Shown: piece by piece, positions 1-64,000 of the stretch | Layout: each line of letters starts with the position of its first letter | Numbering within the stretch: the first letter of the stretch is position 1 | From: Pseudobdellovibrionaceae bacterium | Lineage (GTDB): Bacteria; Bdellovibrionota; Bdellovibrionia; Bdellovibrionales; UBA1609 | Direction: 5' to 3' | Assembly: GCA_023954155.1 (NCBI GenBank) | Contig: JAMLIO010000001.1 | Coordinates: 372,001-436,000 of the forward strand | Length of the DNA: 64,000 nt | Position numbers and translations under genes: made by a program | Notes under the pieces: model-generated | What the model saw: only the letters and a program-made list of their open reading frames with translations | Databases searched by the model: none | What the model was told of the DNA's origin: nothing

Positions 1-706
1 CAGATGCTGGTGAAACCACAACACTCTTTTTAACGATTTGATATTCAGCAGGAATGATCTCTTCGCGAGTGGTTTCAGCAGAAACTAGAACGTTCTTTTT
101 CACAGTTTTGTAAACAGCAGGTTCTTTAACTAAACATAAGATATCACCTGTAGCCTCGTCGACTTTAGTGATGGGACCATCGCCACGTTTCCAAACTTCA
201 CGCTCAGGAGAAACCAAAACTTTTTCAGACACAGTCTTATATTTAGCAGGAATACGAATCAGTTTTTTCTCTTCAGGTTTTATAAGAACTCTTTCCTCAA
301 CAATCTTATATTGAGCTTCAACAGGGACCATCTTTTCGGAGGCCTCTTTAATGATGACGTCTTTTTCAACCTCTTTAAAAGTAGCAGGTACAGTGATTAG
401 TTTTTTGTATTCTTCTCTGAGAACAACAACATCTTCTTTCCATTCTGTAACTGGTGGGACAATGACTCGAGCGTAGCACTCGCCAGCTTGAGCGTTGGGT
501 GGAAACTCGGTTCCTTTTTTCATTGCAGGCACACGCTCCACGTTCTTGTCTGCTTTGTGCGCAGCTTCTTTGGCTTCCTGTTTATCCGCATGTTCTTGTT
601 TATGTTGTGAATGTTGCTCCTCGAATGACTTTTCAGATGAAGCACAGGCAGAAAGTGAGACAGCACCCATTATTGCTAATAAGCTCACAATATTGCGACT
701 ACGCAT
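1..706 (-). CDS. Repeat-containing lipoprotein, 3' end beyond window
   Basis: The reading frame is open from the ATG at 706 to the left edge (235 codons), so the gene is partial at its C-terminus. The N-terminus is a lipoprotein signal with lipobox SLSAC (Cys21), followed by a short His/Lys/Glu-rich linker and the segment GECYARVIVPP. After that come about five imperfect copies of a roughly 20-residue unit of the form P-A-x-Y/F-K-x-V-x-x-x-V-L/I-V, with WKRGDGPI and GDILCLV between copies. Repeat lipoproteins with this GECYAR...CLV layout occur in other proteobacteria, sometimes ahead of an OmpA or peptidoglycan-binding domain; whether such a domain follows here cannot be seen. The mature protein is expected in the periplasm, lipid-anchored. 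Molecular function is unknown. Confidence 0.8.
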   Translation of the reverse strand, partial: MRSRNIVSLLAIMGAVSLSACASSEKSFEEQHSQHKQEHADKQEAKEAAHKADKNVERVPAMKKGTEFPPNAQAGECYARVIVPPVTEWKEDVVVLREEYKKLITVPATFKEVEKDVIIKEASEKMVPVEAQYKIVEERVLIKPEEKKLIRIPAKYKTVSEKVLVSPEREVWKRGDGPITKVDEATGDILCLVKEPAVYKTVKKNVLVSAETTREEIIPAEYQIVKKSVVVSPAS

Positions 707-886
707 GTTGAGACCCCTTTATTTTGATGGTTTTTGTTAAATCACAGCATAGACATCGGAATTGGGGCTTAAAACTTAACGCCAAAACCAGTCTTAAATC
801 GAGATGCTCCTGGACACTACAGACCTTGTCTTATGGAGCGAAATGGTTAATCTCATTGTTAAACGCTGAGAAATAAGGTGGGCGAG

Positions 887-1084
887 ATGGACACAGAAAA
901 GCAAGACAAATTGCAGGCATTTGTTGAAAGTTTTTTGGAAAATAAACTGTCTGAAAATGAAATAAAATCAGAAATGGAAAACTTGGGACTAAAGTACACA
1001 AGCGATCCTTTAGCTCGACTCAATTTACTTTTACAGCACTTACACCCTCAATTGGAAACGCAGGAGAAGACCCATGAGCAATAA
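887..1084 (+). CDS. Small hypothetical protein upstream of the CBS-like gene
   Basis: A 65-residue, highly charged, probably helical protein (MDTEKQDKLQAF...). I recognise no family. The ATG at 887 is preferred over an in-frame GTG at 878 because the AAGGTGG at 875-881 is well placed only for the ATG. Its stop lies inside the start of the next gene (11-base overlap with 1074), which suggests translational coupling to the cysteine-metabolism pair. It has no signal peptide and no cysteine. It may be a small accessory or regulatory protein for the downstream enzymes, but that rests on position only. Confidence 0.6.
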   Translation: MDTEKQDKLQAFVESFLENKLSENEIKSEMENLGLKYTSDPLARLNLLLQHLHPQLETQEKTHEQ

Positions 1085-2060
1085 ATTTACAAATATCTTA
1101 GACACCATTGGCAACACACCAGTAGTCCAGTTGCAAAGATGTGTTCCCAAAAATTCAAAGCATAAATTTTGGGCCAAGTTGGAATTTTTTAACCCAGGTT
1201 TGAGTGTCAAAGATAGAATTGCGCTTGCCATTGTGGAAGGAGCAGAAAAACGTGGAGACTTAAAACCTGGTGGGACCATTGTGGAGGCCACATCAGGAAA
1301 TACAGGTGTAGGTTTAGCGATGGTTGCCGCAATCAAAGGTTATAAATCTGTCTTTGTTATGCCTGAAAAGATCAGTGAGGAAAAAAGAGCCACACTGCGA
1401 GCTTATGGTGCAGAAGTGGTGATCACTCCTACAGGTCTCGAGCCTGATGATCCGAATAGCCACTATTCTGTGGCCAGAAGGATTGCCTCGGAACGACCAG
1501 GCGGATATTTTACAAATCAATATGACAATCTGGATAACAGGGACGCTCACTATAAAAAAACAGGCCCAGAGATTTGGGAACAAATGGAAGGTGAGATTGA
1601 TGTCTTTATTGCAGGAGTAGGAACTGGGGGCACCGTTTCAGGAGTGGGGAAATACCTTAAAGAACAAAAGCCTGACTTAAAGGTTGTGGTTAATGATCCT
1701 ATCGGTTCGATCTTGTATGATCTTTTTTATTTTAAAGAGGTCAGAGAACCTGCGCGGCCCTATTTTGTGGAAGGGATCGGGGAAGACATGGTGCCTGAAT
1801 GTTTGGATTTTTCGGTGATTGATGATTTTGTAAGGGTCAATGACAAAGAGTCCTTTGAAAAATGCGTGGAGCTTGCTAGAGAGGAAGGGTTGCTTGTGGG
1901 CCCCTCTTCAGCTGCGGCTTTAGTCGGTGCGATCAAATATTCTGAGACGTTAGATAAACCTTCAAATATTTTGATCATGTTTCCAGACAATGGCAGCAAG
2001 TATTTAACAAAAGCATTTGATGCCAATTGGTTAAAAACAAAATTAGATATCAATTTGTAG
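1074..2060 (+). CDS. Cystathionine beta-synthase / cysteine synthase family PLP enzyme
   Basis: A fold-type II PLP enzyme of 328 residues. The PLP lysine is K46 in SVKDR, the substrate loop SGNTG is at 74-78 and the phosphate-binding GTGGT at 183-187. The segments MPEKISEEKRATLRAYGAE and VEGIGEDMVPE resemble cystathionine beta-synthases more than CysK-type O-acetylserine sulfhydrylases. There is no C-terminal regulatory CBS-domain pair, as in many bacterial forms. It is followed 24 bases later by a cystathionine gamma-lyase-type gene, so the likely job is the first step of reverse trans-sulfuration: homocysteine plus serine to cystathionine. A role as O-acetylserine-dependent cysteine synthase cannot be excluded from sequence. 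It is cytosolic. Confidence 0.88.
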   Translation: MSNKFTNILDTIGNTPVVQLQRCVPKNSKHKFWAKLEFFNPGLSVKDRIALAIVEGAEKRGDLKPGGTIVEATSGNTGVGLAMVAAIKGYKSVFVMPEKISEEKRATLRAYGAEVVITPTGLEPDDPNSHYSVARRIASERPGGYFTNQYDNLDNRDAHYKKTGPEIWEQMEGEIDVFIAGVGTGGTVSGVGKYLKEQKPDLKVVVNDPIGSILYDLFYFKEVREPARPYFVEGIGEDMVPECLDFSVIDDFVRVNDKESFEKCVELAREEGLLVGPSSAAALVGAIKYSETLDKPSNILIMFPDNGSKYLTKAFDANWLKTKLDINL

Positions 2061-2084
2061 TCGTAACGACCAAGGAATGAATTT

Positions 2085-3236
2085 ATGGAAAAGAAACAAG
2101 GTTTTTCAACATTAGCAGTCCATGCAGGACAAGAACCCGATCCTACAACGGGTGCTATCATGACACCAGTTTATCTGGCTACAACTTATGTGCAAGCCTC
2201 ACCAGGCGTGCATAAGGGTTACGAGTACAGCAGAACTTCAAACCCTACACGTAAGGCGTACGAAACATGTTTAGCATCACTTGAAAGTGTAAAATATGGT
2301 TTTGCCTTGGCGTCGGGTTGCTCTGCTGCTGCGATCATTATGCACATGTTAGAGAGTGGCGATCATATTTTAGCTGGTGATGACATGTACGGCGGGACCT
2401 ACCGCTTATTTGATAAAGTTATGACCAAACATGGTTTAAATTTTTCTTATGTGGACTTTACAAGTTTAGAGAGCATTAAAAATGCCACCACAGACAAAAC
2501 AAAACTTATTTGGTTAGAAACACCGACCAATCCCACATTAAAAATATTTGATATTGAAAAGATCGCCGAGTTTGCAAAGTCTAAAGGCATACTACTTGCT
2601 GTGGATAACACGTTTATGAGTCCTTACTTTCAAAGACCTGCCGAATTGGGTGCAGACCTTGTTGTTCACTCTGCGACAAAGTATATCGGTGGTCATAGTG
2701 ATGTCTTAGGTGGCGCCATTTTAACTGACAGTGCAGATTTGGCAGAAAAATTACAATTTCTAGTCAATTCTATTGGTGCTGTAGCTTCGCCTTTTGATTC
2801 ATTTATGGCGATGAGAAGTTTAAAAACCTTAGCACTTAGAATGAGAGAGCATGAAAAGAATGCCATTAAAATTGCTAATTATTTAAGCTCACATCCTATG
2901 GTAGATAAGGTGATTTACCCAGGGCTTGAGAACCATCCTCAGCATGAGTTGGCTAAAAAACAAATGAATGGTTTTGGTGGCATGATCACGTTCTTTATCA
3001 AGGGCGGAATGCCCGAAGCGCGCAAATTCTTAGAAAGAGTGAAGATTTTTGCTTTAGCTGAAAGCCTGGGGGGCGTTGAGTCATTGATCGAACACCCTGG
3101 CATTATGACCCATGCTTCGGTCCCTGCTGAACGACGCAAAGAACTTGGTATCAGTGATGCTTTGATACGCTTAAGTGTTGGCGTTGAAGACATTGATGAT
3201 CTAATAAATGACCTTGATCAGGCATTTAGTTTTTGA
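2085..3236 (+). CDS. Cystathionine gamma-lyase / gamma-synthase family PLP enzyme
   Basis: A 383-residue Cys/Met-metabolism PLP enzyme (fold type I). The PLP lysine is K199 in SATKYIGGHSD; YSRTSNPTR near residue 48 and LETPTNP near 144 are the family's cofactor and substrate motifs; the C-terminal SLGGVESLIEHP is also typical. Paired with the CBS-like gene directly upstream it most likely splits cystathionine to cysteine, 2-oxobutanoate and ammonia. Gamma-synthase and gamma-lyase members cannot be separated reliably by eye, so direction is inferred from the partner gene. Its stop codon overlaps a good -35 hexamer (TTGACA) for the tRNA-Phe that follows. Confidence 0.9.
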   Translation: MEKKQGFSTLAVHAGQEPDPTTGAIMTPVYLATTYVQASPGVHKGYEYSRTSNPTRKAYETCLASLESVKYGFALASGCSAAAIIMHMLESGDHILAGDDMYGGTYRLFDKVMTKHGLNFSYVDFTSLESIKNATTDKTKLIWLETPTNPTLKIFDIEKIAEFAKSKGILLAVDNTFMSPYFQRPAELGADLVVHSATKYIGGHSDVLGGAILTDSADLAEKLQFLVNSIGAVASPFDSFMAMRSLKTLALRMREHEKNAIKIANYLSSHPMVDKVIYPGLENHPQHELAKKQMNGFGGMITFFIKGGMPEARKFLERVKIFALAESLGGVESLIEHPGIMTHASVPAERRKELGISDALIRLSVGVEDIDDLINDLDQAFSF

Positions 3237-3261
3237 CAATTAAAAGAGAGAAGACTAATTC
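3233..3261 (+). promoter_or_regulatory. Candidate promoter of tRNA-Phe
   Basis: TTGACA at 3233-3238, a 17-base spacer and TAATTC at 3256-3261 would start transcription about 10 bases before the tRNA. The -35 is a perfect consensus match and overlaps the stop codon of the preceding gene; the -10 is weak. Confidence 0.4.
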
Positions 3262-3278
3262 TTTACATTCATAAAGAT

Positions 3279-3354
<76 letters not shown>

Positions 3355-3458
3355 TCCTCCCAAAGTCCAGAAACTACCCCTAATATAAGCGTTTGTATTT
3401 AGATTTTTGTAGTGGCGTCGATACGTATGTAGAGAGGCGTTTTCGGAGGTCATTATAG

Positions 3459-3863
3459 ATGGATACAAAAGCACTTAAAGAAGCATACGATTCCACACAA
3501 CCCCAATGGTATATTTTTAGGAATTGTCATCAGTTTGGTCCACTGACCTCAAAAGAAATTTGTGATCTTTTAAAAACGAATCAAATTACAAGCGATCACC
3601 ATATTTGGCATGTAGATTTCAATGATTGGGCTGCCATTAAGGATGTTGAAGTCTTTCAAAATGTAGGGTTTGGGATATCTTTTCCAAAGGGCCATACGGC
3701 CTTTATTGAAGACCATCATGTCAGTACAGAGGCTCACCAAGAAGCAGAGCATCTGCTTCAGGCTCAAGGCGGTCATCTTGAAGAAGCTGGTACCCAAAAT
3801 CATGAAAGCCATGGTTTGGTAAAAGATCTTTGGGGTAAGCTTAAGGGTCTTTTGATAAAATAG
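3459..3863 (+). CDS. GYF_2 (DUF4339) domain protein
   Basis: A 134-residue protein whose residues ~16-65 match the GYF_2 pattern: W-Y-x-F early, FGPLTSKEICDLLKTNQI, then IWHVDFNDWAAI. GYF_2 domains are small putative peptide-binding modules, often fused to membrane or secretion domains. Here the rest is a His/Glu-rich stretch (residues ~85-120) and a short amphipathic end (LVKDLWGKLKGLLIK) that could contact a membrane. There is no signal peptide or transmembrane helix. It is monocistronic, with the tRNA upstream and about 240 bases before dusB. Function is unknown. Confidence 0.75.
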   Translation: MDTKALKEAYDSTQPQWYIFRNCHQFGPLTSKEICDLLKTNQITSDHHIWHVDFNDWAAIKDVEVFQNVGFGISFPKGHTAFIEDHHVSTEAHQEAEHLLQAQGGHLEEAGTQNHESHGLVKDLWGKLKGLLIK

Positions 3864-4067
3864 GCTGAGCCTTCTTCGGGGGAGCTACGGAACTACTCAG
3901 TTATGGATTTGTCAACTCGCGCTCTCGCCGCATCTCCCGTCTTCTTCGCGGAAACTGTGGAGGGGGGGGAGTGTGCTTTGTCTTGAGTGAAAACGTAGCA
4001 TTGAGACGGATATTTCTTTATATTTAGATGAGTTTTTTCACAAGATAGACGTTAGTGCAAAAAAAAC

Positions 4068-4106
4068 TTGCAGCTCGGCAAAGAACCTACGTATAAAACA
4101 CAGCAA
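4068..4106 (+). promoter_or_regulatory. Candidate dusB promoter giving a leaderless or near-leaderless mRNA
   Basis: TTGCAG at 4068-4073, an 18-base spacer and TATAAA at 4092-4097. The expected start of transcription is around 4104-4105, only one or two bases before the dusB ATG at 4106, and no Shine-Dalgarno sequence precedes that ATG. The 240-base gap upstream otherwise holds only G/C-rich runs near 3960-3970 and no recognisable gene. Confidence 0.45.
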
Positions 4107-5140
4107 TGACCGAAGAAAAACTCTTACAACACCTTAATCAAAATCCTTTTGTTCTGGCTCCTATGGCGGCCATTACGGACTGTGCGTTTCGATCTTTTAT
4201 GAAAAGCATGGGGGCAAGTATTGTTGTAACGGAATTGGTGTCAGCCACAGGTTTAAAATTTTCTTCAGAAAAGACTTTAAAACTTATGCGCTTTAATGAA
4301 GATCAAAGACCTGTTGGGATTCAGCTTTTTGGTGAGGACCTAGAACATCTGTCTCACGCTGCCAAAGTATGTGAGGACTTGGGAGCGGATTTTGTCGATC
4401 TCAACTTTGGATGTCCTGTGCCGAAAGTGGTTAAACGTGGAGCGGGTTCGGCTCTTCTCAAAGATTTAGATCAGCTGAGAAAAGTTTTACAAACAGTGAA
4501 AGGTAGCACCCGCCTTCCAGTCACGATTAAAATCAGAACAGGTTGGGATCAACAGACTCGCAATGCAGAACAGGTATGTCAGATTGCTTATGAAGAAGGG
4601 ATCACGTGGGTCGCTATTCATGGGCGAACAAGGGCTCAAGGTTATAATGGCAAGGCGGATTGGGATTATATTAGATTTGTAAAATCTGAAAGCAAGGTGC
4701 CTGTGTTGGGTAATGGGGATTTAATATTCCCACCACAAATTATTGGGACTTTAAAATCCAGTCAGTGTGATGGGGTGATGATTGGCAGGGGATGTTTAAA
4801 AAATCCATGGATTTTTAAAGAGTGTATGAGTCTTTGGAACTCTCAATCTGGTAATGCAGATTTTCGAGAAGCACGGGATCACTTAAATGTCTTACATCAG
4901 CTTTATAATTCTTTAGAGAAGGACCTTGATGATGAGCGGATCATTGGGATACAACTGAAAAAGTTCTCATCGTGGTTTTCTTCAGGTTACCCAGGTTCTT
5001 CTGGATTCAGAAAAAAAATATTTGAAATCAAAAATGTAGAAGACATCTTGTCTTGCGCAAAAGATTACTTTGAAGAGATCAAAAACATGCCCCAACCAGA
5101 TACAAGTTCGGAAGCTTTCTTAATGGGTGGGCACGGATAG
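4106..5140 (+). CDS. dusB: tRNA-dihydrouridine synthase
   Basis: An FMN-dependent TIM-barrel enzyme that reduces uridines in the D-loop of tRNA. APMAAITD (~18-25) forms the FMN site, LNFGCPVPKVVKRGAGSAL carries the catalytic Cys103, TIKIRTGWD holds K142 and AIHGRTRAQGY H172; VLGNGDL and MIGRGCLKNPWIF complete the phosphate-binding end. Length (344) is usual for DusB. The start has no ribosome-binding site but sits just behind a promoter. Its stop is two bases from the stop of the convergent 5143-5781 gene. Confidence 0.93.
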   Translation: MTEEKLLQHLNQNPFVLAPMAAITDCAFRSFMKSMGASIVVTELVSATGLKFSSEKTLKLMRFNEDQRPVGIQLFGEDLEHLSHAAKVCEDLGADFVDLNFGCPVPKVVKRGAGSALLKDLDQLRKVLQTVKGSTRLPVTIKIRTGWDQQTRNAEQVCQIAYEEGITWVAIHGRTRAQGYNGKADWDYIRFVKSESKVPVLGNGDLIFPPQIIGTLKSSQCDGVMIGRGCLKNPWIFKECMSLWNSQSGNADFREARDHLNVLHQLYNSLEKDLDDERIIGIQLKKFSSWFSSGYPGSSGFRKKIFEIKNVEDILSCAKDYFEEIKNMPQPDTSSEAFLMGGHG

Positions 5141-5142
5141 GT

Positions 5143-5781
5143 TTAAAGAGAGGTCTTTTCCCAAACCTCTGCTACACGCTTGTCTTGCCCACAGCGGAAA
5201 TCGGTTTCGCCCTGCTTTAAAGGTTGTAGTAATACGAACTGATTTTTCTTGGGCATTGTGATTTCGTATTCAAAAAGATTATTATCTTCTAGCGAAGCAT
5301 TAAAACTTTGAACAAGACCAGGGCAATCAGGAGAGGTAAGTTCATCCAAAAAGATCACTAAAATACCTTCATCAACAATATAAAAACCATTGCCAATAGT
5401 TTTACAGGTCACATCACGTCCTAAAGGGATTAAAACACTGTCTTCGAATTTATTGTTATGAGCAAAAGTTTTAGTGGGTGGTTCGGTAAGTGAAGCGAAT
5501 GGATTTTGTGGTTGATCGTCAGGAACAGCAGTTCCGTCTTCACATTGAAAACTTTTAAGAACCCAAGTCCCAATTAAAGAATCCTGAAGAGAGCTTGCGG
5601 GAGTTTCTTCATCTGCTGAATAAGGCACCAAAAAATTGTGATCTTCATCTGCTGTGGTACGAGTTTTAAGAGAGGAAGGCTCTTGGTCAGTATGAGCTAC
5701 AGATGGAATTTGAGCCAGTGTAGAGTCAAAAGGTACAAAGAGAATCAGTGGAGTCAGTAAAAGTAAAAATAGATTTAACAT
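5143..5781 (-). CDS. Secreted protein of unknown function, coupled to the transglycosylase
   Basis: A 212-residue protein with a Sec signal peptide (about residues 1-23, ending STLA). The mature part begins with a low-complexity S/T/D/E stretch to residue ~65, then LIGTWVLKSFQCEDG, a beginning seen in lipocalin-like and related beta-barrel proteins, and a predicted beta-rich domain with four cysteines (after FQ, VT, SPD and FR) that could form two disulfides. Its ATG overlaps the stop of the upstream glycosyltransferase gene by one base (TAATG), so the two are probably translated together in the periplasm/envelope context. No known family is recognised with certainty. Confidence 0.75.
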   Translation of the reverse strand: MLNLFLLLLTPLILFVPFDSTLAQIPSVAHTDQEPSSLKTRTTADEDHNFLVPYSADEETPASSLQDSLIGTWVLKSFQCEDGTAVPDDQPQNPFASLTEPPTKTFAHNNKFEDSVLIPLGRDVTCKTIGNGFYIVDEGILVIFLDELTSPDCPGLVQSFNASLEDNNLFEYEITMPKKNQFVLLQPLKQGETDFRCGQDKRVAEVWEKTSL

Positions 5782-6944
5782 TAAAACCCTTCGGCATCGT
5801 ATCCCATGTCTCCTTCGTCCTCACCGTCATACTCATCAGGAAGCTCATTACTTCTGTCGTCTCGTTCCGAAGAACGGTCATCGTCTTCGTCATATTGGCG
5901 TGAACGGCCTCTTTGCGAGTCTGACTGAGAACTTGGAGGTTCGAAGCCCGCGTCGTCTTCAGCACCATAATCGTTAGGGTTTGTATCGGTGTCATCAAAA
6001 ACCTGGTCATTTGAATTATTTTTAGGTCTAAAATTATAAGAAGGGTTCTCTTCCTCATCAGGGCTTGCGGGTGTGGCTTTAAAGTTGGAAAAGACAGGTT
6101 CGTCTGACTCTGGAGCATCAAGATCGTCGGTTTGGTCTTCTGTAAGGTCCATGCCGTTAGGGTCAAAGCCTGCATCCATAGGGTTTTGTGAATCCCAAGG
6201 AAACTGCGCTAAAGCATTTTCGTATTGAACTCTTTCGGAAGAATCAATTTGTCCACGACGTTCAAAGTTCTTCAGTAAGGACTTTATTTTTTTGATCTGC
6301 CAAGGGCTTAGCTTTCTATCAGAAAAACTTTTTGAAATGCGTTTGGGGTTGGGGAGCAAAGTGACTAAGTATAAAGACTCTAACAGTTCTAAATCAGATA
6401 CGGGTTTTTTAAAATAAAACTGTGCTGCACGCTTTACGCCATAAAGGTCTGTGCCTAGTTCCACCACATTGAGATATTTTTCGAGAATAAGAGATTTAGA
6501 ATATTTTTCTTCAAGTGCTTGAGCTAGAAAATACTCTTTAAACTTCCGTATCAAACTTTTCCCTTGATGGAGGTAAGCATTTTTCACAAGCTGTTGTGTT
6601 AGAGTGGAGCCCCCACGCGCGAAGTGTCGTTGTTGGATATTTTTCTTCAGACTGTTTTTAATCTCAACCCAATCCACACCCTTATGGTCAAAAAATTTAT
6701 CATCCTCGCTCATAAGAATGGCTCTTACAAGTTGATCGGAAATTTGATCTAAAGAAATATAGTTGGGGTTCTTTTCACAAAGTAGGACCTTGTGAACGCT
6801 GGTTTCAAAACAGCTATCAAGAGGAGGGTAATTGTTGAGATTAGGTTTTAAGAGCCGCACAGCAGATGTCACAACTAAGAAGGAACCAACAATAAAAAAT
6901 AAAAACTTTATGATAAGGTCAATTTGTGAACGACTAATTTTCAT
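5781..6944 (-). CDS. mtgA: Monofunctional peptidoglycan glycosyltransferase (GT51) with acidic tail
   Basis: Polymerises lipid II into glycan strands. One N-terminal membrane anchor (~9-30) is followed by a GT51 domain: SEDDKFFDHKGVD with the catalytic Glu80, GGSTLTQQLVKN (111-122), RKFKEYFLAQALEEKYSK (~133-150) and YLNVVELG. No penicillin-binding transpeptidase domain follows. Instead, residues ~245-387 are a disordered, strongly acidic region rich in Asp, Glu, Asn and Ser. MtgA proteins are typically about 240 residues, so this tail is an addition of about 140. The downstream secreted protein starts on its stop codon. The tail could tune activity or bind a periplasmic partner; that is inference. 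Confidence 0.88.
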   Translation of the reverse strand: MKISRSQIDLIIKFLFFIVGSFLVVTSAVRLLKPNLNNYPPLDSCFETSVHKVLLCEKNPNYISLDQISDQLVRAILMSEDDKFFDHKGVDWVEIKNSLKKNIQQRHFARGGSTLTQQLVKNAYLHQGKSLIRKFKEYFLAQALEEKYSKSLILEKYLNVVELGTDLYGVKRAAQFYFKKPVSDLELLESLYLVTLLPNPKRISKSFSDRKLSPWQIKKIKSLLKNFERRGQIDSSERVQYENALAQFPWDSQNPMDAGFDPNGMDLTEDQTDDLDAPESDEPVFSNFKATPASPDEEENPSYNFRPKNNSNDQVFDDTDTNPNDYGAEDDAGFEPPSSQSDSQRGRSRQYDEDDDRSSERDDRSNELPDEYDGEDEGDMGYDAEGF

Positions 6945-6964
6945 AATAAACCAAAAGTTAATGA

Positions 6965-7939
6965 TTAAAGGATATTATCTTTGGCCCATTTTACACTAGA
7001 TTGTAAGGCCTCATCTACTGGACTAGGCTTAAACTCTAACTCTTTTTTAGCTTTTGTGCAGCGGAACCAATGGTAAAGTTGAGTGACCTTTGCGGTTTCA
7101 GAATCAATAGGTTTACCACCTGTAAATTTCCCTATAAATCCCATCAGATTCATGATGCTAGAGGGAAGTTCGATTTTAGGGGGCTTAGACCCAGCAAGGG
7201 CCGCAATTTTCTCTAGAAGGTCTTTAATGTAGAGATTTTCATCGCCACAAAGGATATATCGTTCGCCTGTTTTGGCAAGCTCCACAGATTTATAAATGGT
7301 ATCTACGACTTCAAAGACCCCGACAACATTCACCCCACCATGAGGATAAAAGGGGAGTTTGCCACGCATGACTTTAAGTTGTGATTTGCGACTGCCCTTA
7401 AGCATGTCCCCTGGTCCATATACTGTGGAGGGGTTAAGAGCAAAGGCATCTAAGTTTCCCGCTTGAGCTTCTGCTAAGACCAACTTTTCCGCTTTACGTT
7501 TGGTTTCAAAATAACCAAAGTTATAACTAGAAATCAGGTAAGGAGAGTTTTCGTCTAAAATTTCAAAAGGAGTTCGGCCTGCACCTACAGCCACTACGGA
7601 GCTGAGGTGCACAAAACGTTTTATGCTGGGTGTGGCCTTGGCTACAGCAAGCATGTTTTCTGTCCCAAGGACGTTGATCTTTTCCATCATGGCACGTTCA
7701 GATTTGCGGTAACCAATATGGCCCGCAAGATGAAAAACCACATCAATGTTTTCAAAAGCTGCAGGTAAAGACTTAAGGTCTGTGATGTCTCCAAAGGCCT
7801 TGTCAAAATCAAGATCATAAATCAAGGGAAAGGTGCTGGTCTTGCGACAAAGCACCCTGACATAATGGCCTTCAGAAATTAACTTTCTAACTAACCATGA
7901 ACCTATAAATCCGCTAGCACCTGTGACTAAACATCTCAT
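6965..7939 (-). CDS. NAD-dependent epimerase/dehydratase (extended SDR)
   Basis: A 324-residue Rossmann protein with the NAD(P) motif TGASGFIG (6-13), the SDR Ser around 113-114 and the catalytic pair Y143/K147 in YFETK, followed by ALNPSTVYGPGD. The pattern fits dihydroflavonol-4-reductase-like and hopanoid-associated sugar epimerase-like SDRs; the substrate (a nucleotide sugar or a lipid/3-beta-hydroxy compound) cannot be read from sequence. It lies six bases after the cyclophilin gene on the same strand and ahead of the transglycosylase. Confidence 0.85.
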   Translation of the reverse strand: MRCLVTGASGFIGSWLVRKLISEGHYVRVLCRKTSTFPLIYDLDFDKAFGDITDLKSLPAAFENIDVVFHLAGHIGYRKSERAMMEKINVLGTENMLAVAKATPSIKRFVHLSSVVAVGAGRTPFEILDENSPYLISSYNFGYFETKRKAEKLVLAEAQAGNLDAFALNPSTVYGPGDMLKGSRKSQLKVMRGKLPFYPHGGVNVVGVFEVVDTIYKSVELAKTGERYILCGDENLYIKDLLEKIAALAGSKPPKIELPSSIMNLMGFIGKFTGGKPIDSETAKVTQLYHWFRCTKAKKELEFKPSPVDEALQSSVKWAKDNIL

Positions 7940-7945
7940 ATAGAA

Positions 7946-8710
7946 CTACTGACGAATGATTTCGACCTTTTCAATAATAACAGGATCACGGGGTTTGTCT
8001 CTGCCATCAGTAGAAACTTTACTGATGGCGTTAGCAATGTCTTGGCCCTCAACGACTTGGCCAAAAATAGAATATCCTTGTCCCACAGAACGACGAGCAT
8101 CAAGATGAGGGGTAGAGGCTACAGTTATAAAAAACTGACTGCCGTTGGTGTTGGGCCCAGCGTTGGCCATGGAAAGAACACCTGGCTTGTCATGTTTAAG
8201 CTCGGGATGAAATTCATCGGCAAACTGATAACCAGGACCACCTGTGCCAGTACCTAAAGGACAACCACCTTGAATCATAAAATCAGGAATAACACGATGA
8301 AAAGTAAGACCATCGTAATATTTGCGTTTTGTTTTTGTGCCTGTTTTAGGGTCAGTGAACTCTTTGGTTCCTTCGGCTAGGCCCACAAAATTTTCGACGG
8401 TATTAGGGGCCATCTTGGGATAGAGTTCAGCTTTGATCTTACCTTTATTTGTATGAAAGATTGCAAACATTTTTTGATTCTCCTTGTTTTTTGCAGTTGC
8501 CTTGGCAACGGGTGTAGCCACTGGGGCTTCAGATGTGGTTTCAGAAGGTGTCTCTTCAGGTGCTTTTTCTGTGGCCTTATGTTCGTAACTTGCAAGTTCA
8601 GGTGCTGCAGGACTGTCTGTGGCGCCATCACTTGAGCACTTGTTCATACCAAAAAGAGAGCAGTTCGTTAATAAAAATAAAAAAGAAATATAAAATATAG
8701 AACGTGTCAT
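7946..8710 (-). CDS. Cyclophilin-type peptidyl-prolyl isomerase lipoprotein
   Basis: Catalyses cis-trans isomerisation of proline bonds, probably on envelope proteins. A lipobox (LLTNC, Cys17) is followed by a Pro/Ala/Glu/Thr-rich spacer to about residue 80, then a complete cyclophilin domain: FHRVIPDFMIQGG with the catalytic Arg, GPNTNGSQFFIT and SIFGQVVEGQDI. Start chosen at the ATG with AGGAG eight bases upstream. The long spacer suggests the domain is held away from the membrane. Confidence 0.9.
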   Translation of the reverse strand: MTRSIFYISFLFLLTNCSLFGMNKCSSDGATDSPAAPELASYEHKATEKAPEETPSETTSEAPVATPVAKATAKNKENQKMFAIFHTNKGKIKAELYPKMAPNTVENFVGLAEGTKEFTDPKTGTKTKRKYYDGLTFHRVIPDFMIQGGCPLGTGTGGPGYQFADEFHPELKHDKPGVLSMANAGPNTNGSQFFITVASTPHLDARRSVGQGYSIFGQVVEGQDIANAISKVSTDGRDKPRDPVIIEKVEIIRQ

Positions 8711-8769
8711 AAGAACTCCTAGATGAAGATGAATCTTAGGTTAAAAGTTTAAACGAGATGATTTGAAAT

Positions 8770-11061
8770 TCATAGTAAAAAAGGGTGGTGGGCTTCTATA
8801 AGCTTATGGGCTTGGCGTAAGGTTTCGTGAAGGGAGTCATAGGTTAATGGGGTGGGCAAGATGGACTCAGAGCCAGAGGGCAGATCAAAGATCATTGGAG
8901 CATTATATTCTGTCACAGCAAGGTCTGTAGTTGCTGATTTAAGGGCACAGATTTGTTCTGTAGTGCGTAATTGTCGATAAATCTGCACAAGCTGTTGGGA
9001 AGTGTCAGAGCTGAGATGTCCTGCTGTGGTCAACTCTTGGACAATATCATTAAAAGCATTGCCTTGTGGATAGTGGCCTTTATCTAGGCAGAGATGCTGA
9101 ATAAAGAACTCAAGATCAATCAGCCCACCTTGGGTTTCTTTGGGAGAAATTTTATTGGCATGTAGTGGCAGAAGCCTCTTGGATCGAATGTCTAACAGTT
9201 CCTCTTTTTGCACAGATGTGAGGCCAAAGTGCTGAGAGTTAAAATTGAATTTCTGGGCATTGTTTAAGAAAGAGTTTCTAAGGTAAGACTGTTTAATCCA
9301 TGCCGAAGTCCCAGGGTCTGAGATGTAGGCCCCTAGTTTGGTGCTGTTTGTGACAATAGGGCCTGCATTGCCTGAAGGTCTAAGTCGCAAATCAATATTG
9401 TAGAAAGGGCCATAAAAAGTATGGTGGCCAATATAGTGGATGACCTTTCGGACTTTTTTTAGATCTATATTTTCATCCTCGCAGACAAAAATAAAATCAA
9501 GGTCAGACTTTAAGCCCACCTCTTGTCCAGACCACTTTCCTAATCTGAGGATTTTGATTTTATCTGTGTCAGGAAAAACTTTATTCAGTATGGTCCCAAT
9601 GCAACGATCTGCTGTCAAAGAGAGAGTGCTTGTGAGGGTGTCCACATTAAAGTGAATCAAAAAATCTCCAAGGGCGGTGATGTAGTTCAGTAGTCTAAAG
9701 TCGACAAGTTGGGTGAGCAGAGTTTCATCATCCGCAGATTCATTGATGATGGTCTTTTGAATCAAAAACAAGTCAAAGAGATCAGGACGAAGTAAAAGAA
9801 TACGGGACAGATAGGGAGAGTACTTTAGGGACTGCAACAGATTTGTAAAGGTTTTGGGATGAGATAAAATAAGGTCTTTATACTGCGGTTTTTTTTGTAG
9901 AAACTGTTTAAGATTTTCTAGATGAGGAAATTTTTCGACGTCCATCTCCTCGTCAATAATACTGATATGTGAGACAGTTTTTTTTCTGTTCCCAATGATC
10001 TGATTCATATACCCAATTAGGATTTCAGTATTTTCTTTGCAAGCGTTATTGATATCTTGGGCAGCAATAGGAATGTGTGTGCTGACAGAGTGCTCTTGGG
10101 AGTCGGTGTAGATTTGGATTAAATTCTCAACTCGTCTTAAAAAGTCATAGTTTTTTTGCAGAATCTGAAGCTCATCGTGTTTAATGTAATTTTTATTTGC
10201 AAGATGATCTAAGAGTAAATAAGTGTTTGGTGTATGCAGATCCTCGTCACGCCCACCATAAAGCAGTTGCAGTGAGTTGAAAAACAGCTCCAAACTGCGG
10301 ATACCGCCTGGGCGAAGTTTAATGTTGTTGGGGTCGTGGTTATGTTGGAGGATTTTATTTAAAAGACCCGAGAGGTCTTCTATAAGATTCATATTCACGT
10401 ATTTTCTAAAGCAGAATTTTTTAATATGGCTGAGATAATCTGCATCTGTATCCGATGTTGTGTTTTTGAAAATAGACCGTGAGCGGGTGTAGATAAGTCG
10501 TTCCCAAAGTTCCGTGCTATTCCACAGATAATCAATCAATCCTTGTGGGGGAATGATAAAACGATCTTTAAGTGGTTGAGGCTTCAGATTGAGGTCTACT
10601 CTGGACAGAAATCCCCACTCTGTTTTTTGATTGATCAACTTAATGAATCTACGTGTTTTAGCAAGTAAAGGTCCATTAAGGTCATCGGCAATGAATAAAA
10701 CATCAATGTCAGAACTAAGGTTTAATACCTGTGATCCGTACTTACCCAGTGCCAAAAGATCAAGAGGCTCCTGATCAAGTCCCGTGTCTTTTTGCAGAGC
10801 CATAAGTATGTCATCCATGGCTTGTGACCAATGAGAAAAAATAGTTCTGTTAGGGGCATTGTCAAAAAAACTTGCCAAAGCAGACATAATCCAAGCGTTA
10901 TGGCGGACGGAATAAATAGAAGGAATATTTTTTTGTTCAAGAAGTCTTAGATAAGTTCTTGCAATGGGAGAGAACTTTGTGAATTCGTTAAGCTCGTTTG
11001 CAGAATACCCTTCAATCTTCTGAAGGGTATGGTTTGTAAAAGTCTCTTGTGTATGTCCCAA
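8770..11061 (-). CDS. glnE: Bifunctional glutamine-synthetase adenylyltransferase/deadenylase
   Basis: Controls glutamine synthetase by adding and removing AMP. Two nucleotidyltransferase domains are present, each with the G-x-S/W-x(n)-S-D-x-D core: LALGKYGSQVLNLSSDIDV (Asp118, Asp120) and LRLGKWSGQEVGLKSDLDF (Asp520, Asp522). The companion GG-R/D-x-x-E motifs, PGGIRSLELF (~251-260) and GGLIDLEFF, are also kept, so both activities look intact. At 763 residues it is about 180 shorter than E. coli GlnE, much of the loss being N-terminal. The frame's most upstream start is a TTG at 11061 with a poor ribosome-binding site, so the exact N-terminus is uncertain. It begins 15 bases after tolB. Confidence 0.92.
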   Translation of the reverse strand: MGHTQETFTNHTLQKIEGYSANELNEFTKFSPIARTYLRLLEQKNIPSIYSVRHNAWIMSALASFFDNAPNRTIFSHWSQAMDDILMALQKDTGLDQEPLDLLALGKYGSQVLNLSSDIDVLFIADDLNGPLLAKTRRFIKLINQKTEWGFLSRVDLNLKPQPLKDRFIIPPQGLIDYLWNSTELWERLIYTRSRSIFKNTTSDTDADYLSHIKKFCFRKYVNMNLIEDLSGLLNKILQHNHDPNNIKLRPGGIRSLELFFNSLQLLYGGRDEDLHTPNTYLLLDHLANKNYIKHDELQILQKNYDFLRRVENLIQIYTDSQEHSVSTHIPIAAQDINNACKENTEILIGYMNQIIGNRKKTVSHISIIDEEMDVEKFPHLENLKQFLQKKPQYKDLILSHPKTFTNLLQSLKYSPYLSRILLLRPDLFDLFLIQKTIINESADDETLLTQLVDFRLLNYITALGDFLIHFNVDTLTSTLSLTADRCIGTILNKVFPDTDKIKILRLGKWSGQEVGLKSDLDFIFVCEDENIDLKKVRKVIHYIGHHTFYGPFYNIDLRLRPSGNAGPIVTNSTKLGAYISDPGTSAWIKQSYLRNSFLNNAQKFNFNSQHFGLTSVQKEELLDIRSKRLLPLHANKISPKETQGGLIDLEFFIQHLCLDKGHYPQGNAFNDIVQELTTAGHLSSDTSQQLVQIYRQLRTTEQICALKSATTDLAVTEYNAPMIFDLPSGSESILPTPLTYDSLHETLRQAHKLIEAHHPFLL

Positions 11062-11076
11062 AGTGGTTATGGCCTG

Positions 11077-12486
11077 TTAATTTAAGAAAGGCGACCATTT
11101 AGGTTGGAAGTAGTTAAAGTTGTCGTTTGTGATGGGCACATTGATACTGCCTTCGGTATTGGTGATATAAAGTTGCTTTCTACCCGTTTTGTTACTGGAG
11201 TACACAATGAATCGACCATCAGGTGAAAAGCTTGGGGCTTCGTTTGAGGCCCAGTTCCCGTTAGGGCGTCTTTCTTGGGTAAGGCGTTTTAGGTTTGTAC
11301 CGTCAGTATTCATGATAAAGATGTCAAAATGGGATTGATCCCATCCTGCAAAGGCAATTTTTTTACCGTCAGGAGAGTACGACGGTGTGGCATTGTATCG
11401 CCCAGCTCTGGTGATACGTTTGGCGGGTGTAATGGGGGAAATGCCCATAGTGTAAATCATAGGACGTCCACTGCGATCAGAAGAAAAAGCTATGGTCTTT
11501 CCGTCGGGAGCCAGTGCGGGTTCCACGTTCATGGCCCCAAATGGACCGCTAGTGATACGGTTTTCAATTTTCCCATCAAGACTGATTTGGTATATATCAG
11601 GAGTTCCAGTAGCAGAGAGAGTCATCAGCAAGCTGCGGCCACTGGGAAAAAAGACAGAGCCAGAGTTGATTCCTGTTCGTGAGGAAACAAGAACACGCTT
11701 TTTATTTCTTATGTCATACACATACAAATTAGCATTACGTGTTCCTTTCCGTGGGTCCACAGTGAATGCCGAGTAAGCGATTTGATTTCCACCAGGGGAC
11801 CATGTTGGAGAAAGCGTGATAGACTTGTGTTCTGTCAGTTGGGTGATTTGCGAGCCGTCCCAATTCATGGAGTAGATTTCTTTGAAACCCTTTCCAGCAC
11901 GGTCAGATCCAGCTAAAATTTTGGTTTTAAAAATAGAAGGCAAACCTGTTAGCTTTTGCATGACATCGTTTGCAAAATCGTGTCCTGCCTCTTGTGGGAA
12001 CAGGGCGGTTGCGGTGTAGTCCTTTTCAAAAACAAGTTTAGATTCAGGAACGTAATAGAGATAAAGCCTTAATGTGACTTCCTTACCACTTACACTCTTT
12101 ACGAGCCCCTGAATTAAAAATTCCGTATTATTGTCCTGCCATTTTTTGAAATCGAATCCCTTTCTATCAAGATTTTTTGGTAAATAAGATACTTCGCTGG
12201 GTTTCTCAAGAAAGCTGCTTGCGGGCATAAATTGGAAGTAATTAGAAAAGTTCAGATCGCTTTCGATAGTGCGTTGGATTAGGTCTCGTGACTTTTTAAA
12301 GTCAGCACTGTCTTTACTAATTTGAATGCCTGGCATGGCAATCAAACTTTTCTTCATTTGGGCTTTTCCGATATTGATGTAAATGTGCTCAGAGGGCTGA
12401 GCTTTGATGTGAGGTTGATTCTGTGCGAAAGCAGAAGAGCAGAGTAGAAGAAGACTTGCTAGCAGCAGATGGGCAGTTGATTTCAT
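11077..12486 (-). CDS. tolB: Tol-Pal system periplasmic beta-propeller TolB
   Basis: Periplasmic TolB, which links the inner-membrane TolQRA motor with outer-membrane Pal. A Sec signal peptide (MKSTAHLLL...SSAFA) precedes an N-terminal alpha/beta domain (~30-190) and a C-terminal six-bladed propeller whose blades show the SPDGK-IAF type repeats (e.g. YSPDGKKIAFAGWD, FSPDGRFIVYSS). The start at 12486 is chosen because GGAGGTT lies just upstream and the signal peptide begins there; an ORF extension to 12561 has no support. Length (469) is slightly above the usual ~430. Confidence 0.94.
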   Translation of the reverse strand: MKSTAHLLLASLLLLCSSAFAQNQPHIKAQPSEHIYINIGKAQMKKSLIAMPGIQISKDSADFKKSRDLIQRTIESDLNFSNYFQFMPASSFLEKPSEVSYLPKNLDRKGFDFKKWQDNNTEFLIQGLVKSVSGKEVTLRLYLYYVPESKLVFEKDYTATALFPQEAGHDFANDVMQKLTGLPSIFKTKILAGSDRAGKGFKEIYSMNWDGSQITQLTEHKSITLSPTWSPGGNQIAYSAFTVDPRKGTRNANLYVYDIRNKKRVLVSSRTGINSGSVFFPSGRSLLMTLSATGTPDIYQISLDGKIENRITSGPFGAMNVEPALAPDGKTIAFSSDRSGRPMIYTMGISPITPAKRITRAGRYNATPSYSPDGKKIAFAGWDQSHFDIFIMNTDGTNLKRLTQERRPNGNWASNEAPSFSPDGRFIVYSSNKTGRKQLYITNTEGSINVPITNDNFNYFQPKWSPFLN

Positions 12487-12505
12487 AAAAAACCTCCAAT
12501 GTTCT

Positions 12506-13279
12506 TTAGTTAAAGGAGAGGACCACACCCTTAATAGCCACAACATTAACAAACTTGTCATCAGGTGGAGGGAAAGGCGAGGACTTCGTTATAGTTTCTA
12601 ATACATATTTGTCATAAATAGAGTTGCCGCTGGATTTGATCAGTTCTTTTGCTGTTACAAGACCTGTTTCATCTATTTTGATAAGAACCTCAGCATTGAG
12701 GTCACCATCTTGTAACCAGGGCGGCAGGTCCCAGTGGTTTTTTACTGCATCCTGTAAAACTTTTTTATAGTTATTGTATTGAATTTTATTAACACCCTCG
12801 ATGGCATCACCTACAGCAAGGCGGTTTCCTTTAATGGGGGCTGCGTTATTTGCTGCTTTGGGTTGGGTGGTGGTTTCGATGTTTTTAAGGGCCTCAAGTT
12901 CACGCAGACGACTTAGGGCGGCCATTTCATCAATGCTGTCATCAGGCTTTGCGGTTTCAGGTTTTTTGTTGTCGGGCTTGGCAGGATCAGATTTTTCTTG
13001 TGGTTTTTGTGCTACGACAGGTTTTGGTTTTTCCGCAGGTGTTTCTGCTTTTTTGGGTTGTTCTTTGGTGTCTTTGGGTTTTTCTAAAACTTTAGGAACA
13101 ACTTTGTTGTCGCCTTTATCGGGGAGTGCCACAAGATCTACTTTAATGCTGGGAGTGTCATCTAGGTGACTTAGATCAGGAAAAAATAAAACCTTAACGC
13201 CAAAGATAAGAAATATCGACGCGTGGAACGCGAGAGACATTTTTAAATAAGGTTTTAAATCATCAGGAACAAACTTCAT
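12506..13279 (-). CDS. tolA: TolA/TonB-like energy-transducing protein
   Basis: One N-terminal transmembrane helix (~14-33), a long Pro/Lys/Glu-rich region (~50-135) that can span the periplasm, and a C-terminal TonB/TolA-type domain (from ~165: NYKKVLQDAVKNHW...VTAKELIKSSGNSIYD). The position between tolR and tolB makes TolA the best assignment: it passes the proton-motive movement of TolQR to TolB/Pal. The start is two bases after the tolR stop. Confidence 0.85.
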   Translation of the reverse strand: MKFVPDDLKPYLKMSLAFHASIFLIFGVKVLFFPDLSHLDDTPSIKVDLVALPDKGDNKVVPKVLEKPKDTKEQPKKAETPAEKPKPVVAQKPQEKSDPAKPDNKKPETAKPDDSIDEMAALSRLRELEALKNIETTTQPKAANNAAPIKGNRLAVGDAIEGVNKIQYNNYKKVLQDAVKNHWDLPPWLQDGDLNAEVLIKIDETGLVTAKELIKSSGNSIYDKYVLETITKSSPFPPPDDKFVNVVAIKGVVLSFN

Positions 13280-13281
13280 AT

Positions 13282-13707
13282 TTATTTGTCTCTTGGAACG
13301 GTAACCAGTGAAATGCTAAAGATACCTGCGGATTGAACTTCGCCCATAACTTTGGCCACGGATTCGTAGGTGACTTTTTTGTCGGCTTCAATAAAGACGC
13401 GTTGATCTGCTAAGCCTGTTGTCATGCCTCGTATTTTATCAGCTAAAAGATCAACGGGGATCTCTGTGCTTCCAATAAAGACTTTACCAGACGTTTTTAT
13501 CGTGATTGTCAGAGGATCGTTTTTAGTGTGAGGAGTACCAGTCCCTTTGGTTTCAGGCAGATCAATGCTCAGTCCCTGTTTCATCATGGGGGCTGTGACC
13601 ATAAAAATAATTAAAAGAACTAGCATGACATCCACCAAAGGTGTGACGTTGATTTCGCTCATTGCGCGGCGAGATCCGCCGCCTCCAGAAGGTGCGCTCA
13701 TTCCCAT
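13282..13707 (-). CDS. tolR: TolR/ExbD-family biopolymer transport protein
   Basis: A 141-residue inner-membrane protein. A short cytoplasmic N-terminus (MGMSAPSGGGGSRR) leads to SEINVTPLVDVMLVLLIIFMV, in which the Asp of LVDVML is the conserved proton-pathway residue, then a periplasmic domain of about 95 residues ending ISLVTVPRD. AAGGAG six bases before the ATG. Partner of TolQ, encoded directly upstream. Confidence 0.94.
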   Translation of the reverse strand: MGMSAPSGGGGSRRAMSEINVTPLVDVMLVLLIIFMVTAPMMKQGLSIDLPETKGTGTPHTKNDPLTITIKTSGKVFIGSTEIPVDLLADKIRGMTTGLADQRVFIEADKKVTYESVAKVMGEVQSAGIFSISLVTVPRDK

Positions 13708-13717
13708 CGAAGGCTCC

Positions 13718-14437
13718 TTAGTTGTTGGCTAAATTCTTTTCAGCAATTGTTAGAAACTCATTGGCAAAATGATGAAGCTCCACCTCTTCTTTTCTGATTT
13801 GCCCAATGTAATGGTTGTAGGCAATAGAAGCGGGGATGGCAGCAGCAAGGCCGATAGCTGTAGCAATTAGAGCTTCAGAAATACCAGGGGCCACAACGGC
13901 TAAGCTGGCCATTTTGGTTTCACCGATTTTTTGGAAGGCACTCATAATTCCCCAAACCGTTCCGAAGAGTCCAATGAAAGGCCCAGAGCTACCTGTCGTG
14001 GCAAGGAAGTTCAACCGACTTTCCAAAGCGCTGATTTGATTTTCGGCATTCTGAGCTAAAGATCGTTGGAGCATGACAGAGGGCTGAACCATAGAGTTGG
14101 TAGAATCCATCTGTGAAATTTCTTTGAGATCTTTGTAACCATTTTCAAAGAGTTTAAAGAGAGTGGAATCTCTAAACTCATCACCATCTGCTAAGACATC
14201 TTCAAAAGAAGTCGACTTCCAGAATTTAGCCACAAACTTCTTGTTTTGTGCGCGTACTTTTTTGAAGGCCGCACGTTTAGAGAAAATGATCATCCAAGAA
14301 AAGATCGACATAAAAACTAAGATAAGCAAGGTGAGTTTAACAATAGGGCCAGCGGAAGCGATGGCATGCCAAGCTCCCATTTTGACTTCGACTTCGGCTG
14401 CGTGTGCATAATTTGAAAACAAAAGTTGGATCATCAT
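13718..14437 (-). CDS. tolQ: TolQ/ExbB/MotA-family proton channel protein
   Basis: A 239-residue, three-helix inner-membrane protein. The MotA/TolQ/ExbB core is seen in GLFGTVWGIMSAFQKIG and APGISEALIATAIGLAAAIPA. The first helix lies around 27-50 and a soluble cytoplasmic loop (~55-125) follows. It starts with two consecutive ATGs behind GGAG. First gene of the tolQ-tolR-tolA-tolB run; no Pal gene is present in this window. Confidence 0.93.
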   Translation of the reverse strand: MMIQLLFSNYAHAAEVEVKMGAWHAIASAGPIVKLTLLILVFMSIFSWMIIFSKRAAFKKVRAQNKKFVAKFWKSTSFEDVLADGDEFRDSTLFKLFENGYKDLKEISQMDSTNSMVQPSVMLQRSLAQNAENQISALESRLNFLATTGSSGPFIGLFGTVWGIMSAFQKIGETKMASLAVVAPGISEALIATAIGLAAAIPASIAYNHYIGQIRKEEVELHHFANEFLTIAEKNLANN

Positions 14438-14558
14438 TGAGGTCTCCTAGTTGTGAAGAAGAATTACTATATAAATGTGCCAATTTCTGAGAGAAAGCTC
14501 AAGTCATTAAGTTTCATGAACGATTCAGAACAAGGTTGCGGCATGAGGGACTTCGTGT

Positions 14559-15173
14559 TTATTTTTGCACAAATAGGATCAGCTTGCGACGTTGGATTTC
14601 TTTTAAGACTCTTGGATGTAAGTCGGTGGGACTTTGGTTGATGACAACGAAATCCCCTTCAAGTGGTGCTGCAGGTTCTAAAAAAAGTGAGTTTAGAAAT
14701 ATAAATTGTAACCACTGTGAAAGCCTGACCCCGTAAAACCAGCGAGGCTTAAGTCCACTAAAATAATTTTTGGCATTAGAATAGGGGGTTTGGATGAACA
14801 CACATTCGAAGTCCTTAAGGGGCGCAAGGATCTCATCATAGTTTTGTGTGCGTGAGGTGTCGAAGTTCAGGTAGATAAAAAAGCACTGGGCATCAGGGTT
14901 GATGGTCACGCGATCGTCTTCAGATTGGAGGTGTATAAATTGCGTTAAGGGGAACTTGGGGGAGCCTAAATCAGAGTCATTTTCCATAACAAACCCTGAG
15001 TTATTTTCATTTAAATACATAATATCACTGATATTTTTCAATACAGAGCTGTCTAGCCTGGAATATACTTGATTTCGCCCATACCAGACGATAAGGACAT
15101 GAAGGACAAGGGCAAAAATCAACACCCCGAGTGCAATTTGCATAAACTTAACCAGTGCTTGTGTCCAACTCAT
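14559..15173 (-). CDS. Membrane-anchored protein of unknown function
   Basis: A 204-residue protein with one N-terminal hydrophobic helix (~10-32) and a soluble domain of about 165 residues, probably periplasmic. The alternating strands CFFIYLNF, CVFIQTP, FVVINQSP and the end RRKLILFVQK suggest an alpha/beta fold and recall, weakly, the last strands of glycerophosphodiester phosphodiesterases, but the catalytic His and Glu of that family are not visible. No Shine-Dalgarno is obvious at the ATG. It lies between tolQ (same strand, 120 bases downstream) and the divergent suf operon. Confidence 0.65.
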   Translation of the reverse strand: MSWTQALVKFMQIALGVLIFALVLHVLIVWYGRNQVYSRLDSSVLKNISDIMYLNENNSGFVMENDSDLGSPKFPLTQFIHLQSEDDRVTINPDAQCFFIYLNFDTSRTQNYDEILAPLKDFECVFIQTPYSNAKNYFSGLKPRWFYGVRLSQWLQFIFLNSLFLEPAAPLEGDFVVINQSPTDLHPRVLKEIQRRKLILFVQK

Positions 15174-15253
15174 GTCGAGGTGATAGCTTGCCGAGCGGGG
15201 TTTGCCAAGATGAAGTTTTTAAGTGCTCCATGAAAATTCTTTAAAGCCGACTT

Positions 15254-15283
15254 TTGTTACTGAGAATGAAGGTTAAATATAGT
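15254..15283 (+). promoter_or_regulatory. Candidate suf operon promoter with an A/T palindrome
   Basis: TTGTTA at 15254-15259, an 18-base spacer and TATAGT at 15278-15283. The -10 lies inside the palindrome AAATA-TAG-TATTT (15275-15287), a place where a repressor could sit. A TTGACA at 15312 has no good -10 before the ATG. No recognisable IscR site is seen. Confidence 0.35.
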
Positions 15284-15349
15284 ATTTTTGAGGCAACATT
15301 TAGGGCTTATTTTGACAAATTCCCCTTTGTATTAGACACAGGTACCATA

Positions 15350-16783
15350 ATGTCAGAAGTTAAAGATCAAAACACTTATAAATATGGGTTTGTCACGAAT
15401 ATCGAGAGTGATCGTGCGCCCAATGGCTTGAATGCTGAAATTGTGAAATTCATTTCAGAAAAAAAAGAAGAGCCGCAATGGTTACTGGACTTCCGTTTAA
15501 AAGCCTTAAAACAGTGGGAAAAGATGGTGGAGCCCAAGTGGGCGCATGTTCATTATCCACCGATAGATTTTCAGGCGATTTCCTATTATTCCGCCCCCAA
15601 AAAGCAGAGCGGAAATAAGCATCAGAGTCTAGATGAGCTGGACCCCGAACTGATTAAAACCTTTGAGCGCCTAGGTATCCCTGTTTCTGAGCAAAAAAGA
15701 ATCAGTGGCGTGGCTATGGATGTGGTTTTTGATAGTGTTTCTGTGGGAACCATTAACCAAAACTTACTTGAAGAACATGGTGTGATCTTTTGTTCCATAA
15801 GTGAAGCCGTCAAAAAATATCCTGAACTTGTAAAGAAGTATTTGGGATCAGTGGTGCCCATTGCAGATAATTTTTATTCTGCACTCAACTCCGCTGTTTT
15901 TACGGATGGATCGTTTTGTTATATTCCAAAAGGTGTGAAATGCCCCATTGATCTTTCGACTTACTTCCGCATCAATGCCGAAGAAACGGGGCAGTTTGAA
16001 AGAACGCTTTTGATCGCGGATGAAAGCAGTTTTGTAAATTACCTTGAAGGCTGCACGGCCCCTATGCGCGACGAAAATCAACTGCACGCTGCGGTTGTGG
16101 AATTGATCGCCTTAGACGATGCAGAGATCAAGTACTCTACAGTTCAGAATTGGTACACAGGAGACAAAGAGGGACGAGGTGGAATTTATAACTTTGTCAC
16201 TAAACGCGGGAAGTGTGTGGGCAAGAATTCTAAAATATCTTGGACCCAAGTGGAGTCAGGTTCAGCCATCACATGGAAGTATCCTAGTTGCATCCTGCAA
16301 GGAGAAAACTCTGAAGGTGCGTTTTATTCAGTGGCTTTGACCCACGATAAAATGCAAGCCGACACAGGAACCAAAATGGTTCACATTGGCAAGAACACCA
16401 AGAGTACAATCATATCCAAGGGAATTTCTACGGACAGTTCTGCCAACAGCTACAGAGGACTGGTTAAAATCATGCCTTCCGCTGAAGGGGCTAGAAATTA
16501 CTCGCAGTGCGATTCCATGTTGGTGGGCAACTCTTGCCAAGCCAATACGTTCCCGTACCTAGAGGTTAAAAACCCCACAGCAGTGGTGGAGCACGAGGCG
16601 AGCACGTCAAAGATCAGTGAGGATCAGCTTTTTTATTTGATGTCGAGAGGGTTAGATATGGAGTCGGCCATTTCGATTCTGGTGAATGGGTTTTGTAAAG
16701 ATGTTTTTAAACAGCTGCCATTAGAATTTTCTGTAGAGGCTGTGAAACTGATTGAAATGAAACTCGAAAACTCGGTGGGTTAA
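15350..16783 (+). CDS. sufB: Fe-S cluster assembly scaffold SufB
   Basis: Core scaffold subunit of the SUF iron-sulfur assembly complex SufBC2D, which builds [4Fe-4S] clusters from SufS-derived sulfur. The family segments [37 protein letters not shown] and [22 protein letters not shown] are all present. The start at 15350 ([14 protein letters not shown]) is chosen because homologues begin there; the upstream extension to 15254 is not SufB-like. The resulting 477 residues match the usual length. First gene of sufB-C-D-S-nfu. Confidence 0.95.
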
Positions 16784-16852
16784 GGTTGCTATAAGTGATC
16801 TCGACAAGCCAGAGTGGATACGAGTGTTAAAAGAGTGAGTGGAAGAGATAAG

Positions 16853-17599
16853 ATGTTATCAGTTAAAAATTTATGTGCACGTGTAGAAGATAAAGAAGTT
16901 CTAAAAGGCTTAAACATCAATGTCGAGCCAGGTGAAATCCATGCCATCATGGGTCCTAATGGATCAGGCAAAAGCACGTTCTCAAAAGTTCTAGCGGGCC
17001 ATCCCACCTATGAGGTGACTTCGGGAGAAGTTCTTTATGACATCAACATGGATATGAAGAATCTTTTTGATCTTGCGCCTCATGAAAGGGCTTTAGAGGG
17101 AATATTTTTAGCCAATCAATATCCAACAGAAATTCCAGGCGTAAGTAATATTGATTTTTTGCGTGCTTCATTTAATGCCATCTGCAAGCATCAAGGCACT
17201 GCCGAAATGTCAGAATCAGAATTTGAATCTTATGTGATCGAAAAAGCTAAGCTTGTTGAACTTAATCCTTCATTTTTATTTAGATCGGTGAACGAAGGTT
17301 TTTCTGGTGGCGAAAAAAAACGTAATGAAATCCTACAAATGGCGGTTTTATCCCCACGCCTTTGCCTTTTAGATGAAACGGATTCGGGTTTAGATATTGA
17401 TTCTCTTAAAGTGGTGGCTAAAGGGGTAAATTCCTTACGCTCACCAGATCGGTCCATGATTTTGATCACTCACTACCAAAGATTATTAGATTACATTGTC
17501 CCTGATGTGGTGCATGTGTTTAAGGATGGAAGAATTGTAAAAACAGGCGATAAGGACTTAGCCTTAGAGCTTGAACGAAAAGGGTACGACTGGGTTTAG
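16853..17599 (+). CDS. sufC: Fe-S cluster assembly ATPase SufC
   Basis: ABC-type ATPase that drives conformational change of the SufB-SufD scaffold. It contains Walker A GPNGSGKST, the signature FSGGEKKRNEI, which is characteristic of SufC, and Walker B LCLLDETDSGLD. The ATG at 16853 follows GGAAGA at 16841; an in-frame GTG at 16814 would add 13 untypical residues. It ends one base before the sufD start. Confidence 0.96.
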   Translation: MLSVKNLCARVEDKEVLKGLNINVEPGEIHAIMGPNGSGKSTFSKVLAGHPTYEVTSGEVLYDINMDMKNLFDLAPHERALEGIFLANQYPTEIPGVSNIDFLRASFNAICKHQGTAEMSESEFESYVIEKAKLVELNPSFLFRSVNEGFSGGEKKRNEILQMAVLSPRLCLLDETDSGLDIDSLKVVAKGVNSLRSPDRSMILITHYQRLLDYIVPDVVHVFKDGRIVKTGDKDLALELERKGYDWV

Positions 17600-17600
17600 A

Positions 17601-18830
17601 ATGACAAAGAGCTTACACGATTTCTTGACAGAGACCTCCAATGGCCAAACACTTTGGCCCACCTCAAAAGAAGAGGCGTGGAAGTACTTTGATTTTAAGA
17701 AATTAAAATCATTTGAAAACCTTGTCGTAGAGCAAGCAGGTTCTGATGCCTTCGATGTCGAGGTCTTAGCAGACTCTCAAAAAGAAATCCTTATCAGTGA
17801 CAATAGAGTCAGGATTTCTCAGGACTTACTGGATTTAGGTGTAAAAGTCAGTCGTCAAGAAGAACTAAGAATTTTAAACTCCAACTCTAAAATAGATCAG
17901 AGATTTTTAAATATAAATAAAATTTTTCCTACAATTGTACTTGGCTTTGATACGGTGGAAATACCAGAGCCCATCAAAGTAAAGTTTAATTTTAAAGACG
18001 CAAAAAGAGACGTGGTGGGCACTACGGTGAAGTATGCTGTGAAAAACTCTAATGTGTCTGTTTATGAATTATTTGAGTCAAAGGACTTTGATCCTCAGAC
18101 CTTTGTTTCTGTCTTCACACAAGTTGAACAGGTGGATTCTAGGTTTAGACATTTTGTTGTTCAGCAAAGTTTGCCCGCAACACTGGCTTTGCTTTATTCT
18201 AGCGAAGCCTCGCTGGGGGCTTTGTCTACGTACAAATTGTTTTTAACTTCTTTAAATAGTCAGTTCGTAAGAAATCAAAATAATGTTCATATTTTAAAAT
18301 CTGATGTGAATGCCGAAGTTCTTACTTTTGTTCTTGCGGGGGACACTGGGTTTTCAGAATCCAGAACAGAAATTGCTCACTACGAACCTAATGGGGTGAG
18401 CAGACAGCTCTTTAAGGCCATTGTAGCTGATGAGGCTAGAGCCATTTTTAATGGCAGAATTTATATTGATCCCGTAGCTCAGAAGACGGACTCTGCCCAG
18501 TCGTGTAAAGGGCTGCTTCTGGGTGAGAAGGCGCAGATGAACGCCAAACCTGAATTGGAAATCTATGCTGACGATGTGAAGGCTGCGCATGGAGCGGCCA
18601 TTGGTCAAGTGTCTAGTGACGAAGTCTTTTATTTGTTATCAAGAGGAATTTCTCCAGAAAAAGCATACGAACTTTTAGCTCAAGCCTTTGCGGGTGAAGT
18701 GATTCAAGGGATATCAGACTTACAAGTGCGAAAAGACATTTCTTTGAAGATCAAAGAGGCCTGCGCTCCTGTTTTTGCAGACTTAATTCAATCGTATAAA
18801 GCTCAGGATACAGTAAAGAGGAAGAACTAA
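17601..18830 (+). CDS. sufD: Fe-S cluster assembly protein SufD
   Basis: Paralogue of SufB and third component of SufBC2D. The conserved C-terminal part is seen in IVADEARAIFNGRIYIDPVAQKTDS, LLLGEKAQMNAKPELEIYADDVKAAHGAAIG and EVFYLLSRGIS. The N-terminus (EEAWKYFDFKKL) also matches SufD. The ATG at 17601 directly follows the sufC stop; an earlier TTG at 17571 inside sufC is unlikely. Confidence 0.94.
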   Translation: MTKSLHDFLTETSNGQTLWPTSKEEAWKYFDFKKLKSFENLVVEQAGSDAFDVEVLADSQKEILISDNRVRISQDLLDLGVKVSRQEELRILNSNSKIDQRFLNINKIFPTIVLGFDTVEIPEPIKVKFNFKDAKRDVVGTTVKYAVKNSNVSVYELFESKDFDPQTFVSVFTQVEQVDSRFRHFVVQQSLPATLALLYSSEASLGALSTYKLFLTSLNSQFVRNQNNVHILKSDVNAEVLTFVLAGDTGFSESRTEIAHYEPNGVSRQLFKAIVADEARAIFNGRIYIDPVAQKTDSAQSCKGLLLGEKAQMNAKPELEIYADDVKAAHGAAIGQVSSDEVFYLLSRGISPEKAYELLAQAFAGEVIQGISDLQVRKDISLKIKEACAPVFADLIQSYKAQDTVKRKN

Positions 18831-18831
18831 A

Positions 18832-20058
18832 ATGGGAATGCCGTTAATCCGCGATCAATTTCCTCAGCTCTTACAACGTGTAAATGGCCAGCGTCTTGTG
18901 TATTTAGACAGTGCTGCGACTACGCTTAAGCCTCAGGTCGTGATTGAGCGTTTGACTCAGTACTACACTTCAGAAGTTTCAAACGTTCACAGAGGCGCGC
19001 ATTACTTTTCAAACCAAGCCACTGAAAATTTTGAAAAAAGCCGACAGACGGTAGCGCGCTTTGTGGGCGCATCTGCTCCCGAAGAGATTGTTTTTACGTC
19101 AGGCACTACTGATGCTCTAAATTTGTTAGCTTACGCCTTAGACTCTGTTGCTGATGTTCGCAAAGGTGAAGGACGTGATGAGATTGTCTTAACGGAGGAG
19201 GAGCATCATTCAAATATTGTTCCTTGGTACTGGTTTGCCAAAAGACATGGTTTAAAAATTAGAACTATTCCCTTTAACGAAAAGGGTGTTTTAGAGCTTG
19301 ATACCCTTAAAACACTCATTACAGAAAAGACGCTGCTGGTTTCATGTGTTCACATGTCTAACACCTTAGGAACATTGAATGATGTTCAGGTGATATGTGC
19401 TAGAGCTCAAGAAGTTGGGGCGTTGAGCATTGTAGATGCGGCACAAAGTGTAAGTTTCGTAAGTCTTTCTGTGCAAGAGATCGGTTGTGATTTTTTATGC
19501 TTTTCATCCCATAAACTGTTTGGACCCGAAGGTTTGGGAGTCCTGTATGGACGTAAGGACCTTCTTAACTCCATGGGATATTATCGAGGAGGAGGGAGTA
19601 TGATCTCTTCAGTGTCCTTTGATGAGATCCAATTTTTACCTGCCCCGCAAAAATTTGAGGCAGGAACGCCGTCCATTGGTGCGGTGATTGCGCTGAGGAC
19701 TGCTATAGATTTTTTTAACGAAATCCCAAAAGATGAATTGCAAAGTCATGAAAGAAGTTTAGTTCATACCACCCATGAAATGTTAAGCGAAATTCCTGGT
19801 TATCAACCTCTGGGTGATGTGAGCTTTAAGCATAATATTTTAAGTTTCAACATTGACGGCTGCCATCCTGCGGATTTAGGAGCACTCATTGATGAGATGG
19901 GTGTAGCGGTACGTGTGGGCCATCACTGCACACAACCCATTATGGACAAAATGGGCGTGAGTGCTACTCTGCGCGCCTCTTTTTCGATTTATAACAACGG
20001 TCAAGATTGTCTGGCTTTTGTTGAAGCCCTTAAAAAAGCAAGAGAGATGTTATTATGA
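18832..20058 (+). CDS. sufS: Cysteine desulfurase SufS
   Basis: PLP enzyme that removes sulfur from cysteine and passes it to the scaffold. It has YLDSAATTLKP at the start, the PLP lysine K228 in SSHKLFGPEG and the persulfide-forming C366 in RVGHHCTQP, with the short active-site loop of group II (SufS) desulfurases. It starts one base after sufD stops and shares ATGA with the next gene. No separate sufE or sufU is present here; the Nfu protein downstream may serve as carrier. Confidence 0.95.
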   Translation: MGMPLIRDQFPQLLQRVNGQRLVYLDSAATTLKPQVVIERLTQYYTSEVSNVHRGAHYFSNQATENFEKSRQTVARFVGASAPEEIVFTSGTTDALNLLAYALDSVADVRKGEGRDEIVLTEEEHHSNIVPWYWFAKRHGLKIRTIPFNEKGVLELDTLKTLITEKTLLVSCVHMSNTLGTLNDVQVICARAQEVGALSIVDAAQSVSFVSLSVQEIGCDFLCFSSHKLFGPEGLGVLYGRKDLLNSMGYYRGGGSMISSVSFDEIQFLPAPQKFEAGTPSIGAVIALRTAIDFFNEIPKDELQSHERSLVHTTHEMLSEIPGYQPLGDVSFKHNILSFNIDGCHPADLGALIDEMGVAVRVGHHCTQPIMDKMGVSATLRASFSIYNNGQDCLAFVEALKKAREMLL

Positions 20059-20642
20059 ATGACCAACCCTTTATTTCACAAGACGTCAAAGTAAGACCTC
20101 AAATTACGCCTAATCCAAGAGCGATCAAATTTATTACGAATAAAACCATCAAGTCAGATGGTAAGGCCACATTTAATTTTCCTGAAGAGGCCGAGCAGCA
20201 CCTTTTATTTTATGATATCTTTTTAATTGATGGTGTCAGACAGGTCTATGCCTTTCAAAATACGGTGACAGTCTCACACGACGGGACAGTACTCGTGGAT
20301 GATTTTAAAAATGAAGTCACTGAGGTGCTTAAAGCCAGATTGCCTGATCACGATCCTGATTTTTTAACCCCAGAAGAAGAGAACTCTAAAAAACCCAAAG
20401 ACCGCTCCCATTTATCCGCAGAAATGCAAGAGATAGAGGCCATATTGGATCGTACAGTTCGCCCTGGATTGCAGGCTGATGGGGGAGATTTGGATGTCAT
20501 CGACTATCAGGATAACATTTTAAAAATATCTTACCAAGGCGCTTGTGGAACATGTCCCTCTTCATTTATGGGAACACTACAAGCGATTGAAGGCATTTTG
20601 CAAAACGAATTTAATCCTGATATTCGCGTTTATCCCGAATAA
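20055..20642 (+). CDS. Nfu-type Fe-S carrier (Nfu N-domain plus NifU C-domain)
   Basis: A two-domain iron-sulfur carrier of 195 residues. The N-terminal Nfu_N domain (residues ~14-100; ITPNPRAIKFITNK and a VRQVYAFQNTVTV strand) is linked by a charged segment to a NifU-like domain (~122-195) with the cluster ligands C164 and C167 in ACGTCPSS. It probably receives a cluster from SufBCD and hands it to apo-targets. The start overlaps the sufS stop by four bases (ATGA). The 3' end overlaps the convergent lipoprotein gene by 32 bases. Confidence 0.92.
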   Translation: MNDQPFISQDVKVRPQITPNPRAIKFITNKTIKSDGKATFNFPEEAEQHLLFYDIFLIDGVRQVYAFQNTVTVSHDGTVLVDDFKNEVTEVLKARLPDHDPDFLTPEEENSKKPKDRSHLSAEMQEIEAILDRTVRPGLQADGGDLDVIDYQDNILKISYQGACGTCPSSFMGTLQAIEGILQNEFNPDIRVYPE

Positions 20643-21123
20643 CTTTGCGTGAACTTCTTTCTAGAAGTCGGTCTTTAGCTTCATCAATTTCTTTTTGAAA
20701 GAGTGAATTGTATATCGCAGTCAGATTAAAGTCGGTGCCGTCAGATTTCCCACTCACCATCAAAACCACTTTATGATTTAAAGCAGTACTGGTAACGGGC
20801 ACATGGACATCCTGTAACCGACTTTCCGAAAAAGGCTCTCGTGATAAATCTTGTTCAAAGATCACTTGTGCGGGCTGATCTTCGAGAGCTAGCAGCCAAG
20901 TAATTTTGATATTTTCTAAAGACTTTTGCGTATCAAATACGGGACGCAGAACAATCTGCTGTTTATTTTCTTGTAAGGGCTTTATAGAAACCCGCACAGC
21001 AGGGGCAAGTTTTAAGGTGGTATGTTTTAGATGATTCACATATTCTACTTTTTTAGTGCACCCACTTGTAAATACAGCAGTGATTAAAAATAATAAAAGA
21101 GTCTTATCTATTCTTCGGGACAT
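20611..21123 (-). CDS. Lipoprotein of unknown function
   Basis: A 170-residue lipoprotein with lipobox FTSGC (Cys22). The mature part is beta-rich, with a charged C-terminal helix (EIDEAKDRLLERSSRKVIRDKREYQD). GGAG seven bases ahead of the ATG. It overlaps the end of the preceding gene (21108) by 16 bases, so it is probably co-expressed with the HEXXH lipoprotein, and its 3' end runs into the nfu gene on the other strand. No family recognised. Confidence 0.7.
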   Translation of the reverse strand: MSRRIDKTLLLFLITAVFTSGCTKKVEYVNHLKHTTLKLAPAVRVSIKPLQENKQQIVLRPVFDTQKSLENIKITWLLALEDQPAQVIFEQDLSREPFSESRLQDVHVPVTSTALNHKVVLMVSGKSDGTDFNLTAIYNSLFQKEIDEAKDRLLERSSRKVIRDKREYQD

Positions 21124-22979
21124 AAATACACTCCATTATTTCTGATGTTGTAATCAATTTGTCCATTGGTTCCGTTAGTGTGAATCACGTTGACGTTCAT
21201 CATATAGTTTCCTGCGGGAAGATCGGCAATGTTGATGCTGTAAGTGGGGTAAGTTCCTGAGGGTATAGTGTCGTGCCCTACGATGTCGTCGTTGTCATAA
21301 AGATAAAAATTATCTCTATATAAAATGTAATTGATCTCGGCATCTATACCGCCAGAGAACTGAAAGATAATATCTGAATATAGAGCACCACCGCTGTGGT
21401 AGAAGTATAAAAAGTTATTATTAGTGACGAGATGCGAGTTGTGCCATGCGGGGTTTACGGGCGAGAGAAACGGTGGTCGCATTGTAAACCAATGAGGCGA
21501 ACCCGTACAATTGATCAAACGGGCGCCAAAGGGAACTCGTTCTGGTGGAGTGGTCGTCATTGAAGGAAATCTGTCGTGAGCCTGTCGCTCATAATTGCGC
21601 AAAGGATTCCAGTTGATGCTTGGATCTGGAGCTTGGGCGTGAAGTTTGCCTTGCAGATGGTGCATTAGACTTGCAGAGACGAAGGCATGGTTATTGTGTT
21701 TAAAGCCATTGTTACCTGTCAGTGCAGACCAGAAAATATGAAAGCCATTTTTGGCACATTTATCATTGACGTTTTCAATATTAGCACTGCTACAGGCGAC
21801 AGGTGAGTCGGTTTCACCAGGTGAATCATCGTAACTGTCCCATAAGACACGGGCTACAGAAAACTCTCTGAACTCACCTTCATTCTCTTGTACGGGCATA
21901 TCGGTGTCTACGATCTCAATCGAAAAATCTACAACAAGCGCAGAGGCTCCAGAGATGTTTCCCCTTGAGTCCATGACTCGTGCAATGCCAGTCATAACAC
22001 CTTGGAAGTACTGAGCCGCTCCTTCACTCCACGCCAAGCGTGGATCAATGATCTGGTTTCCATTATGAGCACCGCCAGGACTTGAGGCCTTTCCCATTGT
22101 GGCTTCGAGGAAGTGAAAGTATTCGTGCGCGATAATGCTTCGATCAAAGTGATCTGTGTCTGAATAATCTACGTCACCGTCAACGCCCCCAAGAAGAAAA
22201 ATTCGATTTGTACCTTGGTAATAAAAAGAACTGATCGGACTTCCAGGTAAATAAGTGCCAGGGTTAAAACCCTTCTCCCAGTAAATATTGACTTTGGGTG
22301 CTGCTGTGAATGGTGTGCAGCCTGTGTAGGAACCCGTATTACATGTTCCTACTAGCTCGCGTAGCTTTTCATTGTATTTAAGTATTTGATCAAAAATATG
22401 AAAGGCTCCACCTTCAAGGGTGCCTGTAGCTTTGGCAAGTAGATTGATGACCTTGTTGTTATCTGCGGTGATAACCTTTTCCACAAAATACAGTTGGTTG
22501 CTTTCAGGGGATCTTAAGACGCTGGCTCTGACCTGAGCATCATTGAGTCCTCTAGAAAGGATTCGTACTCGATAGAGAGCACCATCTCTGGGCAGAGTCA
22601 GATTGTAATCGCCTTCTTGATCGGTCTCTCCGCATTGGACGATGTTATTTTGGCTGTCTAAAATGACAACCTCGGCATAACGAATAGGAGTTAAAATGTC
22701 ATTTTCGTCTTCGTCTTTAGGTACGTGCCCTAAGCCGCGAAAGGTGGAGGTGTAAACAAGTTCGCGATATTCATATTGGGCCTTACCAGACACAGTGATA
22801 TTGGGTCCACCAAAAATTAACGAGCCACTACAGTATGTAGGTTCGGGTGGTCCCTCATAAGTAGGGCTGATTCTCTCGTTGATATTTTCAACGGCCAAGT
22901 TTGCGCTTTTGAGTTTTCCGCAAGCGGTAAAACTCAGCACAAAAATGCAAGTTATAAAAAATTGGAAGACCCTATACAT
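21108..22979 (-). CDS. Lipoprotein with HEXXH zinc-protease motif
   Basis: A large lipoprotein (lipobox SFTAC; Cys20 counted from the ATG at 22979). After a Cys-containing linker comes a segment around residues 95-140 resembling carboxypeptidase-regulatory Ig-like domains (AEVVILDSQNNIVQCGETDQ, then GDYNLTLP). The central part holds IIAHEYFHFLEATMG (HEXXH) and, about 30 residues on, WSEGAAQYFQG, the helix-Glu arrangement of gluzincin metallopeptidases. The C-terminal ~90 residues look like a bacterial pre-peptidase (PPC-like) beta domain. It is probably a surface or periplasmic zinc peptidase, but no exact family is recognised. GTG at 22982 is an alternative start. Confidence 0.78.
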   Translation of the reverse strand: MYRVFQFFITCIFVLSFTACGKLKSANLAVENINERISPTYEGPPEPTYCSGSLIFGGPNITVSGKAQYEYRELVYTSTFRGLGHVPKDEDENDILTPIRYAEVVILDSQNNIVQCGETDQEGDYNLTLPRDGALYRVRILSRGLNDAQVRASVLRSPESNQLYFVEKVITADNNKVINLLAKATGTLEGGAFHIFDQILKYNEKLRELVGTCNTGSYTGCTPFTAAPKVNIYWEKGFNPGTYLPGSPISSFYYQGTNRIFLLGGVDGDVDYSDTDHFDRSIIAHEYFHFLEATMGKASSPGGAHNGNQIIDPRLAWSEGAAQYFQGVMTGIARVMDSRGNISGASALVVDFSIEIVDTDMPVQENEGEFREFSVARVLWDSYDDSPGETDSPVACSSANIENVNDKCAKNGFHIFWSALTGNNGFKHNNHAFVSASLMHHLQGKLHAQAPDPSINWNPLRNYERQAHDRFPSMTTTPPERVPFGARLINCTGSPHWFTMRPPFLSPVNPAWHNSHLVTNNNFLYFYHSGGALYSDIIFQFSGGIDAEINYILYRDNFYLYDNDDIVGHDTIPSGTYPTYSINIADLPAGNYMMNVNVIHTNGTNGQIDYNIRNNGVYLCPEE

Positions 22980-23103
22980 CACGGTAACTTATCGGCCTTT
23001 TGGGGGGGATAATTTAAGAAAACAACCTAGAGCTAAGGCCTGACTATCTGTTTCAACTTGAGACATCTTTCCTAAAAAAATAACTTCATGATATAAATTT
23101 GTA

Positions 23104-23358
23104 ATGCTTAAGGGAAAAAACACAGATTTATGGTGCGGCGATAAGCAATTTCACGTGCAAACAGAGGACTGGGGCAGGGAGAATCCCTATATTGTCACTC
23201 GTATCTTCTGTGCTGGACGTGTGATCTATACGGTTAAGACCGACTATAACAGTTGGGTTGCAAAGAACATCCCCCAGTTGAATGAAAAACTAGAAAAAGC
23301 CCTAGGCATGCAGCACGACGATACCATTGCAGAAGTTCGCAGTGGGAAATGGCTTTAA
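23104..23358 (+). CDS. Small conserved-looking protein ahead of ftsE
   Basis: An 84-residue soluble protein with the run QFHVQTEDWGRENPYIVTRI, then GRVIYTVKTDYNSW and a short C-terminal helix. Short proteins with a similar F/Y-HVQTED-G-x-NP-x-I-x-T core occur in deltaproteobacterial genomes as far as I recall; none has a role I know. It ends directly before the ftsE ATG (no gap), so it is probably translated with ftsE-ftsX. No signal peptide. Confidence 0.72.
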   Translation: MLKGKNTDLWCGDKQFHVQTEDWGRENPYIVTRIFCAGRVIYTVKTDYNSWVAKNIPQLNEKLEKALGMQHDDTIAEVRSGKWL

Positions 23359-24000
23359 ATGAAGGTGTCTCTAAGTCATATTTATAAAACCTACCCTGGT
23401 CCCACTAAGGCCCTTGTGGATATCAATTTTGAAGTGGATGACGGCGAGAAGATTTATATCAGTGGAGCCAGTGGGGCGGGCAAAAGCACGCTCTTTAATA
23501 TTCTTGCGGGTCTTACTGTACCTAGTTCTGGACGTGCTGTCTTTAATGGCACAGAGCTAAATTATGACTCCTATGCTTCTTTGGCTCAACACAGACGGCA
23601 AGTGGGAGTGATATTTCAAGATTTTAAACTTCTGAGTGACAGATCGATTTATGACAATGTGGTCTTGCCTTTTTATGCTTCTGGAAAAAAGCCTGATTCT
23701 CAAAAAGTATTTGAGGTTTTAGAACAATTAGACTTGAAAAACGTAAGTGACAAGACCGTGTCAGCGCTTTCTGGTGGGCAAAAGCAACGCGTGGCTATAG
23801 CAAGAACCATCTTGCAAGATCCTGATCTGATTGTCGCCGATGAGCCTACTGGAAATCTGGATTTCGAGATGAGCTGCCAGGTCATGGAGCTGTTCTTTCA
23901 ATTTGAAAAGACCCTGATTGTGGCCACCCATGATCAACAGCTCATAAAAACTTATCCAGCCCGAACTTTCTTTATTGAAAAAGGTCATATTGCAAGATGA
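23359..24000 (+). CDS. ftsE: Cell division ATP-binding protein FtsE
   Basis: ABC ATPase that pairs with FtsX to control septal peptidoglycan hydrolysis. Walker [11 protein letters not shown]-loop VIFQDFKLL, signature [14 protein letters not shown] and Walker [13 protein letters not shown] are present; 213 residues is the normal length. The stop overlaps the ftsX start (ATGA). The context with ftsX and an EnvC-like gene supports FtsE over other small ABC ATPases. Confidence 0.94.
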
Positions 24001-24884
24001 TAGAGTTTATTTACAAAGAGTTTAAGAGAAATATCGGAGCCTTTCCTATACGTTCACTTTCTTTCATCGTATCTTTCATGTGCACCTATTTTATTCTGCT
24101 TGTGGCCGTGCTGTTTGTGCGCAATGTTTTTGAAAGTTTTGAAGTGTTATCCGAAGACTATAAAACGAGTTTGGTTTTAAGACCTGATTTTGAAGAGATA
24201 GAGATCAAGAATCTTTCACATAAAATAGCTGAGATCAGCCCTAATATTCGGGTGGACTTTGTAAGTCCAAAGCAAATTTTTGAAAACCTCAAGCAAGACA
24301 ACTTACAGCTTAATCTAACGGATCAAGAGATCATTGAACTCGTACCTGCCGTGGCCGAGCTTCGGTTTAGTGATATGGGCCCGCTTCATAAGGTGCAACT
24401 CACAAAGGACATCAGCGATTGGGCTACGGGTGTAGCAGAGATTGATCAAGTGATTTCTCCTTATCCTACTGTGCAAAAACTTGTGGATATCTATCATAAG
24501 AATCGCGTGGGGATTTGGGGATTTATCACAGCACTTTACACATCTATTTTTGTACTTCTGTTTTTGCTTTTAAGTCTGTCGCTCAAAGAGCATAAAAATA
24601 AAACCAATCTGTTAAAGATTTTGGGATTTCCAAAAAACTTTATTCGTGGACCACTGATTTTAGAGGGTGTGTTTCTTTCTGCGATAGGTTTAATATTTGC
24701 GATCTCGATCCTGTTTGCAGTTTGGAATCAGTTGCAACAAGAATACAGTGAAGTCATAAATATTCCTTTTTTCTCTATGTATGAAATAGGAATACATCTG
24801 TTAGTGAATGTAAGTTTGGTTTTCTTTCTGACCACATTGATGACACAAAAAATAATACGGGAAGATTACGTTGAAAACCAGTAG
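23997..24884 (+). CDS. ftsX: Cell division permease-like protein FtsX
   Basis: Four-helix membrane partner of FtsE. One helix near residues 22-44 precedes a periplasmic domain (~45-165) that in other bacteria binds the murein-hydrolase activator, then three C-terminal helices (~172-195, ~222-245, ~265-285) of the FtsX/MacB type. It overlaps ftsE by four bases and the next gene by 14. Confidence 0.92.
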   Translation: MIEFIYKEFKRNIGAFPIRSLSFIVSFMCTYFILLVAVLFVRNVFESFEVLSEDYKTSLVLRPDFEEIEIKNLSHKIAEISPNIRVDFVSPKQIFENLKQDNLQLNLTDQEIIELVPAVAELRFSDMGPLHKVQLTKDISDWATGVAEIDQVISPYPTVQKLVDIYHKNRVGIWGFITALYTSIFVLLFLLLSLSLKEHKNKTNLLKILGFPKNFIRGPLILEGVFLSAIGLIFAISILFAVWNQLQQEYSEVINIPFFSMYEIGIHLLVNVSLVFFLTTLMTQKIIREDYVENQ

Positions 24885-25815
24885 CCGTATTGTCTTTCTG
24901 TTAATAGTATTTGGTTTTGTAGGTTCGTATGCTCAGGTGGATGCTTTAAAGACAACCAGAGGACAGAAGTTTAAACTGCAAAACGAAATCAAAAACCTAA
25001 TCCGTAAAAGAAGTGAGTCCCAACGTAACATCCTTTATCTGGAATATGAAATTGAAGAAACCAAAGAGCGCATTAAAGAGAATCAAAAAAGAATTGAACA
25101 GATAGAGCAAAATATCAAAAAAAACTTAAAGACCTTTGTCGTTTCGCAGCTTCGTGAGACCAATAGTGATTTAAGCTTTAAGTCTAGAATCGAAGCGCAA
25201 ATCTATTTTAATTGGAAAAAGCAATCAGACCAGATCACTAAGTTTAAAAATGAGATGCAACTGGCTTTAGAAGACATGAACTTGGCAAAACGTGAGTTGC
25301 AACAGTTTATCGACACCAGTAATTCTTTAACTTTTAGAATAGAAAAAGAAATTGAAGCCCTCAACGAACAGCAAGTGGCTTTAAGGTATAAAGCGATCAG
25401 TGATGGTCCAGATTCCATCTTTTACGCTATGGCAGGAAGGTTGTTCTGGCCTGTGTCGCAGGCCAAATTGGTAGGGTCACGTGGATTTTATAAAGTACGC
25501 GGGGAACGCGTCTTTGATTACAACGAGGGTATGAAATTTCTAGCAGCAACAAATTCGTCTGTGTTTCCGATCTATCGTGGTCAAGTGGAAGCCATTTTAG
25601 ACATTGCAAACTTGGGCCCTTTAATTGTCGTTAAGCATACGGACAACATCAGGAGTTTTTATATTGGTGCTGTTCCTACTAAAAGTTTAATCATTGGTAG
25701 TAACGTAAGTCCTGATCAACAAATTGGTCTCGTCAAAGACACAGAATTGGAGCTAAAATTAAGATTCGATTCAGAATCTTTGGACCCTGTGCAATGGGTA
25801 AGACGGAGGAGATAA
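24871..25815 (+). CDS. EnvC-like coiled-coil protein with degenerate LytM domain
   Basis: A secreted protein: signal peptide (~1-21, ending GSYA), a long coiled coil (~30-175, many Glu/Lys/Gln heptads) and a C-terminal LytM/M23-like domain (~190-300). The expected zinc-ligand positions (H-x(3)-D and the final H-x-H) are replaced: the segment reads FDYNEGMKF, and no HxH follows. EnvC uses a similarly inactive LytM domain to switch on amidases under FtsEX control, and the gene lies directly behind ftsEX. The start is a TTG at 24871 with GGGAAG upstream, overlapping the ftsX stop by 14 bases. Confidence 0.85.
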   Translation: MKTSSRIVFLLIVFGFVGSYAQVDALKTTRGQKFKLQNEIKNLIRKRSESQRNILYLEYEIEETKERIKENQKRIEQIEQNIKKNLKTFVVSQLRETNSDLSFKSRIEAQIYFNWKKQSDQITKFKNEMQLALEDMNLAKRELQQFIDTSNSLTFRIEKEIEALNEQQVALRYKAISDGPDSIFYAMAGRLFWPVSQAKLVGSRGFYKVRGERVFDYNEGMKFLAATNSSVFPIYRGQVEAILDIANLGPLIVVKHTDNIRSFYIGAVPTKSLIIGSNVSPDQQIGLVKDTELELKLRFDSESLDPVQWVRRRR

Positions 25816-25817
25816 GC

Positions 25818-26981
25818 ATGAAGTCAAAAATGGGATTGCTAATATTAGGAGTAGTGTTGGGCATGGCAGTGAACCCGTTGTTGTCTTACTCTAGCCAAAG
25901 GTATGATAACCTGCGACTATTTTCTCGCGTATTCAATCTGATTGAGGGTAACTATGTGGATACTGTGGATGAAAAGAAACTGATCATCGGCAGTGTCAGG
26001 GGTTTATTAGGCGGGCTCGACCCGTATTCGGCTTATTTAGAAAAAGAGGACTTTAAGGACTTTCAATCAGAGACTTTGGGACGTTTTGGAGGTTTGGGCA
26101 TTGAGGTCACTCTTGACGAAGGCTTCTTAAAAATCATCAGCCCCATTGAAGACAGTCCTGCCGAAAAAGCAGGAATCAAATCAGGGGATAGGATCATCAC
26201 TATCAATGGGGAGTTAGTAAAAGGCTTAGACATTGTTGAGGCCAGCAAAAAGCTTCGCGGTAAAATTGGTACAGAGATTAACCTCACGGTAAAAAGAGAA
26301 GGCGAACAGCAGCTTCTTAATTTTAAAATCAAACGCGCAAGTATTACGATCAAATCTGTTAAAGGTAGGATCATTGATAAAGACAAGGGCGTACATTATG
26401 TACGGGTGAGCAGTTTTCTAGAAAAAACATCCAAAGATTTTACAAACTATATCACTAAGAGCTTACAAAAAAATCCAAACAGTTCATTCATCGTAGACCT
26501 AAGAGCCAATCCTGGAGGCCTGCTTAAGCAAGCCGTAGATATGGCAGATCTTTTCATCAATGAAGGGGTCATTGTTTCAACCATTGGGCGCAATAAAGAA
26601 CAAAAAAACGTGTTAAATGCCACAAAACAGAGCCAAATTCATGGTGACATCAACATGGTGATTTTGGTGGATGGAAACTCTGCCAGTGCCAGCGAAATTT
26701 TTGCGGCAGCAATGAAAGACCACAAGAAGGCCACACTTATGGGGGCAAAGACTTATGGAAAAGGTTCTGTACAGTCTGTGATTGCGCTTGAAAATGGCGA
26801 TGGGGTGAAGCTCACGATTGCCCGCTACTATTCACCCAACGGCAAAACTATAGATAAAAAAGGTGTTGAGCCCGACAAGGTTCTTAAAGAACAAGACAAA
26901 AAATTTGAACTTAAAGACATCCAAAACGACCCATGGGTAGTTGAGGCCCAAAAACATCTGACAAAAGATATTAAGTCGTAG
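25818..26981 (+). CDS. C-terminal processing peptidase (S41, CtpA/Prc type)
   Basis: A secreted or membrane-anchored serine protease of 387 residues with an N-terminal hydrophobic signal/anchor, a PDZ domain (~88-165; GLGIEVTLDEGFLKII, SPAEKAGIKSGD) and an S41 catalytic domain with Ser290 in NSASASEIFAAAM and Lys315/Gln319 in TYGKGSVQ. The ATG at 25818 follows GGAGGAG and comes two bases after the EnvC-like stop. The ftsEX-envC-ctp order, common in proteobacteria, suggests a role in maturing or degrading cell-wall hydrolases. Confidence 0.93.
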   Translation: MKSKMGLLILGVVLGMAVNPLLSYSSQRYDNLRLFSRVFNLIEGNYVDTVDEKKLIIGSVRGLLGGLDPYSAYLEKEDFKDFQSETLGRFGGLGIEVTLDEGFLKIISPIEDSPAEKAGIKSGDRIITINGELVKGLDIVEASKKLRGKIGTEINLTVKREGEQQLLNFKIKRASITIKSVKGRIIDKDKGVHYVRVSSFLEKTSKDFTNYITKSLQKNPNSSFIVDLRANPGGLLKQAVDMADLFINEGVIVSTIGRNKEQKNVLNATKQSQIHGDINMVILVDGNSASASEIFAAAMKDHKKATLMGAKTYGKGSVQSVIALENGDGVKLTIARYYSPNGKTIDKKGVEPDKVLKEQDKKFELKDIQNDPWVVEAQKHLTKDIKS

Positions 26982-27008
26982 AGTATTTGCAAGTGATCAA
27001 GAGAATAA

Positions 27009-27039
27009 AAAAAGGCCAAGTTCAATACTTGGCCTTTTT
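27009..27039. terminator. Bidirectional rho-independent terminator between ctp and tig
   Basis: A perfect 12-bp inverted repeat (27009-27020 with 27028-27039), loop TTCAATA. The stem has an A-run on the 5' side and a T-run on the 3' side, so it can stop transcription of ctp from the left and tig from the right. Confidence 0.92.
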
Positions 27040-27058
27040 ATTTGTTGTGAGTTAAAGT

Positions 27059-28369
27059 TTATTCTGCTGTTTTTGCAGGTACGCTTTTTACGTTGGCTTT
27101 GGCGATAACAAAGTCAATCACCTTAGTTTCAAGCAGTCTGTATCTTAAAGAATCCAGTTTTCCTGGTTCGTTATAAAACTTGCGTACTTCTTCCACAGGC
27201 ATTCCCGCACCTTGAGCAAGCTCGGCAAGTCGGTTTTCAACGTCTTTTACAGTGGGGATTAAGTTTTCTTTTTCAGCAATAGCATCAACAATGAAGGAAG
27301 ACTTGATGATGTCTGAAGCATTTTGTGTAAATTCGGCGTCCCATTTTTTTAGGTAATCGGTCACACCTTGATCGTCCATGCCCTGCTGCTTAAGAGTTTG
27401 AGTTGTATTTTGTTTTAGATTTTCTTTTTGTTCTAAAACTAAAGACTCAGGAGCATCAACGGGGTTGGCTTCAACCAGTTTCTTTAAAACCTCTTCTTGA
27501 AGCTTCTGTTCAAGACGAGAACTCTCGCTGCGTTCGATATCTTTTTTAATCTGTTGTTTTAAATCTTTAACAGTCTTGATTTTTTCATCACCTAAACTTT
27601 GAGCAAATTCATCTGTCAGTTCAGGCAGTGATTTTTTTAGAATTTTATTTAAAGTCACTTTAAAATCTACTTTGGCACCAGCAATTTCAGTAGCGTGGTA
27701 ATCTTCTGGGAAGGTCAAAGATACAGTCTTCTCGGATCCGATTGTCATACCAACAATGCCATCTTCAAATCCAGGGATGAAGGAGTTGCTGCCAATTTCA
27801 AGAATGAAGTTGTTCGCAGCGCCATTTGCCAGTGGACTTCCGTCACTTAAAAAACCTTCAAAGTTGATGTCAGTGAAATCACCAGATTGAACGGGACGCT
27901 CTTCTAAAAGAGGAGTTCTCTCTGCGCGTGAATTTAAGATTTGGTTGATCACATCGTCGATTCTGGATTCATCAACGGTGACTTCTTCTTTTTCGATCTC
28001 TAAGCCTTCATATTTTTTAAGATCAACCTCGGGGCGCACTTCTAATTCAGCAGTAAATGAAAAGCCCTTATCTTCTTCGATTTGATCTAGATCAATCTTT
28101 GGATAGTTGATGGGTTGAAGATTGTGGTCTTGTAATGCTGACATATAGTTGTCTTGAACTAGTTGCTCCACAACATTGCGTGTGGCCTGTTCTTTATACA
28201 TGCTCTTGATTTGGCTAAGAGGTGCTTTTCCTTTTCTGAAGCCCTTTAAAGTGACTTCGCCTCTAATCTTTTCAAATTGCTTTTCGAAAGCGGCTTTCAC
28301 GTTCTCTTGGTCAACAACAATTTTAAGTTTTCGCTTTAGGCCCTCAGAGGCTTCAATCGTAGACTTCAT
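27059..28369 (-). CDS. tig: Trigger factor, ribosome-bound chaperone
   Basis: A 436-residue trigger factor. The ribosome-docking signature GFRKGKAP is at ~43-50, followed by the FKBP-like PPIase domain (~155-245; GDFTDINFEGFLSDG, GFEDGIVGM) and the helical C-terminal chaperone arms. AGGAG six bases before the ATG. It is often a neighbour of clpP-clpX-lon in proteobacteria; here it sits about 7 kb away on the other strand, divergent from the ArsA-like pair. Confidence 0.96.
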   Translation of the reverse strand: MKSTIEASEGLKRKLKIVVDQENVKAAFEKQFEKIRGEVTLKGFRKGKAPLSQIKSMYKEQATRNVVEQLVQDNYMSALQDHNLQPINYPKIDLDQIEEDKGFSFTAELEVRPEVDLKKYEGLEIEKEEVTVDESRIDDVINQILNSRAERTPLLEERPVQSGDFTDINFEGFLSDGSPLANGAANNFILEIGSNSFIPGFEDGIVGMTIGSEKTVSLTFPEDYHATEIAGAKVDFKVTLNKILKKSLPELTDEFAQSLGDEKIKTVKDLKQQIKKDIERSESSRLEQKLQEEVLKKLVEANPVDAPESLVLEQKENLKQNTTQTLKQQGMDDQGVTDYLKKWDAEFTQNASDIIKSSFIVDAIAEKENLIPTVKDVENRLAELAQGAGMPVEEVRKFYNEPGKLDSLRYRLLETKVIDFVIAKANVKSVPAKTAE

Positions 28370-28482
28370 CTCAACTCCTTTTTAACATGATCCATATAAA
28401 TCTATGTTATTCTGTGTATTTACATATAAAGTAAGACATATATAAAGAGACTGAAAATGCTTCAAGAAGGATTTTAATTTTA

Positions 28483-29367
28483 TTGAGTAATATGGGAAAA
28501 ATTCACTTTTTTACAGGCAAAGGCGGGGTGGGAAAGTCCACTCTAGCGCTCTCTAAGGCTTTACAGCTTGCAAGAGGCGGGCAGAAGACCCTTTTGGTGG
28601 AGTTTTCCCAGTTTAATACTATGAGTCGTCACCTGGGCCGAGGGGTGGGGTTTGTACCTGTGAAGTGGCAAGAGCACTTGGATGTGGCGTCGTGGACTGG
28701 GGAAGACTGCCTGCGGGAGTATGTGCGCCACTCGGTCAAAATTCGATTTATTTTTGACATGTTCTTTAAAGCCAAAGCCACCAATGCCTTGATCAAGGCG
28801 GCCCCCGCCTTAAAGGAAATTTCTTTTTTGGGCTACATCACCAGCCACCTACGAGGGGTGGAGCCTAGGCTGCATTATGATCATATTGTTGTTGATGCTC
28901 CTGCTACAGGGCACTTTATCAGTTGCCTGCAGGTGCCAAGAGCACTGCTTGAAATTGCCTCTGTGGGTCCTATGGGACAGCATTGTCGTGGCATCATTGA
29001 GGTGCTTAAAAATCCAGAGTGGGTCCATGTCTACACGGTATTTATGCCCGAGCCTTTGGTTCTCAATGAACAAAAAGAACTTCAGCACAAACTCCGAGAG
29101 CAGTTTCAAATTACCCCCAAAGTACTTTTAAATAGGTCGTTATACGGGAAGGGCATTCAAAAGATTGCGATCAAGACCAGTGATTTAGGGTTTGCCGAGG
29201 GGCAATTCATTGAAGTTCTAAAACAAAATTTAGAGTTAGAAACATCAATGGCGCAAAGTCACCTCTCTCAAAATTCCTTTCCTGAATCTTTTAAGTTGAA
29301 TTTTGTGGATGTGGCTGAAGAGCTCTCTGAAGAGCATTTATGGGATGTGAAACATGAGCGAGATTAA
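28483..29367 (+). CDS. ArsA/Get3-like ATPase, first of a pair
   Basis: A SIMIBI-class P-loop ATPase of 294 residues. The deviant Walker A TGKGGVGKST (near residue 12) has the signature lysine, and HIVVDAPATGH is the ArsA/Get3 switch-type motif. It has few cysteines and no CxxC or Cys triad for arsenite or zinc. The TTG at 28483 is taken as start because AGAAGGA lies 11 bases upstream; the ATG at 28492 (three codons later) is an alternative. It overlaps the next ATPase gene by 14 bases. Possible roles include membrane-protein targeting or assembly of a partner complex; the substrate is unknown. Confidence 0.85.
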   Translation: MSNMGKIHFFTGKGGVGKSTLALSKALQLARGGQKTLLVEFSQFNTMSRHLGRGVGFVPVKWQEHLDVASWTGEDCLREYVRHSVKIRFIFDMFFKAKATNALIKAAPALKEISFLGYITSHLRGVEPRLHYDHIVVDAPATGHFISCLQVPRALLEIASVGPMGQHCRGIIEVLKNPEWVHVYTVFMPEPLVLNEQKELQHKLREQFQITPKVLLNRSLYGKGIQKIAIKTSDLGFAEGQFIEVLKQNLELETSMAQSHLSQNSFPESFKLNFVDVAEELSEEHLWDVKHERD

Positions 29368-30355
29368 AGCCCACGTCATAGTTGGCGGAGGAGGCGTGGG
29401 CAAAACCACTCTTGTGACCAACCTCTCTTTGCATTCTGCTCTTAAGGGTCAAAGGACATTGGCGATGACTTTTGATCCTTCGTTGCGACTCAAGGATCTG
29501 CTTACGGAAGAGGTGACGGATCAGACACAAAACCTAGAGGTCTTTTTAATTGATCCTGCGCAAATATTTGAGCACCTCTTAGGGCAGATCCATCCCGAAG
29601 AGGCCAGAGCTTTTAAAAACAACAGGCTCTTTGGGTATCTGCTTGAGGGCATTGTGGGTTTACAAGAATTCACCTCACTTTACTATTTGGTTGAGATGAT
29701 GAAGTCACAAAAGTACGATGTGATTTATGTGGATACGCCACCTTTTCAAAATGCCTTAGAGTTCTTTTACGCCCCAGAAAAATTTAGAAAGCTCTTTGAG
29801 AGTAAGATATTGAGACTCTTTATCGAGTCTGAAAATGAAAACTTCATCACACATTTTATTAAATCTTCGAGCCGTATGGCCCTAAAGACTTTGCAAAGTT
29901 TAACGGGGCTAGAGTTTTTTAAACAACTCTTAGACTTTATACGTATTCTAGAAACTGTACGACCTACGGTACTAAACACTTTAAATGAAATAGAAAAAGG
30001 GTTTAAAACAGGCTCCGTTCTTGTGGATTATATCAGTGCCTATGGAATAGAAAATGTAATCCAAGCTGATGACTTTCTGTCTGAACTTAAAGGTATAGAT
30101 TTGCAGGTCAAACGTTATTACGTCAGTAAGTTTATGGGACGGGGATTGGGACACATCCTAGAGCGACAGGGTTTGGAAATGGCTGAGCCCTTACGTCAGT
30201 TTTTGCAAAAAAAGACGGCAGAGTCTCAGATCGTTGAAAAGCACCTGCAAGATTTGTCGAACAAGCATAAGGTGAGTATAATTAGAGTTCCATACTTTAA
30301 CTCAAGTATGAAACCTAAAGAGATCGCAAAGAAGTGGGATGAGCATACGGGGTAA
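29354..30355 (+). CDS. ArsA/Get3-like ATPase, second of a pair
   Basis: A 333-residue relative of the preceding protein. Its P-loop reads VGGGGVGKTT: the Walker lysine is kept, but the signature lysine of the deviant Walker A (K in KGGVGK) is glycine. VIYVDTPPF takes the place of the usual APTGH-like motif. The protein has no cysteine. Overlap with the first gene, plus this loss, suggests a heterodimer in which the first protein supplies the intermonomer lysine (inference). Its 3' end is within copy 1 of an approximately 80-base tandem duplication, and its stop falls on the copy junction. Confidence 0.84.
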   Translation: MSEIKAHVIVGGGGVGKTTLVTNLSLHSALKGQRTLAMTFDPSLRLKDLLTEEVTDQTQNLEVFLIDPAQIFEHLLGQIHPEEARAFKNNRLFGYLLEGIVGLQEFTSLYYLVEMMKSQKYDVIYVDTPPFQNALEFFYAPEKFRKLFESKILRLFIESENENFITHFIKSSSRMALKTLQSLTGLEFFKQLLDFIRILETVRPTVLNTLNEIEKGFKTGSVLVDYISAYGIENVIQADDFLSELKGIDLQVKRYYVSKFMGRGLGHILERQGLEMAEPLRQFLQKKTAESQIVEKHLQDLSNKHKVSIIRVPYFNSSMKPKEIAKKWDEHTG

Positions 30356-30430
30356 GTACAATGAGGTTTTATACTTTGCGCAAGTATGAGATCCAAAGAA
30401 ACTACGGAGAAGTGGGATGAGCACACAAGG
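30271..30430 (+). repeat. Imperfect tandem duplication of ~80 bases across a gene junction
   Basis: Copy 1 (30271-30350) and copy 2 (30351 to about 30428-30430) are adjacent and roughly three-quarters identical, including the shared AGAAGTGGGATGAGCA and the hairpin arms CATACTT/AAGTATG (30291-30310, and a weaker form at 30370-30388). Copy 1 encodes the C-terminus of the second ArsA-like protein; copy 2 is non-coding leader plus the start codon of the next gene. Confidence 0.85.
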
Positions 30431-31193
30431 GCTTAAATTCAGAATGGGCTTCACGACTTTATTTCGTGGATTCAAAGAGATATTCAGTGATCTTAAAATA
30501 TTTCTCTACACACTCATTCCTGTTTTGATCTCAGCTGTTGTAGTTTTTGTTTTGTTTAAATATGGGTGGGAACTTAGTTCGCAGTGGGCCGAGAGGATCA
30601 TCACCGACTATATTCCCAGTTATTTATTGAAGGCATCATGGGTTTCTAAGACCATCTATTGGATCATCAATGTGGTATTTAAATTTATGGTGATTCTAGT
30701 GCTGACGTACTTTAGTTTTATTTTCATCCAGTTGGTTTCTATTCCCTTTTACAGTTTGATCTGTGAGAGAATTTTATTTAAACGCGGGGTTTTTCCAGAC
30801 CGTCCCTTTAGAATTTCCACTTGGATCAGAGTCACCATAAGAATGTTTGTGGTTTCGATTGTCAGGATGTGTATCTTTCTTGTGATATGGATTTTAGTTT
30901 TTATTGTGTCCCTTATTCCTGGGTTGCAGTTTATAAGTATTTTTTATTCCGCACTTATGGTGGGGATGGATAGCCTAGATTACACAGTGGAAATTTACGA
31001 GATGTCTTTAGGGCGTCGGATTGGTTTGTATATTGAAAACTTTGCTTATTTCTCTGCGGTAGGTTTGGTTTTGCTTCCCTTCTTGCTAGTGCCAGGGCTA
31101 ATTTTATTGCTATTGCCAGTCACTGTGGTAGGAATGAGCGTACAATTTGCCGAAACCATGGGAAGGCAGGAATATGAAAAACTTATTGCATGA
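30417..31193 (+). CDS. EI24/CysZ-like membrane protein
   Basis: A 258-residue polytopic membrane protein with about five or six hydrophobic helices (~25-47, ~88-112, ~140-165, ~170-185, ~210-240). The pattern with long re-entrant hydrophobic segments and the central charged loop (CERILFKRG) fits the EI24 domain family, to which the sulfate transporter CysZ belongs. A sulfate role would fit glutathione synthesis downstream but is unproven. GGAG seven bases before the ATG; both lie inside copy 2 of the tandem duplication. It overlaps gshA by 20 bases. Confidence 0.82.
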   Translation: MSTQGLKFRMGFTTLFRGFKEIFSDLKIFLYTLIPVLISAVVVFVLFKYGWELSSQWAERIITDYIPSYLLKASWVSKTIYWIINVVFKFMVILVLTYFSFIFIQLVSIPFYSLICERILFKRGVFPDRPFRISTWIRVTIRMFVVSIVRMCIFLVIWILVFIVSLIPGLQFISIFYSALMVGMDSLDYTVEIYEMSLGRRIGLYIENFAYFSAVGLVLLPFLLVPGLILLLLPVTVVGMSVQFAETMGRQEYEKLIA

Positions 31194-32415
31194 AAAGATC
31201 GTCAGTAGATACGATGCTCTATTAGATTGGTATGCAACTCAAGTCAAAGAGTGCTCGCTTCCCTTTTATACAAGTTTTGATATTCGCGATTCGGGTTACA
31301 AGATTGCGCCTGTAGATGCGAACCTTTACCCTGCAGGATTTAATAACATCTGTCAGGCTGATAAAGACAGTTCGTATGAATTGGTAGAGGCTTACATCAA
31401 ACAACGTTATGGGTCGGCGGTGCAAAATATAGGTTTACTGACAGAAGAGCACACGAATAACCCTTACTATTGGGACAATGTGTACTGGATTCAGGCTTTG
31501 TTGACTGAAGCGGGTTACGCAGTGACATTGCTGTTGCCGAAGGTGATTGCTGAACCTCTGACCTTCACTTCGGCTTCAGGTTATACACTTACAGTGAACC
31601 CTTTTGATGTGAAGTCTCAAGGTGGGGTTAAAAATTATAAAGGTGAACCTCTAGATCTGATCATCAGTAACAATGATTTTTCTACCGCTTATGATAGCTG
31701 GGTTAAAGACACCAAGGTCAAGATCAACCCACCTCTTGAAATGGGTTGGCACAGTCGCAGAAAAGTGGATTTCTTTAATCATTATAATCAGCTTGCTGCA
31801 CACTTTGCGGAACTCATTGATGTTCCACCTGTGCTGCTTACGATTGAAACTCAGGCCTATGACAATTTTTCGATTTCAGAAGAAGCCAGTCTTCTGGGCT
31901 TAAAGGACAAAGCCGAAAGTATGTTTGAACTTTTGGAACAAAAGTACAAAGAGCACAACATCAAACAAACTCCCTATCTTTTTATTAAGAATAGTTCTGG
32001 GACATACGGACTGGGTGTGATTGAAATCAAATCGCCCGAGGACATTTTATCTTGGAACTACAAATCACGTAAAAAAATGAAGGCCGCTAAAGGTGGTGGT
32101 GGTATTGGGGCTGTGATTTTACAAGAGGGGATTCCCACCATTGTGAAAGATGCCGAAAGCACGGCAGAGCCTGCCATCTATATGGTTGGTGATCGTTTAG
32201 CGGGTGGATTTTTAAGAGTGAATGAACGCAAGGGTCCTGATGAAAATTTAAATGCGCCAGGGGCTGTGTTTTCCCGTCTTTGTGTTTCTGACCTTGAGTT
32301 CAATCATCAAGGGCGTTTAATGGAAAACGTTTACGGATGGATTGCCCGTTTGAGCGTGCTCGCCGTTGGTCGAGAGTTTCAAAATAAAGGTATAGAACTT
32401 TGCGCAAACCGCTGA
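31174..32415 (+). CDS. gshA: Glutamate-cysteine ligase (gamma-glutamylcysteine synthetase), proteobacterial type
   Basis: A 413-residue protein matching the glutamate-cysteine ligase group first described from Acidithiobacillus (TIGR02049 type): SFDIRDSGYKIAPVDANLYPAGFNNIC at the N-terminus, TPYLFIKNSSGTYGLGV in an ATP-grasp-like middle, and VGDRLAGGFLRVNERKG near the end. It makes gamma-glutamylcysteine, the first step to glutathione. The ATG at 31174 (after CAGGAA) is preferred to an upstream TTG at 31147. No glutathione synthetase gene is seen in the window. Confidence 0.88.
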   Translation: MKNLLHEKIVSRYDALLDWYATQVKECSLPFYTSFDIRDSGYKIAPVDANLYPAGFNNICQADKDSSYELVEAYIKQRYGSAVQNIGLLTEEHTNNPYYWDNVYWIQALLTEAGYAVTLLLPKVIAEPLTFTSASGYTLTVNPFDVKSQGGVKNYKGEPLDLIISNNDFSTAYDSWVKDTKVKINPPLEMGWHSRRKVDFFNHYNQLAAHFAELIDVPPVLLTIETQAYDNFSISEEASLLGLKDKAESMFELLEQKYKEHNIKQTPYLFIKNSSGTYGLGVIEIKSPEDILSWNYKSRKKMKAAKGGGGIGAVILQEGIPTIVKDAESTAEPAIYMVGDRLAGGFLRVNERKGPDENLNAPGAVFSRLCVSDLEFNHQGRLMENVYGWIARLSVLAVGREFQNKGIELCANR

Positions 32416-32459
32416 GCCTAGTGGTGTTTTTCCCCTAAATCAGGCTATGATAAGGCAGT

Positions 32460-33110
32460 ATGCAGAAGCGCACCGCTTTAATCTTTATACTTTCAACATT
32501 CGCCTTAGTCCTTATTGGGCTTGGTGTTTGGAAGAACCCAGCTTTGATTGGAAACACCATGAACTGGAATCAGCGACAGGTCGCTGATGATGCTAAGTTT
32601 TTTATCAACCTCGCAAGGGAAAACGCCAAACTTCAGCATGCTGACAATGTGATTGTGTCACATAAATCGGGCACAGACCGTGAAGGCCGAACCTTCATCC
32701 AATTCGGAAATTTTATTGAAATGTCTAGCGGAAAAACTCTATGTGATCTGTTTGATCGCATGGGTCTAAGGTTAAGATCAGAAGGTACAGCGGTGAATGG
32801 TTATCCTGTGCGGATTGATTTTGAAATGCCTTGCCCTGGCATTGATAACAAAAACCCCGAGTTTTTATTGGAAATCCCTCTCTTTAATGAAGAGCTTTGC
32901 TCCAGTGTTCCCGATGGTGTAGTTCGACAGCTTTATAAGGATGTCTTTGTCTCTTTGGAAAACTATGACAAAGAATTCCCCGTGGATTGGGCTCTAGAAG
33001 ATGTGATGTTTTATGACAGCCAAAGCCGAGGCCATAATCTGGAATACACAGGTAAAGCGATCAGCGATTTACTAAGTGCACCCATCATCCTCTCTTGTCC
33101 TATGTATTAA
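32460..33110 (+). CDS. Membrane-anchored or secreted protein of unknown function
   Basis: A 216-residue protein with an N-terminal hydrophobic segment (~5-23) and a soluble extracytoplasmic domain containing four cysteines (…KTLC, MPC, ELC, LSC). I recognise no family. AAGG precedes the ATG closely. It lies 44 bases after gshA on the same strand and may be the last gene of that transcript. Confidence 0.65.
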   Translation: MQKRTALIFILSTFALVLIGLGVWKNPALIGNTMNWNQRQVADDAKFFINLARENAKLQHADNVIVSHKSGTDREGRTFIQFGNFIEMSSGKTLCDLFDRMGLRLRSEGTAVNGYPVRIDFEMPCPGIDNKNPEFLLEIPLFNEELCSSVPDGVVRQLYKDVFVSLENYDKEFPVDWALEDVMFYDSQSRGHNLEYTGKAISDLLSAPIILSCPMY

Positions 33111-33190
33111 TTACAGTTCAAACATTTAAATTGGTAATCCCTAAAGTGATGATTTAATTTCTCTGCGAGTAAAACGGTAGGGAATTCGTA

Positions 33191-33832
33191 ATGAAAATAA
33201 ACTTTAAAGCAGTTCTTTTGGGTCTATGTTTATTAGCATTTTGTGTTCAGGCAGTGGAAGCTACTGAAGGCGTAAGTCGTCGTTCATTTTTAGCCATGCT
33301 TGGCGGCGCTCTTGGGGCTGCGGCTATGGGTCCTCAAATGACTCTTCTGGCAGAAAAAGTAGTTACAACTAGAGTTAGCGATGCGGAAGCTCTGATGAGA
33401 ATTCAAAGTTCTTTAGACTTCGACTTTCTTCGGCGTTCGGCTTGGGAAAGGTATTTTACTGGGAAGGTCACAGTTAATCCTAGTGCCCCACTTGGAAACG
33501 AGCTTGAGATGTTACAGCGGTATCGTGCGCAGCTTGCAGAGTTTGTGAATCACCCAGCTTTCAGTGAAGAAAGCAAAGAACTGGCGCGAATTTTATTTCG
33601 TAACACCAACGACATTTATCCCTTTGATATTTCACCGAAAGAGTATGTAGAGCGTGCAAAAAATTATTTTGAACGAGCCAGAGTTCAAACTGTTGATTTA
33701 AGATCTGAAGAGACTCTTGAGAGGATCAAAGATTCTTACGACGACTTGTACGAAAAAATTAGAGGCGAATTTGAAAATGGGGAAGCCGAAAGAGCTGTTC
33801 GGCTGTCCCTCTGTCGTCAATATTTACAATAA
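33191..33832 (+). CDS. Exported protein with tandem Sec-like and twin-arginine-like signals
   Basis: A 213-residue protein. Residues 1-21 form a typical Sec signal peptide (hydrophobic core LLGLCLLAF, site near VQA). Immediately afterwards comes GVSRRSFLAMLGGALGAAA, a near-perfect twin-arginine signal (SRRxFL followed by a mildly hydrophobic stretch). The rest is helical and charged, with no family I know. The ATG at 33191 has a good AGGGA; an in-frame GTG at 33254 would yield a plain Tat substrate but has only CAGG four bases upstream. Convergent with pepA. Confidence 0.7.
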   Translation: MKINFKAVLLGLCLLAFCVQAVEATEGVSRRSFLAMLGGALGAAAMGPQMTLLAEKVVTTRVSDAEALMRIQSSLDFDFLRRSAWERYFTGKVTVNPSAPLGNELEMLQRYRAQLAEFVNHPAFSEESKELARILFRNTNDIYPFDISPKEYVERAKNYFERARVQTVDLRSEETLERIKDSYDDLYEKIRGEFENGEAERAVRLSLCRQYLQ

Positions 33833-33871
33833 AAATCAACACAGATGTTTTTGCTATACATCTTTAGTCAA

Positions 33872-35347
33872 CTACTGTTGGGCTGTTGCAAGTTCCACAA
33901 AGGTTCTTACAAGAACGCCCGTGGCCCCTTTCTTGGGTAAATACTCTCTACGATTGCCACAGTTCCATGCTGTGCCAGCAATATCAAAGTGAACATGAGG
34001 AATACCCTCAGAGACAAACTCTGCTAAGAATGCCGCCGCCGTTGCACTTCCAGCTCCTCTAAAAGAGCTGATATTGCTTAGATCAGCAAAAGTTCCTTTG
34101 ATGTCTTCGGTGTGTTCATTATTAAGAGGCATTCTCCACAGAGGCTCTTCAGACGTTTCTCCTGCAGCAGTTACTGTTTTTGCTAAAGACTCATCTTTGG
34201 TGAAGAACCCTGTGTGACTGTTACCTAACGCAATCACCATAGCACCTGTAAGAGTGGCCGCATCAGCAATGAATTTAGGTTTAAGTTCTGAGGCGTAGGA
34301 AAGAGCATCTGCTAAGATCAAACGTCCTTCCGCATCGGTATTTAGAACCTCTGCTGTTTTGCCATTGCGGAAACGTAAGATGTCACCAGGTTTGTTAGCA
34401 CCACCACCTAAAAGGTTTTCTGTGCTGGGGACAAGGGCAGTTACATTCACTTTGAGTTTAAGTTTTGCGATGGCTAAGATCCCAGCGATCACTGCCGTGC
34501 CTCCACACATGTCATACTTCATTTCATCCATACCTGCTGCGGGTTTAATGGAGATGCCTCCCGCATCAAAGGTCAGCCCCTTACCTACAAGGCAAATGGG
34601 TTTATCAGTGGCCTTTCCGCCTTTGTATTCCATGATAATAAAACGAGGGTCTTTGTCGCTTCCTAAAGAAACACCTAAAAGGCCACCCATCTTTTCTTTT
34701 TTAATGCGAGCCTTATCCCAAACAGTGACTTTCACACCTGTGCCTTTAGCCGCATTTTGCGCTTCTTGTGCAAGGATCTCTGGAGTCATAAGATTTCCAG
34801 GAGTATCACCCAGTCTACGTGCAAAGTTCACTTGTTCAGAAATTACAGTGGCCTTTTGGAGTGCTGCTTTCGTAGTCTTAAGGTCTTTAAGGTCTACTAG
34901 AGTAAGTTGCAGTTCTTTAGCTGCTGGAGTTTTTTTAGATTTAGTTTTGTAATCGTCAAAAGAGTATTCGGAAATCAAAAGCCCTTCGCATAAGCATTCA
35001 ACCAGATAGGCTTCAGATAAATTTTTGTTTTTAAATTCAGGTAACACAATGGAAGCGGAATCTAGCTTAAGCTCTTTGAGTTTTTTCTGAATGAGTCCAC
35101 CTAAACGACGGAAGTCTTCGCCAGTAACTTCGTTATTTTTCCCGTAGCCCACAAGAAGCAGATTAGAAAAGTTCTTTTGGTTTAAAGCCAGAAAGCTTAC
35201 ACAAGTTTTCTTTTCGCCGTAAGTATAAGCTTTAAGTTGTGATGAATCGCTGAGACTTGCAGAGAGTTTTTTGTCTGAATCAGAGAACAGAATTAAAGTT
35301 TTTGCTTGTGCTTTATCAAAGCCAGTTGCTGATAGCGTGATTTTCAT
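33872..35347 (-). CDS. pepA: Leucyl aminopeptidase (M17)
   Basis: Two-metal M17 aminopeptidase removing N-terminal residues from peptides; cytosolic, hexameric in the family. The signature NTDAEGRLILADAL and the metal-site segments VGKGLTFDAGGISIKPAAGMDEMKYDM and LTGAMV are present. The start at 35347 follows GGAGGA at the right distance; the ORF extension to 35383 is unsupported. Length 491 is normal. Fits peptide recycling together with pepN in the same window. Confidence 0.94.
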   Translation of the reverse strand: MKITLSATGFDKAQAKTLILFSDSDKKLSASLSDSSQLKAYTYGEKKTCVSFLALNQKNFSNLLLVGYGKNNEVTGEDFRRLGGLIQKKLKELKLDSASIVLPEFKNKNLSEAYLVECLCEGLLISEYSFDDYKTKSKKTPAAKELQLTLVDLKDLKTTKAALQKATVISEQVNFARRLGDTPGNLMTPEILAQEAQNAAKGTGVKVTVWDKARIKKEKMGGLLGVSLGSDKDPRFIIMEYKGGKATDKPICLVGKGLTFDAGGISIKPAAGMDEMKYDMCGGTAVIAGILAIAKLKLKVNVTALVPSTENLLGGGANKPGDILRFRNGKTAEVLNTDAEGRLILADALSYASELKPKFIADAATLTGAMVIALGNSHTGFFTKDESLAKTVTAAGETSEEPLWRMPLNNEHTEDIKGTFADLSNISSFRGAGSATAAAFLAEFVSEGIPHVHFDIAGTAWNCGNRREYLPKKGATGVLVRTFVELATAQQ

Positions 35348-35422
35348 TTTTCCTCCAAAAATAGAATAAAGTCTGTGTACCATACCCCCAGCCAGATTAA
35401 AAGCTTGTCAAAATCAAATTTA

Positions 35423-35437
35423 GTCTCATATTGAGAC
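35423..35437. promoter_or_regulatory. Dyad-symmetric candidate operator between pepA and clpP
   Basis: GTCTCA-TAT-TGAGAC, a perfect 6-bp inverted repeat with a 3-base spacer, in the 182-base divergent intergenic region. A second dyad, ATAGAC-TTGAT-GTCTAT, lies at 35490-35506, directly before a TATAAC-like -10 (35504-35509) for clpP. Neither resembles CIRCE, LexA or CtsR sites known to me. Confidence 0.4.
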
Positions 35438-35529
35438 GAGTAGGGTCTAGCTTTTTGCTTTTACCTTATTTTTTAGGTAGGTTACGTCGATAGACTTGAT
35501 GTCTATAACAGTATGAAAGGACGGTTTTA

Positions 35530-36129
35530 ATGGCATTGATTCCTGTTGTAATTGAACAAACACCACGAGGCGAACGCAGCTACGACATTTACTCACGACT
35601 ATTAAAAGACAGGATCATTATGCTTGGGTCAGTGGTTACAGACGACTTGGCAAATAGCATTATTTCTCAGTTGTTTTTCCTAGAGATGGAAAACCCAGAT
35701 CAAGACATTCACATGTACATTAACTCTCCAGGAGGCAGTGTGACTGCGGGGTTGGCGATTTATGACATCATGCAGTTTGTTCGTTGTGATGTAAGAACTT
35801 ATTGCCTAGGACAGGCTGCCAGTATGGGGTCTTTGCTTTTAACTGCGGGAACCAAAGGCAAAAGATATATGCTTCCAAATGCAAGGGTAATGATACACCA
35901 GCCGTTGATTTCAGGAGGGCTGTCAGGTCAAGCCAGTGATATTGAGATTCATGCTAAAGAAATGATCTATATGAAAAAACGTCTAACTGAAATTTATCAG
36001 ACTCACACTGGCCGTAACTACGATGAGTTAGAAAAGGCAATGGACAGAGATAAATTTATGAACGCTGAAGAGTCAAAATCTTTTGGCATTATTGATGAAG
36101 TGGTTACTTTTAGAAAGAAGATTGATTAA
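35530..36129 (+). CDS. clpP: ATP-dependent Clp protease proteolytic subunit
   Basis: The proteolytic chamber of ClpXP/ClpAP. The catalytic triad is Ser98 (GQAASMGS), His123 (RVMIHQP) and Asp172; the N-terminus [22 protein letters not shown] is typical. 199 residues, normal length. AAGGACG nine bases before the ATG. Followed by clpX 101 bases downstream and then lon, the classic clpP-clpX-lon order. Confidence 0.97.
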
Positions 36130-36230
36130 AGACAGCCGCTGAGTTGGATAAAGTGTAGTGATAATTTTTTGTGTTTAATAAGTTGAATTTAGAAACAGAT
36201 TGATGAGCTTAAAATTGAGGAACGTAGAGA

Positions 36231-37559
36231 ATGAGTCAGAAAGAAAAAAGTGCATTAAGTTGTAGTTTTTGTGGAAAAAGCCAGAGAGAAGTGAAAAAAC
36301 TTATCGCAGGGCCAGGTGTATACATTTGTGATGAGTGTATTGATTTGTGCAATGACATCATTGTGGAGGAGCAAGACAAAGAGGATCGCTCAAGTTCTCT
36401 TTTGAATGTGCCAAAACCTCAAGAGTTATACGATGCCATGGGCGAGTATGTTATTGGTCAAGAGCGCGCCAGAAAGACATTGGCTGTTGCGGTTCATAAC
36501 CATTACAAACGAGTGAACTCTGTTTTGAGTGGTAAAAAAGAAGAAATAGAAATTGCAAAGAGTAACGTTTTGCTTATTGGTCCTACTGGGTCAGGTAAAA
36601 CATTGTTAGCGCAAACCATTGCTAAAATTTTAAACGTTCCATTTGCTATGGCAGATGCCACGTCTTTAACCGAAGCGGGGTATGTGGGTGAGGACGTAGA
36701 AAATGTAATCTTAAATCTATTGCAAGCCGCAGACTATGATGTCGAGCGCGCTCAACGTGGAGTGATCTATATTGATGAGATTGATAAGATCACTCGCAAA
36801 TCTGAAAACCCATCAATCACTCGCGATGTGAGTGGTGAGGGTGTACAGCAAGCCTTGCTTAAAATTCTTGAAGGCACAGTGGCCAATCTGCCCCCCAAAG
36901 GTGGGCGTAAGCATCCACAGCAAGAGTTTATCCAAGTCGACACGACGAACATCCTGTTTATTGTTGGGGGAGCGTTTGTGGGCTTAGACCGCATCATCGA
37001 AAGCAGAATGTCTAATAAAGCTTTAGGTATTGCAGCTGATATTCAATCTAAAGAAGAAAAAGAAAAGCTGCGTGATACAGTATTAAGCAAAGTTGAACCT
37101 GAAGATTTATCGCGTTTTGGGCTTATTCCAGAGTTTATTGGCCGATTGCCTTCAATTGCGACATTAGACACCCTTGACGAGGCCGCTTTAATTAACATCT
37201 TAACAGCACCTAGAAATGCTCTTTCTAAGCAGTATAAAAAATTGTTTGAGTATGAAGATATTGACCTACAATTTACAGATGCTGCACTAAGGGCTGTGGC
37301 TAAAAAGGCTATAAAACGCAAGACAGGAGCCAGAGGCCTAAGAGGTGTGCTTGAAGAAGCAATGCTCGACTTGATGTTCGAAATTCCTAGCAAGTCGAAC
37401 ATAAAAACTGTTATAATTGATGAAGGCGTTATCGAAAACGGTGCCGCTCCTGAGCTAGTCTATAAAACGAAGAGTTCAAAAGAAGTTGCAGCTGAAAAAG
37501 AAAATGCCAATAAAAAATCTGAAGAGGGGACAGGCAATAAATCTGCCGAAAGCGCGTAG
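36231..37559 (+). CDS. clpX: ATP-dependent Clp protease ATP-binding subunit ClpX
   Basis: AAA+ unfoldase that feeds substrates to ClpP. The N-terminal zinc domain uses C11, C14, C33 and C36; Walker A GPTGSGKT is at 117-124; Walker [11 protein letters not shown] follows; [10 protein letters not shown] contains the ClpP-binding IGF-type loop variant and sensor region. 442 residues, with a charged Lys/Glu tail. GAGG before the ATG. Confidence 0.97.
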
Positions 37560-37571
37560 TCACTGACCCTT

Positions 37572-37603
37572 TCCCCCTTTGGTAAACTACAAAAGGGGGA
37601 TCT
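37572..37603 (+). promoter_or_regulatory. Hairpin covering the lon ribosome-binding site
   Basis: A 9-bp stem, TCCCCCTTT (37572-37580) with AAAGGGGGA (37592-37600), loop GGTAAACTACA. The 3' arm is the lon Shine-Dalgarno itself (GGGGGA, three bases before the ATG at 37604). No T-run follows, so it does not look like a terminator. Confidence 0.65.
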
Positions 37604-40048
37604 ATGGCTCAAAATAAAAAAATGACTTTACCACTCTTGCCGCTGAGAGACTTAATTGTCTTTCCGCACATGATGATGCCCCTTTTTGTTGGTCGTGAAA
37701 AAAGTATCAATGCACTTGAAGATGCCATGGCAAATCAAGTGGACATTGTTCTGGCGGCACAAAAAGATGCAAAAACCAATAACCCTGGTGCTGATGACAT
37801 TTTTGATATCGGTACAATGGGAACCATTATCCAGTTGTTGCGTTTACCTGATGGTACGGTGAAGGTTCTTGTAGAAGGTAAGAAACGTGTAAAGATCAAT
37901 AGCTTTATTGATGACGGGGACAAGTGTTTCCGAGTGGAAGTGGAAGTCTTAGAAGAAAAGATCAACAGTGAAGTGGAAGCCCAAGCGTTGATCCGCTCTG
38001 TAAAAACCACTTTTGAAAACTACGTTAAACTTAACAAAAGAATCCCACCTGAGATTTTAATGAGAGTGGCCGCCATTGAAAGCGCTAGTGAATTAGCAGA
38101 TATTATTGTGGCTCAGCTGAATTTAAAAATTGAAGACAAACAAAAACTTCTGGAGATGGATGATCCTACGAAGAGATTAGAAGAGCTTTTGGGCATGATG
38201 TCTGGAGAGATCGAAATCTTAGAGGTGGAAAAGAAGATCAGAAATCGTGTGAAGCAACAGATGGAACGCTCTCAAAAAGAGTACTATCTGAATGAACAGA
38301 TGCAGGCTATCCAAAAAGAGCTAGGCGATAAAGATGATTTCCAAGCCGAGATCGAAGAGCTTTACGAAAAATCAAAAACCAAAAAGATGAGTAAAGAGGC
38401 TCGAGAAAAGATAGAAAAAGAAATTAAAAAATTAAAAATGATGTCTCCTATGAGCGCAGAAGCCGCAGTAGTGCGAAACTACATCGACTGGGTTTTGAAT
38501 TTGCCATGGCAAAACTACGCCACAGAAACCTTAGACATCAATAAAGCCAAAGAAGTTTTAGACGATGATCACTGGGGACTGGAAAAAGTAAAAGAAAGAA
38601 TTTTAGAGTACTTAGCGGTACAAACTCTCACCTCGGGTCAAGCGGGCCCTATCTTGTGTCTGGTGGGTCCTCCAGGGGTAGGTAAAACCTCTTTAGGTAA
38701 AAGTATTGCTGAGTCTTTGAATCGTGAGTTTGCCCGAATCTCTTTGGGTGGTGTGCGTGATGAGGCAGAAATCCGTGGTCACAGAAGAACTTATGTGGGG
38801 GCAATGCCTGGAAAGATCATTCAATCTATTAGAAAGTGTGAAACAGGTAACCCTGTGATTCTTTTAGATGAGATTGATAAGATGAGCATGGACTTCCGTG
38901 GGGATCCGTCGGCAGCTCTGTTAGAAGTTTTAGACCCAGAACAGAACGTGACCTTTCAAGATCACTATCTTGAACTGGATTATGATTTATCAAAAACTAT
39001 GTTCATTGCTACGGCAAACTCTCTACATCCTATTCCGCGTCCATTGTTAGATCGTATGGAAGTGATCCAGCTTGAAGGTTATATCGAAAGAGAAAAAGTA
39101 GAGATTGCCAAAAAATATCTATTTCCAAAACAGATCGAAAGACATGGTTTGGGGGATTATGGCATAGTGGTGCAAGAGGCCGCTATCACTTACTTAGTTC
39201 GCAATTACACTCGCGAGGCAGGGGTGAGAAACCTCGAGCGTCAGGCCGCAACTTTATGTCGTAAGTTAGCTAAAGAAATTGTGAAAGAAGAGTTAGAAGA
39301 AAAACGCGCCAATAAAAAGTCTTCAACCAAAAAGGTTTCACGCAAGATCACACCTAAAAAGGTTCAAGAGCTATTAGGTGCGCCACGCTTTAAGCACGGT
39401 AAGATCGAAAAAGAAAACGAAATTGGCCTTACCAACGGACTAGCTTGGACAGAAGTGGGTGGTGATCTGTTGGTGGTTGAAGTTTCAGTTGTTCCTGGAA
39501 GAGGGAAGTTCACAATCACGGGACAACTTGGTGATGTGATGAAAGAGTCTTGTGTAGCGGCATTAAGTTACGTGCGTTCGAGAGGACCACTGTTTGAGCT
39601 AGACAAAGAGTATTACTTTAACCAAGACGTGCACATCCACGTGCCAGAGGGTGCTATTCCTAAGGATGGTCCTTCCGCAGGGATTGCGATCACAACAAGT
39701 ATTGTGTCAGCGATGTTAAGAATTCCTGTGAAAAGAACGGTAGCGATGACAGGTGAGGTGACCTTACGAGGAAGAGTGCTTGCCATTGGCGGGTTAAAGG
39801 AAAAAATCCTAGCAGCTCATCGTGGTGGCATTAAGACGGTGATCATTCCAAAAGAAAACGAAAAGGATTTGAATGATATTCCTTCAGAGGTCTTAAAGGA
39901 ACTTAAAGTGGTTCTTGTGGATCATGTGGATCAAGTTTTAGTGAACGCTCTTGATATTAAAAATGCCAAAGAGATCTTTAAGCAAAGAGCAGAAAGATCC
40001 TTGGGGATTAAGGCTCAATACACGGGGCATTCACTTCAAACGCACTAA
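37604..40048 (+). CDS. lon: ATP-dependent protease Lon
   Basis: An 814-residue AAA+ serine protease: N-terminal substrate domain ([23 protein letters not shown]), Walker [10 protein letters not shown], Walker [11 protein letters not shown], and protease domain with catalytic Ser691 ([10 protein letters not shown]) and Lys734 ([14 protein letters not shown]). It has an extra Lys-rich insert ([17 protein letters not shown]) between AAA and protease domains. The ribosome-binding site lies in a strong hairpin, so translation may be regulated. Confidence 0.97.
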
Positions 40049-40068
40049 ACTATAAGGACGATATAGTG

Positions 40069-40485
40069 ATGAAAAGGATTTTATTACTACTTGTGGCCCT
40101 CGGTATCGCGGGCTGTGATACCGAAGGTGAGATCATTCAAGGCAGAACCTTATCCTCTGTGGCTCCTCATTCAGGAGCTGCAGGAGGGAATTCGCCTGTG
40201 ATAGGGGGAGTGTATTATGACAGCGTGGATGGGCTGACCATCTCCCACCCTGGCAACGAAGGAGATGTCCTTGTGTTGAGTGCTGATATGGAGCCCGTGT
40301 GGACCAACGCTTCCGCCGTAGGCCTTCCTTTTAGGACGACGGCAGCCCAACAGAACGGCATGACCATAAATGCCATTAAGGACCTGACCGAAAAAAATCA
40401 ACGCTTAGAAAAAAAGCTATCAGAGTTAGAGGCTCGATTAGAAAAACTGCTTAAAAATCAGCAGGTTCAGATCGAAAACGAATAA
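40069..40485 (+). CDS. Small lipoprotein with C-terminal coiled coil
   Basis: A 138-residue lipoprotein with lipobox GIAGC. A Gly/Ser/Pro-rich head (~20-50) is followed by GDVLVLSADMEPVWTN, a beta-type segment like those of trimeric surface fibres, and a C-terminal coiled coil (~100-138; KNQRLEKKLSELEARLEKLL) that probably oligomerises. The ATG at 40069 is preferred, with a GTG three bases earlier also possible; AAGGA lies upstream. It sits 20 bases after lon on the same strand. Function unknown. Confidence 0.72.
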   Translation: MKRILLLLVALGIAGCDTEGEIIQGRTLSSVAPHSGAAGGNSPVIGGVYYDSVDGLTISHPGNEGDVLVLSADMEPVWTNASAVGLPFRTTAAQQNGMTINAIKDLTEKNQRLEKKLSELEARLEKLLKNQQVQIENE

Positions 40486-40631
40486 GATAAGATCTGAGTG
40501 CGCCATAAAAATGACTTATGGTGTATAAAACAGCTATTTAATGGACTAATTTCAGAGAATTTAAGATAACTCTACGCTAAGAGGGTGTGTGCTGGGGACG
40601 GGTGGCATGCCTTTTTGGGGGAGGGTGAGGA

Positions 40632-41735
40632 ATGTTCAGCCAGGTTGAAATAGCTGAAACCTTTTATGAACTGGGCTGTCTATACTGTGACAAGGGTGAC
40701 CTTGAGAAGGCAGAGCCAAAGTTCAGACAAGCAGCAGATGTCTATTTAAAGTTAAATCATTTTAAAGAGTACTTAAATTGCCAAAACAAGCTCCTTCGCG
40801 TGCTTGTAGAAATGGGACGTTTTAAGGAAGTAGAAATACTTTCGAATCAAATCAAATATAATGTTGAAACATTTGAGATCGAACCATCAGCAAAATTACT
40901 TTACACACAAGCTGTTTTTGCGTTCATGTCCATGGACCTAGAAACGGCAGACAAAAAATTCGACGAGTCACTCAAGAAGGCACTCGAAGAAGACAGTAAG
41001 GAGGATGTGTGTAATGCGCTGTTTGGACAAGCTAGAGTCTACAAAGCTAAAAAACTAGACGATTTAGTAGAAAAGAAATTAAAAAATCTAGAGGTCTTTT
41101 TAGACGTGATAGAGATTTCTGATGTCAAAGCTGCTACCAAACTATTTCAAGCAGACATCGAGATAGGTAAGGGTAACTATTCTAAGGCGCTCGATTTGGC
41201 ATGGGAATGTCACGATGTGCTTAAAACAAATCCCAATCAGTTTTATCGCGCAAATTTATTCACTTGCTTTGCGACCTGCTATTTTTATTTAGGTAATGTA
41301 GATCTTGCGGCTCACCATATTCAATTAGCAAAAAGCTCGATTCATCCAGAGATGCACGTGAACAGTGCAAAGATGATCGAAATTGCTGAGAGACTCATGA
41401 TTGGGCAACAACCAGAGTTTGATATTATTCTAGACAAAGATAACCACTCGGTCAGAGAAAAGAGTAAAGGATTGGTTGAGTTTAACAATCAATTTATTGT
41501 TTTAGAGATGTTGAAATTATTCGTTAAGAACCCAGGTAAGTCATTTTCCAAAGAAGATTTAGCGGAGTTCGTGTGGCAACAGGAGTACGACCCTCGTGTT
41601 CATGACAATAAAATATATGTAACGATCAAACGATTACGTCAGTTGATTGAACCTGAGGTCAATCAACCGAAATATATTTTTAGAAGTCGTAAGGGTTATT
41701 ACTTAGATAAAGCAACTAAGGTTTGTATCAATTAA
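40632..41735 (+). CDS. TPR protein with C-terminal winged-helix DNA-binding domain
   Basis: A 367-residue probable transcription regulator. Residues ~5-260 are tetratricopeptide-type helical repeats (ETFYELGCLYCDKGDLEKAEPKF, and YFYLGNVDLAAHHI later). Residues ~284-362 form an OmpR/PhoB-type winged helix (SFSKEDLAEFVW, VHDNKIYVTIKRLRQLIEP, FRSRKGYYL). No receiver domain is present. SARP-type regulators have the DNA-binding domain first; here it is last. The next gene, for a secreted protein, starts 16 bases later and may be co-transcribed. Confidence 0.8.
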   Translation: MFSQVEIAETFYELGCLYCDKGDLEKAEPKFRQAADVYLKLNHFKEYLNCQNKLLRVLVEMGRFKEVEILSNQIKYNVETFEIEPSAKLLYTQAVFAFMSMDLETADKKFDESLKKALEEDSKEDVCNALFGQARVYKAKKLDDLVEKKLKNLEVFLDVIEISDVKAATKLFQADIEIGKGNYSKALDLAWECHDVLKTNPNQFYRANLFTCFATCYFYLGNVDLAAHHIQLAKSSIHPEMHVNSAKMIEIAERLMIGQQPEFDIILDKDNHSVREKSKGLVEFNNQFIVLEMLKLFVKNPGKSFSKEDLAEFVWQQEYDPRVHDNKIYVTIKRLRQLIEPEVNQPKYIFRSRKGYYLDKATKVCIN

Positions 41736-41751
41736 AGTGGGGACGATTAAG

Positions 41752-42369
41752 ATGAGATTAAGCAAATTAGTTAAAAAAGCAGTAGTATCTTTGCTGATAG
41801 TTCATGTATTTGCGACAGTAAGTTACGCTAACCTATCCTGTGTCGTAAACGGCGACTTTGTGCCATTCCCATGGTCAGATCAAACCGTCACTCAAGTGCT
41901 GGGACACCAATGGCCGCTTTTGGATACCAACAATCAGGTAGAGTCTAAGATCGCTATTCAGCAACTTGAGGTGTATTTCACAAGGCTCCCTATCTTTGTG
42001 GTCAGAGAGTATTCTTTAGACAACCGCCTGATCAGCTTGGGTACAGGCTGGCAAGATGGTGACAGTAAGGATTCGATGGCGTTTAGAATGTACAATTATA
42101 GTATGCCGAGTTCAAAAACCTATGATTTTATGACGGTAAGATTTGGTAACTGGATTCCAAAAGCTGAAGCCGTTCATCCTGAAACCACGCCTCCGTACTT
42201 GTTGCCGTTAGATGAATTTGTGTTCCCGCATTATGTTTATACTGGATTCTGTCCCGCGTTTTCTCATGCTGAAAAGCGAGAGTTATTTGGTTTAGTTATT
42301 GAGAAAGATTCTACATGGAATGCTGAAAGAAAGGACATTTACTTCTCCTTTGACCCTATTCGTAACTAG
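41752..42369 (+). CDS. Secreted protein of unknown function
   Basis: A 205-residue protein with a Sec signal peptide (~1-26, ending SYA) and a mature beta-rich domain with two cysteines (NLSCVV and GFCPAF). I recognise no family. The ATG at 41752 follows GGGGA; the GTG at 41737 is unlikely because the signal peptide begins at 41752. It follows the TPR-winged-helix regulator directly. Confidence 0.65.
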   Translation: MRLSKLVKKAVVSLLIVHVFATVSYANLSCVVNGDFVPFPWSDQTVTQVLGHQWPLLDTNNQVESKIAIQQLEVYFTRLPIFVVREYSLDNRLISLGTGWQDGDSKDSMAFRMYNYSMPSSKTYDFMTVRFGNWIPKAEAVHPETTPPYLLPLDEFVFPHYVYTGFCPAFSHAEKRELFGLVIEKDSTWNAERKDIYFSFDPIRN

Positions 42370-42375
42370 TAGGCG

Positions 42376-42396
42376 AGGCAGTCTAACTGCCTTGTT
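42376..42396 (+). terminator. Possible weak terminator
   Basis: AGGCAGT-CTA-ACTGCCT is a perfect 7-bp stem with a 3-base loop just after the preceding stop, but only a short, broken T-run (TGTT) follows. Confidence 0.35.
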
Positions 42397-42490
42397 ACAA
42401 ATAAGCCCGTCTAGAGCGCATTTTTTTCTCGACAAAGCCTTTTTGATCTAATACAAACAGGCTCTACAGCAGGGAATTTAACCCTATTTT

Positions 42491-42566
42491 AGGAGGTTAG
42501 CTCAGTTGGTAGAGCGCCACCCTTACAAGGTGGATGTCATCGGTTCGAACCCGGTACCTCCTACCA
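42491..42566 (+). tRNA. tRNA-Val (TAC)
   Basis: A 76-base cloverleaf with encoded CCA. The acceptor arms AGGAGGT and ACCTCCT pair fully, the T-loop is GTTCGAAC, and the anticodon loop CTTACAA (42522-42528) carries TAC at 42524-42526, decoding valine. Confidence 0.97.
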
Positions 42567-42581
42567 CTTCTTTTTTGTCTT

Positions 42582-43214
42582 ATGGAAAGCTTTCACGATC
42601 TCTCAAAAATAAAAATCAGTGCAAGAAATCAAGAATGGGAACAAAAGTTTTTAGATGCCTTTGTGGCATCCGAGGTTTTGGTCACTTCTGAGGATGTCCA
42701 AGTGGGCCCCGATGGTTGGCCTTACCTGTATCTGAATACAGATTTAGAATCAGGCTCAGGAATGCGAGATAAGGCTTTAAACGTGGTTCAGTGGGCCTAC
42801 CAGCATGGAGTGGGTTTGGTGATTAACCCCCAAAAAGAAAAGCCAGATTATGTCTTTAATTTTGGTATGCTGTGGAGCTATGCCCATCGCAGTGTCTTTG
42901 TTTCGCTTTTTGACGACGTTTATGATGAGAATGCGCAAGTTTATATTGCTAAAGTGACAGATGATATCATTCCTAATCATGCACAGAACATCCTCAAGGA
43001 ATATATTCGTTCTGCGGGAGTGGAAAACCCTAGAGCAGCTCTGATCACTAGAAATAAAGTGAATTATGAATTGGCATTTGGGATAGAGTCTTTAAATAAT
43101 CCCCCAAACCACGAGCACCAAGGCATTGCCAAGGGCTTAAGTTGGTTTATGCCCACAGATATGCCTATCGTTTTATTGTATGAAAAAAAGTTCCAAGAAT
43201 TATACCCGTTTTAG
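42582..43214 (+). CDS. Hypothetical cytosolic protein next to tRNA-Val
   Basis: A 210-residue soluble alpha/beta protein with no signal peptide. Recognisable runs include GPDGWPYLYLN, GVGLVINPQKEKPDYVF and a C-terminal GLSWFMPTDMPIVLLYE; I know no family for it. The start at 42582 is the first ATG after the tRNA; the open frame extends into the tRNA, which is not credible. No Shine-Dalgarno precedes 42582, so translation initiation is unusual or transcription begins close to the ATG. Confidence 0.65.
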   Translation: MESFHDLSKIKISARNQEWEQKFLDAFVASEVLVTSEDVQVGPDGWPYLYLNTDLESGSGMRDKALNVVQWAYQHGVGLVINPQKEKPDYVFNFGMLWSYAHRSVFVSLFDDVYDENAQVYIAKVTDDIIPNHAQNILKEYIRSAGVENPRAALITRNKVNYELAFGIESLNNPPNHEHQGIAKGLSWFMPTDMPIVLLYEKKFQELYPF

Positions 43215-43336
43215 TAGACATCTTAAATTTTTAAAGTTGCAAAAAAAGGGTTCTTTGTTGGCGTTGCTATAGATACCCCTTTTAGGGTGTCCATTATCTA
43301 CCATTTCGAATTAGAAGTTTGGTTATATAAAAGGTT

Positions 43337-43717
43337 TTATTCTAGTTCGCCTGGGTAGGGCAAAAGCTCGCGTAGACACTCGCGCCAGTACTCTGGTGTG
43401 CTGTCAGAAAAGCTGATTCCGACTTCAAAAATTCCTTTTCCAAGGTGCTTGGTTCGAGAGACAGTGCCTTCAAGGTCAATAGACATTTGGGGCAAAAAGA
43501 GAGCCACTTGCTCCCCTAATAGATCATCAATACATAAGGAAGTGCGAAGCTCTTCAGATCTGATGTCGTCGCGGTGGAATACAATTAAGAAGCCACTAGA
43601 AGAGGTGTCGATAATATGGCCTCTGGTAGCAATGATTTCAGGGTTTCTGAGGTTGGTCAGTTCGCTGAAACTGACTGCATCTACAACTTTTCTTTCAGAA
43701 TTGCGACGATTTGCCAT
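43337..43717 (-). CDS. PilZ domain protein
   Basis: A 126-residue single-domain protein with the c-di-GMP-binding layout of PilZ: an Arg-rich start (RRNSERK) and, about 30 residues on, IDTSSSGFLI (D-x-S-x-x-G). The remaining strands end in GIFEVGISFSD, also PilZ-like. It probably acts as a c-di-GMP receptor; partner unknown. AAGGA eight bases before the ATG. Confidence 0.8.
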   Translation of the reverse strand: MANRRNSERKVVDAVSFSELTNLRNPEIIATRGHIIDTSSSGFLIVFHRDDIRSEELRTSLCIDDLLGEQVALFLPQMSIDLEGTVSRTKHLGKGIFEVGISFSDSTPEYWRECLRELLPYPGELE

Positions 43718-43871
43718 GCTATTGATCCTTTTAAAATTCTGTTATCTTAGCCCTTATCGTCACCTGTACTAAAGTTTTAAAAGTAAAAATAGATTTCTTC
43801 GCTGCGTATGTACCAAATTGATACGGATGGTATTAGACTGTTGTAGTTAAATAGCTAAAAGTAGGCGGAAA

Positions 43872-45263
43872 ATGGACGTATTTATAAACAGAACCTTGAA
43901 CTTGAAAAAAATTAAATTTATTGGCCTTGATATGGACCATACTCTGATCAGATACAATTCAGAGAAGTTTGAAGGTTTGGCCTATGAAAAGATGAAAGAG
44001 AAGCTGGTCTCCCTTTACAGTTACCCTCAAGAAATTTTGGATCTCAAATTTGACTTTAAATCAGTCATTCGTGGTCTGGTGATTGATAAAAATCGTGGAA
44101 ACCTACTTAAGGTTTCAAGATACGGAGCCGTCAGAGAAAGTTATCATGGTTTAAAACCAACGGCCTTTAAGGAATTAAAGAGACAGTTTGGGACGCAATT
44201 TATAGATTTGCGAGACAGTAATTACAATACGGTAGATACGACCTTTTCGATCTCTCATGCGTGTCTGTTTGCGCAACTTGTAGATTTAAAAGACAACCAA
44301 TATAAAAACGAAATCCCGAGTTACCCAGAGATAGCAGAAAATCTAGATACAGTTTTAGACCTCTCACACAGAGATGGCAGCATTAAAGAAGTGGTGGTGC
44401 AAAATTTAGATGAGTATGTGATCAAAGAACCTGAAGTCGTTAAAAATATTGAAAAGTATAAAAAGCACAACAAACATTTTTTTATTGTTACAAACTCAGA
44501 TTATAATTATACCAAAACTCTTTTAGACTATGCGATAAATCCGTTCATTTCAGATGGATCAAAATGGACGGACCTTTTTACATGGACGATCACTCTAGCT
44601 AATAAGCCTAGATTTTTTTATGATGCGGCCTCAATTCTTAAAATCAATTTAAAAGACGGAACAATGAGCAACTACTATGCTGGGGGACTGGAGCCAGGTG
44701 TTTATCAGGGGGGAAGTGCTAATCGTCTTTCAAACACATGGGGTGTGACAGGGGACGAGATCCTTTATATCGGGGACCATATCTACGGAGACATTTTGCG
44801 ATTAAAAAAAGATTGTGAATGGCGCACGGGTCTTGTCATTGAAGAGTTAAAAGAAGAAGTTGAACTGAATAAAAAAGCAAAAGGATTCTTGGAAGAGATT
44901 CAGGGATTGATGCAAGAAAAGACCAAACTAGAAAAAGAATTGGATTCTCTTGTGTGTAAAAAAATCGAGGATAATGTCAATATTGATGAGTCTAAGGCCG
45001 CGGCTCTTAAGGACCAAATTCGACATATTGACGATAAGCTATCGCCACTATTAAACAACCAAAAAAGTTTATACAACACTTACTGGGGTGAAGTGATGCG
45101 AGTAGGAATTGAAGAGAGCCAATTTGCCAACCAAATTGAAAGATTTGCTGACATTTACATGCCGAGTTTAAATGATCTGCTTAAAGAATCTGCTCGCAGC
45201 TATTTTCGATCTAGACGCCGTCAAATGGCTCATGATGTCTTGGACACGATTGCTGTAGAGTAG
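43872..45263 (+). CDS. HAD-superfamily 5'-nucleotidase (HAD-IG family)
   Basis: A 463-residue protein of the cytosolic 5'-nucleotidase family (PF05761 type). The nucleophile motif is GLDMDHTLI with Asp20 and Asp22; FFIVTNSDYNYT (motif II) and ILYIGDHIYGDILRLKK (motif IV) follow. A charged coiled-coil insert (~330-400) precedes the C-terminus. Related enzymes dephosphorylate IMP/GMP. The stop abuts the stop of the convergent gene with no base between. Confidence 0.88.
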   Translation: MDVFINRTLNLKKIKFIGLDMDHTLIRYNSEKFEGLAYEKMKEKLVSLYSYPQEILDLKFDFKSVIRGLVIDKNRGNLLKVSRYGAVRESYHGLKPTAFKELKRQFGTQFIDLRDSNYNTVDTTFSISHACLFAQLVDLKDNQYKNEIPSYPEIAENLDTVLDLSHRDGSIKEVVVQNLDEYVIKEPEVVKNIEKYKKHNKHFFIVTNSDYNYTKTLLDYAINPFISDGSKWTDLFTWTITLANKPRFFYDAASILKINLKDGTMSNYYAGGLEPGVYQGGSANRLSNTWGVTGDEILYIGDHIYGDILRLKKDCEWRTGLVIEELKEEVELNKKAKGFLEEIQGLMQEKTKLEKELDSLVCKKIEDNVNIDESKAAALKDQIRHIDDKLSPLLNNQKSLYNTYWGEVMRVGIEESQFANQIERFADIYMPSLNDLLKESARSYFRSRRRQMAHDVLDTIAVE

Positions 45264-46010
45264 TTATTTTATACTAATGACATCAATATAAATGCTGTCG
45301 GCACTTTTTTGGTAGGCAGTGAAAAGATGTGGAGCATTGGTCTTCTTAATGGCCTTGGTCAACGCTTTGGGATCATAAAATTCTTCGGGATGAATATCTG
45401 CAAGATCCATAAAATAATACACTTCAATAAATAAATTCAATGTTACCGAACTTTCATTTGCTTTTCTTGCCAAGCTTTCAGCCGCCTGTTCTGTGACTGG
45501 TGCTGTTGGGGTCTTGGTTGCTTTATCATTAGCGTGTGTTGTTGAGCTCTTGGCTATGTTCTCGGCTGCCAGCGTTGCCGAACTTTTGGTGGCAGTGGCT
45601 TGAGTTATGGGTGAGTGATTTAATTTAATGTGTAGAGTGTCGTCTGTGCGGTCTGTAGGGGTGCTGTGACTTTGAGAAGAGGCAGAGAGGGTGGCGCCTT
45701 CTAGTGCGGTGGCTGAAATCTGAGTGACTCTTTGTAGTGAATCTATAAAGGCTTTAGCATCGACATCAATTTTAGAAGCTCCGTGAATGACAATCTCGTT
45801 GTAAGTATTCTTAAGTAAAGGGTATTGGCGTTTATTGATGCTATCAATAATCTCTTCATAGTGGTCCACAGGGCTCCATCGGATCAATTTAATGGCCTGT
45901 GGGCGTGCGGTTTTAAAAATAAAAACGGCAAATAGGGTTCCGACAAGGGCGGCGAAAATAAGAATCAGGTGAAAAAAGTCGAATTTAGTTTTCTTTATTA
46001 GGGCTTTCAT
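45264..46010 (-). CDS. Membrane protein with Ala/Thr/Ser-rich linker
   Basis: A 248-residue protein with one N-terminal helix (~13-32) and a small domain to ~105, then a low-complexity Ala/Thr/Ser/Lys region (~105-190) and a C-terminal domain (~190-248; NLFIEVYYFMDLADIHPEEFYD). No family recognised. It overlaps the preceding lipoprotein gene by 26 bases, so the two probably act together in the envelope. Confidence 0.65.
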   Translation of the reverse strand: MKALIKKTKFDFFHLILIFAALVGTLFAVFIFKTARPQAIKLIRWSPVDHYEEIIDSINKRQYPLLKNTYNEIVIHGASKIDVDAKAFIDSLQRVTQISATALEGATLSASSQSHSTPTDRTDDTLHIKLNHSPITQATATKSSATLAAENIAKSSTTHANDKATKTPTAPVTEQAAESLARKANESSVTLNLFIEVYYFMDLADIHPEEFYDPKALTKAIKKTNAPHLFTAYQKSADSIYIDVISIK

Positions 46011-46881
46011 ACTCGGGTAAGAATGCTTTTATAAGTTGCTGTAAATTATCTGCTGTGACACTAACATTCTCTACGTCGGTTTGAAAGTCTTTTGTGTGGG
46101 CATAATAGACAAAGTCTCTGAGGCCGTAAATATCAATCATACCATATCGTCGAGAGAACACATTGAGAGCCGTAAACAGAGAGAGCATACTCTGATCTCG
46201 AGGTGAAATGGCCTCATACAGGTCTTTGTTCAGGTTAGTGTAGGTTTGAGATTCAAGGTCTTCTTCAAGCAAGTTGGCTGTAAAGCACTTGCGACCATCA
46301 TCAGAGGTTTTATAGAAATTTAAGCTAGGAGAGTCAGAAGGAGATTTGACCGTAGAAGAATCTATAATATTACGAAGTTCTTCTGCAAAAAAAGCATCGA
46401 GCCGTTTAAGTCCAGTTAAAATTTGCTCTAGGTGATCTTCAGACAAGGCCACATCTGCAAGCTCCATCGTGTCTATGGAAACCAGATCATCGTGTTTCAG
46501 GTGAGTCAGGGTTCGGATGAGCGAGAGGGTGTTTTGTCTTTGGATTTCAAAAAGATCAAAACCTATAAGGGTTCCAATCACGTCATAGTTTAAGGTGAAC
46601 TGCTGCTTTTGGATTTCGTTAGACTTTTCACAGATCAGTACGTCTTGGGCTAGTAACTGGTAGGGATTGACCACCATGATGGTCATGGCTCCAGGACCTT
46701 CGGTTCTTCCTGCATTAGAAAAGCTGGGAGGAACAACAGGTTTATTAGACCCACCTTTACTTTTCCAGCCCCCATTTTGTTCTGTGGTGCAGGCTGCGGT
46801 TGTGGCCAACAAGAGTGTTAATGTCGTGAAAAGTACAAAGAGTTTTGCTGAATCAAGGTGGTGACGAGTGAATGTTTTCAT
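45985..46881 (-). CDS. Lipoprotein of unknown function, coupled to a membrane protein
   Basis: A 298-residue lipoprotein with lipobox TTAAC (Cys31). After a Gly/Ser/Pro linker (to ~60), a mainly helical domain follows (SLIRTLTHLKHDDLVS, LEQILTGLKRLDAFFAEELRNI). GGAGG nine bases before the ATG. No family recognised. The downstream membrane-protein gene starts within its last codons. Confidence 0.68.
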   Translation of the reverse strand: MKTFTRHHLDSAKLFVLFTTLTLLLATTAACTTEQNGGWKSKGGSNKPVVPPSFSNAGRTEGPGAMTIMVVNPYQLLAQDVLICEKSNEIQKQQFTLNYDVIGTLIGFDLFEIQRQNTLSLIRTLTHLKHDDLVSIDTMELADVALSEDHLEQILTGLKRLDAFFAEELRNIIDSSTVKSPSDSPSLNFYKTSDDGRKCFTANLLEEDLESQTYTNLNKDLYEAISPRDQSMLSLFTALNVFSRRYGMIDIYGLRDFVYYAHTKDFQTDVENVSVTADNLQQLIKAFLPEYESPNKEN

Positions 46882-47005
46882 CCTTCCAAACCTCCGCTTG
46901 GTGCTTGACCAAGACTCCCAAAAGGGATTGACTTTGTATATTATTTTTTAGAAAAAACAGCAAGATCATTATATTTTTTATAAAAACCCAAAAAGGACGC
47001 AAATC

Positions 47006-47833
47006 TTGAATATTTTCAAATACATAAGATACCAAGAGGTCATTGAAAAAAGTGTGAAGATGCGTAAGAAGATTGACCCCAAGTTCACATTTCGCCATCT
47101 TTCGCAAAAAACGGGCATCCAAAACACCTATTTGACCAATGTCATCAAGGGCCGATCAGAGCTAAATCCAGATCAAATGTTTCTCATTGCCAAGGAGTTG
47201 AACTTTAATACTGAAGAGCAAGAGTATATGCTCTTACTCCTAGATTACAGTCGATGCTACATCAAAGACCGTAAAGAACTCCTATTGCAGAAGATCCAAA
47301 ATATTCAGGCGGAGCATCTAGATATTTCTAAGCATCTTGATGCGACCACAGAGAATCCTGAAGCCAATAATTATGCGGCAGAATATTTTTTAGATCCACT
47401 CTGCTGTATCATTCATTTGTACTTTGAAATTCCAAAGTACGCGAATAATCCAAGTCTTATTCAAGCCCAGTTGGGAATACCCAAAGAGAAGTTTGACGAG
47501 GTGATCAAGCTGTTGATTGAAATGAAAGCCTTAGAATATTCAAGAGGGCAGCTTCATTATAAAGAACACAATTACCATTTGAACAAGGAATCACATTTAA
47601 ATCAGACGGCACAGATTCTTATGAAGATCAAAAGCATTGAGCAGCTAGAGAAGCTGGGGGCCAAAAAGGCCAATATTTTTAGTGCTACATTTTCTGCAAA
47701 CGAAGAGATTCGAACGCTGATTAACGATGAGTTTTTAAAATTTTTAAAGAAAACAGAAAAGTTAGTCAAAGAGGCCAAATCCGAGAAAGTCTATCAGCTT
47801 AATTTTGATCTCTTCCCATGGCATATTGATTAA
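47006..47833 (+). CDS. TIGR02147 family protein
   Basis: A 275-residue protein of the TIGR02147 group, which is expanded in Bdellovibrio and Fibrobacter and has no proven function. Residues ~5-75 are helix-turn-helix-like (IFKYIRYQEVIEKSVKMR, FTFRHLSQKTGIQNTYLTNVIKG), the middle resembles winged-helix segments (KFDEVIKLLIEMKALEY) and the end VYQLNFDLFPW is characteristic. Start taken as the TTG at 47006 with AGGA eight bases upstream, which keeps the conserved N-terminus. It is 75 bases ahead of the pantothenate genes. Confidence 0.85.
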   Translation: MNIFKYIRYQEVIEKSVKMRKKIDPKFTFRHLSQKTGIQNTYLTNVIKGRSELNPDQMFLIAKELNFNTEEQEYMLLLLDYSRCYIKDRKELLLQKIQNIQAEHLDISKHLDATTENPEANNYAAEYFLDPLCCIIHLYFEIPKYANNPSLIQAQLGIPKEKFDEVIKLLIEMKALEYSRGQLHYKEHNYHLNKESHLNQTAQILMKIKSIEQLEKLGAKKANIFSATFSANEEIRTLINDEFLKFLKKTEKLVKEAKSEKVYQLNFDLFPWHID

Positions 47834-47908
47834 CAAGATGTGTCCTTGACCCAAATAAGACGAGAGAATACACGATGAGTAAGACTTGATCTGAAAGGGC
47901 AGGTACTT

Positions 47909-48694
47909 ATGGATTCTGAATACACTCTGGGGGTCAGTATTGGCCAAGGCCGAATATCTCCCCACATTCCCTATCTGATGGGATTTCTTTCCTCTCATTT
48001 CGCGAATCTTAATCGTGAGCAGTTTAAAATTTTTTTAAGTCATGCTTCGAAGTGCAAGACTTTAGAGACCTTGACAGAAGTCCTTCACGATCTAAATGAG
48101 ACAAATAAAAATCTATCTATTAAAAATATTATTTTTTATTTGTCAGTGCAGGACAGAGAAATTCTTAATGTCTACCATCCACTCAAAGACGTGCTCTCGT
48201 CTGTGTCAGATTGTCGCATTTCGTATGTGCATTTTTCTGGATCATTTTATCATCCAGAGATCGTTGGAATCCATCCTTTGATGACTTTTACAAAAGAGAT
48301 AAAATATCCTCAGCATATTTATGAAGATTTACCTTTAAAGTGTGATCATCAAGATTGGGTCAGATCCCATTCTAGTCGGTTGGAGTACATCCCCCCTGAG
48401 GATAAACCCTTATACCATGCTTTGTGTGTGATGCTGGGGAACTTCCCTCAACTTCTAATTGATTTGATTTCCAAAAAAATGCCAGAGAAATTTGACATTC
48501 AGGATTTTAAGTATCTGATCAGTTATTCCATACAAAATGTTCTTGAAATGGGCTCTAAGGGTTTAACGGGTCCACACATCAGAAAAGATATAGAAACCAT
48601 AACAAAAAATTTAAAATCTTTAGAAGGAACAGAACTGAAAAGTGTTTATACTGAAATGTCAGAAATGTTTCTTAAGGAGGCGTCCCATGCTTAG
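47909..48694 (+). CDS. panG: DUF2520 Rossmann protein, probable ketopantoate reductase PanG
   Basis: A 261-residue protein with an N-terminal Rossmann domain carrying a partly degenerate dinucleotide motif (GVSIGQGRISPHIPYLMG, GxGR kept) and YVHFSGSFYHPEIVGIHPLMTF, then a DUF2520 helical domain (from ~140; DKPLYHALCVMLGNF, GLTGPHIRKDIET). DUF2520 proteins include PanG, the alternative ketopantoate reductase described from Francisella. Immediate overlap with panB and panC, and absence of a panE gene here, support reduction of ketopantoate to pantoate. AGG before the ATG. It overlaps panB by eight bases. Confidence 0.82.
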   Translation: MDSEYTLGVSIGQGRISPHIPYLMGFLSSHFANLNREQFKIFLSHASKCKTLETLTEVLHDLNETNKNLSIKNIIFYLSVQDREILNVYHPLKDVLSSVSDCRISYVHFSGSFYHPEIVGIHPLMTFTKEIKYPQHIYEDLPLKCDHQDWVRSHSSRLEYIPPEDKPLYHALCVMLGNFPQLLIDLISKKMPEKFDIQDFKYLISYSIQNVLEMGSKGLTGPHIRKDIETITKNLKSLEGTELKSVYTEMSEMFLKEASHA

Positions 48695-49481
48695 TCCTCA
48701 AAAGTGGATTGAGAGTAAACAAAAGAAGAACAAGATCACGATGGTGACCTGTTATGACTATTCATTTGCCAAGATTTTAAATCAGACAGATGTGGATGCG
48801 TTACTGATTGGGGACAGTTCAGAGATGGTGATCTATGGACAAGCCCATACGTTAGGCTCTGATGCAAATAAGCTTGCAACCCTCACGTCTGCGGTTCGTT
48901 TGGGAGCACCAGATAAGTTTATTGTGACGGATGTGCCCTTTGGACTTATGCAGGCAGAAGATGGAGAGTTCTTTCGTGCCATTAAGGCGTTTATGCAAAG
49001 TGGAGCGAATGCGATTAAAATTGAAGGTGTAAGTACCTATGAAGAGAGGTTTGCCAAATTGAACGCAATGGGTGTGCCCGTGATGGGGCACTTGGGTTTA
49101 ACGCCTCAACATATTCAACAGTTTGGGGGTTTTAAGGTTCAAGGTAAAACTGAAGAGTCGCGTAAAAAAATTGTGGAGCAAGCTATAAAGTTAGAGCGTA
49201 TAGGAGCTTTTGCGATGGTCCTTGAATGTGTACCTAGCGAGTTGGCACGAGTGATCTCTGCCGAAGTTGCGATTCCGACTATTGGAATCGGTGCAGGTAA
49301 AGATGTAGATGGTCAGGTTCTTGTGTTGCAAGACTTACTTGGATTCAATCCAGATTTTAAACCTAAATTTGTACGCCACTATCTGAACGGTTTTCAAATA
49401 GTCAGCGAGGCGATCAACTCTTATGTGAATGACGTGAAAGAGGTAAATTTTCCCAGTGAGGTCGAGTCCTATGAGTTGTAG
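48687..49481 (+). CDS. panB: 3-methyl-2-oxobutanoate hydroxymethyltransferase
   Basis: Transfers a hydroxymethyl group from methylene-tetrahydrofolate to 2-oxoisovalerate, giving ketopantoate. The conserved MVTCYDYSFAKIL, LLIGDSSEMVIYG, AIKIEG and GHLGLTPQ segments are present. 264 residues, normal. The ATG at 48687 follows AAGGAGG; the ORF extension to 48642 lies inside panG. It overlaps panC by 11 bases. Confidence 0.95.
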   Translation: MLSPQKWIESKQKKNKITMVTCYDYSFAKILNQTDVDALLIGDSSEMVIYGQAHTLGSDANKLATLTSAVRLGAPDKFIVTDVPFGLMQAEDGEFFRAIKAFMQSGANAIKIEGVSTYEERFAKLNAMGVPVMGHLGLTPQHIQQFGGFKVQGKTEESRKKIVEQAIKLERIGAFAMVLECVPSELARVISAEVAIPTIGIGAGKDVDGQVLVLQDLLGFNPDFKPKFVRHYLNGFQIVSEAINSYVNDVKEVNFPSEVESYEL

Positions 49482-50289
49482 AATCATAAGTACAGCTTCA
49501 GAGATGAAGCTTCTTACTCAAGGTCACAAGAGCGTAGACATTGGATTTATCCCTACCATGGGAGCCTTGCATGAAGGGCATCTGACTTTGATTAAGCAAG
49601 CCCAAAAAAAGGATTCTGTGATTGTGGTCTCGATTTTTGTGAATCCCACACAGTTCAATAACCCCAAAGACTTTGCAGCCTATCCTCATCGTGTTGCAGA
49701 AGATATCAAAAAGTTAGAACTTTTGGGTGTGGATTATGTGTTCTTGCCGAGTGCAGAAGAGATTTATCCCCATGGCTATCAATACAAGGTGCATGAAGAC
49801 ACGGACTCTAAAGGATTGTGTGGGGACACTCGGCCAGGACATTTTGATGGTGTGCTTACGGTGTTAATTAAACTCTTTCATATCGTACAACCCACCAGAG
49901 TTTATATGGGTTTAAAAGATTATCAGCAGTGGAGGCTTGTCAAAGGCATGGTCAAAGATCTTTTTATGGACATAGATGTTGTGGGTGTACCGACGGTCAG
50001 GACCAAAGAGGGTTTGGCGTTGAGTTCTAGAAATTTAAATTTAAATGCAGAGCAATTAGCCATAGCCACTCAGTTTGCGCAAATATTAAATCAACCGCAA
50101 AAAAATCTTGAAAGTATCAAGAAGGAACTTGAGGCCTTAAATATTAAAATTGATTACCTTGAAGAACGCTGGGGCAGAAGGTTTGCCGCTGTTTTTGTAG
50201 GTGATGTACGTTTGATAGATAATGTCAGTCTGAACGAAGATCGTACAGAGAGTAGAGATGGGAGGCTTCATGTCGAAAGTGCTCTTTAA
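49471..50289 (+). CDS. panC: Pantoate-beta-alanine ligase
   Basis: ATP-dependent ligation of pantoate and beta-alanine to pantothenate. GFIPTMGALHEGHLTLI has the HxGH nucleotidyl-transfer motif; VSIFVNPTQF, YMGLKDYQQW and GLALSSRN (KMSKS-like) are also present. 272 residues. The start at 49471 follows GAGG and lies inside the end of panB; the upstream GTG at 49456 is less likely. Confidence 0.95.
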   Translation: MSCRIISTASEMKLLTQGHKSVDIGFIPTMGALHEGHLTLIKQAQKKDSVIVVSIFVNPTQFNNPKDFAAYPHRVAEDIKKLELLGVDYVFLPSAEEIYPHGYQYKVHEDTDSKGLCGDTRPGHFDGVLTVLIKLFHIVQPTRVYMGLKDYQQWRLVKGMVKDLFMDIDVVGVPTVRTKEGLALSSRNLNLNAEQLAIATQFAQILNQPQKNLESIKKELEALNIKIDYLEERWGRRFAAVFVGDVRLIDNVSLNEDRTESRDGRLHVESAL

Positions 50290-51553
50290 AATTTCAGGTT
50301 CGATTGCCGCATACAAGGCGTGCTCTGTGATTTCTGCATTAGTGCAACAGGGGCATGAAGTTCAAGTTGTAGCCACAAAAGATGTATTTCATTTTGTGGG
50401 AGAGTCCACTTTTGAGGGGCTCACGGGGCGTTCTGTGCTTTCAGATATACACCATCAAGGTGATGTGATGGCGCACATTCATCTGAATACGTGGGCAGAT
50501 ATTTCGATACTCTGTCCTGCATCGGCAAACACCATGGCAAAAATTGCTAACGGACTTGCCGACAACCTTGTGACCACGTTGGCTCTGGCTAGAGTTCCCG
50601 AAACGCCGTATCTGCTTTTCCCTGCGATGAATCCTAAGATGTGGTCGGCACCCGCAACGCAAGATAATGTTAAACGCTTACAGAACTATGGGTTTCAGAT
50701 TCATAATGGTGAAGCGGGAAGAATGGCCTGTGGTGATGTTGGTGAAGGACGGTTGTTAGAACCCGATCAAATTCTTCAACTGCTTAAGCCGTGGTTGCAA
50801 GAAGATCGCAAAACAACGAAGCGCTCTCGAGTTCTGGTCACGGCAGGTGGAACTTCTGAAAAAATAGATGCGGTGAGGGTGTTTACCAACACTAGCTCTG
50901 GGCGCACAGGCGCGCAGATTGCAAAAAAGTTGTCTGACGCCTTTGATGTGACTTTTGTAGGATCGGCTTCGGCCATTAAGGCACTCGAAGCACTTCGACC
51001 TGCTTGTGGACCTGCGATCGCGGTTTTACAATACGAATCTTTTGCGGATTTGCAATTGTGTTTGAAAACAGAACTTGGGACCCACTCCTACGAGGCGGTG
51101 GTTCATGCTGCAGCGGTAAGTGATTTTAAACCTGTAGCCATTACGCAAGAAGGAGAAAGGTACCCTTTGCCTTTGGCAGAAAAACTTAAAACAAGTCCAA
51201 GCTTGGAAGTGGTGTTTGAACAGAATCCTAAGTTGATTCAAAACTTAAAAGACTGGTCTCTAAATCCTAGAGTGACGGTCTTTGGCTTTAAGCTCTTACA
51301 AGACAAAACACCTGAGCACGTTGCAGAGAATGTGGAGAAGATTCTTAAGAGTAGTGATTACGTTGTATTGAATTTCATAGATGAAGTGAGCGAGAACCAA
51401 CATCAGTACAGCCTTTATAAATCTATGCAGAAAGGTTTGGTAGCGCATGGATCGACAAATATTGAGCTTGCGGATCATATTTTAGATCTTCTGCGAGGGT
51501 CAGGTGAAACTCATTTTTTAGATGATGTGAATATCAATGCCAAGGAGCTATAA
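50270..51553 (+). CDS. coaBC: Bifunctional phosphopantothenoylcysteine decarboxylase / synthetase
   Basis: Couples cysteine to phosphopantothenate (CoaB) and decarboxylates the product to phosphopantetheine (CoaC). The N-terminal flavin CoaC domain has GSIAAYKAC, the catalytic His near 75 in HIHLNTWAD, PASANTMAKIANGLADNL and the flexible-flap Cys in GRMACGDVGEGRL; the CoaB domain starts at ~185 (VLVTAGGTSEKIDAVR) with HAAAVSDF. The ATG at 50270 follows GGGAGG. It overlaps panC by 20 bases. Confidence 0.95.
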   Translation: MSKVLFKISGSIAAYKACSVISALVQQGHEVQVVATKDVFHFVGESTFEGLTGRSVLSDIHHQGDVMAHIHLNTWADISILCPASANTMAKIANGLADNLVTTLALARVPETPYLLFPAMNPKMWSAPATQDNVKRLQNYGFQIHNGEAGRMACGDVGEGRLLEPDQILQLLKPWLQEDRKTTKRSRVLVTAGGTSEKIDAVRVFTNTSSGRTGAQIAKKLSDAFDVTFVGSASAIKALEALRPACGPAIAVLQYESFADLQLCLKTELGTHSYEAVVHAAAVSDFKPVAITQEGERYPLPLAEKLKTSPSLEVVFEQNPKLIQNLKDWSLNPRVTVFGFKLLQDKTPEHVAENVEKILKSSDYVVLNFIDEVSENQHQYSLYKSMQKGLVAHGSTNIELADHILDLLRGSGETHFLDDVNINAKEL

Positions 51554-51554
51554 T

Positions 51555-52331
51555 ATGATGTTGTGTTTAGATGTGGGGAACACCCAGATTTATGGTGGAG
51601 TTTATAATCAAGAGGGTGAAATCAAACATCGTTTTCGAATGACGACGTCCGCAGTGAAAACCTCTGACGAGATTGGCATTTTTTTAAAAGCTGTTTTGGA
51701 ACAAAATGGTGTAGAGGACATTTCTCAAATCAAACGCGTGGGTGTGTGCTCAGTTGTTCCACAACAAGACCATTCAATGAAAAACGCCATTTTAAAGTAC
51801 TTCAAGGTGCAGCCTTTTTTCTTAGAGGCAGGTGTAAAGACAGGTATTAAATTAAAATCTCCAAATCCAAAAGAGGTGGGCGCTGATCGCATTGCCAGTG
51901 CCATTGCTGGAAGCCATAACTTTGAAAATAAAAATCTGGTCATTGTAGATTTTGGAACAGCAATCACTGTAGATGTGATCAACTCAGATAAAGACTATCT
52001 GGGAGGTGTAATACTTGCGGGTGTAAGATTGAGTGTAGAAGCTTTGGGCTTAAAAACGGCGAAGCTGCCCATTGTGCAAGTTCAAAAACCTGAACGCACA
52101 GTAGGACGAACCACAGTAGAGTGCATCCAATCAGGAATTTTTTATGGAACTGTAGGATCAATCAAAGAGATTGTAAGTCGAATTAAAACTGAAGCCTTTG
52201 CGGGACAAGACAGTATGGTGATTGCAACGGGCGGTTTTGCGGGTTTATTTAAAGACGAAAAGTTATTCGACCTTGAGGCGCCAGATTTAGTCTTAGATGG
52301 TTTAAGAATCTGCTACCTTAAAAATCTTTAG
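51555..52331 (+). CDS. coaX: Type III pantothenate kinase
   Basis: CoaX-type kinase that phosphorylates pantothenate, the first dedicated step of CoA synthesis. LCLDVGNTQIYGGVY (phosphate-1 motif), GADRIASAIAG and LVIVDFGTAITVDVI are the type III signatures. 258 residues; AGGAG at 51542 fits the ATG at 51555. Type III kinases are not inhibited by CoA and use monovalent cations (family knowledge). Last gene of the run. Confidence 0.95.
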   Translation: MMLCLDVGNTQIYGGVYNQEGEIKHRFRMTTSAVKTSDEIGIFLKAVLEQNGVEDISQIKRVGVCSVVPQQDHSMKNAILKYFKVQPFFLEAGVKTGIKLKSPNPKEVGADRIASAIAGSHNFENKNLVIVDFGTAITVDVINSDKDYLGGVILAGVRLSVEALGLKTAKLPIVQVQKPERTVGRTTVECIQSGIFYGTVGSIKEIVSRIKTEAFAGQDSMVIATGGFAGLFKDEKLFDLEAPDLVLDGLRICYLKNL

Positions 52332-52345
52332 GACCTCATAGATCT

Positions 52346-52388
52346 ATTGGTGTCCAAGATCTTTTAGCTTGGCCCCCCGTGGACCAAT
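52346..52388. repeat. Nested inverted repeat between coaX and mvaB
   Basis: Outer arms ATTGGT (52346-52351) and ACCAAT (52383-52388) enclose inner arms CCAAG (52354-52358) and CTTGG (52368-52372). It lies between convergent genes and could act as a terminator, though no clear T-run follows. The rest of this 158-base gap is A/T-rich with no gene. Confidence 0.45.
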
Positions 52389-52489
52389 CAATATCTTTTC
52401 GGCCTGACTCTTCCTGTGGTCCCATCAAAAGAAATTAAAGGCGAGAAACGCTCACTTGCCTTTAAGGTCAAATAAATATTGTATATTTG

Positions 52490-53398
52490 TTATTTAAAAT
52501 AAATTTTGGAACCAGAAAGTCCAACGTGAGAGTTCAAAGGACGTCCCACAATATCTTGAATCCACTTGTGGGTGTGAACTAGGAGTTCAAGATTAAGGCC
52601 TGTTTTGTGCCCCATGCCCTCTAACATATAAACAAGATCTTCGGTGGCAAGATTGCCAAGCGCCCCAGGTGCGTAAGGGCATCCTCCAAGCCCGCCCAGG
52701 CTGGAGTCAAAAATATGAATGCCGTGCTCGAGGCTTTTTAAAACATTGGCGAGTGCGGTTCCTCGAGTGTCATGGAAGTGCATAGCAATTTTAGTAAAAG
52801 GGACATCTGCTTTTTTAAGTGCTTTAAGTAAAGCGTCGACCTGTTTGGGCGTAGCCACACCAATGGTATCGCCAAGAGAAACCTCATAGCAGCCAATATT
52901 CAGTAGTTTTTTTGTAAGCTTGACCACAGTTTTAGTGGGAATAACGCCTTCAAAAGGGCAAGCAAATACTGTGCTTAAGTAACCGCGCACTTTGATCTTT
53001 TTACTCTTGGCGACTTTCATCACCTGTTCAAAACGCACAAAACTTTCTTCAATACTGCAATTGATATTACGCTTGGAAAAACTCTCAGAAGCCGCTGCAA
53101 AAATGGCCACGTCTTTGACATCATACTTAAGAGCTTGTTCTAAGCCAATAAGGTTAGGGACAAGTGCAGAGTAAACGATTTTATTTTTGGTTTGAGAAAG
53201 ACTTTGGGCCACTTGATCGCTGCCAGACATTTGTGGAACCCATTTCGGAGAGACAAAAGCCCCAAACTCAATGAACTTTAACCCAGTCTGCGAAAGTTTG
53301 TTTACAAACTCAATCTTTTCTTGGGGCGAGAGGATTCGTTTTTCGTTTTGTAGTCCGTCTCGTGGTCCCACTTCAACTATTTTTATTGCTCTTTTCAT
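52490..53398 (-). CDS. mvaB: Hydroxymethylglutaryl-CoA lyase
   Basis: Splits HMG-CoA into acetoacetate and acetyl-CoA, the last step of leucine breakdown. A DRE-TIM metallolyase: VEVGPRDGLQNE at the start, AMHFHDTRGTALAN and GLGGCPYAPGALGNLATED with the catalytic Cys. 302 residues. The ATG at 53398 is preferred to a GTG one codon earlier. It begins four bases after the carboxylase alpha gene stops. Confidence 0.94.
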   Translation of the reverse strand: MKRAIKIVEVGPRDGLQNEKRILSPQEKIEFVNKLSQTGLKFIEFGAFVSPKWVPQMSGSDQVAQSLSQTKNKIVYSALVPNLIGLEQALKYDVKDVAIFAAASESFSKRNINCSIEESFVRFEQVMKVAKSKKIKVRGYLSTVFACPFEGVIPTKTVVKLTKKLLNIGCYEVSLGDTIGVATPKQVDALLKALKKADVPFTKIAMHFHDTRGTALANVLKSLEHGIHIFDSSLGGLGGCPYAPGALGNLATEDLVYMLEGMGHKTGLNLELLVHTHKWIQDIVGRPLNSHVGLSGSKIYFK

Positions 53399-53402
53399 CA
53401 CT

Positions 53403-55343
53403 TTATTCCATTTCTAAAATTAGATCGTCAGCCTGTAAGATGTCGCCTTGTTTAAAGTGTACAGCAGTGATTTTTCCAGAGGCCGCCGCTTTAATCGAGT
53501 GTTCCATTTTCATGGCTTCTAAAACCACAAGAGTGTCTCCTTCTTTAATCTTATCACCGACTTGGCATAACACCTTAAATAAGGTTCCAGGCATAGGGGA
53601 GTGAATTTTACCGCTTTGAGCTCCACCAGCTTGGGACGTTTTTGTTCTTAATGAAAAACTATAAGTATCAGATCCATAGGACCACCACATTTTGTCTTCT
53701 ACACGCATAGAGTTCACATTTTGAAGATTGAGTCTTACAAGCGGTGTCCCTTGATAAAGCGCAGACTCTTTCCATTGGTTGGTCCAAGGGGAGTTGGGTA
53801 TAAGTGTCGCCCCCGACGTCGCACTGATGTTTTTTTGTGAAGACCACATTGATGAGGAATTGTGCGCAGAAGTAGAGGGTGTCTTTTGTGAAGTGGTCGT
53901 GTGAGTGAAGTAAGAGTCTATGGGATAAAAAATATCCAAAGTTTTAGTGAGATGATCTGCCACCACTTTTTGTGTTTCAGCGTCTAAGCTCGGTGTGAGG
54001 CCCAGATTGAAGTTGTTTTCAAAGAACTGTGTTGTGACCGTGTTGGCCATGTAATCGGGATGACGTAAGATCTGTGCGAGCAGAGGTTTATTGGTATAAA
54101 AGCCAAAGATTTCAAGATGGTCTAAAAGATCCAGTAAGTCGGCAATAGCTTCCTCGCGCGTATCCTGTGTGGAGATGATTTTAGCAACCATAGAATCATA
54201 ATAAGGAGTCACGCGGTCCCTAGCTTCAATGCCATATTCGTAACGGCGGCCTTGGCCCTGAGGAAAAATCAGTTTACCCACTTGGCCAATACTGGGCGCA
54301 CCGTTTTTGTAGGGGTCTTCAGCATAAAGACGCAACTCGATGGAAGCCCCTTTGGGTTGAAATGCTGCTGGCCAATTTAAATCTGTTTTCTGAGCAGTAA
54401 GGATTTGGGCTTTGACTAGGTCTACTCCAAACACCTCTTCGGTGACAGGATGTTCGACTTGCAGGCGTGTGTTCACTTCTAGAAAGTAAAATTGATCCTC
54501 TTGAAATAAAAACTCCACAGTTCCTGCATTAAGGTAATTTGCAAGTTCCGCAATTTTTTTGGCATAGCCGTGTACTAGTGTACGTTGTTCGGTGTTCAAA
54601 CTTGTTGAAGGGGTTTCTTCTATGATCTTTTGATGTTTTCTTTGAACCGAACATTCTCTTTCCCCAAGAACATGAATGTTCCCTTTGTGGTCACCAAAGA
54701 TTTGCACTTCAATATGTTTGGCTTGATGGAGATACTTTTCTAAAAAGACAGAGGGATTGCCGAAGGCTTTCAGAGCTTCGCTTTTAGCAAGATTGATCTG
54801 TTCGTGAGCTTCCTTATGATGATGAATCACACGCATCCCACGTCCACCACCCCCAGCCGTGGCTTTGACAATAACAGGGTAACCGATTTTTTCACATTCA
54901 CTGACGAGTTTATCAATGTCGCTATCTTCGCCTTTATAGCCAGGTATCGTAGGCACACCTGCTTTTTGGCAGAGTTCCTTGGCTGTTTTTTTGTCACCAA
55001 AAGACATGATGGTCTCAGGTGTAGGGCCGATGAAAATCATACCTGCGTCTGCGACTTTCTGCGCGAACTCTGCGTTCTCGGATAAAAAACCAAACCCAGG
55101 GTGAATCGCATCGGCTTGATGTTTGAGAGCCGCAGCAATGACGTGATCCATATTTAAATAACTGTCTGCTGAAGCCGCGCCTCCTATCAGTGCAGTTTCA
55201 TCACACATTCTGTAAGCCAAAGTTTCGGTGTCAGGTTCTGAATGTAAAAGAACAGTTTTGATACCCAGTTCATGACAAGTCCGATGGATACGGCAGGCGA
55301 CTTCCCCTCGATTGGCAATGGCTATTTTTTTAATGGTCTTCAT
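53403..55343 (-). CDS. liuD: Methylcrotonyl-CoA carboxylase alpha subunit (biotin carboxylase + BCCP)
   Basis: A 646-residue biotin-dependent carboxylase subunit: biotin carboxylase domain (~3-450; KIAIANRGEVACRI, ATAGGGGRGMR, EVNTRLQVEHPVTE), a linker with low-complexity Ser/Thr (~480-520), and a C-terminal biotinyl domain with Lys612 in LEAMKMEH. Neighbouring genes for a methylcrotonyl-type beta subunit, a methylglutaconyl-CoA hydratase-like enzyme and HMG-CoA lyase point to leucine catabolism rather than propionyl- or acetyl-CoA carboxylase. Confidence 0.9.
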   Translation of the reverse strand: MKTIKKIAIANRGEVACRIHRTCHELGIKTVLLHSEPDTETLAYRMCDETALIGGAASADSYLNMDHVIAAALKHQADAIHPGFGFLSENAEFAQKVADAGMIFIGPTPETIMSFGDKKTAKELCQKAGVPTIPGYKGEDSDIDKLVSECEKIGYPVIVKATAGGGGRGMRVIHHHKEAHEQINLAKSEALKAFGNPSVFLEKYLHQAKHIEVQIFGDHKGNIHVLGERECSVQRKHQKIIEETPSTSLNTEQRTLVHGYAKKIAELANYLNAGTVEFLFQEDQFYFLEVNTRLQVEHPVTEEVFGVDLVKAQILTAQKTDLNWPAAFQPKGASIELRLYAEDPYKNGAPSIGQVGKLIFPQGQGRRYEYGIEARDRVTPYYDSMVAKIISTQDTREEAIADLLDLLDHLEIFGFYTNKPLLAQILRHPDYMANTVTTQFFENNFNLGLTPSLDAETQKVVADHLTKTLDIFYPIDSYFTHTTTSQKTPSTSAHNSSSMWSSQKNISATSGATLIPNSPWTNQWKESALYQGTPLVRLNLQNVNSMRVEDKMWWSYGSDTYSFSLRTKTSQAGGAQSGKIHSPMPGTLFKVLCQVGDKIKEGDTLVVLEAMKMEHSIKAAASGKITAVHFKQGDILQADDLILEME

Positions 55344-55404
55344 CTTTCACCTACTCACTCAGTTTTAAAATCCAAGTTGTTATAGAATCAGCATAAGTGT
55401 GATC

Positions 55405-56169
55405 TTATGCTTTATCTCTATCTAAAAAGCTGCGCAAACGCTCTTGGGCCGATTCACCCACTCGTAAATTTGAAATCAGTTCTGTTGTTTGGGTTTTAAA
55501 ATCGACTTCATTCATCTGTTGTTGTGCGCGCAAAATCTTCTTAGTAGCAAATACTGCATCAAGATCTAATTTTTCCAAATGTTTTAAAAATTTATTGAAA
55601 AGCTCTAAAAGCTCGTCGGGCTTGGCGACATGGTGGACAAGGCCCATCTCTTTAGCTTTGTAAGCATCAAAGAATTCGGCAAATAACATAAGAGGTGTTG
55701 ATAAACCCCAATTGCATTTAGAGAGAATAAAAGAACTGATCACAGACGGCGCTAGCCCCATTGTCGTTTCACTAAAGCAAAATTTTGTATTCTCTTCTGC
55801 AAAACAATAGTCACTAGCAGCAACAAGCCCCAAGGCACCTCCCATCACATATTTGTGGACATAGGAGATCACAGGTTTGTTACAGTTTTTAATAGTGTAA
55901 AACATTTCAAAGAGTTCTTCTGACTCACGGAGATTTTGCTCAAAGGAATTTGAAATTTGGCTTTGCATCCATTCAAGATCAGCACCAGAACAAAAAGTAT
56001 CTCCTGCCCCTTTGATAATAATCACTTTGATAGCGGGCTCTGCATTTAGGCTTTGAAACGCCTGAGTGAGTTCTTGAATCATGGCTTTGTTAAAAGCATT
56101 CTTCTTGTCGGGTCGATTCAATACGACATGCGCAAAAGAGTGTTTTCGTTCAATTTCAATAAATCCCAT
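55405..56169 (-). CDS. liuC: Enoyl-CoA hydratase family, probable methylglutaconyl-CoA hydratase
   Basis: A 254-residue crotonase-fold enzyme. HVVLNRPDKKNAFNKAMI and IKGAGDTFCSGADLEWMQ form the CoA pocket and oxyanion hole; VMGGALGLVAASDY and FSETTMGLAPSVIS carry the usual acid/base positions. Set between the two methylcrotonyl-CoA carboxylase genes, it most likely hydrates 3-methylglutaconyl-CoA to HMG-CoA. GGGG precedes the ATG. The long inverted repeat at 56195-56274 separates it from the upstream gene. Confidence 0.87.
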   Translation of the reverse strand: MGFIEIERKHSFAHVVLNRPDKKNAFNKAMIQELTQAFQSLNAEPAIKVIIIKGAGDTFCSGADLEWMQSQISNSFEQNLRESEELFEMFYTIKNCNKPVISYVHKYVMGGALGLVAASDYCFAEENTKFCFSETTMGLAPSVISSFILSKCNWGLSTPLMLFAEFFDAYKAKEMGLVHHVAKPDELLELFNKFLKHLEKLDLDAVFATKKILRAQQQMNEVDFKTQTTELISNLRVGESAQERLRSFLDRDKA

Positions 56170-56180
56170 TTTATCCCCTT

Positions 56181-56280
56181 AGTTGTAGATTACGCTCTAA
56201 ATGGCCTGATAAAATCAAGGGCGCATTCAGATTACATTCTAAATACGCCCTTGATTTTATCGGGCCATTTAGAGTTGTAG
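56181..56280. repeat. 37-bp inverted repeat flanked by 8-base direct repeats
   Basis: Arms 56195-56231 and 56238-56274 are complementary at 34 of 37 positions, with a 6-base loop (TTACAT, 56232-56237). AGTTGTAG occurs at 56181-56188 and again at 56273-56280. The right arm is coding (C-terminus of the carboxylase beta gene, ending GVFRM), the loop holds its stop codon, and the left arm is intergenic. Confidence 0.95.
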
Positions 56281-57836
56281 CTGGCACTGATCCCCATGGC
56301 TAAGACCTGTCTGGTATCAACAGGATCAATAATGCCATCATCCCAGATTCTTGCTGTTGAAAAGTAAGCAGAGCTTTCGTCCTCGTATTTTTTCAGAATG
56401 GGAGCTTTGATCTTTTGTTCTTCTTCTGCTGATAGAGTTTCTCCGTTTTTAGCCAGTTGATCTTTTTTAACTGTCAATAGAACATTAGCGGCCTGTTCTC
56501 CTCCCATCACCGAGATGCGCGCGTTAGGCCACATCCAAAGTTGGCGAGGCTGGTAAGCTCTTCCACACATACCGTAATTTCCCGCGCCATAAGAACCTCC
56601 AATGATCACAGTGAACTTGGGAACGGTGGCCGTGCTTACTGACATGACCATCTTGGCCCCGTCTTTAGCGATGCCGCTGTTTTCATATTTTTTTCCCACC
56701 ATAAAGCCAGTGATATTTTGTAAGAACACCAGTGGAATTCGGCGTTGGTCGCAGAGTTCAATAAAGTGAGAGGCCTTCAAAGCACTCTCACTAAATAAAA
56801 TTCCATTATTAGCTACAATACCTACTTGGTATCCCCAAATGCGTGCAAATCCTGTTACAATGGTTTGGCCATAAAGCGGTTTAAATTCATGAAACTCGCT
56901 ACCATCGACAATGCGTGCAATGACCTCTCGAACATCAAAAGGTTTGCGACTTTCTTTGGAAACTACCCCATAAATTTGCTCTAGAGGATAGATGGGCTCT
57001 TGAGGTGGAACTTGAATGGCGGGTTTCGCTTTAAACGGCAATTGGGCGATGATGCTTCGAGCTTTTTTCAGGGCTTCAAAGTCGTCATGAGCAAAATGAT
57101 CTGTGACACCGCTTTTTTCTGAGTGCACTTGGGCTCCACCTAATTCTTCTGCAGAAACCTCTTCGCCTGTGGCGGCTTTAACTAAGGGTGGTCCACCAAG
57201 AAAGATGGTCCCTGTGCCTTTAACAATAATATTCTCGTCGCTCATGGCGGGAACGTAGGCCCCACCTGCCGTGCAACTTCCCATCACCACAGAAATTTGC
57301 GGTATTCCTTTTGCCGACATCTGGGCTTGATTAAAAAAGATTCTTCCAAAGTGTTCTTTGTCAGGGAAAACCTCAGATTGCAGTGGGAGGAATGCTCCAC
57401 CACTGTCTACGAGATAAATACAAGGGAGTTCGTTTTCAAGGGCAATCTCTTGAGCACGTAAGTGTTTTTTGACCGTCAGAGGATAGTAGGTTCCTCCTTT
57501 TACTGTGGCGTCATTGGCAATGATCAAACACTCCTTGCCTGCAACTTTGCCCATCCCAGTGATGATTCCAGCACTAGGAGCATCATTGTCATAAATATTG
57601 TAGGCGGCTAGGCTAGAAAATTCTAAAAAAGAACTGTCATCGTCAATTAAAGTTTGGATTCTTTCTCGGGCCGTCAGTTTGCCGCGTTTTTTGTGACGGG
57701 CAATGGCCTCATCCCCTCCGCCCATGCAGACAGTTTTAAGTTGATCCTTAAAGGTCTGAGTGAGACCTTTGAGATGTTCATAATTCACTTGGAACTCTTC
57801 AGAGTGTTCGTTGATATTGTGTCCAATAATTTCCAA
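56232..57836 (-). CDS. liuB: Methylcrotonyl-CoA carboxylase beta subunit
   Basis: Carboxyltransferase subunit that moves CO2 from biotin to 3-methylcrotonyl-CoA. The run [18 protein letters not shown], then [18 protein letters not shown], and the closing GVFRM are typical of methylcrotonyl-CoA carboxylase beta. Start uncertain: the TTG at 57836 has AAGGGG in good position and gives a homologue-like N-terminus ([16 protein letters not shown]); an ATG at 57893 would add 19 hydrophobic residues with poor spacing to any ribosome-binding site. The final codons form one arm of a long hairpin and the stop is in its loop. Confidence 0.92.
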
Positions 57837-58048
57837 TGTGGTCCCCTTGTTGATGCCTAAGTTATCTATAAACAAAATCAGGCAGTCTGCCATTTAAAAA
57901 CGGGAGGTCTCTCCAGCATTGGTGCCATGCAAAAAAAACCTTGTTTAACTTACTTTCATACCATTTCAAAAGCGGTTGGGGTAGTTTTGTACTTGCGGCA
58001 TATTTAAATGAGGTGCTTCTCAGGGGTAGAGAGCCGAAAAGGATGGGA

Positions 58049-58603
58049 ATGAAGAAGATTCTTGGTCTAAGAACAAAAGTTTGGGGTATTATTGGCTTTG
58101 TGGCATTTTTGGTGCTTATGGCGTCTATGTTTTATCAACCTAAAGGTGAGGACGTCTCTAAAGAGACCATGGACAAAATTCAAGAGAACTTACAAGATCA
58201 GATTTATCAAATCATCTTGAAAAGATCATCTGGTGGAGCCACAGACATCAAGTTTGAAAAGTTTTGGACAGAACAGATCAGCACCAACACTGTAAAGGCT
58301 CACTTTGTGGTCAGTTACAGCGAGTCCATGGCGGGTGATACCAGCAAAGTGGTGCGTGAAGGTTCTATGATCCTCACAAAACTCGATGACACTCCTGAAG
58401 AGCAGGTTTGGATCGCTGATGCTGTGAACGTCAATGGAGAACAGATTTCCTTTGAAAAAGGCCTTAAGTTTAAAGCGGGAGAGGATGACTCTGACGACGA
58501 CGATCGAGAGGTGGGAGAAGATGGTCTTTACGAAGACTCCTACATTGATGGAGAGTCAGAGGGAGACATCAGTGACGAAGACGCTATCGGCCTTGAAGAG
58601 TAG
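58049..58603 (+). CDS. Single-pass membrane protein with acidic tail
   Basis: A 184-residue protein: short basic N-terminus, one transmembrane helix (~11-30), a soluble domain (~35-145; QIYQIILKRSSGG, VKAHFVVSYSESMAG) and a tail of about 35 residues dominated by Asp/Glu/Ser. No family recognised. The ATG at 58049 fits AAAAGG; another ATG two codons earlier is possible and the open frame to 57941 is not supported. Its strongly acidic C-terminus recalls that of the GT51 protein in this window. Confidence 0.65.
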   Translation: MKKILGLRTKVWGIIGFVAFLVLMASMFYQPKGEDVSKETMDKIQENLQDQIYQIILKRSSGGATDIKFEKFWTEQISTNTVKAHFVVSYSESMAGDTSKVVREGSMILTKLDDTPEEQVWIADAVNVNGEQISFEKGLKFKAGEDDSDDDDREVGEDGLYEDSYIDGESEGDISDEDAIGLEE

Positions 58604-58621
58604 GACTGCGACAATCCTGTT

Positions 58622-59656
58622 ATGAATTTATTCGTGAAGATTGATGAGAAGGGTTTGGTGTATAACTTGGAAGACCAAGTCATTACAGACCTTGATGTGG
58701 TACAAGAATTTCTGGATTCTTTAACCATAGATTCTCATCATACTTTTAGGGCCAGTTTACATGACCAAAGTGTCGTTGTAGAGCCCTTCAGTTTTCCGTT
58801 GATTGCCACTGACGTTCACGGTGTGCAAGGGACATATTTACAATTAGATTGTGAAAATGAATACACTACTCAAGCGGATTTAAATAAAATCTTCCTAGAT
58901 TATAAAGACAGATTCATCATGTATTCTGATAAAGGCATTCCTATTCTTTTTAACCGTCAGGCCCAAGAGCAACTGTTTGATATGGCGGAGTCTTTTTCGG
59001 ATGACGCTATAGTGATTGAGGGTCAAGAGTATTCGACGCCTTCCTGGATAGACACGAATGCCACTCTTTCTGACCCGCACTTATGGTCTGAGCGGTACAC
59101 GCAAAATGATACGGGTTGGGATATGGGTGGACCTTCCCCAAGTTTAGTTTGGGCGGTTGAAAAATTAAAGTTACCTAAAATGCGAGTGGCGGTATTAGGT
59201 TGTGGCGCGGGCCATGACGCCCAACTTTTTGCAAGCAAAGGCCACAAAGTCACAGGGATTGATTTTAGCCCTGAGGCCATCCATAAAGCGGAAACTTTGT
59301 ATCCTTCAAATACCAATTTGCAGTGGGTGTGCCGAGATGTCTTTGAAATCTCTGAGGAGTTTAAGGCCAGTTTTGATCTCGTGGTAGAGCACACCTGCTT
59401 TTGTGCCATTGACCCGTTAAGAAGGGGCGAACTTGTAAGGGTATGGAAGAGTATTTTGTCTCCTGAAGGGCAAGTCTTGGGTGTTTTCTTTGTGATGCCA
59501 AAGACTTATGGCCCCCCTTACGGAAGTACAGAAGAAGAAATCCATGATCTGATGGCGAAGGATTTTAGAAAGAATCTATGGGTGAGGTCAAAGGTGTCCC
59601 ATCCAGGACGCCTTGGTCGTGAGCTGATTGTACTGGCGCGAGTAAACAGAGTCTAA
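58622..59656 (+). CDS. TPMT-like methyltransferase fused to an N-terminal domain
   Basis: The C-terminal part (~150-344) is a class I SAM methyltransferase of the thiopurine-methyltransferase-like type: RYTQNDTGWDMGGPSP, VAVLGCGAGHDAQLFASKGH, GIDFSPEAI and VEHTCFCAIDPLRR. The N-terminal ~140 residues (FVKIDEKGLVYNLEDQVIT...) are a separate beta-rich domain, with a faint resemblance to DUF1285. The substrate is unknown; TPMT-like enzymes methylate thiols, halides or metalloids. No clear Shine-Dalgarno at 58622; it follows the membrane-protein gene by 18 bases. Confidence 0.8.
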   Translation: MNLFVKIDEKGLVYNLEDQVITDLDVVQEFLDSLTIDSHHTFRASLHDQSVVVEPFSFPLIATDVHGVQGTYLQLDCENEYTTQADLNKIFLDYKDRFIMYSDKGIPILFNRQAQEQLFDMAESFSDDAIVIEGQEYSTPSWIDTNATLSDPHLWSERYTQNDTGWDMGGPSPSLVWAVEKLKLPKMRVAVLGCGAGHDAQLFASKGHKVTGIDFSPEAIHKAETLYPSNTNLQWVCRDVFEISEEFKASFDLVVEHTCFCAIDPLRRGELVRVWKSILSPEGQVLGVFFVMPKTYGPPYGSTEEEIHDLMAKDFRKNLWVRSKVSHPGRLGRELIVLARVNRV

Positions 59657-59791
59657 GAAGCTGTTAAATTTGAATAGAGCCATAACTGTATGTGAAAATT
59701 TCATGTTCAAAGCCCAAAAAGAGATAGTGTTTTACATTTTTAATCATCGAGACTAAGAACTGCACTAGGTTTATAACAAAGAGGGTTAATA

Positions 59792-60211
59792 ATGAAAAAA
59801 CTAATCGTAGCAGTACTAGGTACAGTATTTTTTGCAAGCAATGCGTTTGCTCAATCTTTAGAGTTCACATGTGTGACATTAGATCAGTCTTCAACTGTAG
59901 TTGTAACAGTTGGTGCTGGTGAAGATGGTTTTCCACTTGAGAGCTATGTTGTTGATGGCGTTGATAAAGCAGATGCTGTTGTTCAGTATGCGTTCCAAGT
60001 AACACAAAGCGGTTTATTTAATATCATCAACACTGTTGAAAAGACTGCTGAAGGTCGTATTCACTCTTCTGCGTCTATTGCTGTGACTCAATTCGGTTTA
60101 GTTTTAGAGTCTGTTAGCTTTAACGTTGACGCTGAAAACATTGAAGAGACTGCGGTTCAATCTGTATACTCATGTTCTCTTCCTGCAGAAGAAGAAGCTG
60201 CCGCTGAGTAA
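59792..60211 (+). CDS. Small secreted protein of unknown function
   Basis: A 139-residue protein with a clear Sec signal peptide (MKKLIVAVLGTVFFASNAFA). The mature part is beta-rich, Val/Ser/Thr-rich and has two cysteines, one near each end (FTCVT and YSCSLP), probably a disulfide, and ends with an acidic Ala/Glu tail. Codon use (many GTT/GCT/GAA) looks like that of a well-expressed gene. Monocistronic. No family recognised. Confidence 0.7.
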   Translation: MKKLIVAVLGTVFFASNAFAQSLEFTCVTLDQSSTVVVTVGAGEDGFPLESYVVDGVDKADAVVQYAFQVTQSGLFNIINTVEKTAEGRIHSSASIAVTQFGLVLESVSFNVDAENIEETAVQSVYSCSLPAEEEAAAE

Positions 60212-60226
60212 TTCAGTTTTTAAAAT

Positions 60227-60589
60227 TTAGTTTTTGAATACAAAGGGAAACTTAACTTTATATTCTTTAACGATTTCAGAGGTGGGAAACTTAACGTTTT
60301 TCACCTTTTCTTTTAGGCACTCTGCCAAAATCGAATCTTCTGTAGAGTTCTCATCTACAACAATATTTTTAGCATAACCGAATTTGTCGATATCCCAACT
60401 TAAAAGGATTTTGCCGTTAGGGGCTTTGCTGGTGCGGTTTTCAGCAAGCTCTCCACACTCTTGAAAGCTTCCGCTTTCTTTCGCTAAACTGAAGGCGACG
60501 GCCTCTTTGGTTTGACTTTTTTCAGGGCTGCTACAGCCAGCCATAAAGCTAGCGATCAATAAGGTCACTAAGAGTATTCTGTGGATCAT
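60227..60589 (-). CDS. Small lipoprotein with TonB/AgmX-type C-terminal domain
   Basis: A 120-residue lipoprotein with lipobox FMAGC (Cys19). The C-terminal ~75 residues follow the AgmX/PglI or TonB-C pattern: GKILLSWDIDKFGYAKNIVV, then AECLKEKVKNVKFP and a final strand. Such domains occur in envelope and gliding-motility proteins of myxobacteria and relatives (family knowledge). AGGAG six bases before the ATG. Convergent with the small secreted protein gene. Confidence 0.72.
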   Translation of the reverse strand: MIHRILLVTLLIASFMAGCSSPEKSQTKEAVAFSLAKESGSFQECGELAENRTSKAPNGKILLSWDIDKFGYAKNIVVDENSTEDSILAECLKEKVKNVKFPTSEIVKEYKVKFPFVFKN

Positions 60590-60764
60590 ATAAACTCCTA
60601 AAATATCTAAAAATTATATCCTCCTATAGAGTAGAGATAAAGTCGTCAGGGTCAATGCGGCGCAATATCCCTAAGGCCCAGAAACTCTCTGAATTTGTGT
60701 TGCATCATTGAAAAATACCCAGAATTGATCCAAGAATGAAGCAAGTTTTACCTAGGGGAAATTT

Positions 60765-63398
60765 ATGAAAGCCAATGAAGCGGTGACCACCAAAATTTAT
60801 CTTAAAGATTATAAGCCTCACGATTTTAAAGTAGAGAGCATTTACTTAGACTTCAAACTAGACCCAGCAGTGACGGTCGTTGAGGCGCGGCAAAAGATCA
60901 CCAAACAAAATCCGTCGGCGACAGAGCTGTTTTTAAATGGGGAAGACCTAAAGTTTATCAGCGCGAGCCTAGATGGAAAACCCTTGGCTGCGGCTCAGTA
61001 CGAGGTGAGTCCTGAGGGTTTAAAGATCAAAAATATCACCCAATGTTCCTTTGAGCTGGTGGTAGTGAATGAAATATGTCCAGAAAAGAACACAGCTCTT
61101 GAAGGGTTATACTTAAGCGGTGGAATCCTCTGCACACAGAATGAACCCGAGGGCTTTAGACGAATCACATACTTTATTGATCGTCCAGATAATATGGCTG
61201 TGTATAAAGCTAGATTAGAAGCAGACCAGAAAAAATATCCTGTCTTATTAGCTAATGGAAATTGTATTGCTCAGGGAACTTCAGAAAATGGTCGTCACTG
61301 GACAGAGTGGGAAGATCCATTTCCAAAACCAAGTTACTTGTTTGCCTTGGTGGCAGGGAACTTGGGTGTGATTGAAGATCAGTTTGTGACCAGATCAGGA
61401 AAAACAGTAAAACTTTATATCTACTGCGACCCAGGTGATGAGGCAAAATGTCAGTTTGCCATGCAGTCTTTAATCAACTCTATGAAGTGGGACGAAGATC
61501 GTTTTAACTTAGAGTATGACTTAAACGAATTCCGTATTGTGTCTGTGGGAGCCTTTAATGCAGGAGCCATGGAAAATAAGGCACTTAATATTTTTAACTC
61601 AGCCCTTGTGCTGGCTGACCAAAAGACAGCCACGGATGGGGATTATTTGGCTATTGAAAGCGTGATTGGGCATGAGTACTTTCACAACTGGACAGGCAAC
61701 AGGGTTACTTGTCGTGATTGGTTCCAGTTAACACTCAAAGAAGGCTTGACGGTTTTTAGAGATCAAGAATTTTCTGCGGATTTAAATTCCAGACCTGTGC
61801 AAAGAATTTTGGATGTGAAGCGTCTGCGTGAAGCTCAATTTCCAGAGGATGCTTCACCGATGGCCCACCCCATCCGCCCAGAAACCTATGTTCAAATAAA
61901 TAACTTCTATACTGCTACAGTTTATGAAAAGGGTGCTGAGGTCATACGTATGATTCACACTTTAGTGGGTGAGGACGGCTTCCAAAACGGAATGAAAAAA
62001 TACTTTGAGCTTTTTGATGGCCAAGCAGTGACAACAGAAGACTTCTTGGCTGCTATGAAAGCGGCAAATCCTCATCTGGATGATAAGGCTATGCTCACAT
62101 GGTACAGTCAGGCGGGTACACCGCAGGTGGAGTTTCATGGAGTGTATGATGTGGGGACACAAACATATAAACTGAAATTCAAACAGACTTGCCCTCCCAC
62201 GCCAGAGTCTGAGATCAAAAAGCCGTTCTTTATTCCTGTGAAGTTAGGATTTTTGGCTGCCAGTGGTGAAGAGTTTAAGCCTCAAGTGAAAGACTCTCAG
62301 CAGTCGTACTGGGATGCTGAAAGTGTGATCGTGCTTCAAGAGGCAGAAGGTGTGATTCAGTTTGAAGGTGTGACAGAGGCTCCTGTGCTTTCAGTGAATC
62401 GATCTTTCAGTGCGCCCATCAAAGTTAAAATGGAGCAAAGCCTAGACGAGAAATTACACCTTTTAAAATATGATAACGACCATTTTAATCGTTTTGAAAG
62501 TGCACAGAATATTTTTACAGATTGGGTTCAATCTTATCTGCAAAATCCTCAAACCCCATTAAGCAGCAAAGTGATAGAGGCATTTAGAAGTGTACTTGTG
62601 GACGAGAGCATTGACAGTCATATGAAGTCGTTACTGCTCATTCCTCCGACAGAGTCCGTATTACAACAAAGCCAAAATCCTATCGACTTCAAAGCGACCA
62701 ACAGAGCACGTAAGGCTTTGATCACTGCACTGGCTACAGCTTTAGAAGATGAGGTTTTAAATACTTATAAGAAATTCCAAGATATTCCTGGAGCCTTTGA
62801 TGCTAAACGAGTGGGGGATAGACAACTCAGAAACACTTGTTTGATGTTATTAAGTTATATGGGTGAGAAGTATTGTGACCTTGTAGAATCTCACTTTGCT
62901 AAGGCAGATAATATGACAGATCAAATCTGTGGGTTAAGTTTGCTCAATTCGCAATATGCGGCTCAAGCGCAAAAAGCCAATCAGTCATTTTATGATCAAT
63001 GGAAGTCTGATGATTTGGTCATGCAAAAGTGGTTTGCGGTTCAAGCTTCTGATGAATCCGAAAGCATGTATGCAAAGTTAGACGCCTTAAAAGCCTTGCC
63101 CGAATACAACGAAAAAATTCCTAACTACGTCAGATCATTATGGGGTGGTTTTTCTAGAAACTACGTCAGATTCCACGATAAAACAGGCAAAGGTTATGAG
63201 CGTTTCGCTACAGAAGTGATTCACTTAGATAAAGTGAATCGCAGTGTGGCCGCAGCCATGGCAAAAGCTTTTAGAATCAAACCGTCAGTGGCTACAGAAA
63301 ACCAAAAGCTGATCAACCAACAGCTAGAAAGAATCTTAAAAACAGAAGGCATTTCTAGTAATGTGGCTGAAGTGGCAGAACAAATATTAAATAGCTAA
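60765..63398 (+). CDS. pepN: Aminopeptidase N (M1)
   Basis: An 877-residue zinc aminopeptidase close to E. coli PepN in length. GAMEN is at 267-271, HEYFHNWTGNRVTCRDWFQ carries the zinc ligands His303 and His307, and Glu326 (LKEGLTVFRDQEFS) is the third ligand. It hydrolyses peptides in the cytosol. AGGGGA precedes the ATG. The 175-base gap upstream shows no gene. Closed by a palindromic terminator. Confidence 0.96.
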   Translation: MKANEAVTTKIYLKDYKPHDFKVESIYLDFKLDPAVTVVEARQKITKQNPSATELFLNGEDLKFISASLDGKPLAAAQYEVSPEGLKIKNITQCSFELVVVNEICPEKNTALEGLYLSGGILCTQNEPEGFRRITYFIDRPDNMAVYKARLEADQKKYPVLLANGNCIAQGTSENGRHWTEWEDPFPKPSYLFALVAGNLGVIEDQFVTRSGKTVKLYIYCDPGDEAKCQFAMQSLINSMKWDEDRFNLEYDLNEFRIVSVGAFNAGAMENKALNIFNSALVLADQKTATDGDYLAIESVIGHEYFHNWTGNRVTCRDWFQLTLKEGLTVFRDQEFSADLNSRPVQRILDVKRLREAQFPEDASPMAHPIRPETYVQINNFYTATVYEKGAEVIRMIHTLVGEDGFQNGMKKYFELFDGQAVTTEDFLAAMKAANPHLDDKAMLTWYSQAGTPQVEFHGVYDVGTQTYKLKFKQTCPPTPESEIKKPFFIPVKLGFLAASGEEFKPQVKDSQQSYWDAESVIVLQEAEGVIQFEGVTEAPVLSVNRSFSAPIKVKMEQSLDEKLHLLKYDNDHFNRFESAQNIFTDWVQSYLQNPQTPLSSKVIEAFRSVLVDESIDSHMKSLLLIPPTESVLQQSQNPIDFKATNRARKALITALATALEDEVLNTYKKFQDIPGAFDAKRVGDRQLRNTCLMLLSYMGEKYCDLVESHFAKADNMTDQICGLSLLNSQYAAQAQKANQSFYDQWKSDDLVMQKWFAVQASDESESMYAKLDALKALPEYNEKIPNYVRSLWGGFSRNYVRFHDKTGKGYERFATEVIHLDKVNRSVAAAMAKAFRIKPSVATENQKLINQQLERILKTEGISSNVAEVAEQILNS

Positions 63399-63405
63399 GT
63401 TCAGT

Positions 63406-63431
63406 AAAAAACCGCAACGTTGCGGTTTTTT
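63406..63431. terminator. Terminator downstream of pepN
   Basis: A perfect 26-base palindrome with A6 at one end and T6 at the other around CCGCAACGTTGCGG; it can act on both strands, for pepN and for the convergent GcvH-like gene. Confidence 0.88.
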
Positions 63432-63509
63432 GTAAGACAACAAACGCGCTGATTTTTATGTATGAATGGAGTTTGGTTGGTTTAGAAATAAACGAACATT
63501 TGTAAAGGT

Positions 63510-63881
63510 TTATTCGTCTTCGTCGCTGTTTTCGGCGACGAAACGTTCGATATCGGCTTCGTCATCGCACTCTACACGGATGAGCCAACCATCGCCTTCG
63601 GTCTCTTCAAATAGGATTTTGGGATTGTTGATCACAGTGGAGTTGACCTCGATGACTGTGCCACTTACGGGTGAATAAAGATTGATGGGACCATCATCAG
63701 TGTGGATTTCGCCGCAAATCTCTTCGCCTTCGATTTCGGAATTTTCTGGAGGAAGATCGGCATGATAAATTTCGGTGGCATCTGAAATAGCTTCTTCTTT
63801 GACCCCAATGGTGAGGACGTTGTCTTCAATGCTAACCCAAAGAGTTTCCATATATGTGATCACTTTATCTTCAAGACTCAT
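63510..63881 (-). CDS. GcvH-like protein lacking the lipoyl lysine
   Basis: A 123-residue protein with the overall glycine cleavage H layout (VSIEDNVLTIGVKEEAI, then YHADLPPENSEIEGEEICGEI, then LYSPVSGTVIEVNS, then GWLIRVE). In genuine GcvH the lipoylated lysine lies six residues before the Tyr of LYSPVSG; here that position is Asp (HTDDGPINLYSP) and no lysine is near. It therefore cannot carry lipoate in the normal way. The protein is very acidic, especially at its end (ENSDEDE). AAGGA before the ATG at 63881; a GTG two codons earlier is possible. No other glycine-cleavage gene is in the window. Confidence 0.83.
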   Translation of the reverse strand: MSLEDKVITYMETLWVSIEDNVLTIGVKEEAISDATEIYHADLPPENSEIEGEEICGEIHTDDGPINLYSPVSGTVIEVNSTVINNPKILFEETEGDGWLIRVECDDEADIERFVAENSDEDE

Positions 63882-63930
63882 GTGCACTTCCTTTTGATCT
63901 AATATATTAAAGTTATCGTGCTTTTAAAAT

Positions 63931-63966
63931 AAAAAAGTGCCGTAAAGGGGTTCTTTGCGGCACTTT
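63931..63966 (-). terminator. Terminator of a minus-strand gene beyond the right edge
   Basis: A 14-bp stem (63934-63947 with 63953-63966, one G-T pair) with loop GGGTT. Read on the minus strand it is followed by a T-run (the A-run at 63931-63936), so it should end a transcript entering from the right. No open frame is identifiable from 63967 to 64000. Confidence 0.75.
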
Positions 63967-64000
63967 GGTTGAGTCGTAGATATAAATTGGGGCGCAGAAA

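Follow-up and report, generated by a model that had tools for sequence, protein, structure and literature searches.

Two overlapping genes in a 64,000-nucleotide stretch of DNA from a Pseudobdellovibrionaceae bacterium (the whole stretch is called the window below) almost certainly encode a divergent homologue of the BagA/BagB-type ATPase pair. Their active sites are lopsided, and this lopsidedness is real, ancient and present in many bacteria. The best explanation overall, and a probable one, is a heterodimer of the BagAB type with its ATPase site in the pocket of subunit B and a Get3-like client cycle. The features of the locus are:

27059-28369, minus strand: trigger factor, divergent from A, a conserved neighbour in the order
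28483-29367, plus strand: subunit A, BagA-like Get3-fold ATPase, 294 aa from TTG
29354-29367, plus strand: overlap of the end of A and the start of B, 14 bases, read from the sequence
29354-30355, plus strand: subunit B, BagB-like Get3-fold ATPase, 333 aa
30417-31193, plus strand: EI24/CysZ-family membrane protein (PF07264, 5.9e-18)

The first-pass annotation had described both open reading frames, an overlap of exactly 14 bases, a divergent trigger factor and an EI24 gene encoded beside the pair, and the sequence bears it out on each point. Subunit A has an alternative start, an ATG at 28492, which would give 291 aa. The gap between trigger factor and A is 113 bp, and the EI24/CysZ gene begins 61 bp 3' of B. 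Translational coupling of A and B through the 14-base overlap is probable.

Both proteins match the Pfam ArsA_ATPase family (E = 1.3e-18 for A, 1.9e-18 for B). The NCBIfam models separate them: A scores 87.1 bits with BagA (E 1.4e-24) and gives E 0.16 with BagB, B scores 89.5 bits with BagB (E 2.3e-25) and gives 8.6e-4 with BagA, and all 53 members of each of the two alignments match their own Bag model. The best matches in a sequence search of the solved structures in the PDB are two different chains of one crystal from Mycobacterium tuberculosis (Mtb), Rv3679 for A (6bs3_A, 7.2e-17) and Rv3680 for B (6bs3_B, 1.2e-19). When the AlphaFold2 models were compared by Foldseek, 6bs3_B ranked first for B (pLDDT 85.4), and 6bs3_A ranked second for A (pLDDT 87.8), with a TMq of 0.78 that is the highest among the matches listed. 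Both models also match Get3 and TRC40 and have the Get3 fold. The Get3/ArsA fold assigned in the first-pass annotation is thus upheld both by Pfam ArsA_ATPase and by the Foldseek matches to BagA/Get3 and BagB. The reciprocal specificity for the Bag models, the matches to the 6bs3 chains, the folds of the models and the shared P-loop asymmetry described below together argue for a divergent BagA/BagB-type pair. The scores are far below the NCBIfam equivalog cut-offs, at 87.1 of 400 bits for A (BagA) and 89.5 of 521 bits for B (BagB); judged on sequence, the pair is a homologue of the BagAB type, and the Mtb proteins should not be regarded as its equivalogs. The asymmetric ATPase pair of the first-pass annotation is therefore real but not new, being of this already known type. 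The ArsA_ATPase scores are far beyond chance, and so is the P-loop asymmetry, which recurs in all intact homologues that were examined. Assignment to ParA/MinD was rejected, as the ArsA, Get3 and Bag models score far higher. A and B are the only clear ArsA-type ATPases of this genome; the remaining matches are short, cover the P-loop region and were taken to be putative ParA/MinD-like proteins.

Among 192 Bdellovibrionota genomes, 178 have a match to B, 177 a match to A, 175 both and 12 neither, counts that are approximate because A and B cross-match in the searches; the 5 discordant genomes have weak matches only. A lies directly 5' of B in 39 of 40 Bdellovibrionota loci drawn from 24 families, and is fused to it in the other. 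This natural fusion (L105:89-2704, minus strand) is a single frame of 871 aa in which A occupies residues 178-481 and B residues 521-845; the Walker lysine of the A part is replaced by Arg and the B part is intact. A profile search beyond Bdellovibrionota located the pair in Actinomycetota, Myxococcota, Acidobacteriota and others, with A adjoining B in most, and in all ten loci where B has no adjacent A there is an A elsewhere in the same genome (10/10). The search of genome contigs with the B profile yielded 80 loci; a scan of genome contigs using A alone gave no matches, and neither did a search of viral contigs. In six loci from Myxococcota/Deltaproteobacteria records (L121, L124, L132, L141, L182 and L186) bagB is apart from bagA, and these genomes contain several additional ArsA-type matches, so they may possess more complex subunit sets.

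In a midpoint-rooted tree, 126 distinct A sequences (support 1.0) and 138 distinct B sequences (0.84) form two separate clades, which makes the duplication an old one. A and B very probably form a heterodimer, to judge from the co-crystallised chains of the Mtb homologues (6bs3-6bs5), the one natural fusion and the co-occurrence of the two genes.

The P-loop of A, GKGGVGKS, contains the signature lysine (Lys13) and the Walker lysine (Lys18); its switch II reads DAPATGH, and Ser42 occupies the position of Get3 Asp57. In B the P-loop is GGGGVGKT, with Gly12 replacing the signature lysine and the Walker lysine kept as Lys17; B also keeps the equivalent of Get3 Asp57, Asp41 in TFDPSLRL, and the switch II motif DTPP. 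A signature lysine in A only, with a Walker lysine in both, is the pattern expected of BagA/BagB. These P-loops had been read correctly in the first-pass annotation, as had the absence of the Get3 zinc-site cysteines: the three cysteines of A (76, 148, 168) include no CXXC, and B has no cysteine at all. Strict membership of the Get3 family was rejected for lack of CXXC, and for the dispersal of the signature lysine, Walker lysine and Asp57, which do not occur together in one polypeptide.

Walker Lys17, Asp41, Pro42, Arg45 and DTPP are invariant in B homologues (138/138), the motif around Asp41 being TxDPxxRL. A signature lysine common among B homologues had been named beforehand as the observation that would speak against the asymmetric reading; when checked it was found in 0 of 138. 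Only the Bdellovibrionota part of that count, fetched by E-value, is free of bias, as some of the genome-contig loci were fetched by the motif G[STG]GGVGKTT and are biased against a signature lysine in B. All complete A sequences carry the signature lysine (136 of 136, one truncated row aside). Of these, 130 also keep the Walker lysine and six have replaced it, for which the tree requires four independent changes or more; in each of the six cases GxGGVGKT and T[IV]DPxxRL are intact in the B partner. Residues at the Asp57 position of A homologues include Gly, Glu, Asp, Asn and Ser.

The signature lysine of Get3, MinD and Soj reaches across the dimer into the nucleotide pocket of the partner. 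As it is present only in A and acts in trans, only the pocket of B would be able to receive it, and a single composite ATPase site, the B pocket with A Lys13 in trans, is fairly likely on the residue pattern. The B pocket would contribute Walker Lys17, Asp41 and the DTPP switch II, and would be completed in trans by Lys13 of A. The pocket of A, with no lysine from B and no catalytic Asp, would bind nucleotide for structure or regulation and be free to degenerate. Binding of ATP at the A-B interface would open and close the helical subdomains, as in Get3, letting the dimer take up a client, hydrophobic or membrane-bound, and then release it. One composite site in B would account for the evolutionary pattern, in which the pocket of A can decay but its signature lysine cannot, nor can the pocket of B. 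The residue pattern thus amounts to a sharp and cheap prediction of which lysine and which aspartate matter.

It is rather unlikely that both pockets hydrolyse ATP alternately at different rates, as has been proposed for the A1 and A2 halves of ArsA. The retention of the Walker lysine in most A homologues would suit such an alternation, but the pocket of A has no lysine in trans and, in most members, no catalytic Asp. In work by Whitaker et al. in 2020 the ATP-binding motifs of both Mtb subunits were reportedly needed in vivo, which would also suit alternating sites and implies some function for the A pocket, in Mtb at any rate. By analogy this suggests that the A pocket in Mtb still binds nucleotide in a structural or regulatory role.

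The first-pass annotation had proposed an obligate heterodimer with one regular and one altered site, a reading in which A would hold the working site and B would be a degenerate regulatory partner. The asymmetry and, very probably, the heterodimer survive; the assignment of the two sites is probably inverted, as Lys17 and Asp41 of B with Lys13 of A are able to form a complete site. The full deviant Walker A of A, as in Get3, and its Get3-like switch II speak for A as the regular site. That reading is nevertheless improbable: the signature lysine of Get3, MinD and Soj works in the partner's pocket, and the Asp57 position and Walker lysine are variable or repeatedly lost in A and invariant in B.

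The arrangement at the level of the order is ctpA, trigger factor (on the opposite strand), bagA, bagB, a TPR lipoprotein and EI24. The CtpA-type protease and trigger factor (25794-28369 in the window) are retained next to the pair in the majority of the order's families. The link to EI24 proposed in the first-pass annotation holds in part of the Bdellovibrionota, where 20 of the 40 loci sampled have EI24 close to the pair, but not beyond: among the 80 genome-contig loci it occurs in only four, all of them Bdellovibrionota or Oligoflexia records, and none was seen beside loci from other phyla. On this restricted linkage EI24 was rejected as a core partner outside Bdellovibrionota.

The TPR lipoprotein has about 350-390 aa and an N-terminal cysteine of the lipobox type; it is encoded between bagB and EI24 in most of the order (loci L068-L088). 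Its linkage is at least as wide as that of EI24: it takes in the family represented by L080-L082 and extends weakly to other families and some deltaproteobacteria, weak model scores (about 20-40 bits) being no more than suggestive. The model had one wrong member, a 134-aa non-TPR gene from L098, and the match to L098 is void. The window has no TPR lipoprotein gene in the interval from B to EI24, and searching the genome with a profile of it gave weak TPR-level matches only. The gap between bagB and EI24 (30371-30434) resembles the final 60 bases of bagB: of about 61 aligned columns 41 are identical, 16 of them consecutive. This would fit a duplication of the bagB end, at the position where relatives have the TPR lipoprotein gene.

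The recurrence of the TPR lipoprotein and the EI24 membrane protein as neighbours suggests an envelope role for the putative client, and an envelope protein or lipid is tentatively proposed. We know of no client for any BagAB-type pair. A bacterial factor for targeting tail-anchored proteins, in the strict Get3 sense, would be compatible with any model of the site and would be consistent with the fold matches to the Get3-client complexes 4xvu, 4xtr and 4xwo and with the EI24 membrane protein gene next door; it is nonetheless doubtful by comparison with Get3, as the CXXC zinc site is absent and the linkage of EI24 is restricted. EI24 is, to our knowledge, no relative of Get1/Get2. An arsenite efflux ATPase (ArsA), despite the Pfam ArsA_ATPase match, is rejected as next to inconceivable at 49 of 650 bits against the ArsA cut-off, with no cysteine in B and no arsenite genes in the neighbourhood that was examined.

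For this class of bacterial Get3-like machines as a whole, we lean slightly towards a scheme, drawn from residue patterns and gene order, in which the degenerate-Walker-A subunit B would be catalytic, the perfect-Walker-A subunit A would be its trans-activator, with its own pocket repeatedly lost, and the machine would be tied to an envelope TPR lipoprotein in Bdellovibrionota. BagAB-type pairs span several phyla and have been crystallised, and they affect stress phenotypes in mycobacteria; the linkage to the TPR lipoprotein and EI24 is a first lead to a client or pathway outside mycobacteria.

Comparison with named systems places the pair as follows. Get3d and All4481 (NosAFP) resemble A as bacterial Get3-fold ATPases with structural matches (3igf, 8egk), but each is a single protein and the scores are only 28.5 and 35.8 of 325 bits. 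ArsA likewise has two unequal ArsA-type ATPase domains, echoed by the A-B fusion in one relative; here, however, each half has its own gene and the complementary losses are fixed, B has no cysteine, scores are low and no ars genes were seen nearby. Get3/TRC40 shares the fold, the helical subdomain, the deviant Walker A (in A) and the Asp57-type DP motif (in B), but is a homodimer, whereas here the subunits have diverged, lack CXXC and divide the catalytic features between them. The closest likeness is to BagA/BagB of Mtb (Rv3679/Rv3680; Hu et al. 2019 J Bacteriol 201:e00159-19; Whitaker et al. 2020 J Bacteriol 202:e00202-20), which a paper title cited in PMC10597346 presents as two interacting ATPases. 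Their chains have been crystallised together (PDB 6bs3, 6bs4 and 6bs5). Identity is about 20%, A and B are shorter proteins, and the neighbours differ, trigger factor and EI24 being those of this genome. The genes are nonetheless adjacent and in identical order in both, A resembles BagA and B resembles BagB specifically, and the same P-loop asymmetry is found in the Mtb proteins as GKGGTGKS and GAGGVGKT.
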